A DNA stretch of 64,000 bases from Lactobacillus xylocopicola (GTDB lineage: Bacteria > Bacillota > Bacilli > Lactobacillales > Lactobacillaceae), in NCBI RefSeq assembly GCF_033096005.1, contig NZ_AP026803.1, positions 974,501 to 1,038,500 on the forward strand. The letters run 5' to 3'. The position numbers were made by a program, and so were the translations under genes. Of this stretch, positions 1 to 64,000 are shown piece after piece (within the stretch, counting starts at the first letter, position 1; every line of letters starts with the position of its first letter). The notes below the pieces were generated by a model. The model was not told where the DNA came from. It was given only the letters and a program-made list of their open reading frames with translations, and searched no databases.

Positions 1-1290
1 TTCTGCCGTTGACTGGTCAAGCTGCTTGCTTACATCATCATTTTGATAATCATCATCATTGCCAGCACGATTCAATTCGGATTGCAGGTAGACAATCTCA
101 TTATTGTTGGATGTCTGATCCTGCAACAACTGAATATAAGCGGCCCGTAAATCTTCCAGCTGCTGGTTTAATTGCTTGGGATCTGAGTCCAAACGTTTGG
201 TTAAACCCCTACGCTGATCTTGGAGCTGCTTTTGCTCCTTGGTTAGTTCTTCTGCTTGCTTCTTTAAAGTAGCACATTCTGCCGCTAAACTGCTGGCTTG
301 TTCCTTCAAGTCAGTCAGTTCCGTGCGGTATTCCTTCTTAGTTGCCTCGCTATACTGCTTGCTTTGTTCCGCCACCTGCAAATTAGTGTTAATGTCAGAA
401 AGCTTCTTAGTCAAGACCAATAAGTCATGCTGAATCTGTTCACGTTGCGTGCTGATCTGCTTATACTCATCACGCTTAGCTGCAACTGCACTTTGAGACT
501 CCTTTACCTCACGATCAAGCTTTGATAAGAGTACCTGATTTTGATCTGCTTGCTGCTGTACCCCCTGCTTCTGCTGGTTCAAATCCTCGATTTCAAACGC
601 TAGCAGAGTTTTCAAGTCATGGTCGAGACCTGATTTTTGAAATTGATATTCCTTCGCCAGCGAACTCTGCTCATGAAGTGGCTCAATCCGTTGCTCCAGC
701 TCCTTCACCAGGTCATTAATCCGCACCAAATTTTCCGTAGTCTGTTCGAGTTGCGCGCTCGCTTCTTCCTTTTGCTTTTTAAAGTGCAAAATACCGGCTG
801 CCTCTTCAAACAGACTCCGTCGGTCTTCGGGCCGGGAATTTAAAATTTGGTCAACCCGTCCTTGCGAAATGATTGCCAGACTGTCTTGGGAGATACCCGA
901 ATCCATGAATAAGGCCCGTACGTCACGCTGGCGCACGCTATGCTTGTTAATCAGATATTCGTTATCACCAGACCGTAAGATACGCCTAGTCACTACCACC
1001 TGGTCGGCGTCAAAGTTCAGTTCATGTTTCTTGTTGTCAAAAACCAGCGCGACCTCAGCATGAGTGGCCGGTTTACGAAATTCACTGCCGGCGAAGATGA
1101 CATCTTTCATGTTTGATCCCCGCAGTGACTTGGCACTTGACTCACCCATTACCCAACGAATCGCTTCTGTAATATTGCTCTTACCACTGCCGTTGGGACC
1201 AACAATGCCAGTGATACCACTGTCAAACTTGATTTTAGTTTTTTCGGCAAATGATTTAAAACCATCAATCGTTAATTCTGTTAATGGCAC
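1..1290 (-). CDS. smc: Chromosome segregation ATPase SMC, N-terminal part (runs off left edge)
   Basis: SMC dimers with ScpA/ScpB organise and segregate the chromosome. I translated this strand by hand: 430 codons are present, open to the window edge. The N-terminal ATP-binding head starts PLTELTIDGFKSF and carries a Walker A motif G-P-N-G-S-G-K-S at about residues 31-38. The Q-loop region and the conserved VDQIL / RRSLFEEAAG segment follow, and then a long Gln/Lys/Glu-rich coiled coil. The start chosen is GTG at 1288-1290, which has GGAGG 8 nt upstream; the Shine-Dalgarno overlaps the rnc stop codon, so the two genes are translationally close. The hinge, the second coiled coil and the C-terminal head lie outside the window. 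Confidence 0.96.
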   Translation of the reverse strand, partial: MPLTELTIDGFKSFAEKTKIKFDSGITGIVGPNGSGKSNITEAIRWVMGESSAKSLRGSNMKDVIFAGSEFRKPATHAEVALVFDNKKHELNFDADQVVVTRRILRSGDNEYLINKHSVRQRDVRALFMDSGISQDSLAIISQGRVDQILNSRPEDRRSLFEEAAGILHFKKQKEEASAQLEQTTENLVRINDLVKELEQRIEPLHEQSSLAKEYQFQKSGLDHDLKTLLAFEIEDLNQQKQGVQQQADQNQVLLSKLDREVKESQSAVAAKRDEYKQISTQREQIQHDLLVLTKKLSDINTNLQVAEQSKQYSEATKKEYRTELTDLKEQASSLAAECATLKKQAEELTKEQKQLQDQRRGLTKRLDSDPKQLNQQLEDLRAAYIQLLQDQTSNNNEIVYLQSELNRAGNDDDYQNDDVSKQLDQSTAE

Positions 1291-1302
1291 ACACTTATCC
1301 TC

Positions 1303-1989
1303 CTAGTTGAGCTTGGTTAAGGCAGCCTTTGCGGCCTCTTGCTCAGCTGCTTTTTTGTTGTGACCTTGCCCCTGCGATAGTACTTGGTCATTTACTGCCA
1401 ATTGGACGGTGAACCGTGACGGCGTCTGTTCTTCCTGCAATACAGTGTATTCAATCTTCACGGGTCCGTCTTGCTGCAGCAATTCTTGCAGATCCGTCTT
1501 ATAATCACGCGAGGCATCGAACTTACCTGCATCAATCAAGGGAAACACGGTCAAGCTCAAAAAGTGTTTTACTGCATCCATGCCCTGATCAAGGAAAAGC
1601 GCCCCATTGAAGGCTTCAAACACATCTTCCAGAAGTGTTTTGCGCGCCCGCGCACCCGCTTTTTCCTCACCATGACCTAGATTAATTTGCTCTGGAAAGC
1701 CAAATTTTTGCGCAAATTCAGCAAAGCCCTCCGTATCAACGATATTGGATCGCATACGCGTCAATTCGCCTTCGTTCAACTCGCTAAAATTGCGGTATAA
1801 GTATGCAGAGATTGCTAATTCAAGCACTGCATCCCCCAAGAACTCCAGTTTTTCATAGTCTCGAATGCCAGCTTCCGGATGCTCGTTGGCGTAAGACGAA
1901 TGAGTAAACGCTTCTTCCAATAATTTTGGGTTGTCAAAGTTAATTTTGTATTTTGTGCTTAATTGATCAATAAATTTTGTACTAACCAT
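1303..1989 (-). CDS. rnc: Ribonuclease III
   Basis: Double-strand-specific endonuclease for rRNA precursor and mRNA processing. The protein is 228 aa, normal for the family. The N-terminal catalytic domain has the signature KLEFLGDAVL at about residues 47-56, with the acidic metal-binding residues. A C-terminal double-stranded RNA binding domain spans about residues 155-226 (GQGHNKKAAEQEAAKAAL is its conserved end). It lies 12 nt upstream of smc, the usual rnc-smc pair of Firmicutes. In Bacillus acpP directly precedes rnc; here the opp locus separates them. Confidence 0.97.
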   Translation of the reverse strand: MVSTKFIDQLSTKYKINFDNPKLLEEAFTHSSYANEHPEAGIRDYEKLEFLGDAVLELAISAYLYRNFSELNEGELTRMRSNIVDTEGFAEFAQKFGFPEQINLGHGEEKAGARARKTLLEDVFEAFNGALFLDQGMDAVKHFLSLTVFPLIDAGKFDASRDYKTDLQELLQQDGPVKIEYTVLQEEQTPSRFTVQLAVNDQVLSQGQGHNKKAAEQEAAKAALTKLN

Positions 1990-2042
1990 CTTATCAGCCC
2001 CTTTATCTTATTAGATTATACCAGTTTTTACCTGGTAAATTA

Positions 2043-2077
2043 AAAAAACTACTGCAGGACTGTGCAATAGTTTTCTT
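2043..2077 (-). terminator. Intrinsic terminator after oppA copy 1
   Basis: On the minus strand an AAAACTATTGCA arm and a TGCAGTAGTTTT arm pair across a 6-nt loop and run into a T tract. It lies 35 nt past the stop of the 2112-3872 gene and ends the oppA1 transcript before rnc. Confidence 0.8.
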
Positions 2078-2111
2078 AAATTTAAGTATTTGTTGATGTT
2101 TACAATATGGT

Positions 2112-3872
2112 TTATTTCGCAAAACCAATTTGGTAAAACAGCTTGTTACCTTCAGAAGGCTTTCTTGAGTAACCTGTTACTTTGTTATTAACCGCATCAA
2201 TCTCGTACTCATTGTACGTTGGAACAACATAAGCCTCATCATTCATGTACTTTTGCCATTCATGGAATTTTTCTACCCGATACTTGTGGTCAAAGGCTTT
2301 CTGTGAATCCATTTCTTCAATCAGCTTAGTATTCTCTGGTGTGACAAAACGAGAATAGTTAGACATGGTTCCTTCGCTATACATCTGCTGCTGCGATGGT
2401 TCAGAAGAAAGCGACCAACCGCCAAGAAACATGTCTACCTTCGGATCATCATGCTGCACCTTGTCATAGAAAGAATTAAATTCAGTCAGACGATTACCCA
2501 CGAGTTTCACATTCAGACCAATCTTATTCCACTGCTGGATATAGTTTTGCACTATTGGACCATCAATTGAAGTGTTTGACTTAGCCAAAAGGTTGATTGT
2601 TAATGGTTTACCATTTGGTTGGGAACGCCACTTGCCCTCCTTCTTATAACCCGCCTTGTCTAAAATTTCATTGGCCTTCTTAATATTATGAGTATAGCCC
2701 TTATTGCCCTTGTCGAAGTAATCACCAAACTGTTCTGGAATTAGGGTTGGGATTTGGAAACTCAAGCCATCCGTATAGTGCTTGTAGACTGCATCAGTGT
2801 TCATTGCATAAGCCATCGCCTGACGCAGTGACTTATTACCCATCTTGGCATTTGGATTCATCACATTCTTTGATTGCTTATTGTCCCATTTACCAACCTT
2901 AAAGGCGAGATACCGATAAGCTAGGGGAATTTTTGCAATAAAGTTAACCCCTTTAGTTCCCTTAACTTGCTTCCATTGGGCATTAACTACCCGCGCAACA
3001 TCGAATTTGTGACTCTTAATTGCCTGAGTAGCTGAATTCGGATTTACAACTTGATAAATAATCTTATCTAGCTTTGGCTTACCGCGCCAGTAGTACTTGT
3101 TAGGTACCCAAGTGACGGATTGGCCCCGAACAATATGGTCTACCTTGTATGGGCCGAAGTATAACGGCTTCTTCCTAACTTGGTCTGATGCTTCTAACTT
3201 GGCAAACGGAATGTCCTTTAAGTAATGATATGGGGCAGCATATTCCCAGAAATAGCCATTACCACTATTGTACATTCCCGGCTTCAATTCTGTACAGTGA
3301 AAAACCGCTACCCGGCCATTCTCTCCATCTGGCATCTCAATTCCGGAAATAGTCTTGGCTTTACCTTCATGATATTCTTTCATGCCCTTAATAAGATTAA
3401 ATTGACTTGAATACCGCTGTGATTTGGTTGCCTTATTGGCAATAATCTCATAAGCAAATTCAATATCTTTAGCGTTTACCTGGTGACCATCCGACCACTT
3501 AACCCCCTTCTTGACAGTCATTGTGATCGTCTTGGCTTTACGGTCCAACTTCATAGTGGCTGGTCCCTTATCATTGATCTTGTAATGATCGTCCGTATCA
3601 AACAATGCTTCCGAACCCGGGCTGGCAACATCCGCGTCGGGCTGACTCATTTGTAACTCTTCGTTGAAGATACCAGTAAACGGCGTGTCAGTTTCTTCAG
3701 CAATCTTTAATGTTCCACCTTGCTTAACTTCTTTCACTGGAGTTTCAATCGGAAACTTGCTGGCACTTTTTGCACCTTCATTACTATTATTTGAACTTTT
3801 ACCACAAGCCACTAAGGTAAGAGCGGCAGCGGTAACCAGACCGACCGAACTAAATATTTTTCTCTTCTTCAT
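2112..3872 (-). CDS. oppA: Oligopeptide ABC transporter substrate-binding lipoprotein OppA, copy 1
   Basis: Extracellular peptide-binding lipoprotein (SBP family 5) that delivers oligopeptides to the OppBC channel. The protein is 586 aa. The N-terminus is a lipoprotein signal with lipobox L-V-A-C, so lipidation is expected at Cys23. The body contains family landmarks such as VKWSDGHQVNAKDIEFAYE (about residues 126-144) and a C-terminal section with the repeated phrase EFNSFYDKVQHDDP. GAGGAG lies 9 nt before the ATG. It is the last of three tandem oppA paralogues that share long stretches of identity. Differences are concentrated around the signal peptide and scattered through the ligand-binding body, so the peptide range could differ between copies; that is inference. 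It has its own promoter and terminator. Confidence 0.95.
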   Translation of the reverse strand: MKKRKIFSSVGLVTAAALTLVACGKSSNNSNEGAKSASKFPIETPVKEVKQGGTLKIAEETDTPFTGIFNEELQMSQPDADVASPGSEALFDTDDHYKINDKGPATMKLDRKAKTITMTVKKGVKWSDGHQVNAKDIEFAYEIIANKATKSQRYSSQFNLIKGMKEYHEGKAKTISGIEMPDGENGRVAVFHCTELKPGMYNSGNGYFWEYAAPYHYLKDIPFAKLEASDQVRKKPLYFGPYKVDHIVRGQSVTWVPNKYYWRGKPKLDKIIYQVVNPNSATQAIKSHKFDVARVVNAQWKQVKGTKGVNFIAKIPLAYRYLAFKVGKWDNKQSKNVMNPNAKMGNKSLRQAMAYAMNTDAVYKHYTDGLSFQIPTLIPEQFGDYFDKGNKGYTHNIKKANEILDKAGYKKEGKWRSQPNGKPLTINLLAKSNTSIDGPIVQNYIQQWNKIGLNVKLVGNRLTEFNSFYDKVQHDDPKVDMFLGGWSLSSEPSQQQMYSEGTMSNYSRFVTPENTKLIEEMDSQKAFDHKYRVEKFHEWQKYMNDEAYVVPTYNEYEIDAVNNKVTGYSRKPSEGNKLFYQIGFAK

Positions 3873-3929
3873 GGTAGATAACTCCTCTATATATTGTTAG
3901 CTAAGTTATTAAAACAAGTTAATGATTAA

Positions 3930-3957
3930 ATATTACCACATTAAATTAAAATTGCAA
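3930..3957 (-). promoter_or_regulatory. Promoter of oppA copy 1
   Basis: On the minus strand TTGCAA (3952-3957) is followed by a 16-bp spacer and an extended -10, TGG-TAATAT (3930-3935). The 26 bp from 3910 to 3935 match 5858-5883 upstream of oppA copy 2 at 25 of 26 positions. Confidence 0.7.
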
Positions 3958-4009
3958 TATTATTGTTAATTTTAATTTAATTTAATATCTGATAAAGTTT
4001 AATGTTAAC

Positions 4010-4040
4010 AAAAAATCTCAAGCTTTTGCTTGAGATTTAA
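4010..4040 (-). terminator. Intrinsic terminator after oppA copy 2
   Basis: Minus-strand hairpin with arms AAATCTCAAGC and GCTTGAGATTT, loop AAAA, followed by a T-rich tail. It lies 19 nt past the stop of the 4059-5819 gene. Confidence 0.9.
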
Positions 4041-4058
4041 TCGTCTTAGATCAACTAA

Positions 4059-5819
4059 TTATTTTACAAAACCGACTTTATACCAAGCACTGTCTTGTGA
4101 TGGTCTTCTTGAATAGCCAGTTACCTTGTCGTTGACCGCCATTACCTTGTATGCATTATACATTGGAATGACATAGGCTTGGTCAAACATATATTTTTGC
4201 CACTCATGAAATTTCTCAACACGATACTTATGATTGAAGGCTTTTTGTGAGTCCATTTCATTAAGCAATTTTGTATTTTCTGGTGTAACAAAGCGCGTCA
4301 TATTAAATGGGGCACCTTCTTTATACAAATCAGCTGGGGATGGTTCAGAAGATAGACCCCAGGCAGCCATGAACATGTCAACAGACGGATCATCATGCTG
4401 GACCTTATCATAGAATGAGTTGAATTCTGTCAACCGCCCGCCAACTAGGCTAATATCTAAGCCTATCTTGTGCCATTGTTGCAGGTAATTTTGTACAATT
4501 GGCTCCTGAATAGAAGTACCTTGCATTGCCATCAACTTAATTTTCAAAGGTTTACCATTAGGTTGGACACGCCACTTACCCTTCTTCTTGTAACCAGCCT
4601 TATCCAAAATTTCGTTGGCCTTTTTAAGGTTGTATGTATAGCCCTTAATACTTTTATCAAAGTAATCACCAAATTGTGCTGGAATCAGAGTTGGCACCTG
4701 GAAAGAAAGGCCCTTAGTATAGTGCTTATAGACCTGATCAGTATTCATGGCATATCCAATGGCCTGACGGAGAGACTTGTTACCCATCTTGGCATTAGGA
4801 TTCATTACATTCTTATCCTTCTTACCATCCCATTTACCAACTTTAAAGCCTAAATAACTGTAGTAAAGTGGAATATTTGCGACGAATTTAACATCCTTTG
4901 TGCCCTTAACTTGAGACCACTGAGCATTGACTACGTCCGCAATATCAAACTTGTGACTTTTAATAGCTTGCGAAGCAGATTCCTGCGAAACAACTTGGTA
5001 AACGATTTTATCCAGCTTCGGCCTACCACGCCAATAGTTCTTATTTGCCGTCCAAGTTGCAGATTGTCCACGAACTAACTTACTCAAAACGAAAGGACCG
5101 TAAAAAAGTGGGCTCTTTCTAATTTGATCAGAGGACTCAAGTTTTTTGAATGGTACATCCTTTAGGTAATGATATGGAGCAGCATGCTCCCAGATGTAAC
5201 CATTACCACTGTTAGTCATTCCTGGCTTCAGTGTATCATAGTGCAGGATCGCGGTGAGACCAGTTGGACCATCTGGCATTTCAATGCCAGAGATGGTCTT
5301 AGATTTGCCCTCATGATATTCCTTTAAACCTTTAATAGTTGCTAATTGGCTAGTGTATCTTTGCGATTTAGTCGCCTTGTTAGCAATGATTTCATAGGCA
5401 AATTCGATGTCTTTGGCAGTAACTTGCTTGCCATCAGACCATTTTACACCCTTCTTCATGGTAATTGTAACCGTATTATTCTTACGATCTAGCTTCATGG
5501 TAGCTGGACCCTTATCATTAATGCGGTAATCATCATCGATATCGAAAAGCGACTCATTACCTGGAGAGGCAACATCACTATCATATGCTGTAATAGCTAA
5601 TTCGCTAGAAAAGATACCAGTAAATGGTGAATTTGTTTCTAAAGCAACCTTAAGCGTACCGCCTTCTTTAATCTCTTTTTTCGGCATGTCTGTTGGGAAC
5701 TTACTTGCCGTCTTAGCCTCATTGGTATTATCGTTATTGGACTTGCCACAGGCTGCTAGAGCCAGGGCTGCCATACTTACAACTCCAAGTGAACTAAATA
5801 ATTTTGTTTTCTTCATCAA
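4059..5819 (-). CDS. oppA: Oligopeptide ABC transporter substrate-binding lipoprotein OppA, copy 2
   Basis: Second of three tandem SBP family 5 peptide-binding lipoproteins, 586 aa. The signal peptide ends in a lipobox L-A-A-C with the lipidated Cys at residue 24. The family core is intact: GVKWSDGKQVTAKDIEFAYE, a central MNPNAKMGNKSLRQA segment and the EFNSFYDKVQHDDP section. The start is the first of two adjacent ATG codons, with AAGGAG 9-12 nt upstream. Transcription units look independent: a promoter with an extended -10 lies upstream and a perfect terminator downstream. Copies 1 and 2 share nearly identical promoter DNA, so the duplication included the control region. Confidence 0.95.
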   Translation of the reverse strand: MMKKTKLFSSLGVVSMAALALAACGKSNNDNTNEAKTASKFPTDMPKKEIKEGGTLKVALETNSPFTGIFSSELAITAYDSDVASPGNESLFDIDDDYRINDKGPATMKLDRKNNTVTITMKKGVKWSDGKQVTAKDIEFAYEIIANKATKSQRYTSQLATIKGLKEYHEGKSKTISGIEMPDGPTGLTAILHYDTLKPGMTNSGNGYIWEHAAPYHYLKDVPFKKLESSDQIRKSPLFYGPFVLSKLVRGQSATWTANKNYWRGRPKLDKIVYQVVSQESASQAIKSHKFDIADVVNAQWSQVKGTKDVKFVANIPLYYSYLGFKVGKWDGKKDKNVMNPNAKMGNKSLRQAIGYAMNTDQVYKHYTKGLSFQVPTLIPAQFGDYFDKSIKGYTYNLKKANEILDKAGYKKKGKWRVQPNGKPLKIKLMAMQGTSIQEPIVQNYLQQWHKIGLDISLVGGRLTEFNSFYDKVQHDDPSVDMFMAAWGLSSEPSPADLYKEGAPFNMTRFVTPENTKLLNEMDSQKAFNHKYRVEKFHEWQKYMFDQAYVIPMYNAYKVMAVNDKVTGYSRRPSQDSAWYKVGFVK

Positions 5820-5877
5820 AAATGACTCCTTCTCATTAAGTAGTTAAGTGAAGTTTCTAAAACAAGTTAATAATTAA

Positions 5878-5905
5878 ATATTAGCACATTTTATTAAATT
5901 TTCAA
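5878..5905 (-). promoter_or_regulatory. Promoter of oppA copy 2
   Basis: Minus strand: TTGAAA (5900-5905), 16-bp spacer, extended -10 TGC-TAATAT (5878-5883). The -10 and the following 20 bp are almost identical to the oppA copy 1 promoter. Confidence 0.7.
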
Positions 5906-5962
5906 TAGATAGATTAATTTTTACCTAATATAGCCAAGTTTTCAACAAATTTTTTTAATCAG

Positions 5963-5998
5963 CAAAAAAAGCCTCAAGTAGACTTGAGACTTTTTTGA
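5963..5998 (-). terminator. Intrinsic terminator after oppA copy 3
   Basis: Minus-strand hairpin with arms AAGTCTCAAGT and ACTTGAGGCTT around a very short loop, followed by a T7 tract. It lies just past the stop of the 6016-7788 gene. Confidence 0.9.
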
Positions 5999-6015
5999 CT
6001 TATTTAATTTTTACT

Positions 6016-7788
6016 TTACTTAACAAAACCAACTTTATGCCACAATTGGTGACCATTAGAATTGTCAGAAGGTTTAGTGGAATATCCAGTAACCTTGTTA
6101 TTAACTGCAATTACCTTGTAGGAATTTTCAACTGGAATGACGTAAGCTTGATCATTCATGTACTCTTGCCATTCGTGGAATTTTTGAACACGATAGTTAT
6201 GGTCGAAGGACTTCTGGGAGTCGATCTCTTTTAATAACTTAGTGTTCTCGGGAGTAACGAAACGGGTGTAGTTCATTGGTGCCCCCTCACCATACATCGA
6301 AGCAGGCGATGGTTCACTCGCCAGACCCCAAGCGGCAAAGAATGCATCTACTTCTGGATCATCGTGCTGAACCTTGTCATAGAACGAGTTAAACTCAGTC
6401 AAACGACCACCAACTAATTTGACGTTCAGGCCAATCTTGTTCCATTGTTGGATATAGTTCTGAATAGTTGGCTCCTGAACAGAACTACCAGTCATGGCTA
6501 AGAGGTTAATTGTTAATGGCTTACCATTAGGCTGAACACGCCATTTGCCCTTCTTTTTATAACCGGCCTTGTCCAAAAGATCATTAGCTTTCTTCAAGTT
6601 GTAGGAATAACCTTTGGCATCCTTGTCGAAGTAATCGCCGAATTGCTTAGGAATTAGGGTAGTAACCGGGAAGCTCAAGCCAGAAGTATAGCGCTGATCA
6701 ACCGCAGCAACGTTCATAGCATAACCCATAGCCTGCCGAAGTGACTTATTACTCATCTTGGACTTAGGATTCATGACGTTCTTGTCTTGCTTGCTATCCC
6801 ATTCTCCCACTTTGAAGCCTAGGTAGCGGTATTGCAATGGGATCTGCGCAATAAAGTTAACCCCCTTGGTATCCTTAACTTGGTCCCATTGCGAATTAAT
6901 TACTTGAGCAACATCGAACTTATGACTCTTAATCGCCTGAGATGCTGAATTTTGTGAAATAACCTGGCAAATAACTTTGTCTAACTTTGGCTTACCGCGC
7001 CAGTAGTACTTGTTAGGTACCCAAGTTACAGATTGACCACGGACGATCTTCTGAACCTTGAATGGACCAAAGTACATTGGCTTCTTCCTAATTTGATCAG
7101 AAGACTGTAACTTCTCAAACGGAACGTTCTTCAAGTAATGATATGGGGCAGCTGATTCCCAGAAATAGCCATTACCACTGTATAGCATTCCTGGCTTCAT
7201 TTCCTTGAAGTGTAGAACTACCGTCCGGCCGTCTTCACCTTCTGGCAGCTCAATTCCAGAGATAGTCTTAGACTGGCCATTGTGGTATTCTTTGACTCCT
7301 ACAATATCTTCTAATTCGCTGGTATAGCGTTGTGACTTGCTCTTCTTATTAGCAACAATTTCGTATGGATATTCAATATCCTTGGCAGTAACTTGCTTGC
7401 CATCAGACCACTTCACACCCTTCTTCACGGTGATAGTAATCGTTTTGGCCTTCTGATCCAACTTCATTGTTGCAGGACCCTTATCAGTAATCTTGAAGCT
7501 GTCATCGGTATCAAATAATTCTTCTTCACCAGGTGAAGCAACATCAGCGTCCAAAGAACCCGTATATAGCTCATCTGAAAAAATACCAGTAAACGGGGTA
7601 TCAGTCTCAATCGCATACTTGAGCGTCCCACCCTGCTTAGCCTCCTTAGTCGGAACAGCCTCAGGGAACTTACTTGCGACCTTCGCATTTTCATTGTTAG
7701 CTGTATCGCTACTCTTACCACAAGCAACCAGTGTCAACGCTGCAGCAGTTACAATGCCGACAGAACGAAGCAATCTTGTCTTCTTCAT
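6016..7788 (-). CDS. oppA: Oligopeptide ABC transporter substrate-binding lipoprotein OppA, copy 3
   Basis: First oppA after the oppDFBC operon, 590 aa. The signal peptide ends in lipobox L-V-A-C with Cys23. SBP family 5 landmarks are present (GVKWSDGKQVTAKDIEYPYE, SKMSNKSLRQAMGYAMN, the EFNSFYDKVQHDDP section). Compared with the two downstream copies it has a few extra residues near the N- and C-termini (for example DNSNGHQLWHKVG near the end). The Shine-Dalgarno AGGAG is rather far from the ATG, 13 nt. Its upstream region has diverged from those of the other two copies, so it may be expressed differently. This is probably the ancestral position in the oppDFBCA order, which is an inference from gene order only. 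Confidence 0.95.
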   Translation of the reverse strand: MKKTRLLRSVGIVTAAALTLVACGKSSDTANNENAKVASKFPEAVPTKEAKQGGTLKYAIETDTPFTGIFSDELYTGSLDADVASPGEEELFDTDDSFKITDKGPATMKLDQKAKTITITVKKGVKWSDGKQVTAKDIEYPYEIVANKKSKSQRYTSELEDIVGVKEYHNGQSKTISGIELPEGEDGRTVVLHFKEMKPGMLYSGNGYFWESAAPYHYLKNVPFEKLQSSDQIRKKPMYFGPFKVQKIVRGQSVTWVPNKYYWRGKPKLDKVICQVISQNSASQAIKSHKFDVAQVINSQWDQVKDTKGVNFIAQIPLQYRYLGFKVGEWDSKQDKNVMNPKSKMSNKSLRQAMGYAMNVAAVDQRYTSGLSFPVTTLIPKQFGDYFDKDAKGYSYNLKKANDLLDKAGYKKKGKWRVQPNGKPLTINLLAMTGSSVQEPTIQNYIQQWNKIGLNVKLVGGRLTEFNSFYDKVQHDDPEVDAFFAAWGLASEPSPASMYGEGAPMNYTRFVTPENTKLLKEIDSQKSFDHNYRVQKFHEWQEYMNDQAYVIPVENSYKVIAVNNKVTGYSTKPSDNSNGHQLWHKVGFVK

Positions 7789-7853
7789 AATTAAAAAAAT
7801 ACTCCTATCTATTAATGCTAAACATTAGTATTTTGGAATAAGTTAACATCTTT

Positions 7854-7862
7854 ATTCTATCA
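7854..7862 (-). promoter_or_regulatory. Probable extended -10 promoter of oppA copy 3
   Basis: Minus strand TGA-TAGAAT at 7854-7862, about 65 bp upstream of the ATG. No good -35 is seen at 16-18 bp. The following AAGTTAA-type sequence recalls the other oppA promoters only weakly. Confidence 0.4.
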
Positions 7863-7924
7863 TATTCATTTCTAATTATTAGTTTTTAGCTATCACAAAA
7901 TAATAAAAATATAATTAAAACAAC

Positions 7925-7957
7925 ACAAAAAAACATTGCTTTTTTTAGCAATGTTTT
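7925..7957 (-). terminator. Intrinsic terminator after oppC
   Basis: Minus-strand hairpin with arms AACATTGCT and AGCAATGTT, loop rich in A, then a T7 tract. It separates oppDFBC from the oppA genes, so the binding proteins can be expressed at a higher level than the membrane complex. Confidence 0.9.
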
Positions 7958-7965
7958 TGATAAAT

Positions 7966-8886
7966 CTAATTTTCTCTTTGTCTTGCGTCGCCCGCACGTT
8001 GCAGTGCCCGTCCAACATAGTTAATACTTAAGGAGATCGCTAATAGTAAAACTGTCGCTGGTAGCCACAACCAAGGTCGGCTGACCACATTGACCGGATC
8101 ATTGGCAAAGTTGATTAACGTACCAAGAGATGGCACATCAGTAGGCAGTCCATAGCCAATAAAGGACAGAGTAGTTTCAATCCCGATATTACCTGCAACC
8201 GTAAGTACCACGTCGATAATTAACATTGAGGTAATATTCGGAAGAACTTCCCGGAACATAATCTTCAAGTCCGATGAACCTGAAGTCTTAGATGCAAGCA
8301 CATAGTCGCGACCACGTTGAGAGAGCACAAAGGCCCTCATTAACCTCGCCGTCGATGTCCACCCAAAGAGCGAAATAATCCAAACTAAAGTTAATGGACT
8401 GAACTTAGGAACAACAGTTACTAAGACAATTTCAATTGGTAGTGCAGGTAGAACTTGAACGAAGTCAACAATTCGCATAATAACTGCATCTACATAACCG
8501 CCGTAGTATCCGGAAACTAATCCGATAAGGACACCAACAGTCTCACAGATTAAGGTTACACACAGTCCAATTAAGATTGAGTTACGTCCACCCATCATTA
8601 AGAGCTTGACAATATCACGACCACCATCGTCAGTACCTAGGAGGTGCCCATTCATGCCCCAACCAAAGTAAGCATCGACAATGTTAGTTTCAGTAACTTG
8701 TTCCTTATTAAGGAACAGTGAGCCACCAAAGGTGAAGAGTATAACTAATATAATGACAATAAAAGCGGTTAAGGCAATTTTGTCCTTGACAATTTCTCGT
8801 ACAATTACCTTAAAGCTTGAGGCAGGAGAAGAAACTTTTGCTTTTTTAACTTCTGTTTTTGCAGTGTTTTCTTTCTTTTCAGACAT
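7966..8886 (-). CDS. oppC: Oligopeptide ABC transporter permease OppC
   Basis: Inner-membrane half of the peptide channel, 306 aa. A cytoplasmic, Lys-rich N-terminal tail (about 35 aa) precedes the first membrane segment (FIVIILVILFTFGGSLF). A large external loop with the conserved LLGTDDGGRDI follows, and then five further membrane segments. The EAA-type coupling loop, RDYVLASKTSGSSDLKIMF, is the contact with the ATPases. It lies 14 nt downstream of oppB, in the operon oppD-oppF-oppB-oppC. The stop is followed at once by a terminator. Confidence 0.95.
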   Translation of the reverse strand: MSEKKENTAKTEVKKAKVSSPASSFKVIVREIVKDKIALTAFIVIILVILFTFGGSLFLNKEQVTETNIVDAYFGWGMNGHLLGTDDGGRDIVKLLMMGGRNSILIGLCVTLICETVGVLIGLVSGYYGGYVDAVIMRIVDFVQVLPALPIEIVLVTVVPKFSPLTLVWIISLFGWTSTARLMRAFVLSQRGRDYVLASKTSGSSDLKIMFREVLPNITSMLIIDVVLTVAGNIGIETTLSFIGYGLPTDVPSLGTLINFANDPVNVVSRPWLWLPATVLLLAISLSINYVGRALQRAGDARQREN

Positions 8887-8900
8887 TTCTTTCTCCCCCC

Positions 8901-9860
8901 TTATTTAATCCGAATCCGTGGATCGACAATACTCATGATAATGTCAGATAACAAGTTACCCAGCAAGGTCAAAATACCAAAGATCAAAATCAACGCGGTT
9001 AAGGTCGTATAGTCACGTTGGCCGATTGAGTCTAGGAATAGTTTACCCATTCCAGGGTAACTAAAGACTGTTTCAACAATCATTGACCCACTCAACAAGC
9101 CGGTAATTACCGTACCAAGCGACGAGGCGATTGGCAGCAAAGAATTCCGCAGAATATGTTTGCGAAAGACCACGTTGTCTGGAACGCCCTTACTATGGGC
9201 TGTCCGTACATAATCTTCAACCTTATTGTCAACAATTCCAGTTCGCAGATATTGAACGATACTTGTAGTCGTAATCAAAGCCACGAGGATTGCTGGCAAG
9301 ATAATGTGATAGAGCTGACTGCCAATCGTCCCCCAGAAACCTGAGGCACTTGGCGAGACCGATCCAGAGATGGGGAACCAACCCAGCGTAAAGCCGAACA
9401 GCCAAATCCCTAAGATATAGAAGACAAATGGTGGCACTGCAAAGGTAATATAGTTGAAAATCTGCACGGCTTGATCCTGCCACTCATCCTGGTGACGACC
9501 AGCAATAACGCCGAGCGGAACTGAGATTGAGTAGCTGATAACAGTTGTCAAAATTGATAACCAGAAGGTATTAACTGCGCGATCGGCAATCAGTGAGGTT
9601 ACCGGAACATGTTGAATGTAACTTGTTCCTAGGTCACCCTTGAGGAGGTTACCAACCCAGCGTGCGTATTGCACCGGTGCTGGGTCATACAGACCCGCTG
9701 CCCGCTTTAAAGCTTCTAATTGTTTGGGATCCGTATTCGGATTAATCTGACCACTAAACGGGTCACCGGGCATCATTTTAGCCAAAAAGAAGACCAAGAT
9801 ACTCAGAATGATCAATTGCGGGATCATAATTAATATACGTCTTAAGACTGTTTTCCACAT
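8901..9860 (-). CDS. oppB: Oligopeptide ABC transporter permease OppB
   Basis: Membrane permease partner of OppC, 319 aa. The first membrane helix is at about residues 9-28, followed by the OppB-type hallmark MMPGDPFSG. There are six predicted membrane segments. The EAA loop near residues 210-235 reads DYVRTAHSKGVPDNVVF, and the C-terminal end DPRIRIK is typical of the family. The oppF stop is 2 nt upstream, so translational coupling is likely. Confidence 0.95.
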   Translation of the reverse strand: MWKTVLRRILIMIPQLIILSILVFFLAKMMPGDPFSGQINPNTDPKQLEALKRAAGLYDPAPVQYARWVGNLLKGDLGTSYIQHVPVTSLIADRAVNTFWLSILTTVISYSISVPLGVIAGRHQDEWQDQAVQIFNYITFAVPPFVFYILGIWLFGFTLGWFPISGSVSPSASGFWGTIGSQLYHIILPAILVALITTTSIVQYLRTGIVDNKVEDYVRTAHSKGVPDNVVFRKHILRNSLLPIASSLGTVITGLLSGSMIVETVFSYPGMGKLFLDSIGQRDYTTLTALILIFGILTLLGNLLSDIIMSIVDPRIRIK

Positions 9861-9862
9861 TA

Positions 9863-10840
9863 TTAATCGCTCCCCTTTTCATTTAATTCTGCGCGCTTAA
9901 CTTCATCTTCAGGAAGTGCGACCAAGTGCTTACCAGATACCTCTTGCAATGGAAAGACGCGTCCGTCTTTGTCATACCACTTGCTCTGATCATTCTGAAA
10001 TTCTTGCTCAACCTTCTCGCGGTTCTGCTTATGCTCTTCCCGGTGTTCCACGTCGACCAGCGGAATGGCTGATAGCAAGCGCTTGGTATAGATGTGCATG
10101 GGGTGCTTATAGATATCTTCCCGGCTGCCAATTTCAACCAAACGGCCACGGTGCATGATTGCGAGATTCTCGGACATGTGCTTAACCACACCCAAATCAT
10201 GGGAGATGAACAAGTAGGCAATGTTGTACTGTTGCTGAATGTGTTTCATGAAGTTGAGTACCTGCGCCTGCACAGAAAGGTCAAGCGCACTGGTCGGTTC
10301 ATCGGCCACAATTAGCCTTGGATTAGTCGCAACTGCACGAGCAACCCCAATTCGCTGTCGTTGACCACCCGAAAACTCATGCGGATACTTATAGATAGAA
10401 TCGCTCGGCATGCCAACAATATCAAGTAGCTCTTGTACGCGATCGCGCTCTTGATCAGTTGTTAACTTCTCAAAGTTGCGGATCGGCTCAGCAATAATAT
10501 CTTCAATTCGCTTCCTGGGGTTCAAACTTGACAGGGAATCCTGGAAGATCATCTGGACATCCTTATTGTAGTCAAGCTTACGCCGATTCGAAGACTTGGT
10601 AATATCAACATCTTGATAGATGATCTGGCCACTAGTTACTGGCTCCACGCCAACAATCGCCTTACCTGTGGTTGACTTACCTGACCCGGACTCACCGATT
10701 AAGCCATAAGTCTCACCCTCATTAATAGTGATACTAACATCGTCAACGGCCCGAACATAGTCCGTAATTCGATTCCAAAAGCCTGATCTGATTGGGTAGT
10801 GAACCTTTAAATTTTTTACTTGAATAATTTCTTTAGCCAT
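9863..10840 (-). CDS. oppF: Oligopeptide ABC transporter ATPase OppF
   Basis: ATP-hydrolysing subunit that powers OppBC together with OppD. Walker A is G-E-S-G-S-G-K-S-T, the signature is FSGGQRQRIG, and Walker B is LIVADEPTSALD. The C-terminal OppF-type extension (about 80 aa) is present. An in-frame ATG at 10862-10864 is possible, but the ATG at 10838-10840 is preferred: GGGGAG lies 7 nt upstream and it starts 4 nt after the oppD stop. This gives 325 aa beginning MAKEIIQV. Confidence in function is high; the start is a judgement. Confidence 0.95.
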   Translation of the reverse strand: MAKEIIQVKNLKVHYPIRSGFWNRITDYVRAVDDVSITINEGETYGLIGESGSGKSTTGKAIVGVEPVTSGQIIYQDVDITKSSNRRKLDYNKDVQMIFQDSLSSLNPRKRIEDIIAEPIRNFEKLTTDQERDRVQELLDIVGMPSDSIYKYPHEFSGGQRQRIGVARAVATNPRLIVADEPTSALDLSVQAQVLNFMKHIQQQYNIAYLFISHDLGVVKHMSENLAIMHRGRLVEIGSREDIYKHPMHIYTKRLLSAIPLVDVEHREEHKQNREKVEQEFQNDQSKWYDKDGRVFPLQEVSGKHLVALPEDEVKRAELNEKGSD

Positions 10841-10844
10841 AAAA

Positions 10845-11855
10845 CTACTCCCCACTCGCTTCATCTTGGAAGTGGAACGTCTTCCAGCAGGTACATCTTA
10901 CCCAGTGACCGGGATCAACTTCGTGCATGGTTGGTTCCGCTTCGTGCGCACTGGCAGGAATCCACGGAATTCTCGCTGCAAAGCGGTCACCTTCACGTGG
11001 CATGTTCTGCAAAGACGGAACTGTTCCCTGGATAACGTGCAAGTCATCTTCTTCATCCTCAGTCTGAGGCATCGAATTGAGCAGTGATCTGGTGTAGGGG
11101 TGTAGCGGATGTTCAAAGATGGTCTTCACGTCCGCCTTCTCCACTATCTGCCCCGCATACATAACTGCTACTTGGTCAGCTGTCTCAGCCACCACGCCCA
11201 AGTCATGGGTAATCAAGATAATACCAGAATGTGATTGCCGCTGAATGTCTTCTAGCAAGTCCAAAATTTGGGCTTGAATGGTCACATCGAGTGCAGTAGT
11301 TGGCTCGTCAGCAATAATTACTTCTGGCTTGCAGGCAATTGCCATCGCAATCACAATCCGTTGCCGCAATCCACCCGAAAGTTCGAACGGATACATTGCG
11401 TATGTCTCTTCCGGCTTTGGCATGCCAACCTGATTGAATAACTCGATAACCCGTGCATGACGCTGCTTTTCGTTCATATCAGTGTGATAATAAAGCGTTT
11501 CTGCTACTTGGTCACCAACCCGCATTAACGGATTCAGACTGGCTAACGGATCTTGGAAAATCATCCCAATCTTATTTCCCCGAATCTTATCAAATAGCGA
11601 CTCATTAAGCCCTACCAAATTCAATTCATTGTACAAAATATCGCCAGTTACCTTAGTATTTTTGTGGTCGTATAAGCCAATAATACTTGAAGCAATTGTA
11701 CTCTTGCCACAGCCAGACTCACCTACGACCGATAGAATTTCATCACGTTTCAGCGTTATGTTGATATCATCAGCAGCATCATAAAACTTGCCTTGTAATC
11801 GGTAAGCCGTATGCAGGTGCTGGATATCTAACAAGAGATCACTTGGTCTTTCCAA
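10845..11855 (-). CDS. oppD: Oligopeptide ABC transporter ATPase OppD
   Basis: First gene of the peptide-transport operon, an ABC ATPase. It has Walker [10 protein letters not shown], signature [10 protein letters not shown], Walker [13 protein letters not shown] and the OppD-type C-terminal extension with two cysteines (V-R-C-T-C-W). No suitably placed ATG exists in frame. I choose TTG at 11853-11855 ([12 protein letters not shown]), which has GAGAGGGG 8 nt upstream. A more distal in-frame TTG at 11871-11873 overlaps the Shine-Dalgarno and is less likely. An out-of-frame ATG at 11860-11862 reads only seven codons. The use of TTG may limit expression of the ATPase relative to the binding proteins. 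Confidence 0.93.
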
Positions 11856-11923
11856 AGGACATTCCCCTCTCAAATCTTTTAGCTGATTTATTAAAGATAC
11901 TTAATAAATTTATTTAATTTCTA

Positions 11924-11952
11924 ATTATAACCATCAAACCGGCTATATGCAA
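11924..11952 (-). promoter_or_regulatory. Promoter of the oppDFBC operon
   Basis: Minus strand: TTGCAT (11947-11952), 17-bp spacer, perfect TATAAT (11924-11929). It lies about 70 bp before the oppD start and just downstream of the acpP stop. Confidence 0.8.
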
Positions 11953-11974
11953 TGCCAAGTTGATAAACTAGAAA

Positions 11975-12220
11975 TTAATTTCTGTGAGCGGCTATATAAG
12001 TAACCGCATCACCAACTGTCTTAATCTTTTCTGCGTCTTCATCAGAAATCTCGGCGCCAAATTCATCTTCTAGTTGCAAAATAAACTCAACCAAATCAAT
12101 GGAATCAGCGTCCAAATCACTAGTGAAATTGGTTTCTTTGGTGATCTTCTCCTTATCAACTTCAAGATTGTCAGCGAGAATGTCGCGAATCTTAGTAAAA
12201 ATTTCTTCTTCAGTCATCAT
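11975..12220 (-). CDS. acpP: Acyl carrier protein
   Basis: Small acidic carrier of acyl chains for fatty-acid and phospholipid synthesis, 81 aa. The 4'-phosphopantetheine attachment site is Ser40 in the motif D-S-I-D-L-V-E. The start is the first of two ATG codons, preceded by AGGGAGA. It lies 24 nt downstream of plsX, whose product uses acyl-ACP, so the pair makes metabolic sense. fabD and fabG, which sit between plsX and acpP in Bacillus, are not here. The stop codon lies within a perfect 14-bp palindrome, AGAAATTAATTTCT, at 11970-11983. Confidence 0.96.
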   Translation of the reverse strand: MMTEEEIFTKIRDILADNLEVDKEKITKETNFTSDLDADSIDLVEFILQLEDEFGAEISDEDAEKIKTVGDAVTYIAAHRN

Positions 12221-12244
12221 TTCTCTCCCTTGTCATAGATATAA

Positions 12245-13252
12245 TTATTTAGCTTGGCCAAATTCCGCCTTAAACTCTTCAATAATCTCTTCACGTAAAA
12301 TCTTGTCGACTTGTTTAATCGTGTAGTAGACGGCCCGCTGATCAGAGCGACCATGGGTCTTAACCACTGGCGCATTAACACCAAGCAAGACGGCACCGCC
12401 ATATTTGTCAATATCGAATTTCGCCGCAAGATTTTTCAGAGCTTTTTTGCTTAATAAAGCACCAATTTTAACCCAAAAACCGTTATTTAACAATCCGGCT
12501 TTTAGCAAATGAATCAAAACGCTGGCCGTGCCTTCGAGATTTTTGAGCACAGCATTACCGGTAAAGCCATCAGTGACCACAACGTCTGCCTTACCATCAA
12601 GCAATTCGTTACCTTCAATATTGCCGATAAAGTTAAGTCTACTGCTTTTTAGCAGTTCATAGGCCTGCTGGTGTACATCATCTCCCTTATCGCTTTCGGC
12701 GCCATTGTTGAGCAGTGCTACTCGCGGTTGACTAACGCCGCGCACTTTTTCTGCGTAATATGCAGCCATTTTGGCCCAATTAAGGAGGTATTCCGGCTTA
12801 CTTTTAGCATTTGCGCCGACATCAATCATCTCAAAGCCATCATCAGAATTCTTCACGGGCAAGGTTGGCATCAATCCGGGCCGTTCAATGCCCTTAATGC
12901 GACCAATAATAAATATCCCGCTGGCTAAAATGGCACCAGTGTTTCCCAGCGACAGGAGGGCATCGGCCTTACCCTGCTTAACAAATTGGGCGGCCACCAC
13001 TAAAGAAGAATCTTTTTTAGTGCGAATTGCCTTAACTGGTTCATCCTCATCGTTGATTACTTCAGAGGTAGCCACAATTTCAACCCGTTCCTCGTTTTGG
13101 CCAAGCAACTCCTTCAACTTGGTCTGCTCACCAAAGAGCATAAATTTAGTCTCCGGTAATTCTGCTTTGGCTTTTAATACGGCCTGGACGATTGCTTCGG
13201 GAGCATGCTCACCGCCCATTGCATCTACTGCAATTGTTCTCATTTTCATCAC
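12245..13252 (-). CDS. plsX: Phosphate acyltransferase PlsX
   Basis: Converts acyl-ACP to acyl-phosphate, the donor for PlsY in phosphatidic acid synthesis; it is a peripheral membrane enzyme. The protein is 335 aa and starts MMKMRTIAVDAMGGEHAP, the family N-terminal hallmark. Further landmarks are SLGNTGAILASG and VVVTDGFTGNAVLKNLEG. It lies 7 nt after recG and upstream of acpP. FakA, three genes upstream, also produces acyl-phosphate (from exogenous fatty acids), so the cluster joins the two supply routes. No fapR regulator is present next to it, unlike in Bacillus. Confidence 0.97.
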   Translation of the reverse strand: MMKMRTIAVDAMGGEHAPEAIVQAVLKAKAELPETKFMLFGEQTKLKELLGQNEERVEIVATSEVINDEDEPVKAIRTKKDSSLVVAAQFVKQGKADALLSLGNTGAILASGIFIIGRIKGIERPGLMPTLPVKNSDDGFEMIDVGANAKSKPEYLLNWAKMAAYYAEKVRGVSQPRVALLNNGAESDKGDDVHQQAYELLKSSRLNFIGNIEGNELLDGKADVVVTDGFTGNAVLKNLEGTASVLIHLLKAGLLNNGFWVKIGALLSKKALKNLAAKFDIDKYGGAVLLGVNAPVVKTHGRSDQRAVYYTIKQVDKILREEIIEEFKAEFGQAK

Positions 13253-13259
13253 AATCTCT

Positions 13260-15296
13260 CTAAGTTCGTTCTTGCTGTAGTTGTTTATATTCTAACACTT
13301 GTTTCAAAGTTTCATGCGTCTGGAGCTGTAATTCAGGGTCATTTTTGACCAACTTCTTAGCTTCTTGCTGGGCCACAACCAAAGTTTCATAATTATTGAC
13401 CACATTGCCAACTTGAAATTCAGGCAGACCAGACTGGGCTTTTCCGAAAAGATCACCCTCCCCGCGCATCTTTAGATCTTCTTCTGCTAGTTTGAAACCA
13501 TCAGTAGTCGCGGCAACAGCCTGCATCCGGGCCTTACCAGTGGCAGTTTTGGGATCAGCCAGAAAGACACAGTAACTTTGTGTTTGGCCCCGACCAATTC
13601 GGCCACGTAACTGGTGCAATTGACTCATACCAAAGCGATCAGCGTTATAAATGACCATCATATTGGCATTAGCGACATCAACACCAACTTCGATTACACT
13701 GGTTGCGACCAGAATGTCAATCTCACCCGCGGCAAAGGCTGTCATAATTTCATCTTTTTGCGGGCTCGTCATCTGACCGTGGAGTAAAGCCACTTCTTGC
13801 GTCGGAAAATCATGATTCAACTTAGCATAGAGTTCCTCAGCGTTTTTTAAGTCTAGTGCTTCAGACTCGGTTATTAGTGGCGTAACCGCATAGATCTGAA
13901 AGCCCGCAGCGAGTTGCTCCTGCATTAAGCGATAGACCTCAGCCATCTGGCTACTGGTCTTCCAGGAAGAGATAATCTGCTTACGCCCAGCCGGGAGGTG
14001 GCGAATTTCAGAAAGCGTCATATCGCCATAAACAGTTAAAGCCAACGTCCGCGGAATTGGTGTAGCAGTCATTGCTAACACATCTGGAACATTCCCCTTG
14101 TTAATCAGCGACCGCCGCTGAGTCACTCCGAAGCGGTGCTGCTCATCAATAATGACCAGACCCAGACTCTTGAAAATCACACTGGGCTGAATCAACGCAT
14201 GAGTACCAATGACCACATTAATAGTGCCATCAGTTAACTCCTGGTAGATTTCCCGGCGCTCTAATGTTTTGGTCGCTCCCGTCAAAAGTGCAGTACGCAC
14301 ACCCAAAGGACGCAGCAGTTCATCGATTTTTTTGAAGTGCTGGCTGGCCAAAATTTCAGTCGGTACCATCAACGCCGCTTGAAAACCACCCGTAATAGCA
14401 GCATAGATGGCATAAATGGCTACAATCGTCTTACCTGATCCGACATCTCCTTGGAGCAAACGTTCCATCTGCCTGCTCGAGTGGATATCAGCAAAAATCT
14501 CATTGATGACATGCTTTTGATCAGCCGACAAGTCAAAAGGTAGCATTGCGGTTAAGCGAGCTATTTCTTTCAGATCATAGTGCTTGGCGATGCCCCGGTT
14601 ATGCTCATTATGGGCAGTCAACCTGGTCAATTCCATTTCAAAGATAAAGAATTCACGAAAGATGGCGCTACGCCGAGCTCTTTCTGCCTCATGACCATTT
14701 TTGGGGTGATGCATTTGTTGGACTAGATCTTGTTCAGACAACAAACGATATTTTTGCTGCAAGTCAGCTGGCACTACATCATCAACTTCTGGTAAAAAAT
14801 CCGTCAGGGCCAGATTAATCAATTCAAGTAACTTTTTTTGCCGTAGGTGCCGGTTAACTGAATAGATCGGAGCCATTCCGCTATCGTTTTCTTTGGTAGC
14901 AACAAACTTAAAGCCTGAAAGGCTCTGCTTGGCCAGATTATACTTGCCGTAGATGGCAACTTCCTGGCCAACCTCCACTTTATCCTTGAGCCAAGGTTGA
15001 TTAAAAAAATTGACCATGACAACATCATGGTCAATTCTGATTTTAAAGCTAAGTCGGCTCTTCTTATAACCGAAACGGCTAACAAATGCAGCTGTCGCTA
15101 CTATTCCTTTTAACATTACCTTTTGACCATCCATGATCTGGTCAAGCGGGATTGTCTGAAGCTCATCATAGCGAAAGGGAAAGTAAAACAACAAATCATA
15201 AATACTATAAATGCCTAGGCTTCCCAGTGCTGCTGCAGTCTTTGTTCCCACCCCTTTAAGGTTTGTTACGGGAGCAAATACTTTTTTTGCATCCAT
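13260..15296 (-). CDS. recG: ATP-dependent DNA helicase RecG
   Basis: Helicase that remodels stalled replication forks and branched recombination intermediates. The protein is 678 aa, typical. The N-terminal wedge/OB domain spans about residues 1-160. The helicase core has Walker A G-D-V-G-S-G-K-T, Walker B D-E-Q-H (DEQHRFG), motif III MTATPIPRT and the RecG-specific C-terminal QLRGRIGRG segment. It starts with ATG 2 nt after the fakA stop. Confidence 0.97.
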   Translation of the reverse strand: MDAKKVFAPVTNLKGVGTKTAAALGSLGIYSIYDLLFYFPFRYDELQTIPLDQIMDGQKVMLKGIVATAAFVSRFGYKKSRLSFKIRIDHDVVMVNFFNQPWLKDKVEVGQEVAIYGKYNLAKQSLSGFKFVATKENDSGMAPIYSVNRHLRQKKLLELINLALTDFLPEVDDVVPADLQQKYRLLSEQDLVQQMHHPKNGHEAERARRSAIFREFFIFEMELTRLTAHNEHNRGIAKHYDLKEIARLTAMLPFDLSADQKHVINEIFADIHSSRQMERLLQGDVGSGKTIVAIYAIYAAITGGFQAALMVPTEILASQHFKKIDELLRPLGVRTALLTGATKTLERREIYQELTDGTINVVIGTHALIQPSVIFKSLGLVIIDEQHRFGVTQRRSLINKGNVPDVLAMTATPIPRTLALTVYGDMTLSEIRHLPAGRKQIISSWKTSSQMAEVYRLMQEQLAAGFQIYAVTPLITESEALDLKNAEELYAKLNHDFPTQEVALLHGQMTSPQKDEIMTAFAAGEIDILVATSVIEVGVDVANANMMVIYNADRFGMSQLHQLRGRIGRGQTQSYCVFLADPKTATGKARMQAVAATTDGFKLAEEDLKMRGEGDLFGKAQSGLPEFQVGNVVNNYETLVVAQQEAKKLVKNDPELQLQTHETLKQVLEYKQLQQERT

Positions 15297-15298
15297 TG

Positions 15299-16957
15299 TT
15301 ATTCTACAGAAACCAGGAAGTTGTATACTGGCTGACCGCCGTCATGAATTTCAAACTCAAGTTCATCATGCTTTTCTTCAAGAGCACTAACAATTTTTTG
15401 GGCTTCGCGTTCATTCGAATCACGACCAAACATGATGGTAATAATTTCTGAATCTTCATCTAGCATTTTTTCAACCATGTCGAAAGCAGCCGTCACCACA
15501 TCAGTCTCAGCAATCTTAATATCACCATCAATAATGCCAAGATAGTCGTTCTGGTGGATTTCTACGTCATTGATAGTCGTATCACGGTTGGCCTGGGTAA
15601 CTTCGCCAGAAACAACATCAGCAAGAGCTTGAGTCATATTGTCAACATTCTCCTCAACCGACAAGTCTGGGTCGAAGGACAACATTGCCGTTAATCCTTG
15701 CGAAATAGTCTTGGATGGAACAATACCAACAGGCAAGTCGCTAACTTCAGCAGCTTGTTTAGCCGCCATGACAATATTGCCATTATTAGGCAACACGATT
15801 GCCTTCTTAGCGCCAGACTTCTTAATTGCATCAATAATATCCTGAGTTGACGGATTCATCGTTTGACCACCTGAAATAATCCGGTTCACGCCTTCGCTTT
15901 CAAACAAAGTACGAATACCATTACCAGAAGCCACAGCGATAACCGCAAATTCAACACTCTGCTGGTCCTCATCACTGTTGTTAACGATTGTCTCATGCTG
16001 GATACGCATATTATCAATTTTAATCTTACCTAGTTGACCAAATTGACTACCATAAGTGAAGACGGCACCTGGATGTTCAGTATGAACATGCACCTTGGCA
16101 ACTTCATCATCAGAAACGGCCAACAGGGAATCACCAAGACCAGAAAGATGTTCTCTGAATTCTTCCAGCTTAAACGGTTTTTTGTGGGGAACATCTGCGG
16201 TTAAATCAACCATGATCTCCGTACAGTAGCCGTTCTCAATGTCCTGCGTGGCCAGTTGCGATTGGACGGACTGGTGGTGCATCGCATTGATCATTTCATC
16301 CATTTCACCTTCATCCGGCTGATAGCGGTCAGTAAATTTCTCACCGAGTAAACCTTCTAAAAAGCCTTCATAGATAAACAATAAGCCTTGACCACCAGAA
16401 TCAACTACACCAACCTGCTTCAGCACGGGCAGTAAGTCAGGCGTGGTCTTTAGAGCAGCCTTAGCTCCTTCAACGATGGCGGTCAGTACCTCTTCAACGT
16501 CGTCGGTTTCATTAGCCTTGTTAGCACCTTCTTGAGCCGCAACACGAGCAACTGTCAAGATTGTCCCTTCAACCGGCTTCATGACGGCCTTATATGCCGT
16601 TGCAACACCATTTGAGAAGGCATTGGCCAGTTCTTGGGCATTCATTGTCTTCAGGCCCACCGTAGCCTTGTAGAAGCCCCTAAAAAGTTGCGAAGAAATA
16701 ACCCCACTATTACCGCGGGCACCCATCAGCATACCCTTAGCTAAACTTTCCGTCAGTTCGCCAACCATTGAACTAGTATTTTCAGCTACAGCCTTGGCGC
16801 CACTTTCAATGGTCAAATTCATATTAGTCCCAGTATCACCGTCAGGAACTGGGAAGACGTTCAAAGAGTCGATAAATTCGGCATTACGTCCCAGTCGGTG
16901 GGTAGCCACACGAACCATATCTCTAAATTTTTTACTATCTATTTCCTTTAAAACCAA
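15299..16957 (-). CDS. fakA: Fatty acid kinase ATP-binding subunit FakA
   Basis: DAK2-fold kinase (YloV family). With a fatty-acid-binding FakB (DegV family) partner encoded elsewhere, it phosphorylates exogenous fatty acids to acyl-phosphate. The protein is 552 aa. The N-terminal nucleotide/Mg site is N-V-F-P-V-P-D-G-D-T-G-T-N-M at about residues 29-42, and a C-terminal FakB-docking domain follows. It starts at TTG (16955-16957), with GGAGG 9 nt upstream; the next in-frame ATG would remove conserved N-terminal residues. Its place before recG-plsX-acpP supports a role in phospholipid precursor supply. Confidence 0.93.
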   Translation of the reverse strand: MVLKEIDSKKFRDMVRVATHRLGRNAEFIDSLNVFPVPDGDTGTNMNLTIESGAKAVAENTSSMVGELTESLAKGMLMGARGNSGVISSQLFRGFYKATVGLKTMNAQELANAFSNGVATAYKAVMKPVEGTILTVARVAAQEGANKANETDDVEEVLTAIVEGAKAALKTTPDLLPVLKQVGVVDSGGQGLLFIYEGFLEGLLGEKFTDRYQPDEGEMDEMINAMHHQSVQSQLATQDIENGYCTEIMVDLTADVPHKKPFKLEEFREHLSGLGDSLLAVSDDEVAKVHVHTEHPGAVFTYGSQFGQLGKIKIDNMRIQHETIVNNSDEDQQSVEFAVIAVASGNGIRTLFESEGVNRIISGGQTMNPSTQDIIDAIKKSGAKKAIVLPNNGNIVMAAKQAAEVSDLPVGIVPSKTISQGLTAMLSFDPDLSVEENVDNMTQALADVVSGEVTQANRDTTINDVEIHQNDYLGIIDGDIKIAETDVVTAAFDMVEKMLDEDSEIITIMFGRDSNEREAQKIVSALEEKHDELEFEIHDGGQPVYNFLVSVE

Positions 16958-16978
16958 AATCCATAACCTCCGCTTGAG

Positions 16979-17341
16979 TTATTCGTCAAGCACTTTTACA
17001 CTTTGAACGATGACATTAACAGCTTTTGTATCAATCCCAAGTTGATTCTTCAAGTTGAACTTAACACTGCCCTGCACATTACGGCTTACTTCCGAAATTT
17101 TTAGACCGTAGCCAACAATGATGTAAACATCCACTGTAATCCGATTATCTTCAGACTTAACAACGACGCCCCGCTTATAATTGGCCCGGTTAAGAATGCC
17201 GTCGAAACCATCGCGAAAAGCGTTCTTCGAGGCCATTCCTACGACACCGTAATTCGATGTAGCTGCACAACCAACGACAATTGCAACTACTCCGTTTGAA
17301 ATATCAATCAAACCATTATTCGTTTTGATTTTAACAGCCAT
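16979..17341 (-). CDS. Asp23/Gls24 family protein (YloU type)
   Basis: Small envelope-stress-type protein of about 120 aa, usually paired with fakA in Firmicutes. The sequence shows the family core GVVAIVVGCAATSNYGVVGM followed by VDVYIIVGYGLKISEVSRNVQ. The start chosen is the ATG at 17339-17341 (MAVKIKTNNG), with GGAGG 6 nt upstream; an upstream in-frame ATG would add nine residues without a good ribosome site. Its biochemical role is not established. A second family member is at 38535-38990. Confidence 0.88.
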   Translation of the reverse strand: MAVKIKTNNGLIDISNGVVAIVVGCAATSNYGVVGMASKNAFRDGFDGILNRANYKRGVVVKSEDNRITVDVYIIVGYGLKISEVSRNVQGSVKFNLKNQLGIDTKAVNVIVQSVKVLDE

Positions 17342-17380
17342 GTTTATCCTCCGTATCATTGTTCTCAATATTATGTATCT

Positions 17381-17389
17381 ATTTTATCA
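17381..17389 (-). promoter_or_regulatory. Possible promoter of the gls24-like/fakA/recG/plsX/acpP operon
   Basis: Minus strand extended -10, TGA-TAAAAT (17381-17389), 40 bp before the start at 17341. The best -35 (TTGTAT) is at a 19-bp spacing, so this call is tentative. Confidence 0.4.
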
Positions 17390-17437
17390 TAGTCGGCAAG
17401 TAGAAATACAACATTCCTTCTTTAAAAAATCTTGTGG

Positions 17438-17466
17438 TTGCAATGATTAAAAAGATATGCTATCTT
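17438..17466 (+). promoter_or_regulatory. Promoter of rpmB
   Basis: TTGCAA (17438-17443), 17-bp spacer, TATCTT (17461-17466) with an upstream TG (TGC-TATCTT), 40 bp before the start codon. The ribosome site is AAGGAGG. Confidence 0.75.
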
Positions 17467-17505
17467 AATTGAGTATGAAAACATAGATAAAAGGAGGTTT
17501 AGCAA

Positions 17506-17691
17506 ATGGCAAAAGATTATATCACTGGTAAAAAGACCACTTTTGGTAACACACGTTCGCACTCACTGAATTCATCACGGCGGACCTGGAAGCCAAACCT
17601 TCAAAAAGTTCGTATTCTTGTTGATGGTAAACCAAAGCGCGTATGGGTTTCAACCAAGACCTTGAAGTCTGGTAAAGTAACTCGCGTTTAA
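17506..17691 (+). CDS. rpmB: 50S ribosomal protein L28
   Basis: Large-subunit protein, 61 aa. It starts [20 protein letters not shown], the conserved L28 beginning, followed by the basic core [12 protein letters not shown]. It is transcribed alone on the plus strand between two minus-strand operons, with its own promoter and terminator. This orientation next to the gls24-like/fakA genes is the common arrangement in Bacillus and Lactobacillus. Confidence 0.97.
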
Positions 17692-17697
17692 TTACGA

Positions 17698-17735
17698 TGA
17701 AACTAGTAGAAGTATACTTCTACTAGTTTTTTATT
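17698..17735 (+). terminator. Intrinsic terminator of rpmB
   Basis: Long hairpin with arms AAACTAGTAGAAG and CTTCTACTAGTTT around TATA, followed by T6. Confidence 0.95.
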
Positions 17736-17746
17736 CAGTTCAAACA

Positions 17747-17780
17747 AAAGCCATTTTCACAGTATGAAAATGGTTTTTTT
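17747..17780. terminator. Terminator between rpmB and the BspA-like gene
   Basis: Arms AAGCCATTTTCA and TGAAAATGGTTT flank CAGTA, with T7 on the plus strand and TTTTG on the minus strand. It can stop read-through of rpmB and ends the converging surface-protein gene. Confidence 0.8.
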
Positions 17781-17800
17781 GTTTCTTGCTTTTTAGTTTC

Positions 17801-19972
17801 TTATTGATTAGAGCGATGCTTGCGACTGACCCAGGCGCCGCAAAGGGCAATAATTACCAGCACTCCACCTAGAGTTAATGTAGCTATACTCAGTTTTTGG
17901 TTATTACCCGTTTTAGGCAAGGTTTTGCTGCTTTGATCGCTTTTAGCACTAACTTTATTTGTCATTGGGTCATTCGCTTTTAAAAAAATATTTCTAGGAT
18001 CTTTGGCTGATTTAGTTGTACTGCCATGTTTACCAGTACTTGGTTCTTTACCTGGATCATCCTGACTGCTATTACTCGGTAATGCTGGCACACTTGGATT
18101 CACGGCGCTTACTATATCATTCGGCGATACAGGATTTCCTGGTCCACTGGGAGTTACAGGGTTAACTGGAAATGTTGGGCTAATCGGAGAATTAAGCTGA
18201 TCCTTTCTATACACCCAGCTGACTGTTTGCGGGTTAGCGGCAAAGTAACCTTTGGCATCCCCGCGCACCTCCTTAAAGGTGTAGCCCGGAATCACTTTCT
18301 GCGTACTCTGATATGCAGCACCAATTGGGCCATTCAAGACTTCATCTGGTGCAACTGTCTGTCCGCCCTCATCTTGATAATGAACGGTAACCGTAGCGGT
18401 TGGGGTTGGCATTAGTAGCTTGGTATAGACAAACGTAATTTCCTTGTCATTACCCTCTTCAAACTTTCGGGCTGGATCTCCCTGCACTTCCTTGAGTGTG
18501 TAGCCCGGAATCGTTGCCTGATAGTCCGCCGTGTCATAATTTTTATCAATTAAGCCGCGGATTGTGCGCGTGGGTACCAGCGTCTGCCCACTTTCATCCT
18601 GGTAGTGGGCTATCAGCTGACCAGAACGGATATAGGTGTCCGCGTCTGTGCCTAGGCGATACTCATTCACTAATTCCTCTGGGGTCCAGACATTGGGTCC
18701 CTTGGCATCAGTCAACTTACCTCCAGCCAGACCAACCCACTTACTATTAGGATTGAGCATAACAGGTGCATCCTCTAGATAGTACCAACTATAAAGTTCT
18801 GCATTTTTAACATCACATTTGGGACTTAACTTCAAGATTTTTAGCTTGGGCATAGCAGAAAGCATCCCAACTGTTGTCTGGTCTTTGTAACCCATAGCCG
18901 GTTTGCCATAACTGCTAATACTTGTCATGTCGAACTTGCTCAGATCAAGTTCCTCCAAGCTGGCACAGCCACTAAACATAGCGCCGACGTTAGTCACTTT
19001 AGACGTGTCAAAGCCGGTCACATCCAGTTCAGTTAGATCATGACAATCCCCAAACATGTCATGCATGTTAGTCACTTTAGACGTGTCAAAATGGCTAACA
19101 TCCAGCTTCTTAAGCTCCGTACAACCAGCAAACATCTGGCTCATGTCTGTAACCTGAGAAGTATCAAAGTGACTGACATCTAATTCCGTCAGTTTCGTGC
19201 GGTGAATAGTGCCATCACTGATATAATTGAGATCAAACATGAAACTCATGTTAGTCACTTTAGACGTGTCCCAATGACTAACATCTGCCTTCTTTAGGTT
19301 GTGACAGGCAAAAAACATTTGTCCCATATTAGTAACTTTACTGGTATCAAAATGACTGACATCAATATCTTCTAAACTGTTGCAGTTAGCAAACATATTA
19401 AACATATCAGTAACATCAGAAGTATCAACGTTAGCTAACCCAGTAATACTGGTTGCGCTATTTAAGGCAGCAAACAAACGATCCACTGAACCAATCAGCT
19501 TAAACTGTCCTATTAACTTAACTTGCTTAATATCTGGTGTATAGATACCCGGAACATAGCCACCCATCGGATCTGGATTAGTAAGCACAACTGGGTTACT
19601 AGCAGTGCCGCCCGGAATTGTTAATATACCACTAACATCATCGTAGGCAACTTGGAGTCCGTTCCAACTGGTATTCACTACTGACCTGGTCAGTTTATTA
19701 CTTTTAGCTGGCGCCACGGCAGCCGCACTGTCCGTCGCTGTGCTCTTAGCTGCGCCAGTATTAGTAGCGGTATCATTAGAAGCTTCATTTGTGCTTGCAT
19801 TTAGCTCTGGTGCAGTGCTTGTTCCTCCTTTATTGGGAGATTTCTGCGCCATTTCTTCTAAAACTACATCGTCTGCCTTCACGATCTTAGCATTAAGCAT
19901 AAACAATCCTATGGCAGTGACGCCCCCAAATAAGAGCTTTTCGCCTTGGTGCTGGATACTAGATTTTTTCAT
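17801..19972 (-). CDS. LPxTG-anchored surface protein with BspA-type repeats and MucBP domains
   Basis: Cell-wall protein, about 723 aa from the start chosen. Order: signal region starting MKKSSIQHQGEKLLFGG, a Ser/Thr/Ala-rich stretch, and then a run of BspA/DUF285 units built on D-T-S-K-V-T-N-M and MF-x-x-C. Two MucBP-like units (HYQDESGQTL and HYQDEGGQTV) follow, then a Pro/Ser-rich spacer and a sortase signal L-P-K-T-G with a hydrophobic tail and RKHRSNQ. The ATG at 19970-19972 is chosen because a promoter lies just upstream and a signal peptide follows; an upstream in-frame ATG at 20111-20113 would lie beyond that promoter. Adhesion to host or other cells is likely but inferred from the domains. 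It interrupts the otherwise conserved thiN-rpmB neighbourhood. Confidence 0.88.
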   Translation of the reverse strand: MKKSSIQHQGEKLLFGGVTAIGLFMLNAKIVKADDVVLEEMAQKSPNKGGTSTAPELNASTNEASNDTATNTGAAKSTATDSAAAVAPAKSNKLTRSVVNTSWNGLQVAYDDVSGILTIPGGTASNPVVLTNPDPMGGYVPGIYTPDIKQVKLIGQFKLIGSVDRLFAALNSATSITGLANVDTSDVTDMFNMFANCNSLEDIDVSHFDTSKVTNMGQMFFACHNLKKADVSHWDTSKVTNMSFMFDLNYISDGTIHRTKLTELDVSHFDTSQVTDMSQMFAGCTELKKLDVSHFDTSKVTNMHDMFGDCHDLTELDVTGFDTSKVTNVGAMFSGCASLEELDLSKFDMTSISSYGKPAMGYKDQTTVGMLSAMPKLKILKLSPKCDVKNAELYSWYYLEDAPVMLNPNSKWVGLAGGKLTDAKGPNVWTPEELVNEYRLGTDADTYIRSGQLIAHYQDESGQTLVPTRTIRGLIDKNYDTADYQATIPGYTLKEVQGDPARKFEEGNDKEITFVYTKLLMPTPTATVTVHYQDEGGQTVAPDEVLNGPIGAAYQSTQKVIPGYTFKEVRGDAKGYFAANPQTVSWVYRKDQLNSPISPTFPVNPVTPSGPGNPVSPNDIVSAVNPSVPALPSNSSQDDPGKEPSTGKHGSTTKSAKDPRNIFLKANDPMTNKVSAKSDQSSKTLPKTGNNQKLSIATLTLGGVLVIIALCGAWVSRKHRSNQ
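18989..19270 (-). repeat. Repeated DNA units in the BspA-like gene
   Basis: A 21-bp block reading gttagtcactttagacgtg plus tc on the plus strand occurs exactly at 18989-19009, 19067-19087 and 19250-19270. It encodes the D-T-S-K-V-T-N core of the surface repeats. Related but diverged units lie in between and beyond, to about 19420. Exact copies at the DNA level point to recent recombination between units. Confidence 0.85.
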
Positions 19973-20060
19973 ATTAAGTGTTCCCTTCAATAACCATAAT
20001 AATGTTTTTGTTATTATCTGATTAACTAGTGTTTGCTTTCCCATATTATCCACTTTGCTA

Positions 20061-20089
20061 ATAATATCATTGCTATTATCTATACTCAA
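20061..20089 (-). promoter_or_regulatory. Promoter of the BspA-like surface protein gene
   Basis: Minus strand: TTGAGT (20084-20089), 17-bp spacer, TATTAT (20061-20066). It predicts a leader of about 80 nt before the ATG at 19972. Confidence 0.65.
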
Positions 20090-20106
20090 GGTAATTTTCA
20101 TATATA

Positions 20107-20140
20107 AAAACAAAAACCCATGATTAATGAGTTTTTGTTA
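20107..20140 (-). terminator. Intrinsic terminator of the priA...thiN operon
   Basis: Arms AACAAAAAC and GTTTTTGTT, with an inner CAT/ATG extension, run into T5 on the minus strand. It lies about 200 nt past the thiN stop. Confidence 0.7.
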
Positions 20141-20345
20141 CATAAGTATTTAAGTGTTGAGTGATTTTTTATAAAACCCAGTATGTGCTTTAGACAGAGT
20201 ATTTTTTAAACAGCTCAATTTGTTAGAGCGATTATTTTAATATAATAATTTAGTTATATTTAACTACTTTTATTTAAAGATAGCAAGGTATCAATCGACT
20301 TATATGCGCGAGCTCAATTGGAGGCCAGTTACCCGAATCTCAGCA

Positions 20346-21032
20346 TCAAATACTCTGGTACCGGTCAATATCCTTAGTTTGAATGACTGCCACAATGCCT
20401 TTAGCAAAAGACAAGTCAAATGCATCCTGGCCCGGTAGAAACTCGTTTGAGGCAAAAGAAAGTGGAACTGCACTAGTATAGTTATTCAGCTCGTACTTAG
20501 CACCGGTAATGCTCAGGCCAGTAACTGCTGTTAAGGGGGCAACACCAAAATAGGTATACCCTGGCAGGCGGTTAACCAGGTGCTGACCCGGCCAGTAAAA
20601 ACGTAGCTCATTTTGCTGGTCGACCAACTCGATATTCTCGGCATATTGACTAAAATCTGACTTAACTACCATCAGAAGATTAGTTAAAAAATGATCGAGC
20701 CGGCCTCCCGTTGCCCCATATAAGGTTAAGGCATCAACCTGATAGTCGACAAAAGCATATTTAGTTGCTAGCTCGGCATCGGTAAAATCTTTTTCTGGAA
20801 TCGAGTAGCGTAGATCGGGAACATTCTCTTCTATTTGGGCTAATTCGGTCTTCTTAAGTGAGTCAAAGTCTCCAACTGCCAAGTCGGGAACCAGATTCAA
20901 TTCTTCCAGCAAAAGACTGCCGCGATCAACACCAATGAGTAAGTCTCCAGCTGCTTGCCTTGCGGCTAAAAATGCTTGGAGGTCGGTAGGCCATTGCGTC
21001 TTGGGGCCCCCTAAAAGTGCACAGGCCCTCAT
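20346..21032 (-). CDS. thiN: Thiamine pyrophosphokinase
   Basis: Transfers pyrophosphate from ATP to thiamine to make the cofactor TPP. The protein is 228 aa. Family landmarks are GVDRGSLLLEE, VGDFDSLKKTE (the ATP/Mg-binding D-F-D-S), EKDFTDAELA and GATGGRLDHFLTNL. It overlaps the rpe stop by 4 nt (ATGA junction), so the two are translationally coupled. It is the last gene of the priA-to-thiN operon. TPP is a cofactor of transketolase/phosphoketolase, which act near Rpe; the pairing is conserved in Firmicutes. Confidence 0.95.
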   Translation of the reverse strand: MRACALLGGPKTQWPTDLQAFLAARQAAGDLLIGVDRGSLLLEELNLVPDLAVGDFDSLKKTELAQIEENVPDLRYSIPEKDFTDAELATKYAFVDYQVDALTLYGATGGRLDHFLTNLLMVVKSDFSQYAENIELVDQQNELRFYWPGQHLVNRLPGYTYFGVAPLTAVTGLSITGAKYELNNYTSAVPLSFASNEFLPGQDAFDLSFAKGIVAVIQTKDIDRYQSI

Positions 21033-21676
21033 TGTAATGCCTCAGTTAATTCAGCAAGTTGTGCCTCAATCGTGTTTTGGCAGAACAAGTATGAACCTGC
21101 CACAAAAATATTGGCCCCAGCTTCCTTTGCCAGTTTGGCCGTTTGGGCGTTAATTCCGCCATCAACTTCAAGCGGAACTTTTGTTCCTAATACTTGCTTA
21201 GCCTGCTGAATTCGATCAGCCGACTCAGGAAGATATTTTTGCCCGCCAAAACCTGGATAAACGGTCATTATCAACACCTGATCAAGTTTAGCAGCAAACT
21301 GGGACAAAACGGCAACCGGCGTGTCCGGGTTCAACACCAGTCCCGCCTGCACCTGGTGTTCATGCAAGTAATCTAGCCATCCATTGACTTCCGCTTCGTT
21401 CATGGCCTCATAATGCAGCAGCACTAGGTCGGCCCCAGCCTTCACAAAGGCTGGCACTAAAACTCCGGGATTATTGCTCATCAAGTGAATCTCGGCCTCA
21501 AGGTTGGGAAAGGCATGTTTAAAATCACTGACTAGTTGGGGACCAAAGGACAGGTTCGGCACAAAGTGACCGTCCATGATATCAATATGGAAACGGGTGA
21601 TGCCAGCTTTAGCCGCTTTTTTAAGATCTGCTTCTAAGTTCAAATTATTAATGTTTAGAATTGAAGGTGCAATCAA
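21029..21676 (-). CDS. rpe: Ribulose-phosphate 3-epimerase
   Basis: TIM-barrel enzyme interconverting ribulose-5-phosphate and xylulose-5-phosphate. The protein is 215 aa. It starts MIAPSILNIN and has the metal-site motif FHIDIMDGHFVPNLSFGP, the catalytic HLM, the conserved MTVYPGFGGQ loop and EVDGGIN. It follows rsgA with an 11-nt gap and overlaps thiN. Confidence 0.97.
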   Translation of the reverse strand: MIAPSILNINNLNLEADLKKAAKAGITRFHIDIMDGHFVPNLSFGPQLVSDFKHAFPNLEAEIHLMSNNPGVLVPAFVKAGADLVLLHYEAMNEAEVNGWLDYLHEHQVQAGLVLNPDTPVAVLSQFAAKLDQVLIMTVYPGFGGQKYLPESADRIQQAKQVLGTKVPLEVDGGINAQTAKLAKEAGANIFVAGSYLFCQNTIEAQLAELTEALQ

Positions 21677-21687
21677 GCTTTTTCTCC

Positions 21688-22575
21688 TTATTTTAAATAC
21701 TCCGGCAACTGGCCATTAGCAATTGCCGTCCGCATTAGCAAGTAGTCATCGTATCGACTCCGCTTAATCAGGCCCAGTTCAACCAGTCGCTTGACCTCAC
21801 ACTTGGGTTCCTTGAGGTGCTGGCAGGTGCGAAACTTGCACTGGCTACTAGCTCGTTTGAACTCGACAAAGTAATTACCAAGTTCATTGACCTTAATGGG
21901 AGTTAGGTCAATTGCAGAGAAGCCTGGGGTGTCAGCCAGAAAACCCTTGCCCAGGTTGAACAATTGTACGGTCCGCGTCGTGTGCTTACCCCGGTTGAGA
22001 CTAGTCGATATTGCCGCGGTTTCCTGGCTTAGGTCCTTTTTAAGGTGGTTAATCAGTGTCGACTTACCTGCCCCAGATTGACCCGCTAGTGTCCAAATTT
22101 GCTCTGGGCCAATTGCTTCCGGTAGCTTGACTGCTAGACCCGACCAGTCATCAAAAACGGGATAACCAATTGCTTGGTAGTAATCAAGGTCGCTTTTAAG
22201 GTGCGTCAGCGCTTTTTCACCGGTCAGGTCTCCCTTAGATAGGTAAATACTAACTGCAACCTGCTGCCAAGCAAAAAAGGTTAAAAATCGATCAAGCAAT
22301 TGCAGCGAAAAATCCGGTTCAACGGCTGACATTACTAGCAAAACGTGATCGACGTTAGCCAATGCTGGTCGACCAATCAAGTTGCTACGGGGGAAAACTT
22401 CAAGCAAGTAATTTGTTCCCTGATCGTCAATTTGAATTTTGACCCGATCACCAACTGTAGGTTTCAATTTATTTTTGCGAAAAACGCCCCGCGCCCTAGT
22501 TCGAACTACCTGCTGGCTTGTCAAAACATCGTAAAAGCCAGCTATTAAGCCGACTACAATACCTTCTGCTGTCAT
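21688..22575 (-). CDS. rsgA: Ribosome small-subunit GTPase RsgA
   Basis: Circularly permuted GTPase in late 30S subunit assembly. The protein is 295 aa. Order: N-terminal OB fold, then G4 (YLSKGDL), G1 (G-Q-S-G-A-G-K-S-T), G3 ([10 protein letters not shown]), and a C-terminal zinc knuckle ([17 protein letters not shown] with Cys-Cys-His-Cys). It lies 2 nt after prkC. In Firmicutes RsgA is a substrate of PrkC-type kinases, in keeping with the neighbourhood. Confidence 0.97.
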
Positions 22576-22577
22576 CG

Positions 22578-24560
22578 TTATTTGCTTACCTTCTGGTTCA
22601 AAATCGTTTGACCATCACGGACAACCCGCAAGGAGCCCGCACCTTCCTTTAGGTGGAACGGAATAGAAAAGTTCATGTCTCGCTTAATATAAAGGTCACG
22701 GTAAACATTGCTGGCCGAGTGGTTGTCGTCGGCAATATAGATTTGCACATGATTGCCTTGGTGGTCTTCATCATTATTTTCATCTTTTTCGTAAGTGACT
22801 GAGAACGTCCTAATCGTCGTATCATCACTCTTTTTCTTTGCACCTTCAGAGACACTAATGGTAATGGTGCTGCCACGTGGTACCCTGGTACCTGGGTTAG
22901 GACTCATCTCCACGATCATCCCCTTCTTGACCTTATCAGAATAAGTCTGACTGACTTGCAAGGTTAGGCCATGCTGACGTGCATATTCTTTAGCCTCTTT
23001 AAGTGAGCGATTTTTTAGATTAGGCAGTTTAATGGTGTCTCTCAGGTGGTCATTTTGTCCTTTGGACACACTCAGCGTAATTGTGGTCTGGTTCGGTTTA
23101 ACCTCAACCCCAGCAGCGATACTCTGGCTAATGACATGATTGGCGGGAACGCTAGCAGAAAAGCGACTCTCCTTAATAACTTCAAAGCCCATCTTTTCCA
23201 GCTTATCGACCGCTTCTTGGTAATCATCACCGGTAACGTCGGGTACACGGGCCATGCCGGCACCAGCGGAAATATAAAGGTCAATTATCCGGCCGCGCTT
23301 AATTTGTTCACCTGCAGTTGGCCTAGTCTCAATTACTCGGCCTTGATCAATACTGTTAGACTCACGATGCTTGATACGGCCAACCTTTAACCCCACGCTT
23401 TCTAGTTTAGCCCGCGCACTTCTTTCAGTTAAGTTGGTCACATCAGGAATGCGTACCTCACCGCCATTACGGTTAGACAGCACAAATACCATCAACCCAA
23501 CAACCAGTATTGCAGCCAAACCGATAAACAGCCACCACCACTTATGGTTACGTAAATTTTGAAATTTACCGGCCTGGAGCGCCTGCTTGGTAGTTTCCTG
23601 GTCTTTTTCTTGGTCTGCCTGCTTGGCCTCGTCTCGGTCTGGACCAGCATCATTATTAAGCTTGAAATTAGGCAAAATAATCGTTTCGTCATTATTCAGC
23701 CCATCATTAGCAGAAAAGATTGGTTCATTAGCCCGTGCCGGATCAAGACTTGTGTCTAAATCTGCCTTCATTTCACTGGCTGAATAATAACGGTCACGGG
23801 GATTTTTGGCTGTTGCTTTAAGCACAACATTTTCAAGAGCCTGGGGAACCTTAGTGTCCTTTTGCTTAATTGCTGGAATTGGTTCCTGGGCGTGCTTTAG
23901 TGCCACTGAGACTGCAGAGTCACCACTAAAGGGTACTGAACCCGTAATTAACTCATACAGGATTATGCCCAAGGAATAGATATCAGATTGCTTAGTTACC
24001 ATGCCTCCGCGAGTCTGTTCGGGTGACATATAGTGAACCGAACCTACTACAGAATTTGTTTGCGTGACAGAATTTTGGTTCAATGCTACGGCAATACCAA
24101 AGTCGGCAATTTTGATATTGCCGCGCTTATCCATCAGAATATTTTGCGGCTTAAGGTCACGATGAATTACGTTATGCTTGTGGGCTAAGGTCATTGCGCT
24201 CAATATTTGATTCATAATGCGGATAACATTATGCAAATCCAGTGGCGAATTTTGCCTGATATACTCTTTAAGGTCTGGACCATCAACATATTCCATGACC
24301 ATATATGGAATACCGTGATCGGTCGACACATCTAAGACCATCACAATATTAGGATGACTTAATTCACTAGTCGCCAAAGCCTCCCGCTGAAAACGGGCCA
24401 GGGTCTGGGGTTCCTTTTGTAAATCCAAACGCAAGATTTTGACGGCAACTTTACGTTCTAAAATAATGTCTTCAGCCAAATAGACATTGGCCATGCCGCC
24501 CTCACCCAGTGTATCAACGATACGATAGCGGTCTCCTAGTAAGTAACCCTTGGTGATCAT
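22578..24560 (-). CDS. prkC: Membrane Ser/Thr protein kinase with PASTA domains
   Basis: Sensor kinase of the PknB/PrkC/Stk1 family, 660 aa. The kinase domain is at residues 11-270 (catalytic Lys41, H-R-D at 133-135, D-F-G at 153-155). One membrane helix lies near residue 340. Three PASTA domains each begin with PDV/PNL-type segments; family members bind muropeptides or lipid II through these. A C-terminal extra segment of about 90 aa follows the third PASTA domain ([13 protein letters not shown] to the end) and looks like a separate beta-rich domain. It overlaps the phosphatase gene stop by 4 nt, the standard kinase/phosphatase pair controlling cell wall growth and division. Confidence 0.96.
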
Positions 24561-25306
24561 TGCTGCTCACCGCCTTCATGCAGCACTAGACAGACAGTGA
24601 TATTATCTCCACCACCTAAGCGGTTAGCCTCGTTAATTAGCTTATGACAACGGTCTTTGAGCGATAACTCCTTGGTCGCCAAAATCTGCTGAATTTGAGG
24701 ATCACTAAGCGAATTATTGAGTCCATCCGTGCATAATAAGATTAAATCATGATCGTTCAGCTCGATCTGCCGATATTCCGGATTGATTGTACTAGAAACA
24801 CCAAGTGACTGGGTAATGATATTTTTTTGCGGATGATTGCGCGCCTGTTGCTTGGTAATCTGCCCCATCTTCACTAATTCATTAACTAGCGAATGGTCTT
24901 CAACCAACTGCATAAACTCACCATTGGTGTAGCCATAGGCCCGCGAATCACCTAAATGAGCAATCAATGCTTCGCCTTTAAAAGCGATGGCCAACACAAT
25001 CGTCGTTCCCATCCCATTAAGGTCAGGAAAGCGGTCAGCAGTCTTCAAGATAGTTTCATTTTCAGCACTCAGCTGGACATCTAACCATTGGCGCGCACTT
25101 TGACAATCAAAAAAGTCAGTCGTACTAAAGCTATGCCCTAGGTGGCGGACCGCCATCGTTGAAGCAACATCACCACCCTGGTGACCGCCCATTCCATCAC
25201 AGACCACCGCCATGGTGGCTCCCTTTTTATTCTTAAAAACCTGGACAAAGTCCTGATTGCTCTTCCGTATCCGTCCGATACTTGAAGCAAATGCTGTTTC
25301 GATCAA
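24557..25306 (-). CDS. prpC: PP2C-type Ser/Thr protein phosphatase
   Basis: Cytoplasmic metal-dependent phosphatase that reverses PrkC phosphorylation. The protein is 249 aa. PPM landmarks are VVCDGMGGHQGGDVAS (metal aspartate), LAHLGDSRAYGY, LLCTDGLNNSLSD and GGDNITVCLV. It overlaps the prkC start by 4 nt and lies 3 nt after rsmB. Confidence 0.96.
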   Translation of the reverse strand: MIETAFASSIGRIRKSNQDFVQVFKNKKGATMAVVCDGMGGHQGGDVASTMAVRHLGHSFSTTDFFDCQSARQWLDVQLSAENETILKTADRFPDLNGMGTTIVLAIAFKGEALIAHLGDSRAYGYTNGEFMQLVEDHSLVNELVKMGQITKQQARNHPQKNIITQSLGVSSTINPEYRQIELNDHDLILLCTDGLNNSLSDPQIQQILATKELSLKDRCHKLINEANRLGGGDNITVCLVLHEGGEQQ

Positions 25307-25309
25307 AAC

Positions 25310-26632
25310 TTAACCTCGCACTACAAATTTAGCAATGAAAAAACCGTCGCTGCCATATTCATCCGGCAGGATTTTAACCATACCGTTAGGAGCAGCAATT
25401 TTCCCGGTCTCAAACGGTTGCAACTTAAATTGGGGATTATCGCTTAAAAAGGCTTGGACCACATACTCATCCTCTTCAACCGTAAAAGTGCAAGTAGAAT
25501 AAACTAACTCGCCTTTATCATTCAAAAGTGAACTTACCTGATTTAGAATTGCCAGCTGCACTTTTTGCAACTTAGTCAAATCAGCAAGACTCTTGTTATA
25601 CCTGATTTCCGGTTTGCGCCGCAACAGACCTAATCCTGAACATGGCGCATCAACCAATATTTTGTCAAATTGCCCCGGTTGAAAGACCTCTTTTGCGAAT
25701 CTGGCATCCATTTTCTGAGTTTTTACTTTACTTGCAACATTCATTCTCTGACTGCTTTTTTGCACTAAACGCAGTTTGTTTTGGTGAATATCTAGGGCAG
25801 TAACTCGCCCTGCGGACAATTGTTCAGCCAGCTGAATGGTTTTGCCGCCCGGAGCGCTACATGCGTCAAGTACCTCTTCATCCCCAGTGAAATTGAATGC
25901 ACTCACTGCTAAACTAGCAGCTTCGTCTTGAATTGTCAATTTTCCTTCTTTGAACAGCTCTGAATCACTGATTCCGCCATGGTCTAAAACAACTTCTTGG
26001 GCGGTCATTTGCGATTCACAGGGAGCAAAACCCAAGTCGTTCAGTGCGGTTACGACCTCTGTAGCCGAAACTAATTGGGAAATCCGTACGGTGTTTTTGG
26101 CTGGTTCATTGACACTGGCCAGAATGCTGGCCGCCCGCTCCGCGCCCCAATGGTCCACCAAATACTGGACTAGCCAAACGGGCATGCTCTCCTTAACCAC
26201 CAAGTAGTCAGGTGCCGTCACCTGCGGCAGCACCCTGCCCCGTCTGAGCAAGGCACGTAGAATACCGTTGACAATCTTAAAACCAGTAGAGTGTGGTTTG
26301 CCAAATTGCTTGGCCAGTATGTTGGCCTCATTTAAGACTGCCCGGTTGGGTACCTTGTCCATAAAAAGCAACTGGTAAGCCGACATTAACAATAATGGCC
26401 ACAGGTAATCTTCCTTGAGCTTGGTTTTAACCAAATCTTGCAGCTGGAACTCTAAATAGATTTTTTCTTGGATTGTACCGTAAACCAGGCGAGTCGTGAA
26501 ATTACGATCTGTCTGCGACAAGTCAGAGGAGCGAAAACTATTATTTAAACTAATATTTGAATATGAGCCGTCACGCCAGACACGGATTAAAGTTGCTAAG
26601 GCGACAGCACGAGCACTTTTAGTCGTCGACAA
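25310..26632 (-). CDS. rsmB: 16S rRNA (cytosine(967)-C5)-methyltransferase RsmB
   Basis: SAM-dependent rRNA methyltransferase. The protein is 440 aa. An N-terminal NusB-like RNA-binding domain spans about residues 1-140. The catalytic domain has a SAM site (DACSAPGGKT) and the two catalytic cysteines in D-A-P-C-S-G-L-G and YSTCTFTVEE. It overlaps the 3' end of fmt by 14 nt. The rlmN gene that follows rsmB in Bacillus is absent here; prpC comes directly next. Confidence 0.96.
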   Translation of the reverse strand: MSTTKSARAVALATLIRVWRDGSYSNISLNNSFRSSDLSQTDRNFTTRLVYGTIQEKIYLEFQLQDLVKTKLKEDYLWPLLLMSAYQLLFMDKVPNRAVLNEANILAKQFGKPHSTGFKIVNGILRALLRRGRVLPQVTAPDYLVVKESMPVWLVQYLVDHWGAERAASILASVNEPAKNTVRISQLVSATEVVTALNDLGFAPCESQMTAQEVVLDHGGISDSELFKEGKLTIQDEAASLAVSAFNFTGDEEVLDACSAPGGKTIQLAEQLSAGRVTALDIHQNKLRLVQKSSQRMNVASKVKTQKMDARFAKEVFQPGQFDKILVDAPCSGLGLLRRKPEIRYNKSLADLTKLQKVQLAILNQVSSLLNDKGELVYSTCTFTVEEDEYVVQAFLSDNPQFKLQPFETGKIAAPNGMVKILPDEYGSDGFFIAKFVVRG

Positions 26633-27563
26633 TTTTTTCTCCTACTGTAAACTTGCTACCCTGGCCGTTCAAAAAGTTTTTCACTGGCATTTGCTTTTTT
26701 CCTGCAGGCTGCACTTCAACCAGATCTAAAACTGTACCTTGGGCAAAACTGAGGGCGAAACGGCCGTCTTTTGCAACTAAACTACCAGCCGGCAGGTTAG
26801 TTTTTTGCGAATTAACCTTGGCCCGCCAAACTTTGAGCCGTTTGCCATCAATCACCAAATACGCTCCCGGGCTGGGATTCAGCGCTCTAATGAGGTTATT
26901 AGCTGCTAGAGCGGTCATCGTCACCTTGATTTGTTCTTGGTCCTTGCTAATGTTTGGCGAAAAGGTTACCTGATCCTGATTTTGCGGAGTTTTGTCCGTC
27001 GGATCTGCAATAATTCGCGGCAGGGTCTCAAGTAGCAAGTCGCGACCAAGCAGCGATAACTTATCAAAGAGCGTGCCAGTCGTGTCAGCTGCCTTAATTT
27101 TAAGCACTTTTTGCGCGTAAATAGCACCAGCATCCATTTCCTTGACCATCTCCATAATAGTTACACCGGTTTCCGCTTCACCCTTGAGCAAGGCATACTG
27201 AATTGGTGCCCCTCCGCGATACTTGGGGAGCAGCGACCCGTGAACGTTCACTGCAGCAATCTTGACCGATTTCAAAAACTTGGTAGGCAAAAACTGACCG
27301 TAAGCAGCAGTTACAATTAAGTCAGCATGCAGGTCAATAAGTTCCGCCAGCTCTGGTGAACGGGGTAATCTATCTGGTTGAAAAACGGGTAATTTCAACT
27401 CTTCCGCCGCCTGCTTAACGGGTGTTTGGGCCACTATTTGCTTACGACCCACTTTTTTGTCAGGCTGGGTAACAACGCCCTTAATTTCATAGTTATGTTC
27501 AACAAGTCCCTTTAAAATTGGTACCGCAAAGTTTGGCGTTCCCATAAAAATCACTGATGTCAT
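26619..27563 (-). CDS. fmt: Methionyl-tRNA formyltransferase
   Basis: Formylates initiator Met-tRNA using 10-formyl-THF. The protein is 314 aa. It starts MTSVIFMGTPNFAVP, has the catalytic segment HGSLLPKYRGGAPIQ (Asn/His region) and a C-terminal tRNA-binding domain. It lies 14 nt after priA. The peptide deformylase gene (def) that accompanies fmt in many Firmicutes is not in this operon. FolD (37259-38107) and the 5-FTHF cyclo-ligase (55852-56424) in the same window supply the formyl-folate pool. Confidence 0.97.
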   Translation of the reverse strand: MTSVIFMGTPNFAVPILKGLVEHNYEIKGVVTQPDKKVGRKQIVAQTPVKQAAEELKLPVFQPDRLPRSPELAELIDLHADLIVTAAYGQFLPTKFLKSVKIAAVNVHGSLLPKYRGGAPIQYALLKGEAETGVTIMEMVKEMDAGAIYAQKVLKIKAADTTGTLFDKLSLLGRDLLLETLPRIIADPTDKTPQNQDQVTFSPNISKDQEQIKVTMTALAANNLIRALNPSPGAYLVIDGKRLKVWRAKVNSQKTNLPAGSLVAKDGRFALSFAQGTVLDLVEVQPAGKKQMPVKNFLNGQGSKFTVGEKIVDD

Positions 27564-27577
27564 TGAGCATCTCCTTT

Positions 27578-29977
27578 TTACATAATTCCTTCAGGCTCGT
27601 TATCAATGTAGATACTTAAGCCGTACTTCTTCACCTTCTGAGCGGAAGCCTGAATTTGATGCAATAAACTATTTAAATTATCTTCTTTTTTATATTTTAC
27701 CAGTATTTGATAATAATATTGATTTTTTAAGCGTGAAATTGTACTCGGCGCCGGTCCCAAGATAATGGTTGAGCGCTGCAGGTTCTGCTGAAGTTGAGTC
27801 TTGATCTTGAAAGCTTCTTTGGCTGCATTTTCAGCCTTCTTCGCGGCCACAGAAACAAGTACGGTATAAAAGTATGGCGGATAATTCCCGGCGTGGCGCA
27901 CTTTCATTTCATACGCATAAAAGCGCTCATAATCCTGCGTTTGCGCCAGTTTAATTGCATAGTGGTCGGGGTTAAAGGTCTGGATAAGCACCTCACCCGT
28001 TTTGGCTGAGCGACCAGCCCGACCAGCAACTTGAGTCAAAAGCTCAAAAGTACGCTCGGAGGCATTGTAGTCAGGAAGCCACAAACCCGTATCGGCATTA
28101 ACCACTCCGACCAGTGTGACATTGGGAAAGTCTAGCCCCTTAGCAATCATCTGGGTACCTAGTAAAATATCAGCCTCGTGGTCACCAAAGGCATCAAGCA
28201 TCTTTTTAAAACTGCCTTTCCGCCTGGTCGTATCAACATCCATCCGTAAAATCCGCGCCTCCGGCACCAGCTCTTGCAACTCTTCTTCTACCTTTTGCGT
28301 ACCTGTTCCCAAAAAACGAATTTGAGGGCTCTGGCAATTAGGACACGTTTGCGGAATAGGAATCGTATAACCGCAATAGTGGCACTGCATTTGCCCCGTA
28401 TCTTTATGCATGGTCAGTGACAGGTCACAATTGGGACATTGCATTACATAACCACATTCCCGGCACAGCATAAAGTTGGCAAAGCCTCGCCGGTTAAGCA
28501 TTAAGATAATCTGTTCTTGCCGTTTTAGGCGAACTTTAATTGCGTCAACCAGTTGATTCGACAGATCAAATTGTGTTCCACTAAAATTTGTCTTTTTTAA
28601 GTCAATTACCTGAACCTCTGGCAACGCTTGTTGGTTAGCACGCTTAGGCAGTTGCAAGAGTTGATAAACGCCTTTTTGTGCCCGGGCGCGACTGCCTAAT
28701 GAAGGTGTTGCACTGCCCAGCACTAACGGACAAGAATTATACTTACTCCGCCAAATAGCCACATCTCGAGCATGGTAACGCGGGTTATCCTCCTGCTTAT
28801 AGGTCGCTTCATGCTCTTCATCAATGACAATCAGACCAATATTAGTTAGCGGAGCAAAAACGGCACTGCGGGCACCAACCACGACCCGCACTTCGCCGCG
28901 CCGAATGCGCCGCCATTCATCGTAGAGTTCGCCTTCAGACAAGCCACTGTGTAAAACAGCAACCTCGCTGCCGAAGCGGCTCCGAACCTGGTCAACCATC
29001 TGCGGGGTCAGCGAGATTTCTGGTACAAGCATCAGAGCATTTTGACCGGCAGACAGGGCATGACTGATTGCGTGCAGGTAAACTTCGGTTTTGCCACTAC
29101 CAGTTACACCTTCAAGCAAAAAAGTTTGGGCTTGTTGGTTTTCGATTGCCGGCTTGATCTGCTGCAAAGCGGCTTCCTGTTCCTGGTTTAAGCGCAGCTT
29201 GACTGGCGACGATGTTTGCTCATTGAATTCTGCCAGTGGATCTCGATAGACTTCAGTTGCTGCTTTTTTCAGCCAACCCTTTTTAACGGCAGCAGTTAGC
29301 GTCCCAGTTTGAACGCCAGCAGCACGTTCCAGGTCATGCTGCAGCATGGGAAAATCATCACTGTGCTCAATTAGGTACATTAACAATTGTTGCTGCTTTA
29401 AGGCATTGGCGCGTAGACCTTCATAAATTTTACGGTATTGGGCTACCGCCAAAGGTGCAGCGTAGCAGCTTTGGGTCTTGACCCGTGCCCGATTTTCAAC
29501 GATATATTCAACTTCTGCGTCTCCGCTGCGCAAGAGCTTGCGAATATAGGCGATTTCTTTATTATCAGTAATCTTGTTCAGATCTACTGGATCACCGCTA
29601 AAAAAAGGTAGCCGCTTAGCTGCTGCTGACACCGGTGTCAAGATTTTGCGGTAATTTGCGCGCATTACCCGTGGCAGCATTGCCTTCAAAAGCGCAATGC
29701 GATAAGCAAAAATCTCATCAGCTAGCGCTTTTGATAGGTCAACTAGCTCAGGCGTCAGCGGTGGCAGCTCATCGACCACCACCAGTAAATCCTTTAGCTT
29801 ACCCTGAAAGTGACTTTCTTTGGTTAAGCCAACCACAAAGCCCTGCAATTTACGTGGACCAAAAGGTACAAAAACACGCGAACCCACTTCAAGCTCGGTT
29901 AGTTCGTCTGGCACATGATATTCAAAAATGCGGTCTGTCTGTTTAGCTGCAATGTCAACAATAATTTGCGCAATCAT
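27578..29977 (-). CDS. priA: Primosomal replication restart helicase PriA
   Basis: DNA helicase that reloads the replisome at collapsed forks. The protein is 799 aa. Order: N-terminal 3'-end-binding domain, Walker A (G-V-T-G-S-G-K-T), DEEH box, and a zinc-binding insert with eight cysteines in pairs (CRECGYVMQCPNC, CHYCGYTIPIPQTCPNC). The helicase C-domain has QVAGRAGR. The start is ATG with AAGGTG 5 nt upstream. A hairpin terminator lies between it and rpoZ, so expression from the gmk promoter would need read-through, or priA has its own promoter. The coaBC gene normally found between rpoZ and priA is absent. Confidence 0.97.
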   Translation of the reverse strand: MIAQIIVDIAAKQTDRIFEYHVPDELTELEVGSRVFVPFGPRKLQGFVVGLTKESHFQGKLKDLLVVVDELPPLTPELVDLSKALADEIFAYRIALLKAMLPRVMRANYRKILTPVSAAAKRLPFFSGDPVDLNKITDNKEIAYIRKLLRSGDAEVEYIVENRARVKTQSCYAAPLAVAQYRKIYEGLRANALKQQQLLMYLIEHSDDFPMLQHDLERAAGVQTGTLTAAVKKGWLKKAATEVYRDPLAEFNEQTSSPVKLRLNQEQEAALQQIKPAIENQQAQTFLLEGVTGSGKTEVYLHAISHALSAGQNALMLVPEISLTPQMVDQVRSRFGSEVAVLHSGLSEGELYDEWRRIRRGEVRVVVGARSAVFAPLTNIGLIVIDEEHEATYKQEDNPRYHARDVAIWRSKYNSCPLVLGSATPSLGSRARAQKGVYQLLQLPKRANQQALPEVQVIDLKKTNFSGTQFDLSNQLVDAIKVRLKRQEQIILMLNRRGFANFMLCRECGYVMQCPNCDLSLTMHKDTGQMQCHYCGYTIPIPQTCPNCQSPQIRFLGTGTQKVEEELQELVPEARILRMDVDTTRRKGSFKKMLDAFGDHEADILLGTQMIAKGLDFPNVTLVGVVNADTGLWLPDYNASERTFELLTQVAGRAGRSAKTGEVLIQTFNPDHYAIKLAQTQDYERFYAYEMKVRHAGNYPPYFYTVLVSVAAKKAENAAKEAFKIKTQLQQNLQRSTIILGPAPSTISRLKNQYYYQILVKYKKEDNLNSLLHQIQASAQKVKKYGLSIYIDNEPEGIM

Positions 29978-29987
29978 GCAATCACCT

Positions 29988-30025
29988 TCAAAAAATGACC
30001 TCCATCTTTTGGATGGGGGTCATAA
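29988..30025 (-). terminator. Intrinsic terminator or attenuator between rpoZ and priA
   Basis: Minus-strand arms ATGACCCCCATC and GATGGAGGTCAT (one G-T pair), loop CAAAA, then T6, placed just before the priA ribosome site. Confidence 0.85.
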
Positions 30026-30042
30026 ATTTAACCAACTGTTGA

Positions 30043-30252
30043 TTAACCAATCTGATTAGAATCAACAGTAACCTTGCCAGCTTCTATTTCTTCTAAGGCT
30101 TTACCAACCGGCTTTAGTGATTGGTATTCTTTTAAGGCCTCCGGAACACCGTCTTCTAACTCATGTGCCCGTTTTGCCGCTAGCACAGATAATGAATAGC
30201 GTGAATCCACGCGGTCTAATAATTTGTCAATTGATGGATATGTAACTCTCAT
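30043..30252 (-). CDS. rpoZ: RNA polymerase omega subunit
   Basis: Small assembly subunit of RNA polymerase. From the ATG at 30250-30252 it is 69 aa, starting [21 protein letters not shown] with the omega core [13 protein letters not shown]. This start is preferred to an upstream in-frame ATG because GGGAG lies 7 nt upstream and it forms a TAAGATG junction with the gmk stop. It belongs to the conserved gmk-rpoZ pair. Confidence 0.93.
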
Positions 30253-30253
30253 C

Positions 30254-30868
30254 TTAATTCTCCCTAACCATTTTTCGATAAGTATCAATAACGCGTTTAA
30301 CACTAACATGTTCCGCATCTACGATTGCCTTAATATGGTCAACCGCATTGGCCACTGTATCATTAACCACAGCATAGTCATAGTCTTGCATGACCAAAAT
30401 TTCGGTACGGGCCTGGTTAATTCGACCCATAATCACGTCTTCTGGTTCCGTACCCCGGTTTTCTAGGCGCAGGTGCAAAGTGTGCAGGTCCGGTGGAGTC
30501 AAAAAGATAAAGACCCCATCTGGCATCTTTTCCCGTACCTTACGGGCACCATTCACGTCAATTTCCAGTAAGACATCTTTACCCTCAGCCAGCATCTTTT
30601 TCACTGGTACAAGTGGGGTACCATAATAATGGTTGACGTATTGGTTGTATTCTAGCAACTGCCCCTGGTCAATAGCCGCTTTAAATTGGGCTTCACTGAC
30701 AAAGAAATAATCCTGACCGTCCACCTCACCTGGTCTGGGCTTTCTAGTTGTCATTGAAACCGAATATTCAAATGGAAAAACTTTATTATCAACAATCGCA
30801 CTTTTAACGGTTCCTTTGCCAACTCCAGAAGGTCCCGAAAGGACAAGTAACAAACCTTTTTCTGCCAT
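30254..30868 (-). CDS. gmk: Guanylate kinase
   Basis: Phosphorylates GMP to GDP. The protein is 204 aa from the ATG at 30866-30868 ([15 protein letters not shown]), which has GGGGAG 6 nt upstream; a further in-frame ATG lies 24 nt upstream. The P-loop is G-P-S-G-V-G-K-G-T, and the GMP-binding [18 protein letters not shown] follows. It is the first gene of the operon, ends 1 nt before rpoZ, and shares its control with the alarmone-relevant guanine nucleotide pool. Confidence 0.96.
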
Positions 30869-31012
30869 GCCATACTCCCCTATCCAAAGCAATTACCTCT
30901 AGTTTGCACTAAAAGGGAAAGTTTTTCAAGTTCTGACCATTCAGACAATCGCTGATTAGCAAGAAAAAAATCAAAATTTCTCGATCAACTAAAATAAACT
31001 TTCGTAAAAAGC

Positions 31013-31041
31013 TTGTTTTTTAAAACAAATGTTCTTATAAT
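31013..31041 (+). promoter_or_regulatory. Promoter of the small gene at 31086
   Basis: TTGTTT (31013-31018), 17-bp spacer, perfect TATAAT (31036-31041). Confidence 0.75.
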
Positions 31042-31085
31042 GTAATCAATCAAACAAGAGTTCGGAAATTTTGCAGGGTGAACAG

Positions 31086-31361
31086 ATGAAAAATACACTT
31101 AAAAAAATCTATCATTACTTATTTGCCTATGATGACGAAAAATTGAGTATCTACAGCCAATATCAACATGAAATTCTCACAATGCTCGACCGGGCAATGC
31201 TCTACCGGGTAGATGTCTTGCTAAGTTATCGCGATGGCCGCTGTGAAATTGGTCAAATTACCAAACGTCTTTCAGTTGGCCGCTTCGTCTTGCGTTCAGC
31301 TAATCAAAAACTACTGCATGTGGTTGATCTCGATGATATTTTCCGCATTGATCTGGCCTAA
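31086..31361 (+). CDS. Small protein of unknown function (91 aa)
   Basis: I do not recognise this gene with certainty. It encodes 91 aa from the ATG at 31086 (AGGGTG 5 nt upstream; a TTG start 15 nt earlier is possible). It has no membrane segment or signal. The C-terminal half (VLLSYRDGRCEIGQITKRL...VVDLDDIFRIDL) is beta-rich with a pattern that recalls YolD-like proteins, which modify translesion polymerase activity, but the resemblance is only in pattern. It stands alone on the plus strand, divergent from gmk, with a strong promoter, and converges on the recN/GNAT operon. No clear terminator is seen. Confidence 0.8.
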   Translation: MKNTLKKIYHYLFAYDDEKLSIYSQYQHEILTMLDRAMLYRVDVLLSYRDGRCEIGQITKRLSVGRFVLRSANQKLLHVVDLDDIFRIDLA

Positions 31362-31411
31362 AAACACGTTTCTATAACTTGAACAGAAGTTTGACTAATT
31401 ACTAGCAAATC

Positions 31412-32305
31412 TTACTTAAGACCGGAACTTTTACCTGCCTTCTGCTCCAAGTAATCCGTCTCGCCATTGATCTTAAAGCCAGCATTCTGGTACGCATGAA
31501 TTGCTGCAGTATTATCTGTCTCAACGTCCAAGACAAATTCCTTTGAGCCCTTTTGCTGGAGAAGCTGCGTCATTTTTTTGACAAAAAAGGTGGCAAAGCC
31601 GCGATTACGAACCGCCGAGGCAATAAACAAACCAAAGAAATAATCATAACTGCCCAACTCAACGGCGCAATAGCCCACAATTTTGTTTTGGTAGAGCAAC
31701 ACAAAGCTGCTCGTTTCTTCATTTTGCAAACCTTCTTCGATATACTTGGTCGATGAAGTTAGGTTATCGCCAAAGGCTTTACTGTGGAACTTAGCAACTT
31801 CAGCTACATCAGCTTGTTTTAACTCATTTACTGCTAACGTCTGGTCCAACTGATCAGTTGGACCAACCCGCAGCGGACTTTTGGTGCGCATGTTATATGT
31901 GCGGTCCTTAATTACTAAGCCCGTCTTTAGCAAGAAGTCTGAGTTCTGCTCCAAGAAGTTTTTTTCAGAAACGTAATTATAGTTGTGATAACCATAGCCA
32001 CCTAAAATTTTCTCTGCCCGCACTAGCATTTCCTTAGCAATTCCGCGCCGCCGGAAATCAGGAGCCACTTCAAGATGCACATCAACCACTTCGTCTGGTT
32101 CATCATCGGCATAGAGCATAGTCAGACCTACCAACTTGCTGGCCTCATAAGCCAGCACAAAGGTTGGCATTTCAGCGAAATAATTATAGCGATTACTCAA
32201 ATAGATATCTTCATAGGTGCCATCAGCTGCATGGACCTTTTGGGTTAATTCTTTAGCCTGCGCTACTTCGGTAGGATTAAGGCTAACTTTTTCAACATAA
32301 TTCAT
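31412..32305 (-). CDS. Tandem GNAT-family acetyltransferase
   Basis: Protein of 297 aa with two GNAT-like halves. The first has the acetyl-CoA loop RRRGIAKEML at about residues 86-95. The second, after residue 160, has a loop RNRGFATFFV and the ending NAGFKINGETDYLEQK. The substrate is unknown. It overlaps the recN stop by 4 nt, so it is co-translated as the last gene of the efp-to-recN group. No terminator was recognised before the converging gene at 31361. Confidence 0.85.
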   Translation of the reverse strand: MNYVEKVSLNPTEVAQAKELTQKVHAADGTYEDIYLSNRYNYFAEMPTFVLAYEASKLVGLTMLYADDEPDEVVDVHLEVAPDFRRRGIAKEMLVRAEKILGGYGYHNYNYVSEKNFLEQNSDFLLKTGLVIKDRTYNMRTKSPLRVGPTDQLDQTLAVNELKQADVAEVAKFHSKAFGDNLTSSTKYIEEGLQNEETSSFVLLYQNKIVGYCAVELGSYDYFFGLFIASAVRNRGFATFFVKKMTQLLQQKGSKEFVLDVETDNTAAIHAYQNAGFKINGETDYLEQKAGKSSGLK

Positions 32306-33990
32306 TTTTTCTTTTTCCTGTTAAAATTCTTCATTAAGTCCTTGGCATTTTGCTTGGCCGCCTTAGTAACATTACTGCCGGCCATCATTTCTGCAATTGC
32401 CGTAACGGTTTCTGCTTGCGTCAAGGGGCCAATTTGGGTATAGGTAGCGCCTTCCTTAACTTCCTTGGCTACCAGGTATTTCTGATCACCAGCGGCGGCC
32501 ACCTGTGGCGAGTGGGTAATTGCAATCACCTGCTTATGCTCACCGATCGAGTGCAACTTTTGCCCGATTGCAGCTGAAACACGGCCGGAGACACCAGTAT
32601 CAATTTCATCAAAAATCATGGTGGCAACTGGCTCTACCCTGCTAAAAATTGCCTTGAGGGCCAAAATGAGCCGCGATTGCTCACCTCCGGAAACAATCTT
32701 AACCAGTGGCAGTAACTCTTCACCGGGGTTAGGAGCAATCAAAAAAACCAGTTCATCCGTACCTTTATTGGTAAACGATTTAGCAGCAGAAAAAGCGATG
32801 GCAAAGCGGGATTTGGCCATATACAAATCAGCTAGTTCCTGCTTAATTTGCTCCTCCAACTGATCAGCAACTTTTTTCCTGGTTTCATGTAAAGCTGCAG
32901 CTTCCGCGGTCAGTTTGTCCTCGAGTTTGGTAAGCTGCTTTTGCAACTTTTCCTCGTCCAAACCCCCCGTTTCATAGTGGCTCAGTTCATCCTGCACTTT
33001 TTCGTAGAAGGTAAAGACATCTTGCAGAGTCGGACCATACTTTTTTTTGAGTGAATTAAGCAAGTCGAGGCGGTTAGAGACATACTGGAAGCGTTCACCA
33101 TCGAAGTCCATTCCATCGAGAACATTAGTTAACGCGCTACGTGCATCACTCAGCGCAAAGACACCGTCATCAATTGTCTTAGCGATGTCCTTAAACTTGT
33201 CTCCGTATTCTGCCAATTCATTAGCAGCACTTTGAGCGTTGCCCAGTAGCGCTTCAAGACCGTGTTCATCGTCGTCATATAACTGCATTAAATAATTAGC
33301 TGTCTCAACAATCTTTTGGTAATTGTTGAGCTCAGTATATTCTTGTTCAAGTTGCTCATCTTCTTCAGGATCATTCAAGTCAGCAGCAGTTAGTTCATCA
33401 TTTTGAAAGGTTAAAATATCCTGTTTTTGAGCAAGTGCTTGGGCATCCTGATGTAGGTGTTCTAGCCGCGTTGACAAGTTTTGCCATTTTTTAAAGTCTA
33501 CCTGGTATTGCGCCAACCGGTCTTTGAATTCTGATGGAGCATAGTTATCCACCAAGTCGATTTGCCGGTCTTGATCCATTAGGATCTGCTGGTCATTCTG
33601 GCCATGGATATCAACTAAGTAATTGCCTAGTTCGCGCAGCACGTTGGTCGTCGTTAACTGACCGTTAATGCGCACAACGCTGCGTCCCTTGGTTAATTCC
33701 CGGCTGATGACGAGTTGGCCATCGGAAGCTGGCAAGCCATATTGAGCGCAAAGCTTGGTAATCTGTTCCGCTCCCTGATTAACATCAAATAGACCCGTCA
33801 CAACCGCCTTTTTTTCGCCACTACGAATCATTTCTTTTTGCCCGCGACCACCCATTAAGAGTGACACCGCATCAATAATAATTGACTTACCAGCACCGGT
33901 TTCTCCAATTAGGGCCGTCATATTTTCTTGAAAGCGAACCTTCAGTGCCTTAATAATCGCGAAGTTCTTAATATCCAGTTCAACTAGCAT
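32302..33990 (-). CDS. recN: DNA repair protein RecN
   Basis: SMC-like ATPase acting early in double-strand break repair. The protein is 562 aa, typical. The N-terminal Walker A is G-E-T-G-A-G-K-S, a long coiled-coil middle spans about residues 150-370, and the C-terminal ABC signature is V-S-G-G-E-Q-S-R. Walker B is MIFDEIDTGVSG. It lies 9 nt after tlyA. The argR gene often placed between tlyA and recN is missing. Confidence 0.97.
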   Translation of the reverse strand: MLVELDIKNFAIIKALKVRFQENMTALIGETGAGKSIIIDAVSLLMGGRGQKEMIRSGEKKAVVTGLFDVNQGAEQITKLCAQYGLPASDGQLVISRELTKGRSVVRINGQLTTTNVLRELGNYLVDIHGQNDQQILMDQDRQIDLVDNYAPSEFKDRLAQYQVDFKKWQNLSTRLEHLHQDAQALAQKQDILTFQNDELTAADLNDPEEDEQLEQEYTELNNYQKIVETANYLMQLYDDDEHGLEALLGNAQSAANELAEYGDKFKDIAKTIDDGVFALSDARSALTNVLDGMDFDGERFQYVSNRLDLLNSLKKKYGPTLQDVFTFYEKVQDELSHYETGGLDEEKLQKQLTKLEDKLTAEAAALHETRKKVADQLEEQIKQELADLYMAKSRFAIAFSAAKSFTNKGTDELVFLIAPNPGEELLPLVKIVSGGEQSRLILALKAIFSRVEPVATMIFDEIDTGVSGRVSAAIGQKLHSIGEHKQVIAITHSPQVAAAGDQKYLVAKEVKEGATYTQIGPLTQAETVTAIAEMMAGSNVTKAAKQNAKDLMKNFNRKKKK

Positions 33991-33999
33991 CTTCTTCTC

Positions 34000-34812
34000 C
34001 TAAAGCTCAGCTACCGCTCGTTCAACAACTTCTTCCGGTGTTCCGGTCCACCAAAGTTGACCACCCTGCTCACTACTTTTTTGCAGGTGAATTAAAAACT
34101 CAATATTACCCTTACCACCCTTAATGGGAGAATAGTCTACCCCCAACACATTGAAACCACAGGCCAGTGCCTGCTCAATCGTATGCTGAATGACGGCGCG
34201 GTGGATCGCATGATCATGAACAATACCATGTTTACCTACGTTTTCTGGTCCTGCTTCAAACTGCGGCTTAATCAAGCACACTGCATCACGGCCATCCTGT
34301 AAGATTGCAAACATTGGCGGCATAATTAAATCAAGCGAAATAAAGGAGACATCAGTCATTGCAAAGTCTGGCACGCCCTTAGTAAAGTCCGCTGGTTTAC
34401 TATAACGGAAATTCTGCTTTTCCATTACTACTACGCGCGGATCATCGCGCAATTCCCAGGCCAACTGGTTGTAGCCGACATCAAGGGCATAAACCAGCTT
34501 GGCCCGATTCTGCAAGGCAACATCGGTAAAACCACCGGTTGAAGAACCGATATCCAAACAAGTACGGCCGGTCAAGTCAATATCAAAGGCCGCTAAGGCT
34601 TTTTCCAGCTTAAAACCACCACGCGAAACGTACTTTTTGTGCGAAGCTTTGATAAAGAAGTGTTCATCTGCGGGAAAACTACTGCCACTTTTATCAATGC
34701 GCTGGTGGTTATGATCGGAAACAAGTCCCGCCATAATTGCCCGCTGGGCCTGGGTCCGGGAATGGAATAGCCCTTGTTTGGCCAGTATTACATCTGCTCG
34801 TTCTTTAGCCAT
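34000..34812 (-). CDS. tlyA: TlyA family rRNA 2'-O-methyltransferase
   Basis: Protein of 270 aa. The N-terminal S4 RNA-binding domain (residues 4-65, ERADVILAKQGLFHSRTQAQ) is fused to an FtsJ/RrmJ-type methyltransferase domain with SAM site DIGSSTGGFTDVAL. Family members methylate ribose in rRNA; some were first called haemolysins. It lies 9 nt before recN and 1 nt after ispA, in the conserved xseA-xseB-ispA-tlyA-recN order. Confidence 0.93.
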   Translation of the reverse strand: MAKERADVILAKQGLFHSRTQAQRAIMAGLVSDHNHQRIDKSGSSFPADEHFFIKASHKKYVSRGGFKLEKALAAFDIDLTGRTCLDIGSSTGGFTDVALQNRAKLVYALDVGYNQLAWELRDDPRVVVMEKQNFRYSKPADFTKGVPDFAMTDVSFISLDLIMPPMFAILQDGRDAVCLIKPQFEAGPENVGKHGIVHDHAIHRAVIQHTIEQALACGFNVLGVDYSPIKGGKGNIEFLIHLQKSSEQGGQLWWTGTPEEVVERAVAEL

Positions 34813-34813
34813 T

Positions 34814-35680
34814 TTAGAGCACCTTCTGATATAGGTCGAGAAAGCCAGCTAAAATACCGCTGTCCAAGCCAGTTAAGCTAGTCTGTGCGGCTTTGATTAG
34901 TGTTCGTAATTCTGCACGACTGCGCTCTGCCCCCAGCATGGTTAAAGTGTTGTGCTTGCCATTTTCCTGGTCCTTATGGGTGGCCTTACCAGCTGCTGTA
35001 CTTGTTTCAACAATATCAACCAAATCATCATAAATTTGATAGGATCGACCAAAGGACCGACCAAAAGCAAGCAGTTTGGCTTTATTGGCTGCACTTGCGC
35101 AACCAGCGACTGCCGCCATTTCTACACTAGCAACAATTAAGCATCCTGTCTTAAGCCACTCCATCCGGTTAATTAGGTTAGCATCGGTAGCAACAGTGGC
35201 ATTATTAGTCGCAGCTATGTCTAAATACTGACCGCCTACCATTCCGTTAGCACCAATTGCACGGGTCATAATCTTGACCAAGTCAGCTGATTCACTACCT
35301 TCTGCAATCCACTGCAGGCCAAGTGGCAATAGTGCATCCCCAGCCAAAATCGCCTCGGCCTCGCCCCACTTCTTGTGGCTGGTCAGCTTACCGCGACGGT
35401 AGTCATCATTATCCATTGCTGGCAAATCATCATGAATTAGGGAATACGTGTGAATCAATTCAATTCCACCCGCAATTTGGATGTCCTGGGCCGTGATGTG
35501 GTGATTTATGGCATCAAGTGTAGCCAAAAAGAGCAGCGGGCGTAATCTCTTACCCCCAGCCATGACTGAGTAGGTCATAATTTTGCTAAGCTTGACCTCA
35601 TCAATCTCACTAGCCAGGTGCGCTGCCAAGTAGTCATCAACTACCGGTGTCCATTTTGCTCTAAATTCGTTAAAAGTCAT
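34814..35680 (-). CDS. ispA: Polyprenyl (farnesyl/geranyl) diphosphate synthase
   Basis: Prenyltransferase condensing IPP with allylic diphosphates to make farnesyl diphosphate, the precursor of undecaprenyl lipid carriers. It has 288 aa from the ATG at 35678-35680 (MTFNEFRAKW), which makes a TAAGATG junction with xseB; a longer in-frame start would overlap xseB by 56 nt. The first Asp-rich motif is D-D-L-P-A-M-D-N-D-D, the second is D-D-L-V-D. GGKRLRPLL is the substrate-binding segment. dxs, next to it in Bacillus, is absent, as expected for mevalonate-pathway lactobacilli. Confidence 0.95.
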   Translation of the reverse strand: MTFNEFRAKWTPVVDDYLAAHLASEIDEVKLSKIMTYSVMAGGKRLRPLLFLATLDAINHHITAQDIQIAGGIELIHTYSLIHDDLPAMDNDDYRRGKLTSHKKWGEAEAILAGDALLPLGLQWIAEGSESADLVKIMTRAIGANGMVGGQYLDIAATNNATVATDANLINRMEWLKTGCLIVASVEMAAVAGCASAANKAKLLAFGRSFGRSYQIYDDLVDIVETSTAAGKATHKDQENGKHNTLTMLGAERSRAELRTLIKAAQTSLTGLDSGILAGFLDLYQKVL

Positions 35681-35681
35681 C

Positions 35682-35924
35682 TTATTCTTCCGGTGCTGCT
35701 GCATTATTGGGGTCAATTTGGTGCTCGGTTCCGTCACTATCGATTAGTTTAGCGACAGTTTCCTCGGCGGCAGTCAATTTTTGGTTTAACTCGCGGCTAA
35801 GTTTCACTCCGGTCTGGAATTCACTTAAGGCATCTTCCAAGGGTACATTACCACTTTCAAGGTTGCTGACAATCTGCTGTAACTGATTTAATTCTGCTTC
35901 AAAACTATTTTTCTTTGTTGGCAT
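35682..35924 (-). CDS. xseB: Exodeoxyribonuclease VII small subunit
   Basis: Small helical subunit of exonuclease VII, 80 aa. The family core FEAELNQLQQIVSNLESG followed by PLEDALSEFQTGVKLSREL is clear. It starts inside xseA (20-nt overlap) and ends 1 nt before ispA. XseA and XseB together degrade single-stranded DNA in repair. Confidence 0.95.
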   Translation of the reverse strand: MPTKKNSFEAELNQLQQIVSNLESGNVPLEDALSEFQTGVKLSRELNQKLTAAEETVAKLIDSDGTEHQIDPNNAAAPEE

Positions 35925-37269
35925 TTTTATTTCTCCTAACTGCTGTAACTCTTGCTACTACTTGCCCATCTTTAAAATGAAGACTGAGCTCATCCGCTTG
36001 CTTGACTTGTTTAACTGAACTAACCGTCTCACGGTCTTTGGTGGCATACAAGTAACCTCGGTCAAGCGTTTTCAAGGGACTGTAGTCATCTAATTGCTGA
36101 GCTGATTGGGCTAGTCTGTGCCTGTTTTCTCGTAAAAGTTGGCGCATATTGCTTATTAATTTTTGCTGATAAAAGCCTTCCTCTTGCAAAATTTGCGCGA
36201 TTCTTTTGCCGGGATTAACTGCGGTCAGTTTTTGCTGGGTCAACTGGTAAGCCTGCCGCTCACGTTCCAGTTGGTGCAGCATGGTGTTATGCAGGCGGTC
36301 ACGCAACAGGTCCAAAGTCTGTGCCTGTTCGTCATAAAGTCGTGCTGGTTCACGCATAATTACTGCACTATTGATGCGCTTGAGCGCTTCCCGCCGTACC
36401 CGGATAATGTTTTGGACACTTACCAGCAGTCTACTTTGCAGCTGGTGAATACCAGCTAATTCATCCGGTAAATTGGGGGTTGCATATTCAGCTGCTGCAG
36501 TAGGAGTAGCTGCCCGAACATCCGCAACCAAGTCACACAAGGTGGTGTCCGTTTCATGGCCAACGGAAGAAATAACCGGCATCGCCATTGCATAGACTTG
36601 CCGCACCACCACTTCCTCATTAAATGGCCACAAATCCTCGAGCGAACCCCCGCCGCGGCCAATAATCATCACATCATACTTGTCACCAGCATCAGCAATC
36701 TGCTTCATTGCCCCTACCAACGAGTCGGCCGCGCGATCGCCTTGCACCTGAGCTGGGAACAGGTCAACCTGGGCATGGGGAAAGCGGCGGTTAACAGTAA
36801 CCAAAATATCATGGATAACTGCTCCGGAAGCACTAGTAACCACGGCAATGTGGTCGGGAAAGTGCGGTAATTGCCGCTTATGACCCTGGTCAAACAAACC
36901 TGCCTGGGCCAACTTTTTCTGCAGTTGTTGTAACTGTTCATACAGTGCGCCTAGACCAGCAGGCTCCATCGATTCCGCATAAAACTGGTAAGAACCTTGC
37001 GGGCCGTATACATTAACATAACCGGTAATGTATACTTTCATACCCTCTTCCGGTTTAAACTTAACTTGGTCAAAGTGGGACCGAAACATCACCACATTAA
37101 TCTTAGACTTTTCATCTTTGAGCGAAAAGTATTGGTGAGAGTTACGGCGAAAACGAAAGTTAGATAATTCACCTTGCAAAAAAACCTTGTGCAGGTAGGG
37201 ATCATTTTTAAATTTTTGCGTAATATAATAATTTAAATCTGAAACGGTGAGATATTTGTTATCTTCCAT
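35905..37269 (-). CDS. xseA: Exodeoxyribonuclease VII large subunit
   Basis: Catalytic subunit, 454 aa. An N-terminal OB fold spans about residues 5-105 (LSNFRFRRNSHQYFSLKDEKS). The catalytic domain has VVTSASGAVIHDI, GRGGGSLEDLWPFNEE and VGHETDTTLCDLVAD, and a C-terminal coiled-coil tail follows. It overlaps folD by 11 nt and xseB by 20 nt, so the three are coupled. Confidence 0.96.
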   Translation of the reverse strand: MEDNKYLTVSDLNYYITQKFKNDPYLHKVFLQGELSNFRFRRNSHQYFSLKDEKSKINVVMFRSHFDQVKFKPEEGMKVYITGYVNVYGPQGSYQFYAESMEPAGLGALYEQLQQLQKKLAQAGLFDQGHKRQLPHFPDHIAVVTSASGAVIHDILVTVNRRFPHAQVDLFPAQVQGDRAADSLVGAMKQIADAGDKYDVMIIGRGGGSLEDLWPFNEEVVVRQVYAMAMPVISSVGHETDTTLCDLVADVRAATPTAAAEYATPNLPDELAGIHQLQSRLLVSVQNIIRVRREALKRINSAVIMREPARLYDEQAQTLDLLRDRLHNTMLHQLERERQAYQLTQQKLTAVNPGKRIAQILQEEGFYQQKLISNMRQLLRENRHRLAQSAQQLDDYSPLKTLDRGYLYATKDRETVSSVKQVKQADELSLHFKDGQVVARVTAVRRNKNANKEK

Positions 37270-38107
37270 TTTGCCTCCTTGTTAGCCCAACCACTTGTTC
37301 CATCAATGCTTCCACCGTCAACGGCCCAACTCCTCCAGGAACCGGAGTAATATAGCTAGCCCGCTGGGCCACGTCAGCAAAATCAACGTCGCCAACTGTT
37401 TGGCCGTGGACCCGGTTAATCCCCACATCGACGACCACTGCCCCTTGCTTAACCATTCCAGCCTTAACCAGGCCTGGTTGACCGGCTGCTGAAACTAAAA
37501 TATCAGCATTTTTGGTATATTCACCTAAGTTCCTAGTCTTAGAATGCAAAATTGAAACAGTTGCATCACGCTCTAACAAGAGCGCAGCCAAGGGTTTACC
37601 CACAATACTACTACGCCCAATAATCACCACGTTTTTACCATGAAGATCAAGGTCATAATGGTCCAGCAGGGCCAGAATACCGTGTGCAGTAGCAGGTTCG
37701 ACAAAATGGTCGCCGCGCCATAAGCGGCCAACGTTACTGGGGGACAAACAATCCACGTCTTTTTCAGGGATAATCCGCCCCAGAGCTTCATTCAAGTTAA
37801 GCTGATGCGGAACTGGTAACTGAATCATTAGCGCATTAATACTTTTATCCGCGTTAAGCTGGTCGATTAACTTTACCACATTAGCCTGATCCACTTCCGC
37901 GGGCAGCTGGTAAAGCTTCTGCGTAATCCCTAGTTCAGCTGCTCGCCTTTTTTTAGTTTTCAAGTAAATCTTACTGCCTGGATCATTGCCAATGTTAATT
38001 ACACAAAGCGTGGGCTTAATCCCCTGCTGTTTTAACTTATTAACTTCTTCTTTAAGTTTAGCAGCTCGTTGACTAGCTAGCAACTTACCATTCAAGAGTT
38101 GGGCCAT
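37259..38107 (-). CDS. folD: Methylenetetrahydrofolate dehydrogenase/cyclohydrolase FolD
   Basis: Bifunctional enzyme interconverting 5,10-methylene-THF and 10-formyl-THF. The protein is 282 aa. The catalytic segment KIYLKTKKRRAAELGI contains Tyr and Lys. PVPHQLNLNEAL and the NADP-binding GRSSIVGKPLAALLL follow, and the end PVPGGVGPLTVEAL is typical. It supplies formyl groups for Fmt and purines. It lies 51 nt after nusB. Confidence 0.97.
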   Translation of the reverse strand: MAQLLNGKLLASQRAAKLKEEVNKLKQQGIKPTLCVINIGNDPGSKIYLKTKKRRAAELGITQKLYQLPAEVDQANVVKLIDQLNADKSINALMIQLPVPHQLNLNEALGRIIPEKDVDCLSPSNVGRLWRGDHFVEPATAHGILALLDHYDLDLHGKNVVIIGRSSIVGKPLAALLLERDATVSILHSKTRNLGEYTKNADILVSAAGQPGLVKAGMVKQGAVVVDVGINRVHGQTVGDVDFADVAQRASYITPVPGGVGPLTVEALMEQVVGLTRRQNGR

Positions 38108-38158
38108 TGCTCTTCATCCCTTTTCTATAAAAATAGTCGGCCTAAAGCCGACTACTTG

Positions 38159-38557
38159 TTATTTTGCGATAAAATTCGCTAAGATTCCATTAATAAAGGG
38201 TTTGTTCTTGGGGTCGGAAAATTCATCACACAGGTTCAAAGCCTCATTTATTGCTGCTCTAGGTTCAATTTCCTTGCTGTACTCAATCTCGTACAAGGCA
38301 ACTTCCAAAATAGCGAGTGAAATCTGATTAATGCGGTTGATCCGCCAATCTTTTTTTAAGTAACTGGCAAGCTGGCCCTTCAACTCATCTCGTTTTTCCA
38401 CGACACCTTCAATGACTGTCTTTGAATAAGCCGAGAGTTCTCTTAAGTTGAGGACGGCGACAATTTTCGTTTCAACTTCGGCAGGAGTCAGTTTAGGATT
38501 CTGATTAGCCAAAAAAGCCCCCTGCATTGCCACTCTACGACTTTCGTGTTGATTCAT
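38159..38557 (-). CDS. nusB: Transcription antitermination protein NusB
   Basis: Binds boxA RNA with NusE in rRNA antitermination. From the ATG at 38555-38557 the protein is 132 aa (MNQHESRRVAMQGAFLAN). Longer in-frame starts lie inside the upstream gene and add unrelated residues. The C-terminal half has the NusB core LAILEVALYEIEYSKEIEPRAAINEAL. It overlaps the 3' end of the Gls24-like gene by 23 nt. Confidence 0.95.
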   Translation of the reverse strand: MNQHESRRVAMQGAFLANQNPKLTPAEVETKIVAVLNLRELSAYSKTVIEGVVEKRDELKGQLASYLKKDWRINRINQISLAILEVALYEIEYSKEIEPRAAINEALNLCDEFSDPKNKPFINGILANFIAK

Positions 38558-38990
38558 TGCTACTCTTTTCATCAATGTCCGAAAATAGTTTTGAAGTACC
38601 ACTGCCATCTTCTTCATCTTCAGTAAATTCAAGCCCCACGACATGAACATTAATTTCCTTAAGAGTCAGGTCAGTCATCTGCAAAACCTGCTGTTTCAAA
38701 GACTTTTGCAAGTTCATGGCAATCTTAGGTACATAACCACCTGCAACTACACTGACATAGACATCTGCAATCAAGTTGCGGTCGTCATCAAGCTTGACCG
38801 TGACCCCGCGGCCCCGATCTTCACGCCCCAAGACGCGGTTAAGCCCTGATCTAACATCACCATGTAAGGCTGCAACGCCGTCTACTTTTTCGGCAGCAAT
38901 GCCCATAATAACTTCCAGAACACTTGAATCGATTTCGATCTCATCACCGTTATTTTGTCCATTTAAGACAATTTTTGAACTATCTGCCAT
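38535..38990 (-). CDS. Asp23/Gls24 family protein (YqhY type)
   Basis: Protein of 151 aa with the Asp23 core VLEVIMGIAAEKVDGVAALHG, followed by a variable loop and DVYVSVVAGGYVPKIAMNLQ. Its place between efp and nusB matches Bacillus yqhY, a gene tied genetically to acetyl-CoA carboxylase control. It has an acidic C-terminal tail (EDEEDGSG). This is the second family member in the window. Confidence 0.9.
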   Translation of the reverse strand: MADSSKIVLNGQNNGDEIEIDSSVLEVIMGIAAEKVDGVAALHGDVRSGLNRVLGREDRGRGVTVKLDDDRNLIADVYVSVVAGGYVPKIAMNLQKSLKQQVLQMTDLTLKEINVHVVGLEFTEDEEDGSGTSKLFSDIDEKSSNESTRKS

Positions 38991-39010
38991 TTTATTTAAC
39001 CTCGTAAAAA

Positions 39011-39580
39011 CTACTTATTTGCACGGGATACGTATGAACCATCGACCGTATTAACAATTAACACGTCACCTTCATTAATGAAGAAGGGTACGTTGACTAC
39101 CAAGCCAGTTTCCATTGTTGCAGGCTTACCACCGCCTGAAGACGTATCGCCCTTAATATTGGGCTCTGTTTTTGTAACTGATAACTCAACCGTGTTGGGT
39201 AATTGCACACCCAAGGTTTTGCCCTCATGCATGATGACACTGACATCCATATTTTCCTTCAAGAACTTAGCTTCATCCTTTATCTGGTCATTTGGAATAG
39301 CCAATTGGTCATAAGTTGCAGTATCCATGAAAACATAGCTAGCGCCATCGTTATATAAGTACTGCATCCCCTTTGTTTCAATTTCCGCAGTCTCGACCTT
39401 GGCAGTTGACCTAAAGGTATATTCTTGAACTGCCCCGGAGTTCAAACTCTTGAGCTTAGAACGAACAAAAGCACTCCCCTTACCAGGCTTAACGTGTTGA
39501 AATTCAACTATTCGCCACAAGTCATTGTTATGCTTGATGGTTAGACCATTCTTAAATTCATTAACTGAAATCATTGTCAT
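39011..39580 (-). CDS. efp: Elongation factor P
   Basis: Translation factor that rescues ribosomes stalled at polyproline. From the ATG at 39578-39580 the protein is 189 aa ([15 protein letters not shown]), with GAGG 8 nt upstream. Longer in-frame starts have no ribosome site. The loop K-P-G-K-G carries the usually modified Lys34. The KOW-like N-domain and two OB domains are complete; the end is [19 protein letters not shown]. The stop is followed 20 nt later by the Gls24-like gene. Confidence 0.96.
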
Positions 39581-39652
39581 CTTAAGTACCTCATCTCCAT
39601 AGTAATATCTTACCAATTCATACGTGATTTTACTATCAATAATATTTAACTT

Positions 39653-40762
39653 TTATAAAGAAATTAACTCGTCCTTGGGCAAACTTGAAAGTGTTTCGGG
39701 AGTTTGATCGTGAACCAAGATATCATCTTCAATTCTGACCCCGCCCTGGCCCGGCAAGTAAATTCCGGGCTCAACGGTATGAACCATATTGTTCACCAGT
39801 TCTTGCTTACCAAAAGGCAGTGCTGGTTGACACAATTCGTGAATCTCTAAGCCGATACCATGACCAATACCATGACCGAAGTATTGGCCGTAGCCTTGTT
39901 CGGTGATGTAATCCCGCGCGGCCTGGTCGACATCGCGACCACAGTTACCCACTACTGCAGCGGCAATTCCCCGTCGCTGCGCCTCATGCACAATATCATA
40001 AATTTGCTGCATTTTACGGTCTACTTTTCCGACCGCCACTGTCCGCGTGATGTCAGCTGCATAGCCGTGATAGAAGGCCCCAAAGTCGACAACTACCAGA
40101 TCGCCGTCTGCAATCATTTTGTCACTGGCAACCCCATGGGCCCAAGCCGAGCGGACCCCAGAGGCAATAATCGTGTCAAAGCTGGGGCCATCGCCACCAT
40201 TGATCTTAAACAAGTAATCCAGTTTGGCACCAATATTGCGTTCTACTGCACCCGGCTTAATTAGGGGCAAGATTTCATTGAAACTATCCATTGAAATGTC
40301 GATTGCCCGCCGTAACGTTGCTAGTTCCAGGTCATCCTTGACGTTGCGCACCTGCTCAACCAGTTCTTCAGATAATTCAAATTCAATCTGCGGATTCAGT
40401 TTTTGTAAATGCGTGAATTCCACTGCAGAGACAAATTCGCCTTCAACTAGAACCTTCTTCAAACCAGCCGCTTGTAACTGCCTGGTGATTTCGGCATCTT
40501 GATCTGATTGCTTCATAATCACGCTCAGTTCACCAGGTGCTTCAGCCTTAATCTGACCAGCAAAGCGCGAATCAGACAGTAATATCCGATCACCCCTGAC
40601 CGTCAAAATCAACTGCGCTTCTTCACCAGTAAAATTAGTCAAGTACCGGTAATTCGCCTGGTTAAAAATAAGCAGGCCGTCTGCACCGCGTTCTTTGATC
40701 AATCCACTTACTTTATTAATCCGTCTATTTAAAAGTGTTAATAGCTCGTCTTGCTCTTCCAT
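39653..40762 (-). CDS. pepP: Xaa-Pro aminopeptidase family metallopeptidase (M24)
   Basis: Peptidase of the pita-bread fold that removes N-terminal residues before proline, or splits Xaa-Pro dipeptides. The protein is 369 aa. The N-terminal creatinase-like domain (residues 1-135) is followed by the M24 catalytic domain with metal ligands in VVDFGAFYHGYAADITRT, GHGIGHGIGLEIHE, HTVEPGIYL and GVRIEDD. It lies next to efp, as in Bacillus yqhT-efp. The assignment to PepP rather than PepQ is uncertain. With PepX and Opp it belongs to the peptide nutrition set of the window. Confidence 0.9.
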   Translation of the reverse strand: MEEQDELLTLLNRRINKVSGLIKERGADGLLIFNQANYRYLTNFTGEEAQLILTVRGDRILLSDSRFAGQIKAEAPGELSVIMKQSDQDAEITRQLQAAGLKKVLVEGEFVSAVEFTHLQKLNPQIEFELSEELVEQVRNVKDDLELATLRRAIDISMDSFNEILPLIKPGAVERNIGAKLDYLFKINGGDGPSFDTIIASGVRSAWAHGVASDKMIADGDLVVVDFGAFYHGYAADITRTVAVGKVDRKMQQIYDIVHEAQRRGIAAAVVGNCGRDVDQAARDYITEQGYGQYFGHGIGHGIGLEIHELCQPALPFGKQELVNNMVHTVEPGIYLPGQGGVRIEDDILVHDQTPETLSSLPKDELISL

Positions 40763-40861
40763 AGCGAACCCTCCTTTTATTGGGCATACATGTCTTTATT
40801 TTACCGCTAAAGCTCTTCACTCGCTTGTTTATTTAACAATTACTGGCCAAAAGTAAAAAAC

Positions 40862-40895
40862 AAAAAAGACGAGAAGCGTATGCTTTTCGTCTTCT
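40862..40895 (-). terminator. Intrinsic terminator of rplU-rpmA
   Basis: Minus-strand arms AAGACGAAAAGC and GCTTCTCGTCTT with one internal mismatch, loop ATAC, then T6. Confidence 0.85.
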
Positions 40896-40908
40896 TAGCA
40901 GAACTAAC

Positions 40909-41205
40909 TTACTTAGCTTCTTCGACTGGGATAACAGAAACTTGCTTTCTGTACTTGTCCTTGCGTTCAAATTTGACAACGCCGTTCACTAATGCAAACA
41001 AAGTGTCGTCACCGCCCCGGCCAACATTCTTGCCCGGGTGAATTTTAGTACCGCGTTGACGGTAGATAATCGTGCCGGCATGAATTGTTTGACCATCAGC
41101 AGCCTTGGCGCCCAGACGGCGACCAGCTGAATCACGACCATTGGCAGTAGAACCGCCCCCCTTATGGTGGGCAAATAATTTAAGATTTAAAATATTCATC
41201 ATCAT
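40909..41205 (-). CDS. rpmA: 50S ribosomal protein L27 with cleavable N-terminal extension
   Basis: Large-subunit protein near the peptidyl transferase centre, 98 aa. The first residues [11 protein letters not shown] form the Firmicute extension that the protease Prp removes before the mature [15 protein letters not shown]. The L27 core [26 protein letters not shown] is complete. It lies 7 nt after rplU. The prp gene that usually separates rplU and rpmA is absent here, although its cleavage site is present. Confidence 0.96.
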
Positions 41206-41212
41206 TTCACCT

Positions 41213-41527
41213 CTAGCTTAATTCAATCTTTTCAACAGCAACCTTGGTATAAGGTTGACGGTGACCATATTTTGAATGTGAGTGCTTCTTGGGCTTGTAC
41301 TTGAAAGTAACAACTTTCTTTTCCTTGCCTTGTTTTTCAACCTTGGCAACAACCTTAGCACCCTTAACTAATGGTGTACCAACTTTAACGTCCTTACCAT
41401 CAGAAGCCAGGATTACCTCGTCAAAGGTGACTTCCTGGCCTTCTTCAACGTCAAGCTTTTCAACAAAAACACTATCGCCTTCAGCAACCTTGTATTGCTT
41501 ACCACCGGTTTTAATGATTGCGTACAT
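41213..41527 (-). CDS. rplU: 50S ribosomal protein L21
   Basis: Large-subunit protein, 104 aa. It starts [18 protein letters not shown] and ends [13 protein letters not shown], both family hallmarks, with the basic section [16 protein letters not shown]. It is the first gene of a two-gene operon with its own promoter and a structured leader of about 110 nt that probably acts in autoregulation. Confidence 0.97.
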
Positions 41528-41638
41528 TTACTACCCTCCAAAAAATACTTAGACTCGCCAAGTGGGGTGCTTTTTAGTAAAAAGACTTCTTACCCCAAAC
41601 TGTGCGGTTGCAGATGTGGAGGTCTCCACAAATACAAC
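41528..41638 (-). promoter_or_regulatory. Structured 5' leader of rplU-rpmA (L21 leader type)
   Basis: The transcript leader contains a perfect 7-bp hairpin, TGTGGAG/CTCCACA (about 41616-41631). A second stem pairs GGGGT with ACCCC around a 23-nt section. It sits where the L21 ribosomal leader is known in Firmicutes. The match to that RNA family is by position and general structure, not by covariance model. Confidence 0.6.
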
Positions 41639-41644
41639 TACTTC

Positions 41645-41673
41645 ATAATACTACTGCTCAACCAATTTAGCAA
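41645..41673 (-). promoter_or_regulatory. Promoter of rplU-rpmA
   Basis: Minus strand: TTGCTA (41668-41673), 17-bp spacer, TATTAT (41645-41650). Transcription would start near 41638. Confidence 0.75.
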
Positions 41674-41708
41674 TAAAAAAAGTACCATTACAGTACTTGC
41701 GCTTTTTT
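41674..41708 (-). terminator. Intrinsic terminator of the YitT gene
   Basis: Minus-strand arms AAGTAC and GTACTT, loop TGTAATG, then T7. The rplU -35 element begins directly after the T tract. Confidence 0.75.
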
Positions 41709-42541
41709 TAGATTTGCCACTTACCGCCGTGAACCTTGGCGATGTTTTCGGTAACAATAAAGGCCTCTGCGTCAATTGCCCGAGCTTTGGCAACCAGCTG
41801 ACCGTATTCATTAGTGTCAACTACAATAACCAATTGCTGCATGTCCTTGTCGCTATATCCACCAACCACATTATAAACAGTCAATCCATCGTAATCATTT
41901 TGGAGCATGTCCCGAATTTCATCAAGCTTGCGATTACTCATAATCCGCACCTGGTACTTCTTGTCAAAGCCGGTTTCCGTGTAGCGCATCGTAATTGTGG
42001 TAATTACTTGGGAAAAGGCTGCTAACAGAAAAGCTTCAGTACCATCTACAAAAAGGTTCAAAACAATAATTGAAAGGTCAATCACCATTAGGGACAAGGC
42101 TGGTTCGACATAAAAATATTTTTTGATAATTAGCGGCGGAATTGTGGTACCGCCGGCTGAGGCGTTAATGCGGTATAGCATAGAGACTCCGACCCCCATC
42201 AAAACACCGCCGTAAATCACGGCCAGGACGTTGTTGGAAGTCAATTTAAAGCTGGGCGTAATGGCCATTAGCGCCGGCAAAAGCATGCTGCCTAAAGCCA
42301 CCTTTTTGAGTGTTTCTTTACCCAAAAATATTACGGCCAGTGCCAGAATCAGGGCATTAACCACAAAGACGGTCAAAGAGCGATTAATACCCCAAACGGC
42401 ATCAACTAGAATGGAAATTCCCGTCGAACCTCCTGCCGCAATGTTGATTGGCGCGTAAAAAAAGTTGATTGCAATGGCAATTATTTCCAGGCCTGCCAGA
42501 AAAAATAGCCAATATTGCCAAGTGTGTTTTTGTGTCTTCAT
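41708..42541 (-). CDS. YitT family membrane protein
   Basis: Protein of 277 aa. The N-terminal half holds five membrane segments of the YitT/DUF161 type (FFYAPINIAAGGSTGISILVD and GVSMLYRINASAGGTTIPPL are conserved). The C-terminal soluble DUF2179 domain (about residues 215-277) ends AFIVTENIAKVHGGKWQ. Transport function is often proposed but not known. It is transcribed alone between its own promoter and terminator. Confidence 0.9.
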   Translation of the reverse strand: MKTQKHTWQYWLFFLAGLEIIAIAINFFYAPINIAAGGSTGISILVDAVWGINRSLTVFVVNALILALAVIFLGKETLKKVALGSMLLPALMAITPSFKLTSNNVLAVIYGGVLMGVGVSMLYRINASAGGTTIPPLIIKKYFYVEPALSLMVIDLSIIVLNLFVDGTEAFLLAAFSQVITTITMRYTETGFDKKYQVRIMSNRKLDEIRDMLQNDYDGLTVYNVVGGYSDKDMQQLVIVVDTNEYGQLVAKARAIDAEAFIVTENIAKVHGGKWQI

Positions 42542-42572
42542 CTCATCTTCCTTTCATTAAAATGTTATCTTT

Positions 42573-42602
42573 ATTGTACTAAAAAATAACAAATTTACTC
42601 AA
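42573..42602 (-). promoter_or_regulatory. Promoter of the YitT gene
   Basis: Minus strand: TTGAGT (42597-42602), 18-bp spacer, TACAAT (42573-42578). AAAGGAAG is the ribosome site. Confidence 0.65.
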
Positions 42603-42630
42603 GGAATATGCAAGGGTATAACCTTTTCTT

Positions 42631-42671
42631 AAGGGTTACGGCTGACCCCAATTTAATAATTAGTAACCCTT
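42631..42671. repeat. Inverted repeat between the DUF2325 and YitT genes
   Basis: AAGGGTTAC at 42631-42639 and its exact complement GTAACCCTT at 42663-42671 enclose 23 bp. There is no T tract on either side, so it is not a normal terminator. It lies just upstream of the YitT promoter. Confidence 0.6.
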
Positions 42672-42688
42672 ACCGCCTCCGTTTAGCA

Positions 42689-44014
42689 TTAGTGCGCAAG
42701 CCTGCGGTAATCAATAGTCTGATTGCCCTCGTAGGCAGGCAGGCCCTTTTCAGCACGGTATAAGGCCCGTTCAAAGGCTTGATAACCTTTGCTAGAACTG
42801 ACGGCAAACTTAATATTGTATTTGCTAGCATATTCGCTAATATTCCACGTACTATCGTGTGCGGCAAAGGCTGTTACCAAAATGACGATATCCAAATCCT
42901 TAAGCTGTTGTTCAATTACCTTCCGCTTGCCTTGGAAGGCATCAATTGCAAACGGAAGACCATGATACCGCCTAACCACACCCTCTAGTATCGCTTCATT
43001 TTGATTGTTGCCAACGGCAATCCCTACCCGCTGATAATGCAAATCCAGATCTAAGCGCGGCAGTTCTTCAAGTTGCCGATCCTGCTTAGCTTTTTTCTTG
43101 AGGGGGCGAGCTGCTCGCTCAGCCTGCTCAACCTGGTAAACCCAGCGTATCCGAACAGCCGCTGCGGGATTCTTTTTGATCCGAACATCACCATCGTACC
43201 AGGCCAAGTCAACAATTGAACCATCGCTAAGACCCGGTCCACCTTCTTGATACCAGCTCGCATCAACTGGTAAAAGCACTGACTTACCGCGAATTCTTAG
43301 CTTTTCGCCCTTGACATTGCGACTAATTGCCAAGTGTCCTGCGCGCCCCTGAACCACGGCATACTTAAACGTAGAAATTTGATCGACTTCCATGCTAGCA
43401 AGCTGGCGATGTCCGACCACCCGCAAAATTTCTGCTTCATAGCCGGGACTGCTGGCCGGGACTGCTTCCACAATATCGCCACTGCTTAAATTTAGGGCAT
43501 GAATTTGACTCTCTGCCAAAGTATATACCCGCCGGTTGCCAGTATTAATTAGGTCACAACCAGACAAAAGCCGAATAACCGTGTACCGTTTGCCCTTGCG
43601 ATAGTCACGGCGAGGCGGCTTAGTTACCTGCAAGGCCTGTTCAAAGATTTTTCGGTTAGTTGTTTCCTGGCTAGTCTTAGCCGCACGTAGTGCTTCTTCC
43701 AGTTTGGTCAGATTTTGCCGCCAAGTTGACTCGCTCTCAGGTGCCTGCATTAGTTGATGAAGTGCCCTAATAGCAACATTTTGAGCTGACGCATCAGCTG
43801 GATTTTGGACTAGCTTGGTAAGACTAGTTAATAAATGATTGAGTTGCGCCTGGTCTACCCTGATTTCTGGTGACCGGTTAGCCGCCGTTGCACCACTTTC
43901 ATCGTCGGCTAGCCCTAATAACAGTTTAATAGCCGCCAGGCCGTTACGCAGACTGCGATCATCTCCTGTCGTTCGCTCTAGAATTTGCTTTAAGTGATTA
44001 CGATAATCAAACAT
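42689..44014 (-). CDS. DUF2325 domain protein of unknown function
   Basis: Protein of 441 aa from the ATG at 44012-44014, which has GGAG 5 nt upstream; a longer in-frame start is poorer. The N-terminal 130 aa are helical. A basic middle section follows (PPRRDYRKGKRYTVIRLL), then a region that looks like small beta barrels. A C-terminal DUF2325 domain (residues about 345-435: VGIAVGNNQNEAILEGV ... FAVSSSKGYQAFERALYRA) completes it. Function is unknown. The basic middle suggests nucleic acid contact, which is speculation. It lies 88 nt after the DUF2207 gene, separated by a terminator. Confidence 0.82.
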   Translation of the reverse strand: MFDYRNHLKQILERTTGDDRSLRNGLAAIKLLLGLADDESGATAANRSPEIRVDQAQLNHLLTSLTKLVQNPADASAQNVAIRALHQLMQAPESESTWRQNLTKLEEALRAAKTSQETTNRKIFEQALQVTKPPRRDYRKGKRYTVIRLLSGCDLINTGNRRVYTLAESQIHALNLSSGDIVEAVPASSPGYEAEILRVVGHRQLASMEVDQISTFKYAVVQGRAGHLAISRNVKGEKLRIRGKSVLLPVDASWYQEGGPGLSDGSIVDLAWYDGDVRIKKNPAAAVRIRWVYQVEQAERAARPLKKKAKQDRQLEELPRLDLDLHYQRVGIAVGNNQNEAILEGVVRRYHGLPFAIDAFQGKRKVIEQQLKDLDIVILVTAFAAHDSTWNISEYASKYNIKFAVSSSKGYQAFERALYRAEKGLPAYEGNQTIDYRRLAH

Positions 44015-44054
44015 CTTGTCTCCTAGCCCCTCAACCGTTTTACTTAGTATAGCA

Positions 44055-44084
44055 ATAAAAAAGCCTGGCACAAAGCCAGACCGT
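44055..44084 (-). terminator. Intrinsic terminator of the DUF2207 gene
   Basis: Minus-strand arms GTCTGGC and GCCAGGC, loop TTTGT, then T6. Confidence 0.9.
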
Positions 44085-44102
44085 ACTTTTCACTTATTTA
44101 GG

Positions 44103-45890
44103 TTAAAAGGCGCCTCCGCCAGAGCCACCTCCAAAACCACCGGATGAACCACCCGAAAAACCGCCAGATGATCCCCCAGCAGCAGAAGACCCGGTTGCCA
44201 CCCCTGATAAAAAGCTAGTATTAAAGCTCTCCGCAAAACTCTCCTGACCAGTATTGTAATATAGCCAGCGATCATTGTAGAAAGTGCTTTGTGCTAATTC
44301 TTGATCCGTAAACTCAACCTTCATTTCCTTGATTACCTTAGTTGCTAGGCCAAAGGTCACAGCGTAGGGCATAATGTCTTCCCAGAGCATGAGGTCACCA
44401 ACATCACGCATATTGAAGCGCCCAATGTCCTGTAACATGTGCTTAAAGCCGCGCACCTTGTTGGTCTCGTCTGCACCTTCTGCAGTATAGATACCAATGC
44501 GCTTGGAACCGACCACTAAGCTGATAATACCCAAGACAAGGATTAGCCCTTCACCTAAAACCACTGGCCCAACAAACCGTTTGAACAACATTATTGCCAG
44601 GAGAGTTGTGCTAAAACTGATACAAAGAGCAATGATAATTTTAGCTTTGAACTTGATAGCCAGCTCAACCTGAGTTAAAGAAAGCAGGCCGCGATCAGCG
44701 ACGTCATTGTACGCGTATTTGGCCCAAATATCGAAACTTTTACCTAGTTGCTTGCCATGATAATGCTTCAACTGGTCAGTAGTAAAGGATTTACCATCTC
44801 CCAAACTATTGAAAAGAGTATCGAGGAGTGGATCTTCTTTAGTTATTTCGCCTTTTAACAAAGTAATCCGATAGAATGTCTTACGTCCTACTTGGTAATC
44901 TTCAATTTTGATTTTCTTTTGCACGGCGAGCTCCAGCAAGTAGGCGGTAAAGGCGCGACTATCAGGTTCTGCACCCCGGTCCAGGACTTGAGCAGAAACT
45001 GGATCAACTTGCGGCAATTCATAATTATGGGGAAGTAAGGCTGGATTGGTCGGTTTAAAGCCCTGTTGTTTAGCCGCAAAACCTACAAAGATGGCCCGTA
45101 GACCGCTGATTAAGCTAATTGCCAGGAGGCCAAAGTAAAAGATATTGTCACGCCACCGTTTGTGGTTGGCCTCGCGAGCAAGTTTGGCTTCTTGATCCAG
45201 GACATATTGCCGGTGATCCTCGTTAACTACCCGCTGGTTACCAGCCGTAACACTGATTGGAAAGATTGTGTGAACCTCCACCCCGGTATGTCCGTCAAGG
45301 TTGTCTACAGTCATCACAATTTGGCCTTTTTTAGGTAAGACCTTAATCTTACCGGTAAGCGGGCCATGAGCCCAAGCCTTCAGCCCCTTAACTGGCCCCG
45401 GAAAAAGCACCTTGGCTTCAACGTGCTTTATGTTTGTGTCCCAGCCATTACCAATAATCATAAAGTTCAACTCAGCCGTATCACGAAAATTAGTAACAGC
45501 GCGCTTAATCGTGTATTTATAGGTAACCGTCAAGCTGTTGCCCTTGCTTACTGCGTGGTAGACCTTAAAACGATAGCCCTCATTAGAGCGCTCAATCGTA
45601 TATTTCTGGGCGGGCCTGCTTGCTTCATTATTGTCTTGGACCAGCACGCGGTCATTAGCAATGGTCTGGCCTACTCCCAGGTTTTGCTTATAGTAGACTC
45701 CGCGGGCGTTATCATTAAACTTATAAGTAATCTGCCGCTTCATCGTGAGCGAACCATCATTGTTGACTTGGGCAATTGCCACGTTGTTTTCAAGGTCATA
45801 ATCAACCTCGGCTCGAACTGGCTGACTATGGACTAAAACAGCTACGAATACAGCTAGTAGCGGCAACATTTTTAGAATTTTTCGTTTCAT
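44103..45890 (-). CDS. DUF2207 family membrane protein with Gly/Ser-rich tail
   Basis: Protein of 595 aa from the ATG at 45888-45890, with GGTGG 7 nt upstream; this start gives a clean signal peptide (MKRKILKMLPLLAVFVAVLV, cleavage after RA near residue 28). An extracellular beta-rich DUF2207 domain is followed by membrane segments near residues 245-270 and 440-490. A cytoplasmic C-terminal domain and a final low-complexity tail of Gly, Ser and Phe end in GGGAF. Function is not known. A minus-strand TATAAT lies at 45925-45930, without a convincing -35. It is monocistronic. Confidence 0.85.
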   Translation of the reverse strand: MKRKILKMLPLLAVFVAVLVHSQPVRAEVDYDLENNVAIAQVNNDGSLTMKRQITYKFNDNARGVYYKQNLGVGQTIANDRVLVQDNNEASRPAQKYTIERSNEGYRFKVYHAVSKGNSLTVTYKYTIKRAVTNFRDTAELNFMIIGNGWDTNIKHVEAKVLFPGPVKGLKAWAHGPLTGKIKVLPKKGQIVMTVDNLDGHTGVEVHTIFPISVTAGNQRVVNEDHRQYVLDQEAKLAREANHKRWRDNIFYFGLLAISLISGLRAIFVGFAAKQQGFKPTNPALLPHNYELPQVDPVSAQVLDRGAEPDSRAFTAYLLELAVQKKIKIEDYQVGRKTFYRITLLKGEITKEDPLLDTLFNSLGDGKSFTTDQLKHYHGKQLGKSFDIWAKYAYNDVADRGLLSLTQVELAIKFKAKIIIALCISFSTTLLAIMLFKRFVGPVVLGEGLILVLGIISLVVGSKRIGIYTAEGADETNKVRGFKHMLQDIGRFNMRDVGDLMLWEDIMPYAVTFGLATKVIKEMKVEFTDQELAQSTFYNDRWLYYNTGQESFAESFNTSFLSGVATGSSAAGGSSGGFSGGSSGGFGGGSGGGAF

Positions 45891-46087
45891 ATATTTTCCA
45901 CCATCAATATAGTAATTTACTCTAATTATACAGATTATCTGCTGAAAAGACATAAAAATCTTTGTTCTACATACGCTAACATACCTAACACAATCATCCA
46001 TATACATTTATATGATTAGTTGCATTTTTAAAAAAGTTACTTCCTCTAGCTGACCATTGGAGAATTGACTGACAACAAAACTTTTGA

Positions 46088-46116
46088 TTGCAATTGGCTT
46101 GAATCTTTTCTATAAT
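46088..46116 (+). promoter_or_regulatory. Promoter of tRNA-Arg
   Basis: TTGCAA (46088-46093), 17-bp spacer, TATAAT (46111-46116), about 37 bp before the mature tRNA. Confidence 0.75.
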
Positions 46117-46152
46117 AGTTATTGTTCTAGCGCAGAACATTAAATTACGCCT

Positions 46153-46226
46153 GGTCTGGTAGCTCAGCTGGATAGAGCAACGGTCTTCTAAACCGTAGGT
46201 CGTGGGTTCGAATCTCACCCGGATCA
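46153..46226 (+). tRNA. tRNA-Arg (anticodon UCU)
   Basis: A 74-nt cloverleaf folds fully. The acceptor GGTCTGG pairs with CCGGATC (with G-U pairs). The D arm is GCTC/GAGC. The anticodon stem ACGGT/ACCGT holds the loop CTTCTAA with anticodon TCT, decoding AGA. The T arm is GTGGG/CTCAC with TTCGAAT. CCA is not encoded. It stands alone with its own promoter and a downstream hairpin. Confidence 0.96.
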
Positions 46227-46240
46227 TTCCTAACATCTTT

Positions 46241-46283
46241 AAAAAGTCTTGAAGAGCTGAAAACGCTGATGTCAAGGCTTTTT
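46241..46283 (+). terminator. Intrinsic terminator of tRNA-Arg
   Basis: Arms AAAAAGTCTTGA and TCAAGGCTTTTT with an inner AGC/GCT pairing. An outer CTAACAT/ATGTTAG pairing can extend the structure. Confidence 0.7.
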
Positions 46284-46447
46284 GCTTATCAAGAAAATGT
46301 TAGAATCCCTAAGATTTTTAACAGTTGGCTAGCTTGTTTGATGATATTTCCTTTCGGTGTAGCTCAAAGCCGAAAATTGCGCAATAGTCTAATAGAGAAT
46401 CTTTATGATTGTGGCAGTCCCCCAAAATTTTTTTGGTAAAAAATAGC

Positions 46448-46476
46448 TTGCATCTTTGCTGCTATTTCTGTATGAT
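46448..46476 (+). promoter_or_regulatory. Promoter of the leader peptide and EIIC-like gene
   Basis: TTGCAT (46448-46453), 17-bp spacer, TATGAT (46471-46476). The predicted RNA start near 46483 leaves about 24 nt before the leader ATG, with AAGGAG in between. Confidence 0.8.
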
Positions 46477-46506
46477 ACTGAATAAATGTTGATAAGGAGT
46501 TACAAA

Positions 46507-46578
46507 ATGACAACTAATAGTAAAAACACTCAAGTAGAAGTTAAATACTATTTTTGGTACTTCAGTATACTGAACTGA
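46507..46578 (+). CDS. Aromatic leader peptide (23 aa)
   Basis: Short reading frame ATG to TGA with AAGGAG 7 nt upstream, too short for usual gene calls. The peptide is MTTNSKNTQVEVK followed by YYFWYF and SILN. Six consecutive aromatic codons (TAC TAT TTT TGG TAC TTC at 46546-46563) are the mark of a leader that measures charged Tyr-, Phe- and Trp-tRNA. The last codons and the stop lie inside an RNA stem that begins the attenuator (see 46556-46693). The peptide itself probably has no other role. This is read directly from the sequence; the regulatory role is inferred from the close fit to classical ribosome-mediated attenuation. Confidence 0.85.
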   Translation: MTTNSKNTQVEVKYYFWYFSILN

Positions 46579-46693
46579 GTGCCTAGTTTGTCGTAGCCCG
46601 AGACACACAGTTCAATCTCTAGCAACTGTGTGTCAAAACCGTATTTTCTTTTCAGGAAGACCCACACAGTTGTTGTCTGTGTGGGTCTTTTTT
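46556..46693 (+). promoter_or_regulatory. Ribosome-mediated attenuator with six mutually pairing RNA segments
   Basis: Segments: P 46556-46565 (in the aromatic codons), Z 46572-46583 (around the leader stop), A 46602-46613, B 46624-46634, C 46657-46671, D 46677-46689. P pairs with Z (9 bp, one bulge), A with B (11 bp perfect), C with D (13 bp, then T tract: terminator). The alternatives are Z with A (9 of 10) and B with C (9 bp). Ground state P:Z, A:B, C:D terminates. A ribosome held at the aromatic codons covers P, freeing Z to take A and B to take C, so the terminator is lost. A ribosome at the stop covers Z and favours termination. Confidence 0.8.
46657..46693 (+). terminator. Attenuator terminator before the EIIC-like gene
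   Basis: Arms AAGACCCACACAG and CTGTGTGGGTCTT, 7-nt loop, then an uninterrupted T tract to 46693. The AGGAGG ribosome site of the next gene starts at 46694, directly after it. Confidence 0.95.
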
Positions 46694-46704
46694 AGGAGGA
46701 AAAA

Positions 46705-47757
46705 ATGGAAGCTACAGAAAAAGTTACTTTGAAAGAAGTCACGTTAAATACATTAAATGGATTATCAACGGGCATTGTCGTTGCCCTAATTCCCGGTGCC
46801 TTAATTAACCAGTTAGTCAAAGCACTAGCACCGCTTTGGCCACAACTCAATTTTATGCTGGTGCTAACTGCCTTTGCAGCAGCCCTGCTACCGGCAATTA
46901 GTGGGGTTTGTGTGGGTATGACGGCCAAGTTGTCACCGATCCAAACATCATCGCTTGCGCTCGCCGCAACTGCCGGGGCCGGTAATATGAGCCTGAAGAA
47001 CGGGCAGATTACCGTGAACGGTAGCGGTGATGTCATTAACATCGCGATTACGATTATGCTTGCCTATGGTTTGATTCTTTTAATGGGTAAGCGGCTCAAG
47101 GCATACACAATTTTGCTAGTACCGCTCCTAGTGCTGCTGATTGCGGGTGGCATTGGTTCGTTAACTCGTATTCCCGTTAGTCAGGTTACACGTTTAATTG
47201 GTCTCGGTGTCGAACATTTGATGAATTTACAGCCAGTATTGATGGGACTAGTAATGGGTGTTGTCTTTGCCCTGCTGATTGTTTCGCCTATTTCTTCAGT
47301 GGGGATTGCAACAGCTATCAGTATCTCTGGGGTCGCAGCTGGTTCTGCCAACCTAGGTATTACTGCCGCTGCCTTTGCCTTAGCCGTTTTTGGTTGGAAA
47401 GCAAACACCGTGGGCACTTCAATTGCTCACTTCCTCGGTTCACCCAAAATGCAGATGGCCAATTTAATGACTAAACCAAAATTGCTTATCCCAATCATGC
47501 TGAATGCTGGTATTTTAGGAGCCTTAGGGGCTATTTTTAAAATTGGCGGTAACCCAATGAGTGCCGGTTTCGGCTTTTCTGGTTTAATTGGACCCATGGC
47601 TGCCCTTGCCGACCGTCCAGCTACTGGCGCAAATATTACTCTGCTAGTAGTGCTTTTCTTTGTTTTACCAATTGGGCTTGCTTTATTGACCAACTATCTC
47701 TTCAATAATAAACTGCATTTCTTCACCAGCAAGGACTTTGAACTTGACTTTAACTAA
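46705..47757 (+). CDS. Orphan PTS EIIC-like membrane protein (PTS_EIIC_2 type)
   Basis: Integral membrane protein of 350 aa, about nine or ten membrane segments, resembling the PTS_EIIC_2 family (GLSTGIVVALIPGALINQL, GNMSLKNGQITVNGSGDVIN, SPISSVGIATAISISG, FGFSGLIGPMAAL). There is no EIIA, EIIB or HPr-like domain in the protein or near it, so phosphotransfer-coupled sugar uptake is doubtful. AGGAGG lies 5 nt before the ATG. Expression is controlled by the aromatic leader/attenuator directly upstream. I infer that it imports an aromatic amino acid or a related compound; the substrate is not known from the sequence. Weaker alternative: a regulator or sugar permease with accidental linkage. Confidence 0.85.
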   Translation: MEATEKVTLKEVTLNTLNGLSTGIVVALIPGALINQLVKALAPLWPQLNFMLVLTAFAAALLPAISGVCVGMTAKLSPIQTSSLALAATAGAGNMSLKNGQITVNGSGDVINIAITIMLAYGLILLMGKRLKAYTILLVPLLVLLIAGGIGSLTRIPVSQVTRLIGLGVEHLMNLQPVLMGLVMGVVFALLIVSPISSVGIATAISISGVAAGSANLGITAAAFALAVFGWKANTVGTSIAHFLGSPKMQMANLMTKPKLLIPIMLNAGILGALGAIFKIGGNPMSAGFGFSGLIGPMAALADRPATGANITLLVVLFFVLPIGLALLTNYLFNNKLHFFTSKDFELDFN

Positions 47758-47774
47758 GCACGTGACCTTGGGAC

Positions 47775-47804
47775 TTGGATCAATTGCCTATTCCTTGCTA
47801 TAAT
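47775..47804 (+). promoter_or_regulatory. Promoter of the ArsC/Spx-like gene
   Basis: TTGGAT (47775-47780), 18-bp spacer, perfect TATAAT (47799-47804) with upstream TG (TGC-TATAAT). Confidence 0.75.
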
Positions 47805-47842
47805 TAGCTAGATCATTGATTGCAAAAAAAGAAGGTAGGAAA

Positions 47843-48199
47843 ATGATTAAATTTTATGGTTATAAACGATGCTCAACTTCTAGAAGCGCCCAAAAATGGT
47901 TACAAAGTCACGGGGTTGAACTGGCATTTCAAGACCTAGTTGACCAACCACCTAAGAAGACCGACCTAGTTAAGTGGATGACTGACCACCAAGATCGAGG
48001 TTTGAAATATTTTTTTAATACCAGCGGTCAAGATTATCGCAAGCTGCATTTAAAGGATAAGGTTGCTGACATGACCATTGAGGAAGCCGCCACCTTGATG
48101 GCCCAAAATGGCAAACTAATTAAGCGTCCTTTAGTGGTTGACGGACCCAAGTTGACCTGCGGTTTTAATGAAGCTATTTATCAAACTACCTGGCTATAA
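47843..48199 (+). CDS. ArsC/Spx family thioredoxin-fold protein
   Basis: Protein of 118 aa from the ATG at 47843 (MIKFYGYKRCSTSRSA), with an AGGTAGGA ribosome site; an upstream in-frame ATG would add nine residues. The active-site cysteine is Cys10 in the C-S-T-S motif, and the family segments YFFNTSGQDYRKL and KRPLVVDG are present. ArsC-type proteins reduce arsenate, while Spx-type proteins bind RNA polymerase. The single-Cys CxxS motif is shared by arsenate-reductase-like and some Spx-like members, so I cannot decide. No ars genes are nearby. It has its own promoter and terminator. Confidence 0.88.
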   Translation: MIKFYGYKRCSTSRSAQKWLQSHGVELAFQDLVDQPPKKTDLVKWMTDHQDRGLKYFFNTSGQDYRKLHLKDKVADMTIEEAATLMAQNGKLIKRPLVVDGPKLTCGFNEAIYQTTWL

Positions 48200-48201
48200 C
48201 C

Positions 48202-48231
48202 AAAAACGGGCATCCGTGCCCGTTTTTGTTT
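48202..48231 (+). terminator. Intrinsic terminator of the ArsC/Spx-like gene
   Basis: Perfect arms AAAAACGGGCA and TGCCCGTTTTT, loop TCCG, then more T. Confidence 0.95.
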
Positions 48232-48291
48232 TAGGCATTTTCTTTTCTATCTTAACAGAAACTAGTAAAATGAAGAAAAAAAGGAGAAAAC

Positions 48292-50694
48292 ATGAGATAT
48301 AATCAATACGCATACGTCGAAACAGATTATGCAACACAGGTCAAAGAACTGTTACAAATTAACTTTTTACCGGTAGATTATCAACAATGCACTTTTGGTG
48401 AATTACTGGCCACAATGGTTGAAAACACCCTAGCTGAAGTTAACCTAACGGACAGTACTACTCGTCAGGCCAAGTTAACTGAGTTTGCCGTTTCTGAAAC
48501 AGAAACACTGGCTAGCTATTTAGCAACCCAGCCGCAAGAAATGAGCCCAGCCCAGTTTTATAACGTAGCCCTGCAACTTTTGGGGTACCACGTCCACTAT
48601 GACTACGAATTGAGTGATCCGCTTAGCTTTATGACCAAAAATGCCTTGCCAGTGGTCGAAAACATTAGTAATTGCACGGATTTGATTACCGCCTTTTACC
48701 GCCTATTGAACACCCGGTCTCAAAACGGCCAGTTGTTAATCGACGTGATGGCTGGTAAAGGCTATTTTGCCGACCGCAGACAGACTCTGCCAGGTAGCCA
48801 ATTTGTCTTGCTAAACGGTAAGAGCCTACCCGTTTTTGACACCAGTAAGGTAATCCGTGAAGTCGTCTATGTCGAGAGTGACCTTGATACTGATGAAGAT
48901 GGCCAATCCGACTTGCTGCAAGTGACAATTTTTCGACCAGTCGAAAGTCAGCAGCTAAAGGTTCCGGCTCTTTATACTGCTAGCCCCTATTTTGGTGGAA
49001 TCATCGACAACGAAAAACGGAACTATTCAGTTGATGCAAATTTAGCGAACGCCTGTGCTTGGACTAATCCTCAATACGAGGCCAGCAACATTATTCCGGC
49101 TGCAAAACCGTCAACAGCTAATCACGAAAATCATCCACCCGTTGAAAAAGCAGTGGGCAAGTCTTCATACGGGCTCAACGAGTACATGTTGGCGCGCGGC
49201 TTTGCCAGTGTCTTTGCGGGCGCCATCGGTACGCGCGGCAGTGACGGCCTACGTATCACTGGTGCACCAGAGGAAACCGAGAGTGCCAAAGAAATTATTG
49301 AGTGGCTGCACGGCGACCGAATTGCCTATACTGACCGCTCACGTCAGCATGAGACCAGGGCCTCCTGGTGCAATGGCAACATCGGCATGACCGGACGGTC
49401 ATACCTGGGAACACTACAGATTGCCATCGCTACGACGGGGGTGGCCGGCCTCAAGACCGTTGTCTCTGAAGCGGCCATCTCGTCCTGGTATGACTACTAC
49501 CGCGAACACGGCCTGGTCATAGCACCCGAAGATTGCCAAGGCGAAGACCTGGACCTCTTAGCCGAAACTTGCCAATCCAACTTATGGGATGCGGGCGACT
49601 ATCTCAAGATTAAGCCTAAATATGATGCAATGCAAAAACAGCTTCAAACTAAGGAAGACCGCCAGACCGGCCAATACTCAGACTTTTGGGAGGCCCGCAA
49701 CTACCGCCACCAGGCGGCTGGCATCAAGTGTTCCTGGATCAGCGTACACGGCCTGAATGACTGGAACGTCAAGCCCAAGAACGTTTATAAGATTTGGCAG
49801 CAGGTCAAGAACTTGCCGATCGAACATCACCTATTCTTGCACCAAGGACCCCACTACAACATGAACAACCTTGTTTCCATTGACTTTACCGATCTTATGA
49901 ACCTCTGGTTTGTCCATGAACTACTCGAAGTCAATAATGGAGCAGAGCAACAGTGGCCAGCGGTAATGGTTCAGGACAACCTGCAAGCCGACAAGTGGCA
50001 CGAGGAAGAAGACTGGAGCGATGAAGTTGGACACTCCACCAGCTATTACCCCACCGATGAGGGAGAACTGCAAAAAGACGGAAACGGTCAGGCCAAAGCA
50101 GCATTCATCGACCAAGGCGGCGTGGAATTTAACAAGGCCCACCTCACTGAAAGCGAATGGCAGTACAAGTTTATTTGCGGTGATGATAAATGGGCCAAGG
50201 CAAGCCTGCGCTTTATTACGGATGAGTTTATCCACCCAGTGACCATTGTGGGTCGGCCTGAAGTCACGGTACGAGTTTCATCCAGCTTGAACAAAGGCCA
50301 ACTATCGGTTGCGCTAGTTGAACTGGGCGACCGCAGACGGCTAACTGCTACACCTAAGTTTTTAATGCGCGGCGGTCAGGAACTGGGCTTCCGCTTTGGC
50401 ACCGATACCCTGCAGGAGTTCATGCCAGACAAGTTGACTCATGCCAAACTGATTACCAAAGGACACATGAACTTACAAAACTATGCCGACATGAAGAAGC
50501 CAGTAGCAATTGAACCGGGGCAGTTTTATGACCTGACCTTCAAGCTGCAGCCAACCTACTACCAACTTCCGGCTGGTAGCAAGTTGTGCCTGATTATCTA
50601 CTCAACTGACCAGGCAATGACGAAACGGCCGCTTGAAGAGACGACCTACACGGTCGACCTGAGCGCTACTGCGATTAAGTTTAAGCAAAAATAA
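48292..50694 (+). CDS. pepX: Xaa-Pro dipeptidyl-peptidase PepX
   Basis: Serine peptidase (S15) that removes Xaa-Pro dipeptides from proline-rich peptides such as casein fragments, typical of lactobacilli. The protein is 800 aa. An N-terminal helical domain (residues 1-150) starts [12 protein letters not shown], as in other Lactobacillus PepX. The alpha/beta hydrolase core has the nucleophile Ser370 in G-R-S-Y-L-G, a WDAGDYL segment and [10 protein letters not shown] with the likely catalytic His, and a C-terminal beta domain follows. AAAGGAG precedes the ATG. It works downstream of Opp peptide uptake. GC content rises sharply inside the gene: two 60-base lines near the start are 35-37% GC, while three lines between 49201 and 50340 are 57-62%. 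Confidence 0.97.
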
Positions 50695-50705
50695 TTATGA
50701 TCTAT

Positions 50706-50748
50706 TTAAAAAGCCAGAGGCGAGCGTTACTGCCTCTGACTTTTTTTC
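50706..50748. terminator. Bidirectional terminator between pepX and glnA
   Basis: Arms AAAGCCAGAGGC and GCCTCTGACTTT (one G-T pair in RNA), 10-nt loop, with T tracts on both strands. Confidence 0.9.
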
Positions 50749-50756
50749 TATTAACA

Positions 50757-52094
50757 TTAATAGCCCATGTACCTGTTTCTCTCCCAATCGGAGACGGTTT
50801 GGGTATATTGGTTCCATTCAAGTTCCTTAGAACCAATGAAACTCTGCGTTAAGTGATTACCAAGCGCTGACTTAATTAGTTCATCCTTCTTAAAAGCCTT
50901 AAGTGCGTTGTGTAAAGTTGATGGGAGCGGCTTAATCCCAGCTGCTTCTCGCTCCTTTTCACTTAGCTTAAAAATGTTGCCGTTGATCGGCTCCATTGGC
51001 ATCTTTTCTTCTTTGATACCATTCAATCCGGCTGCTAAACAAGCTGCCAGCAGGAGGTAGGGGTTGGCCGTTGGGTCAGCTGAGCGCATTTCCAGGCGGG
51101 TATTAACCTCTTCTGCTGAGGGTACTCTGACCATCGGCGAGCGGTTCTTGGAAGCCCAGGAGATGTAAACAGGAGCTTCATAACCAGGAATCAACCGTTT
51201 GTATGAGTTGACGGTTGGATTACCGACAGCAGTGATTGCCCGGGCATGTTCCAATATTCCATTCAGGAAAAACAGGGCGTTGTTTGAAAGGTGAAATTCA
51301 TTATCTTGGTCATAAAAGGCATTTTTCTTCCCCTTAAACAAGGACATGTTCGTGTGCATTCCATTGCCAGCCTGACCTTGGAGCGGTTTGGCCATGAAAG
51401 TTGCATACAAACCATGCTTTTTAGCGATTTCGCGGACAATCATCTTGAACATCTGCACCCGGTCAGCCGTCGTTAGTGCATCATCAAACTTGAAGTCAAT
51501 TTCCTGCTGTCCATCGCCCACTTCGTGGTGGGCTGCCTCAACTTCAAAGCCAATGCTTTCTAGCGTTTCCACGATGTCACGCCGGCAACTTGCACTTTCA
51601 TCTTGTGAAGTTAAGTCAAAGTACGAGGCGTGATCAGGAACCTCAGTGGTCCACTTGCCATTTTCATCAAGTTTAAGCAGGTGAAATTCTGCTTCGAAGC
51701 CAATATCAAAAGCTGAAAAGCTCATGTCATTCATCTGCCTGATAATTCGCTGCAAGTTATTCCGCGGATCCCCGTCAAATTCGGTCCCGTCTGTCATGTG
51801 CACAGAACAAATTAAACAGCCAATCTTACCACCTTGGTTATCAGTCCATGGTAGGACCGCCCAGGTTGAAAAATCAGGATACAAAACCATATCACTTTCT
51901 TCCAGGCGGACAAAGCCATCAATCGACGAACCGTCAAAGCGAATGTCATTACTTAAAACTTTTTCTAGTTGACTATTAGGAACTTCAACCGCCTTCAACG
52001 TCCCATTAATGTCGGTGAAGGTCAACCGTAAAAAACGCACGTCATTTTCTGCGACGCTCTTTCTAATATCATCTGCTGTAATTTTTTTTGTCAT
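50757..52094 (-). CDS. glnA: Glutamine synthetase type I
   Basis: Makes glutamine from glutamate, ammonia and ATP. The protein is 445 aa. The beta-grasp N-domain ([20 protein letters not shown]) is followed by the catalytic domain with [34 protein letters not shown] and [13 protein letters not shown]. The length and the absence of an adenylylation loop fit the GSI-alpha type. GGTGGAG is the ribosome site. In Bacillus glnR lies directly upstream; here the gene before it is the YnbB-like gene, and no glnR is in the window. Confidence 0.97.
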
Positions 52095-52264
52095 GTTTTC
52101 TCCACCTAGAAATATGAATAATTATAATTGGTATAACCCATTAAAGAGTTTGCTTTTCTTACCAAAACTTGATTAATACCTTAGCATTTGCGTCATAAAA
52201 AGTAAAGCGGTCTAACTATTTTTCCAGAAACTTTACCAAAGCTTTATTTAAGTTAAACTGTCTG

Positions 52265-53509
52265 CTACTTATAAAACAACTCATTGACCGCATTAGTAAT
52301 CGCAATCTTCACGTGGGCAAAAGTTAGCCCCCCCTGCAAATACAGTGCATAGGGCGGGCGAATTGGGCCATCCCCCGAAAGCTCGATACTAGCCCCCTCG
52401 ATAAAGGAACCAGCGGCCATAATTACCTGATCTTCATATCCTGTATCATGGCTTGGCACCGGCTCCACAAAGGAATTGATAGGCGAATTAGCCTGCAGGA
52501 TTTGGGCAAAGCGAACCATCTTTTCCTGGTCATGAAAAATCACCGTTTGAATAAGATCTGTACGGTCTTCATCCCACTTAGGCGTAACTTCCAAACCCAT
52601 CCGCTCCAATAGTGCAGCAGTATATATTGCACCCTTGATCGCATTGCCAGTGATACTTGGTGCAATAAACAAACCTTCAAAGTAGTCAAGATTGTTCGCT
52701 AAACTAGCCCCTTCAGCACGACCAATTCCAGCGGCGGTTAGGCGTGCTGCGGTATTCTCGACTAGTTCATGCCGACCTACAACGTACCCGCCAACCTTTG
52801 CCAGACCGCCGCCAGCATTCTTAATCAGTGAACCGGCCATCAGATCAGCGCCATATTCGGTTGGTTCATGCTGTTCAGAAAATTCGCCGTAACAATTATC
52901 AATAAAGATAATCGTCTTTGGACTGACTGCCCGCACCAACTCAATCAGCGGTTTAATTTGGTCAACCGTCAAACTGGGCCGTGTGTCATAGCCCCGTGAA
53001 CGCTGAATGACCGCCATTTTCGGTTGATGGTCGGCCAGCAACTGACGCGCTGCCTTAGTGTCAACCTGACCATCCTCGAGGTCGACATGAGAAAACTTAA
53101 CGCCATACTGCTTTAGACTCCCACGTCCATCGCCGGCCAGCCCAATTACCTGCTGAAGCGTATCATATGGCATACCAGTCAAGTACATCAGTTCATCACC
53201 GGGCAACAAGTTACCTGCCATTGCAGTTGCCAGTGTATGGGTGCCAGACACAAATTGTGAACGCACCAGTGCGTCTTCGGTCTGAAAAATTTGTGCATAC
53301 ATGCGATCAAGCTTGTCGCGACCACTATCGTCGCTGCCATAGCCCGTACTACCAATTAAGTCTGCTTCAGCCACAGCCTGGTCCTTAAAAGCAGTTAAAA
53401 CTTTATTTTGATTAACTAAAATATTTTCGTCTATTTTTGCTAATTGTGCCGCCACCTGGACATCAATCTCGCTCACAATTTTTTGCAATTCTGCCGGCCA
53501 GTTATTCAT
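52265..53509 (-). CDS. YnbB-type methionine gamma-lyase family PLP enzyme
   Basis: Protein of 414 aa of the 'aluminium resistance'/methionine gamma-lyase related PLP family. Landmarks are SQFVSGTHTLATAMAGNLLPGDEL, the cofactor aspartate region IFIDNCYGEFSE and the Schiff-base lysine in L-I-K-N-A-G-G-G. The true reaction is not established for the family; C-S lyase activity on sulfur amino acids is plausible. It overlaps the miaA stop by 8 nt. The miaA-ynbB-glnA order is conserved in Firmicutes; hfq and glnR are missing here. Confidence 0.88.
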   Translation of the reverse strand: MNNWPAELQKIVSEIDVQVAAQLAKIDENILVNQNKVLTAFKDQAVAEADLIGSTGYGSDDSGRDKLDRMYAQIFQTEDALVRSQFVSGTHTLATAMAGNLLPGDELMYLTGMPYDTLQQVIGLAGDGRGSLKQYGVKFSHVDLEDGQVDTKAARQLLADHQPKMAVIQRSRGYDTRPSLTVDQIKPLIELVRAVSPKTIIFIDNCYGEFSEQHEPTEYGADLMAGSLIKNAGGGLAKVGGYVVGRHELVENTAARLTAAGIGRAEGASLANNLDYFEGLFIAPSITGNAIKGAIYTAALLERMGLEVTPKWDEDRTDLIQTVIFHDQEKMVRFAQILQANSPINSFVEPVPSHDTGYEDQVIMAAGSFIEGASIELSGDGPIRPPYALYLQGGLTFAHVKIAITNAVNELFYK

Positions 53510-54422
53510 TTATCCATTCCTCTACTTTTTCTGTTATTTTAGTCAGATATGCGGGATCATTCAGCGGATCAACCCAGGTTACCGGTAATTGATGCCGCAG
53601 GTAGGTCAGTTGCCGTTTGGCATACCGGCGCGAGGCCGTTTTAAGGTCGGCAACGCAGGCCGCCAGGGTTTTTTCGCCGGTAAAATACGGAAAAAATTCC
53701 TTATAGCCAATCGCCTGCAAGATTTGCTGCTCGCGGTCCCTATTCTGGTAAACAAAGTTCGCTTCCTTGACTAAGCCCTGCTCCATCATTTGATCTACCC
53801 GTAAGTTGATCCGGTTATATATTTCCTGGCGCTCTGCATTGAGCCCGATAATCAAGTAGTCATAACGCGGCTTAATCTCCTTTTGTTGCTCAGAAAATTT
53901 TTTACCTGTCCGGTCAATCACCGTTAAGGCCCTTAAGACCCGCCGGGAGTTAGCAGCTGGAAGATGAGCTGCGGTTTTGGCATCTCGTTTATTTAACTCT
54001 TGCCATAGCTTTTGGGGACCGGCTTGGTCAAGTAAGCTTTGCCACTTGGGCTCAACCGCAGTTAGCTGCTCCTCTTTTTCCCCCAACTGCAACTGGTTGA
54101 GTAAGGCGTTCACATAAAAGCCGGTCCCGCCAACCAGTAGTGGTAGCTTTCCTTTATTGGCTATTTCAGCAATCGCTTCGCGAGCCTGTCTTACAAAATC
54201 AGTCACTGCATAAGGTTCAAAAACCGATTGCGTGTCAACCAAATAATGCTTTACCACTTGCTGTTCTGCTGGCGTCGCCTTGGCCGTTCCAATTGCCACT
54301 TCGCGGTAAACTTGCATTGAGTCACCTGAAATAATTTCGGCCTTTAATTGGCGCGCCAGCTCAATTGCCAAACTAGTCTTGCCAACTGCTGTGGGACCCA
54401 CAATTGCTAATACTTTTTGCAT
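53502..54422 (-). CDS. miaA: tRNA dimethylallyltransferase MiaA
   Basis: Adds an isopentenyl group to A37 of tRNAs reading UNN codons. The protein is 306 aa. The P-loop is G-P-T-A-V-G-K-T-S, followed by ISGDSMQVYREVAIGTAK and VGGTGFYVNALL. The C-terminal KTASRRYAKRQLTYLRHQ is the tRNA-binding part. It uses the isoprenoid precursor DMAPP. It is coupled to the YnbB-like gene by overlap. Confidence 0.97.
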   Translation of the reverse strand: MQKVLAIVGPTAVGKTSLAIELARQLKAEIISGDSMQVYREVAIGTAKATPAEQQVVKHYLVDTQSVFEPYAVTDFVRQAREAIAEIANKGKLPLLVGGTGFYVNALLNQLQLGEKEEQLTAVEPKWQSLLDQAGPQKLWQELNKRDAKTAAHLPAANSRRVLRALTVIDRTGKKFSEQQKEIKPRYDYLIIGLNAERQEIYNRINLRVDQMMEQGLVKEANFVYQNRDREQQILQAIGYKEFFPYFTGEKTLAACVADLKTASRRYAKRQLTYLRHQLPVTWVDPLNDPAYLTKITEKVEEWINE

Positions 54423-54444
54423 CTTTTTATCCTTTAATTATATC

Positions 54445-54484
54445 GAAAAAACATGTTTGAAAGAGTCGCCAAACATGTTTTTAG
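54445..54484 (-). terminator. Intrinsic terminator after the rhodanese-like gene
   Basis: Perfect 13-bp arms AAAAACATGTTTG and CAAACATGTTTTT, 10-nt loop. It ends the rpmG...rhodanese group just before miaA. Confidence 0.9.
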
Positions 54485-54889
54485 TTAATATTTAGATGTT
54501 TTTGTCCGACCATCCCAATCTTCAAAACCATTCTTCAGCCACTTAATCGAAGAAAAATGCTTTTTTTGCAAAAATCTCGCCGCACGCAGTGTTACTGACA
54601 GCGAATCAGCGTACAGATATACTGGCAGGTCGGTCCTTAATTCCGTATATTGGTACTTCAACATGGTATAAGGAAGGTTGCGCGCACCATCAATGTGCTT
54701 CCTCTTAAAGGGGGCCTTTTCTCGTAAATCGACAATTTGCGCCCTTCTCATGCCCTGCTTAAATTCATCATTAGTTAAATCACCGTTGCCTAACCGTTTG
54801 GTTTGAATTTTGTTCCACAGCCAAACTGAGACAAAGGCTAAAATCACGGCTACTAAGATAGCATCGACAATAATTAAAAAAGTTGACAT
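54485..54889 (-). CDS. Membrane-anchored rhodanese-like protein lacking the catalytic cysteine
   Basis: Protein of 134 aa. One membrane helix at residues 4-25 precedes a cytoplasmic rhodanese fold (RRAQIVDLREKAPFKRKHIDGARNLPY). In the active-site loop, where sulfurtransferases have Cys followed by a basic-ended loop, the sequence is V-Y-L-Y-A-D-S-L-S: Ala94 takes the place of the cysteine. It therefore probably has no sulfurtransferase activity and may bind or scaffold. It lies 52 nt after yqgQ, in the same order as in other lactobacilli. Confidence 0.85.
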   Translation of the reverse strand: MSTFLIIVDAILVAVILAFVSVWLWNKIQTKRLGNGDLTNDEFKQGMRRAQIVDLREKAPFKRKHIDGARNLPYTMLKYQYTELRTDLPVYLYADSLSVTLRAARFLQKKHFSSIKWLKNGFEDWDGRTKTSKY

Positions 54890-54941
54890 TAGTTTATTTC
54901 TCCCCGAACTGCTTACCTGAATAATATACTACTAATTTATG

Positions 54942-55160
54942 CTAAGAGCTATGCTGGTCTTTAGCAAGCCGCTCTTCATATTCGTGTTCACGACGCAAAA
55001 TTAACTTGGCAACCAAGTAGTCATGCTTAGCAAGCAAATGCGCCCGGTTAAGGTTGTCAAGTTCCAATGCCATTAGCTCAATGTCCCAAATGCGCTTCCC
55101 AACATGAACAAAGATACCATATTTTTTTAGAAGCTGTTGTACATCGTATAACGTTTTCAT
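54942..55160 (-). CDS. yqgQ: YqgQ family protein (DUF910)
   Basis: Small protein of 72 aa with the YqgQ core LYDVQQLLKKYGIFVHVGKR followed by IWDIELMALELDNL. It is helical and probably binds single-stranded nucleic acid in its relatives; the role in the cell is unknown. It overlaps the rhomboid stop by 4 nt, and the yqgP-yqgQ pair is conserved in Firmicutes. Confidence 0.9.
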   Translation of the reverse strand: MKTLYDVQQLLKKYGIFVHVGKRIWDIELMALELDNLNRAHLLAKHDYLVAKLILRREHEYEERLAKDQHSS

Positions 55161-55840
55161 GATAAATCAATAATCATTCCCAATCTAACCGTAAATACAC
55201 TATAAACAACTAGAAGACACGCCGCCACAAACCGGGTTTTATTGCGATACCGGCCCATGGCCAAATTGCCCATCACGATTGCCAATAAAAAGCCAGCAAT
55301 AAAGCCGCCCAGGTGTCCCTGAATGTCAATATTGGGATCAAATAGGTCAAAACCGATGTTTATCAAGGCTAGCCAGAACGACTGCCGGCCCAGATAGGTA
55401 ATCAACTGATTACTTCGATTATTCAAGGCAATGGCAGTCATTGCACCAAAAAGTCCAAACAGGGCAGTAGAGGCGCCTGCACTAATTGCCTGATCACTTC
55501 CCCAAGCTAAACTAAGCAGGTTGCCCCCAACTCCAGATAACAAATAGAGCAGCAAAAAGCGCCAATGTCCCAGAATTTCTTCCATGTAAATACCTAAATA
55601 ATAGATGATGACCGCATTAGAAACTAGGTGCAGAATGCCCATATGCAAGAATTGCGCAGTGAACAACCGCCACCACTGGTGACCAACTACCACCGCCAAG
55701 TTATTCATCGCCCCCATTTTAATTAAAACAGCGGTGTTTTGAGAGCCACCAAGTGCGATCTCGACGATGAAAACGATAAGTAGCACGATTAAAATACTCA
55801 TCGTCATATAACAATTTTTGAGATTATCTCGTTGATTCAT
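55157..55840 (-). CDS. Rhomboid family intramembrane serine protease
   Basis: Protein of 227 aa with about seven membrane segments. The catalytic dyad is Ser124 (G-A-S-T-A-L-F-G-L-F-G) and His176 (Q-G-H-L-G-G-F). The oxyanion and loop-1 features (QWWRLFTAQFLHMGILHLVSN) are present. It cleaves membrane proteins within the bilayer; substrates are unknown. Unlike Bacillus YqgP it lacks a large N-terminal cytoplasmic domain. It lies 11 nt after the cyclo-ligase gene. Confidence 0.95.
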   Translation of the reverse strand: MNQRDNLKNCYMTMSILIVLLIVFIVEIALGGSQNTAVLIKMGAMNNLAVVVGHQWWRLFTAQFLHMGILHLVSNAVIIYYLGIYMEEILGHWRFLLLYLLSGVGGNLLSLAWGSDQAISAGASTALFGLFGAMTAIALNNRSNQLITYLGRQSFWLALINIGFDLFDPNIDIQGHLGGFIAGFLLAIVMGNLAMGRYRNKTRFVAACLLVVYSVFTVRLGMIIDLS

Positions 55841-55851
55841 CTTAGCCTCAC

Positions 55852-56424
55852 TTATTTATGCAAGATTGACTGCGTAGTTACAATTGTCTGAACTGGGATA
55901 TCCGTTGCTTCCGGTTGCCAGCTGGCTGTTGCCAAAATCATTTGGGAATTGACCAAAGCCACGGTCTCCGTATTAGGATGCTTAGCTAAAAAGCGATCAT
56001 AATAACCGCCGCCAAAGCCCAAACGCTGATGCGTATCAACCGCAAAAGCTAGACCGGGTACCAGCACTAAATCAAGACAATTATTGATTTCCGCATTAGG
56101 ATCAGCCACTTCTGTGACCCCGAATGGGGACTGTTTAATTTTGGTCATGTAGCTATAATAAAGGAAATCCTGTGAATGCTCAAGGTTATTATTGGCTCGG
56201 GCTAAATAAACCTCCTTACCCTGATCCCATAAATAGGCAATAAGACCTGCCGTATCGACTTCATATGAAAGTGAAGAAGTTACCCCAACGGTCCTCTTAC
56301 CCTCAAGCAATCCTGAATTTAGTAACTGCTTGAGCAATTTTTGGTCCTCGGTCTTTTTTGCTGCACTGTGTGCAAAGGCGGTTAAGTGGGTAATTTGTGC
56401 TTGCCGTATTTTTTTCTTATCCAT
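55852..56424 (-). CDS. 5-formyltetrahydrofolate cyclo-ligase
   Basis: Converts 5-formyl-THF to 5,10-methenyl-THF with ATP. The protein is 190 aa. It starts with the basic helix KKKIRQAQITHL, has a nucleotide-binding segment near LEGKRTVGVT and the family motif FGGGYYDRFLAKHP near the C-terminus. It lies between rpmG and the rhomboid gene, the usual Firmicute order. It restores folate from the storage form and feeds FolD and Fmt. Confidence 0.94.
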   Translation of the reverse strand: MDKKKIRQAQITHLTAFAHSAAKKTEDQKLLKQLLNSGLLEGKRTVGVTSSLSYEVDTAGLIAYLWDQGKEVYLARANNNLEHSQDFLYYSYMTKIKQSPFGVTEVADPNAEINNCLDLVLVPGLAFAVDTHQRLGFGGGYYDRFLAKHPNTETVALVNSQMILATASWQPEATDIPVQTIVTTQSILHK

Positions 56425-56435
56425 GCTTCTCCATA

Positions 56436-56468
56436 CAAAAATAGCAGGAACATCGGCTCCTGCTATAT
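56436..56468 (-). terminator. Intrinsic terminator of rpmG
   Basis: Minus-strand arms ATAGCAGGA and TCCTGCTAT, 8-nt loop, then T5. It separates rpmG from the cyclo-ligase gene. Confidence 0.9.
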
Positions 56469-56475
56469 TAGTTTA

Positions 56476-56625
56476 CTACTTAGTTTCACGATGAAGAGTT
56501 GCGTGTCTTTCAACTGGACAATACTTCTTCAAACTTAAACGTTCCGGATGCTTACGCTTGTTTTTCTTAGATAAGTAACTTCTGTCGCCACATTCGGTGC
56601 ATTCTAAAATGATGTTATCTGCCAT
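56476..56625 (-). CDS. rpmG: 50S ribosomal protein L33
   Basis: Ribosomal protein of 49 aa, read by hand because it is short. It starts [17 protein letters not shown], continues [20 protein letters not shown] and ends TLHRETK, the L33 signature. Cysteines are at residues 9, 12 and 36, so the zinc ribbon has only three of the four usual Cys. AGGTGG lies about 9 nt before the ATG. Its own -10 (TGC-TAGAAT, 56663-56671) is likely. Additional L33 paralogues often exist elsewhere in Firmicute genomes. Confidence 0.95.
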
Positions 56626-56662
56626 CTCATTCACCACCTACAAATTTATTTCTGACTGTATC

Positions 56663-56671
56663 ATTCTAGCA
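56663..56671 (-). promoter_or_regulatory. Possible promoter of rpmG
   Basis: Minus strand extended -10, TGC-TAGAAT, with a weak -35 (CTGGCA) at an 18-bp spacing. Confidence 0.45.
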
Positions 56672-56701
56672 TTTTTCTGAAATCTTTGCCAGACTTATTC
56701 A

Positions 56702-58810
56702 CTAATTTCTCTTTTTATGTAACTTAAAGTAGTTTTGGACCATCGCCCTGGTCATTTGCAACGTGTAGGATCCTTCCAAATCGGGATCGAGTCCGGGGAA
56801 AACCACCGCAGTGGCAATTTCTGCATTATTGGACGGTGCATAACCGACAAAAGTTGCATTGACTAGTTCAGGTGGGTTCTTCCGGTTGGGGTGGTTGGGA
56901 TCAAAGTAAAAAGTTTGCGCAGTTCCCGATTTACCAGAAATCGCTGGTTTAACATCCTTCAACTTATGCGCGGTTCCCCAAGAATTGGTACCGTGAACCA
57001 CCCGCCAAAAACCTTGCCGGACAATATTTAACTCATCCTTAGTCCAAGGCACCCGCAGCTGCACATTAGGTTTTTTATTATAGTCAATGTAGATTTTCTT
57101 GCCATTGCTGGCAGTTCGACCCACCGACTGTACTACATAGGGTTGCATCCGGTAACCACCATTGGCAATCGTCGACACGTACTGCGCCATCTGAATGGGC
57201 GTGTATGCATCATAGTTACCATAGGATAAGTCCAAAACTGATCCAGACAAGATATGGCCTTGTTCGTTAAAGGAGCGTCCTTGGATTCCTGAAATTTCAC
57301 CGGGCAAGTCTACCCCCGTCTTTTGTCCCAACCCAAACATGTTAAAGTTGTGCCGAATAGTGTCAAAAGCAGTGTCGGGCATCCGGATATCTTGCTTAGG
57401 CACGTATTTGGCATTCACCCACTTCATAGCCAGGTGCATCATGTAGATATTGCTAGAAACCTCAAGGGCAGATTCAGCGTCTAGCGAGCCGAAGGTGCCA
57501 ACTGGGTACACTGACTTCTTAATTGGCGTACCTGGCAGATAAACTGGTGTATCCGGAAAAACATTACTGGATGGAGAGATAACCTTGTTAATCAGGCCAC
57601 CAGCAACCATTGCCCCTTTAACAGCAGAACCCATAACAAAAGATTGGTTAATTACCCCTAGGGCATTTCTAGTGGTTTTATTTTTACTTGGGTCGCGACT
57701 AATCCCGGCAACTGCCAGTATTGCTCCGGTCTTAGGGTTCATCGCCACCGCGTAGGCCCCGTTAGAATAATGGGCTGCGCCAGAGGCAATGGCGGCCGCA
57801 TAGATTGACTCTAGTGATTTCTGAACCGACTTTTGGTACTTGGCATCAAGCGTTAAGACTAGACTCGCACCAGCCTGACCTGAATAGACAGACTTAGACT
57901 GTTCAATATTACCAGCAGTCTTGGCCCATACCTTGCTAGTCGCCTTAGTCCCTTTCAATAGCGGTTCGTATTCTTTTTCCAAGTAGGACGTACCCACCCG
58001 ATCATTACGTGAATAGCCATTAGTCAGGTAATACTGCAAGTCATCACTGGGCAGGCCCGTCTTTTCCGTTGAAACCGAGCCAATAATACTCTTGATTGAC
58101 GAGCCATTGGGATAGGATCTGCGCCAGTCAGTCCCGATACCTACACCCGGAAGATCTGCCAAATGTTCACCCACCTCGGCAATTTCTTTGTCCGTTAGGC
58201 CGTTGTTTTTTAAATAAATCGTTGAAAGTGTGTACGCCCCAGAAATTTTGTTAAAAATTAAAGCAGCCGTTTTTTGGCGGTCCGTGAGTTGAATATTCCT
58301 CTGCCGCACCTGGTCTTGAACAGCTTGATTGATCTTTTCCTCATCCTGTGTTTTCTGAATCGCTTTAGGAACTAAGGCCAACTCTCGATCACTATTGGCC
58401 TTATTGCCCAAATAATAATCAACTACCTGCTGATCAGTGGGCTTTTCACTCTTGATACGAATGTAGCGACTAAGACTATTGGAAATTTGATAACTATCTG
58501 CAGTCGTGGTCGACACGCTCTTGGTGTAAGTGATCGCATTGCTGGCCTTACTTCCAACCAAGGTGCGGCCCTTGCTATCATACATTACGCCCCGGGGGAC
58601 CTGACTGGAAACTACTGCCGAATTTGCTTTTTGAACCTCCGCCTTGAAGCGTGAACCATAGCCAATCTGGAGATAGGCCAGCTGACCAATTAAAGCCGCA
58701 AACAGAACAAAAATAATCCCCAGTATGAGTTTCATTCTGATTGGCGTTGAAGACTGCTTGGGGGACTTATCATCCGCGCTTTTTTGCTTAAAAAATTTCA
58801 CTAAAATCAA
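56702..58810 (-). CDS. Class B penicillin-binding protein (PBP2-like transpeptidase)
   Basis: Membrane-anchored D,D-transpeptidase crosslinking peptidoglycan, 702 aa. The membrane helix is at residues 26-48, the PBP dimerisation region spans about residues 60-310, and the transpeptidase domain carries S395-x-x-K398, S452-S-N454 and K627-S-G-T630. There are no PASTA domains. The placement next to rpmG matches Bacillus pbpA, suggesting an elongation (rod-shape) role, but a PBP2B (division) role cannot be excluded. It is transcribed alone. Confidence 0.94.
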   Translation of the reverse strand: MILVKFFKQKSADDKSPKQSSTPIRMKLILGIIFVLFAALIGQLAYLQIGYGSRFKAEVQKANSAVVSSQVPRGVMYDSKGRTLVGSKASNAITYTKSVSTTTADSYQISNSLSRYIRIKSEKPTDQQVVDYYLGNKANSDRELALVPKAIQKTQDEEKINQAVQDQVRQRNIQLTDRQKTAALIFNKISGAYTLSTIYLKNNGLTDKEIAEVGEHLADLPGVGIGTDWRRSYPNGSSIKSIIGSVSTEKTGLPSDDLQYYLTNGYSRNDRVGTSYLEKEYEPLLKGTKATSKVWAKTAGNIEQSKSVYSGQAGASLVLTLDAKYQKSVQKSLESIYAAAIASGAAHYSNGAYAVAMNPKTGAILAVAGISRDPSKNKTTRNALGVINQSFVMGSAVKGAMVAGGLINKVISPSSNVFPDTPVYLPGTPIKKSVYPVGTFGSLDAESALEVSSNIYMMHLAMKWVNAKYVPKQDIRMPDTAFDTIRHNFNMFGLGQKTGVDLPGEISGIQGRSFNEQGHILSGSVLDLSYGNYDAYTPIQMAQYVSTIANGGYRMQPYVVQSVGRTASNGKKIYIDYNKKPNVQLRVPWTKDELNIVRQGFWRVVHGTNSWGTAHKLKDVKPAISGKSGTAQTFYFDPNHPNRKNPPELVNATFVGYAPSNNAEIATAVVFPGLDPDLEGSYTLQMTRAMVQNYFKLHKKRN

Positions 58811-59055
58811 ACCTCACTAAACTAGGGCTATTTTAACAAAAAGTAGGCAATATTTCTATTGCTGGCGGAGAGCTTTGCGAAAATTTTACCAGATTATTGA
58901 TTAGCGCCAGAGCTTCTTTAAAGAAAGTTCCTTAAAAGGCAGAAAGAAAATATCCTGGCCAATCACCTAACAAGCAGAAAAAAACTTCTGTATTAGCGGC
59001 TTTTGTTATAAAATGAAGTTTAAACAATCATATTTACTAGAAAGAAGAACTAACT

Positions 59056-59970
59056 ATGACACTCAAATACCAAATTGGGGTTGATGCTGGCGGAACTCAC
59101 ACGGTTGCGGTCGCATACGACATGAAGGGCGCCGAACTTAATCGAACTGAAACCGGTCCCGGCCAGGTCAACACGAATTACAACTCTGCCCTGACCAATA
59201 TCACAAGTGCGATTAATTATTTGATTGATCAAATCGACGGTGACTGCCAAAGAATTATGTGTGGGATTGCAGGCTTATCGGTGATTGGTCACGCCTCTGA
59301 AGTAGCAGCGGAAATTTCAGCCAAGGCTTATAACTTACCGACCAGAGCCGTCACCGATTCCTTGCTAGCCCTGTATAACGGACTGGAAGGTGAAGACGGT
59401 GGCCTAGTAATCGCCGGCACTGGGTCTGTCTTCAATGGTCTACAAAAGGGCAAAATCATTACTACTGGTGGGTATGGTTCAATCTTAGGTGATGAAGGTT
59501 CTGGCTACGCCATTACTCTGGCCGCACTCAAAGTGGCTTTGCTCAGCTGGGACAAACGCGAAGCTAACCAATTGATTCCTCTTTTCAACCGGCTCTTTCA
59601 GGTCGATGATATTGTTGCCGCTACAGCCAAGTTTTACAAGCTAGCTAACTCCGATATCGCCGCAATGGCGGTTGAGGTAGCTCGGCTGGCAGATGACGGC
59701 GATCCGGATGCTACGGCCGTCATTAAGGAACAAGGCGAGTTACTGGCGCGCGATATTGTCATTGGGATGGACCGGTATGAAGAACCAAAACCACTGAAAA
59801 TCGCACTGACTGGCTCAGTCCTGGCCAATAACAGCATGTTACGTAATCGTTTAGAAGAAAAAGTCCGCGAAAAATACCCTAAAGCAGAATTCACTATTTC
59901 TAACGGTGAAAATGCCCGCGGCGTAGTCTTTGATAAGAGTAAGGACTACCGCTACTTTACTAGTCACTAA
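59056..59970 (+). CDS. BadF/BadG/BcrA/BcrD ATPase-family sugar kinase (N-acetylglucosamine kinase-like)
   Basis: Protein of 304 aa of the ASKHA fold. It starts with phosphate-1 QIGVDAGGTHTVAVAY, has the phosphate-2 segment VIAGTGSVFNGL followed by GGYGSILGDEGSGYAI, and the adenosine motif LTGSVLANNSML. Relatives phosphorylate N-acetylglucosamine or muramic acid sugars, consistent with cell-wall recycling next to a PBP gene; this is inference. The ribosome site is weak (AAAGAAG). It is plus-strand, divergent from the PBP gene, with no good promoter recognised. Confidence 0.88.
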   Translation: MTLKYQIGVDAGGTHTVAVAYDMKGAELNRTETGPGQVNTNYNSALTNITSAINYLIDQIDGDCQRIMCGIAGLSVIGHASEVAAEISAKAYNLPTRAVTDSLLALYNGLEGEDGGLVIAGTGSVFNGLQKGKIITTGGYGSILGDEGSGYAITLAALKVALLSWDKREANQLIPLFNRLFQVDDIVAATAKFYKLANSDIAAMAVEVARLADDGDPDATAVIKEQGELLARDIVIGMDRYEEPKPLKIALTGSVLANNSMLRNRLEEKVREKYPKAEFTISNGENARGVVFDKSKDYRYFTSH

Positions 59971-59977
59971 AAGCTAC

Positions 59978-60052
59978 CATAAAAAGACCAGCATGGTTTT
60001 GCAGGCCTGTCCTAAATTAGGACTTGACCTCAATCATGCTGGTCTTTTTTGT
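59978..60052. terminator. Long bidirectional terminator between the NagK-like gene and greA
   Basis: Arms AAAAAGACCAGCATG and CATGCTGGTCTTTTT enclose 35 nt that contain an inner hairpin, GTCCTAA/TTAGGAC. T tracts occur on both strands. Confidence 0.9.
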
Positions 60053-60114
60053 TTAGAAAGCTTTAACCTTAAGCTCACTTATTTGCTAACGATGAGCAAA
60101 CATGGCCTTACGAA

Positions 60115-60591
60115 CTATTCCTCGACTTTATTAATTACCACGTCAAACTTGCCACTAGGTGTTGCAATAGTTGCTGTATCACCCTTTTTTTTGCCTAAAA
60201 TAGCTTGCGCGATCGGCGAATCATTGGAAATTTTGCCACTCAGTGGGTCTGATTCATCACTGCCGACAATTGTATAAGTCTCAGGGTCAGTTTCACCGAC
60301 TTCGGTATATGTGACCGTTTTGCCTACCGCTACTTCATCCGGATCAGTCGATTGGGCATCAACCACTTGAGCGTACTTGAGCATTTCTTCCACTACATTA
60401 ATCCGGTCTTCAAGGTGGCTTTGTTCATCTTTGGCTGCATCGTACTCGGAGTTTTCGGACAGGTCGCCAAATGAACGTGCAACCTTGATCCGCTCGATTA
60501 CCTCTGGCCGTTTAACTACTTTTAAATTCTTCAACTCAGCTTCAAGTTTTTCTTTTCCCTCAGCAGTCATTGGATATGATTTTTCAGGCAT
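60115..60591 (-). CDS. greA: Transcription elongation factor GreA
   Basis: Stimulates transcript cleavage by paused RNA polymerase. The protein is 158 aa. The N-terminal coiled coil ([22 protein letters not shown]) is followed by [13 protein letters not shown], with acidic tip residues. The C-terminal FKBP-like domain ends [25 protein letters not shown]. It lies 88 nt after pheT; possible co-transcription with pheST is not excluded. Confidence 0.97.
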
Positions 60592-60679
60592 AAAATTTTC
60601 TGCTCCTTAAAGTTAAAATTTTCTTTTTGCACAGGTTATCTTATTGATTTCTAACTCTAAAGTCAACCTTTTGTCAAAT

Positions 60680-63097
60680 TTACCTAATTTCTGCCTGTAG
60701 TTCTTCTTCTAAACTACTGGTAATTGCATCCATCGCCTCGGCTACGACACCTTCAGTCAAGGTGTCCTGCTCATTCAAAAAAGTCAGCCGGTAAGCGATA
60801 CTTTTCTTGTCATCAGCAATATGCGGACCTTGGTAAACATCAATTACCCGCAAATCATAAAGATACTTACCACCACTTGCATTAATCACCGACTCAATCT
60901 TTTGGTTAACTATTTCCTGGTCAACTAAAATGGACAAATCACGCTCAACCGCTGGGAATTTCGGGGCTGTATGGGCCACTGTCTTGGGGTTAAGAATCAT
61001 TGGGATAATTGTATCCAAATCCAACTCATAGCCGTAAAGCTCACTACCACTTAGCGCTTTATTGGAACGCGTCACCATGTGGCTAAGCATGCCGACCATC
61101 CCAGCGTACTGCTCTTTTAGATAAATAGCAGCAGTTCTAGTGGGATGCATTCCCGGAATAACGGCAGCCCGGTAACTAACCTCCTTTAGGTTGATCCCCA
61201 GAGCACGGAATAGGTTAGTAAGCTGTCCTTTGACATAATAAAAATCAATTTTTTCATTATCGTGTTGCCAGTTTTCAAAATAGGCATTTCCGGAATAAAG
61301 TCCAGCTAAATGTTCGTGTTCATTGTAAGTGCCCCCATCCAAGTCATATACCCGGCCTTGTTCAAACAGGGCTAACTGATTCTGCTTGCGCGCCATGTTG
61401 TAACTCGCAGCATCAACCAACCCCGTTAAGAGGTTTTGGCGCAAGGTAGATCGACTAGAATTCAGCGGCAACTGTATCTGGACTGGCTGCTTTGGTAACT
61501 TGGTGTAAGAAACAGCCTTCTCCGGTGAAGTCAGCGAATATGAAATTGCTTCAAGCATGCCCTGGCCCTCTACCAGATTTTTGATGTGTCTGAGGACTTC
61601 TTCACTAGCAGAATAACCACCGTGGCTTTCAGCTAGAGCTGGCTGAGTCGATACAATATTGTCATAGCCGTACAGCCGTCCAACTTCTTCTACCAAGTCA
61701 GCAGCAATGGCAATGTCCCAGCGCCGGGCAGGTACATTGACAGTCAGCTCATCAGCTGCAGACTGCGCCTTGAAACCTAACCGGGCAAAAATTCGCATCA
61801 TTTCACTAGCAGCCAGTTCAGTTCCTAAGACCTTGTTAATATATGATACGGTAGTTTTGATTTGAACTGGCTGCCGTTTTTCAGCACTAGCAGTAATTAC
61901 GCCTGCGGCCACTTGACCACTAGCCTCATTGCGCAGCAGCATCGCAGCCATATCTAGTGCCCGCTCCGTAGCATCCCAATTAACGCCCTTTTCGTAGCGG
62001 CTGGAAGCTTCTGTCCGGTTAGCATGACGTAGAGCTGCCTTTCTGATTAGCGTCGGATCGAAAATCGCTGATTCTAAGATGATATCGGTGGTATCGTCCT
62101 TAATCTCAGAATTAAGTCCGCCCATCACCCCAGCTAACATCACTACCTGATCACCATTGGTAATCACAATGTCATTAGGATCAAGATCAACTTCCTTGTC
62201 ATTAAGGAGCGTCAACTTTTCACCGGAAGCGGCTTGGCGCACTACCAACTTGTTACTAGCGAACGCCCGTGCATCATAAGTGTGCATTGGCTGACCGGTT
62301 AACAACATCACGTAGTTAGTCACGTCGACTACATTGTTAATCGGTCTAATGCCAGCGTTCCACAAGCGCCTTTGCATCCAAAGTGGACTATCGCCAATTT
62401 TGAGGCCACTGATCTTCCTCAAATAGAATTTAGGGGCAAGTTGCGGATCAACTTGCGCCGAAAAATCTTCCGTCCAATCGGGGCCGTCTGCCTTTAACAG
62501 CACATCTTCAACTTTGACTGCTTCATCGACGATTGCCCCTACTTCATAGGCCGCACCCTCCATCGAAAGCGTGTCAGCTCGATTGGGAGTAATGTCAAAA
62601 TCGAAAATATAGTCATCCATCCCAAGCGGAGTAAATACCGCTTGACCTGGTTTAAGTCCAGCAGCTTGCGGGAAAACGTAAATCCCATCATGATATTTTT
62701 CTGGGACTAAGTTATCAGCAAAGCCGATTTCCTGTAAGCCGCAAATCATCCCATTCGACTCAATGCCACGCAACTTGCCCTTTTTGATCTTAACGTTACC
62801 GGCAATTCGAGCACCAGGCAAAGCAACTACCACATCTTCACCCGCCGCCACATTTGGAGCACCACAGACAATTTGGTAAAGGTCCCTTTCCCCAACATCA
62901 ACTTGCGTAACGTTCAGGTGGGTGCCTTCGACTGGTTGGCAGTCAGTGATATGGCCGACAACTAGTTTTTTTAAGCCGGCTTCAGGGTGCTTCACTTCGG
63001 CAATTTCGACACCGGTCCGCGTGATTTCTTCGCCCAAGTCTTGGGGATCCTGCTCTAACTTTAAAAAATCTTGCAGCCACTGGTATGATACTAGCAT
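60680..63097 (-). CDS. pheT: Phenylalanyl-tRNA synthetase beta subunit
   Basis: Beta subunit of the (alpha-beta)2 enzyme that charges tRNA-Phe. The protein is 805 aa. Order: N-terminal tRNA-binding OB domain (residues 40-150), B3/B4 editing region (residues 210-375), B5, a catalytic-like core and a C-terminal anticodon-binding ferredoxin-like domain (FPAVERDLSILVD...DVYQGPHI). Its ATG overlaps the last base of the pheS stop (TAATG), so the two are coupled. Phe-tRNA charging links it conceptually to the aromatic leader at 46507. Confidence 0.97.
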   Translation of the reverse strand: MLVSYQWLQDFLKLEQDPQDLGEEITRTGVEIAEVKHPEAGLKKLVVGHITDCQPVEGTHLNVTQVDVGERDLYQIVCGAPNVAAGEDVVVALPGARIAGNVKIKKGKLRGIESNGMICGLQEIGFADNLVPEKYHDGIYVFPQAAGLKPGQAVFTPLGMDDYIFDFDITPNRADTLSMEGAAYEVGAIVDEAVKVEDVLLKADGPDWTEDFSAQVDPQLAPKFYLRKISGLKIGDSPLWMQRRLWNAGIRPINNVVDVTNYVMLLTGQPMHTYDARAFASNKLVVRQAASGEKLTLLNDKEVDLDPNDIVITNGDQVVMLAGVMGGLNSEIKDDTTDIILESAIFDPTLIRKAALRHANRTEASSRYEKGVNWDATERALDMAAMLLRNEASGQVAAGVITASAEKRQPVQIKTTVSYINKVLGTELAASEMMRIFARLGFKAQSAADELTVNVPARRWDIAIAADLVEEVGRLYGYDNIVSTQPALAESHGGYSASEEVLRHIKNLVEGQGMLEAISYSLTSPEKAVSYTKLPKQPVQIQLPLNSSRSTLRQNLLTGLVDAASYNMARKQNQLALFEQGRVYDLDGGTYNEHEHLAGLYSGNAYFENWQHDNEKIDFYYVKGQLTNLFRALGINLKEVSYRAAVIPGMHPTRTAAIYLKEQYAGMVGMLSHMVTRSNKALSGSELYGYELDLDTIIPMILNPKTVAHTAPKFPAVERDLSILVDQEIVNQKIESVINASGGKYLYDLRVIDVYQGPHIADDKKSIAYRLTFLNEQDTLTEGVVAEAMDAITSSLEEELQAEIR

Positions 63098-64000
63098 TAT
63101 CTTTCCTCCTGACAGAATTGTTCTAAGAAGCGAACATCATTGGTATAGAAATCGCGAATGTCATCAATGCCGTACTTAAGGATGGCAAACCGATCTAAGC
63201 CGACACCAAAGGCAAAACCGCCATAAACACTCGAATCAACTCCAGCATTTTCCAAAACATTTGGATGAACCATACCGGCACCTAGAACTTCAATCCAACC
63301 GGTATGCTTACAAATAGCACAACCCTTACCATCGCAGTTGAAGCACGAAACATCCATTTCAACTGACGGTTCAGTAAAAGGAAAATAACTGGGCCGCAAC
63401 CGTGTTTGGCGATCCTGACCAAAGACATGCTTGGCCATCATTTCCAGCGTACCTTTCAAATCACCCATCGTAATATTTTCGTCGATCAGCATACCTTCCA
63501 TTTGCATGAACTGGTGAGAGTGCGTCGCATCATCGTCATCTCGGCGGTATACTTTACCTGGTCCGACCATCTTCAAGGGCCCCTTAGAAAAATCAAACTT
63601 TTCTAAAGCCCGGGCCTGATCCCCCGAAGTCTGTGATCGCAGTAATCTTTCTGGATCAATATAAAAAGTTTCCTGCATATCGCGGGCAGGGTGATCCTTA
63701 GGCAGGTTCATCATTTCAAACACATAATGGTCTGTTTCGATTTCTGGTCCTTGGACTACTTCGTAACCCATTCCAATAAAATACTTTTCCAAATCGTCCA
63801 AAATAATGTTGATTGGGTGTTTGCTGCCGAGGTGGGCTACCCGGCCCGGCAAAGTTACATCAACCTTTTCCTGCTCAAGCTGTTTTTCAATCAAAGCCTT
63901 AACTAGCTCGCTCTTAGCATGATCAAGCCGTGTATTGAACAAATCACGTAGCTTGTTTACCTGCTGACCGATTTCACGGCGACGACCAGGCTCAATATCT
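63097..64000 (-). CDS. pheS: Phenylalanyl-tRNA synthetase alpha subunit, C-terminal part (runs off right edge)
   Basis: Catalytic class II subunit. About 300 codons are visible; the frame stays open to the window edge ([20 protein letters not shown] at the edge), so the start lies outside. Visible are the motif 2 region ([34 protein letters not shown]) and motif 3 ([11 protein letters not shown]). A four-cysteine knuckle, C-F-N-C...C-A-I-C, sits before motif 3. An apparent TTG start at 63940-63942 is internal. Any T-box leader would lie upstream, beyond the window. Confidence 0.97.

Follow-up and report, generated by a model that had tools for sequence, protein, structure and literature searches.

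Within the searches made, aromatic-rich leader peptides appear to mark a wide and seemingly undescribed family of attenuators in lactic acid bacteria, which would combine a mixed aromatic signal, a new gene set and a logic of the his type. One member lies in the window (the whole stretch of Lactobacillus xylocopicola DNA analyzed, 64,000 nucleotides), where the first-pass annotation had claimed a control unit made of a promoter, a ribosome site, an aromatic leader and six RNA segments, P to D. This observation was confirmed (table 1), and the attenuation reading attached to it is supported overall by relatives and pairing. According to that scheme, the position of the ribosome, at the aromatic run or at the stop codon, would select the RNA structure. 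A stall at the aromatic codons would mask P and give Z:A plus B:C, with loss of the terminator, and a ribosome reaching the TGA would mask Z and give A:B plus C:D, leading to termination.

Table 1. Features of the aromatic leader unit and the gene that it would control (positions in the window)
Feature	Positions	Strand	Basis
Promoter-like site, TTGCAT-17 bp-TATGAT	46448..46476	+	Read from sequence
Ribosome-binding site of leader ORF, AAGGAG	46494..46499	+	Read from sequence
Leader ORF, 23 codons, MTTNSKNTQVEVKYYFWYFSILN	46507..46578	+	Sequence reading; alignment of 14 Lactobacillus leaders
Six aromatic codons in a row, Y-Y-F-W-Y-F	46546..46563	+	Codon reading; relatives
Segment P, overlapping the Trp-Tyr-Phe codons	46556..46566	+	P:Z pairing
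Segment Z, overlapping the stop codon	46571..46583	+	
Segment A	46602..46614	+	
Segment B	46620..46634	+	B:C pairing
Segment C, terminator 5' arm plus B-pairing extension	46654..46675	+	
Segment D plus T tract, 3' arm of the intrinsic terminator	46677..46693	+	C:D pairing
Ribosome-binding site of membrane-protein gene, AGGAGG	46694..46699	+	Read from sequence
Putatively controlled gene, 350-aa membrane protein, PF13303 PTS_EIIC_2, EIIC fold	46705..47757	+	

The leader is a conserved short ORF with a ribosome site, rich in codons of one amino-acid group, as expected of an attenuator. It is the sole match on both strands of the window to a fixed leader rule (ribosome site, 9–45 residues, at least five of eight residues F, W or Y). 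The promoter-like site agrees with the sigma-70 consensus at 8 of 12 positions by eye and falls under the threshold of the promoter scan; TTGC.. and TATGAT-like sites were also seen by eye in the Lactobacillus relatives.

Eighty candidate stretches emerged from a scan of named genomes, and 14 came from relatives (Lactobacillus melliventris, kimbladii, kullabergensis, helsingborgensis, laiwuensis and huangpiensis, five further Lactobacillus, Bombilactobacillus mellis and mellifer, and one Lentilactobacillus). An aromatic leader lies immediately upstream of the membrane-protein gene in all 14, and the aromatic run is thus kept in close relatives, as the first reading demands. Protein identity to the named Lactobacillus is 74–78%. 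Across the family Lactobacillaceae, the membrane protein was detected (E-value 1e-50 or better) at 101 places in 99 of 301 genomes. The search upstream of PTS_EIIC_2-type genes in lactobacilli that the annotation had proposed revealed aromatic-rich leaders, like the one claimed in the window, at 74 of these 101 places. The leader directly precedes the gene at 23 (one of which, L048, has just four aromatics in eight residues). The other 78 places were read further upstream, over 3.6 to 7 kb, and 51 of them have a leader before an operon; such leaders were sought near the first aminotransferase or dehydrogenase gene or, where neither was present, within the last 520 nt. By a hand count, the protein occurs in 23 Lactobacillaceae genus codes, and the leader family spans 17 of them.

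Upstream reading revealed no leader at 27 of the 101 family places. One of these, L139, carries a shrunken leader (MANTTRTISSQNGYLFFTHPHA, position 3587) before a full operon, possibly a decay of the sensor. In several g30 genomes among the misses, the aminotransferase follows ORFs that resemble dehydrogenase-complex subunits by eye. Outside the family, reading covered 33 of 61 homolog places by a hand count, and at many of them the upstream sequence extended over just some 1.5 kb; leaders with the same relay by eye were found at two (L184/L198 and L188). Five other rule-passing frames outside the family (L165, L184, L187, L189 and L192) were rejected, as they lie inside or after the gene, or more than 1 kb upstream (L187). 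In-frame stops were observed in the homologs L181 and L147 (G286), G016 and G183; G286 yielded no leader, and its upstream aminotransferase-like ORF is split into two pieces.

The membrane protein matches PF13303 with 301.9 bits (Pfam cut-off 28.9), its sole Pfam match. A working PTS sugar transporter would also require EIIA and EIIB, as domains or as partners. By this match and by fold it shares the EIIC fold of MalT, PtsG and ChbC; it differs from them in that its 350 residues carry PF13303 only and its copies in relatives sit among amino-acid and 2-oxoacid genes. In the operons, a class I/II aminotransferase is followed, in 40 of 51, by a D-isomer 2-hydroxyacid dehydrogenase and then by the membrane protein. 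Leader occurrence varies with this upstream content: 40 of 41 places with both enzymes, 11 of 18 with the aminotransferase only, and 0 of 19 with neither. Three aminotransferases that were tested belong to PF00155 (best NCBIfam PRK07309, slightly below its cut-off) and three dehydrogenases to PF00389/PF02826 (best NCBIfam a D-lactate dehydrogenase subfamily, below cut-off); the remaining ones were classed via BLAST against the L116 copies. The PDB matches of the aminotransferase include, in second rank, the aromatic aminotransferase 1dju, and this resemblance, together with the leader, suggests that the enzyme may prefer aromatic substrates. For the L124 dehydrogenase, the best PDB matches are 4xkj (D-lactate dehydrogenase) and 2yq4, with 1dxy (D-hydroxyisocaproate dehydrogenase) lower.

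In other Lactobacillales families, PF13303 homologs lie beside 2-oxoacid dehydrogenase-type genes (lpd, E1, ptb, buk), namely in L164–L170, L172–L176, L178–L180, L182, L183, L186, L192, L194 and L201–L205 (Pfam-tested in L164 and L167, the others by a look at the ORFs), which offers a second lead to a role as 2-oxoacid transporter. A PanE-like reductase is the neighbor in L171, L177 and L185, and in L243 and L244 (Pfam-tested in L171 only).

Judged from these sequences, the leader probably senses a shortage of Phe, Tyr and Trp and switches on genes handling related aromatic acids. Salvage from aromatic acids fits such starvation control best, with export and redox roles also considered. Prephenate dehydratase was found in 30 of the 301 genomes and in 14 of 14 control genomes, and was not found in the window's genome. 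Just 5 of the 74 leader-bearing genomes have it (G020, G057, G082, G109 and G133, hand count), and in most of them, therefore, the operon does not serve as the final step of endogenous Phe synthesis. The same starvation-sensing attenuator could, on the other hand, belong to a membrane protein that exports or exchanges aromatic acids, or to an operon that serves redox balance, with starvation control merely tuning it, and this alternative comes fairly close to an even chance. The dehydrogenase family is known mainly for reductases, among them the best matches of the L124 enzyme. In addition, the membrane protein alone is under the leader in the window's genome, where none of the three aminotransferases and three 2-hydroxyacid dehydrogenases detected has an aromatic leader; therefore a full salvage set is not under leader control here. 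However, induction by shortage would be an odd control for an export or disposal route, and prephenate dehydratase is missing from 69 of the 74 genomes with the leader (hand count), so that recovering aromatic skeletons would be useful.

We tentatively propose, as a picture more apt to fail than to hold in full, that lactic acid bacteria have in common a so far unreported regulon under leader-peptide control, which responds to the joint charging of Phe and Tyr (and perhaps Trp) and turns on the import and conversion of aromatic 2-hydroxy and 2-oxo acids through an EIIC-fold transporter departed from the phosphotransferase system; it would time the consumption and release of aromatic lactic acids in gut and bee lactobacilli. 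The leader yields a testable hypothesis on the function of this PTS_EIIC_2 branch and may be a control point for lactobacillus metabolites of the phenyllactate and indolelactate type, which are important in foods. They are also important in hosts such as honey bees (PMC9018956).

The peptides were compared in 62 units: 25 precede operons, and 37 lie immediately upstream of the gene, 14 of the latter being from the scan of named genomes. Among them are 54 distinct regions, encoding 53 distinct peptides. Phe occurs in all 53, Tyr in 51 and Trp in 39. The longest aromatic run has six residues in 23 peptides, five in 8, seven in 5, and fewer in 17. A motif [FY]YFx[FY]F is present in 36 and absent in 17, and its fourth place is free (W 24, R 3, K 3, G 3, Y 2, L 1). 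Considering these counts and the free place, Phe and Tyr form the core of the signal and Trp is dispensable. The majority motif could reflect codons, the peptide or common descent. A further 26 operon leaders, obtained later and kept outside the pairing tests, look alike; with them included and alternative starts merged, 47 of 63 distinct peptides carry the motif.

Such a motif might also act as a peptide. In an arrest of the TnaC type, the nascent leader peptide would sense a free aromatic amino acid, and excess would induce catabolism to phenyllactate- or indolelactate-type acids. The aminotransferase and D-2-hydroxyacid dehydrogenase of the operon suit catabolism, and bee-gut Lactobacillus with an aromatic aminotransferase convert Trp to indole derivatives (PMC9018956). 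We nevertheless consider this improbable: the 17 off-motif peptides still have clustered aromatics, arranged differently (FYFYFAW, NFWFWFF, VFFWFW, LYLAFIWY), the aromatic run lies ahead of the peptide end, and the order P-Z-A-B-C-D is that expected for a sensor of ribosome position, run versus stop.

In the window, P and Z pair at 46556–61/46578–83 and 46563–66/46574–77, the last pair being broken in 12 of 14 relatives. The claimed C:D terminator holds up well, with −22.1 kcal/mol in the window copy (L015), and its main helix keeps all of its 11 pairs in each of the 14 Lactobacillus sequences; an intrinsic terminator lies between leader and gene in 53 of 54 distinct regions. For B:C, the segments' own duplex averages −15.6 kcal/mol, versus −8.2 for swaps (28 representatives), and a mutually exclusive anti-terminator kept by compensation, another hallmark of attenuators, is supported. 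The covariance analysis of segments P to D that had been suggested gave a divided answer in the 14 Lactobacillus sequences. The termination state was supported (94.7% of cells paired, six double-change pairs, 0 of 500 shuffles). The anti-termination state, with 94.1% paired, does not stand out from shuffles (365 of 500). It has three double-change pairs (16 of 500), and its covariation score was reached by 44 of 500 shuffles; within the genus, its covariation support is weak. When folding was repeated with the ribosome placed as a mask, the window copy shifted as predicted, and among the 28 representatives the predicted shift exceeded 0.2 in 10, was reversed in 1 and was smaller in 17. From stop to terminator, the representatives span 69–114 nt, except for the longer L130, L132 and L064 (152, 172 and 135 nt), whose chain perhaps includes an additional pair of hairpins.

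Control of such genes by T-boxes is common in Firmicutes. A T-box, a TRAP-type element or a metabolite riboswitch with an incidental ORF is nonetheless highly improbable here: although switches from T-boxes to leader peptides are discussed in PMC2965389, no Rfam model, the T-box riboswitch included, matched at gathering level over the window leader or in 20 operon loci (122,762 bases). Fifteen weak matches over the leader all lie under their cut-offs; the Leu/phe leader (RF01743) reached 16.9 bits in the window against a cut-off of 70, over 46635–46692 only.

The six-aromatic-codon pattern alone is not rare (one in the window's genome versus four and one in the backwards control). That the leader ORF is a chance frame like these, and the hairpins merely a constitutive terminator or read-through site, is hardly credible and, given the relatives, appears already very unlikely, because the fixed rule applied to 420 nt upstream of 114 homologs (a set in which close relatives occur and three loci appear twice) gave 36 sense and 0 antisense matches (20 shuffles, mean 0.5, maximum 2), leaders follow gene context (40/41 versus 0/19), and the segments prefer their own partners.

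In the enterobacterial his operon attenuator, the codon to be sensed is repeated in a row within the leader, and six segments form three hairpins or two alternative ones. The aromatic unit shares this codon-run peptide and six-segment logic, but has aromatic instead of His codons, aminotransferase, hydroxyacid dehydrogenase and EIIC-type genes, and lactic acid bacteria as hosts. In the enterobacterial pheA, pheST, trp and ilvGMEDA attenuators, ribosome stalling on cognate codons blocks the terminator, and in the ilv case one leader responds to several amino acids together. We know of no leader among them that mixes Phe, Tyr and Trp; they control different genes, and the comparison is at the level of description.

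In Firmicutes, PMC2965389 describes His leader peptides before hisS paralogs of Bacilli, computationally predicted "regular" leader peptides in place of a T-box, which differ from the aromatic leader in His codons, genes and hosts (bacilli). The Leu/phe leader RNA of Lactococcus lactis (RF01743) is likewise a candidate amino-acid leader of a lactic acid bacterium (PMC2864571), whereas its match in the window is far under the cut-off. The uORFC-13-1 motif (PMC8632094) is a short frame with at least one Phe codon ahead of a terminator before aroF; it resembles the aromatic leader in placing a Phe-containing frame at an aromatic-pathway gene, and differs in its hosts (Acholeplasma and environmental sequences), its gene and its minimum of one Phe codon. 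No description of the aromatic leader was found in the open-licence literature, and one may be in print elsewhere. Since Rfam gave no match, the nearest published systems differ and the six-segment logic is his-like, the leaders may be regarded as a new family of a known attenuator type. Apart from the atypical ermC, no leader-peptide attenuator outside Proteobacteria and Actinobacteria was known to the authors of PMC2965389 before their His example. Amino-acid leader-peptide attenuators have been thought rare in Firmicutes, and the aromatic leader would be a large family there, with no match in Rfam 15 where tested.

Around the unit, a tRNA-Arg (TCT) gene (46152–46227, +) ends 220 nt upstream of the promoter-like site. 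An Spx/MgsR-type protein of the ArsC family is encoded directly downstream of the membrane-protein gene (47843–48199, +), followed by PepX (48292–50694). A ribosomal protein L21 leader (RF00559, 61.5 bits) was detected elsewhere in the window (41541–41619, −).
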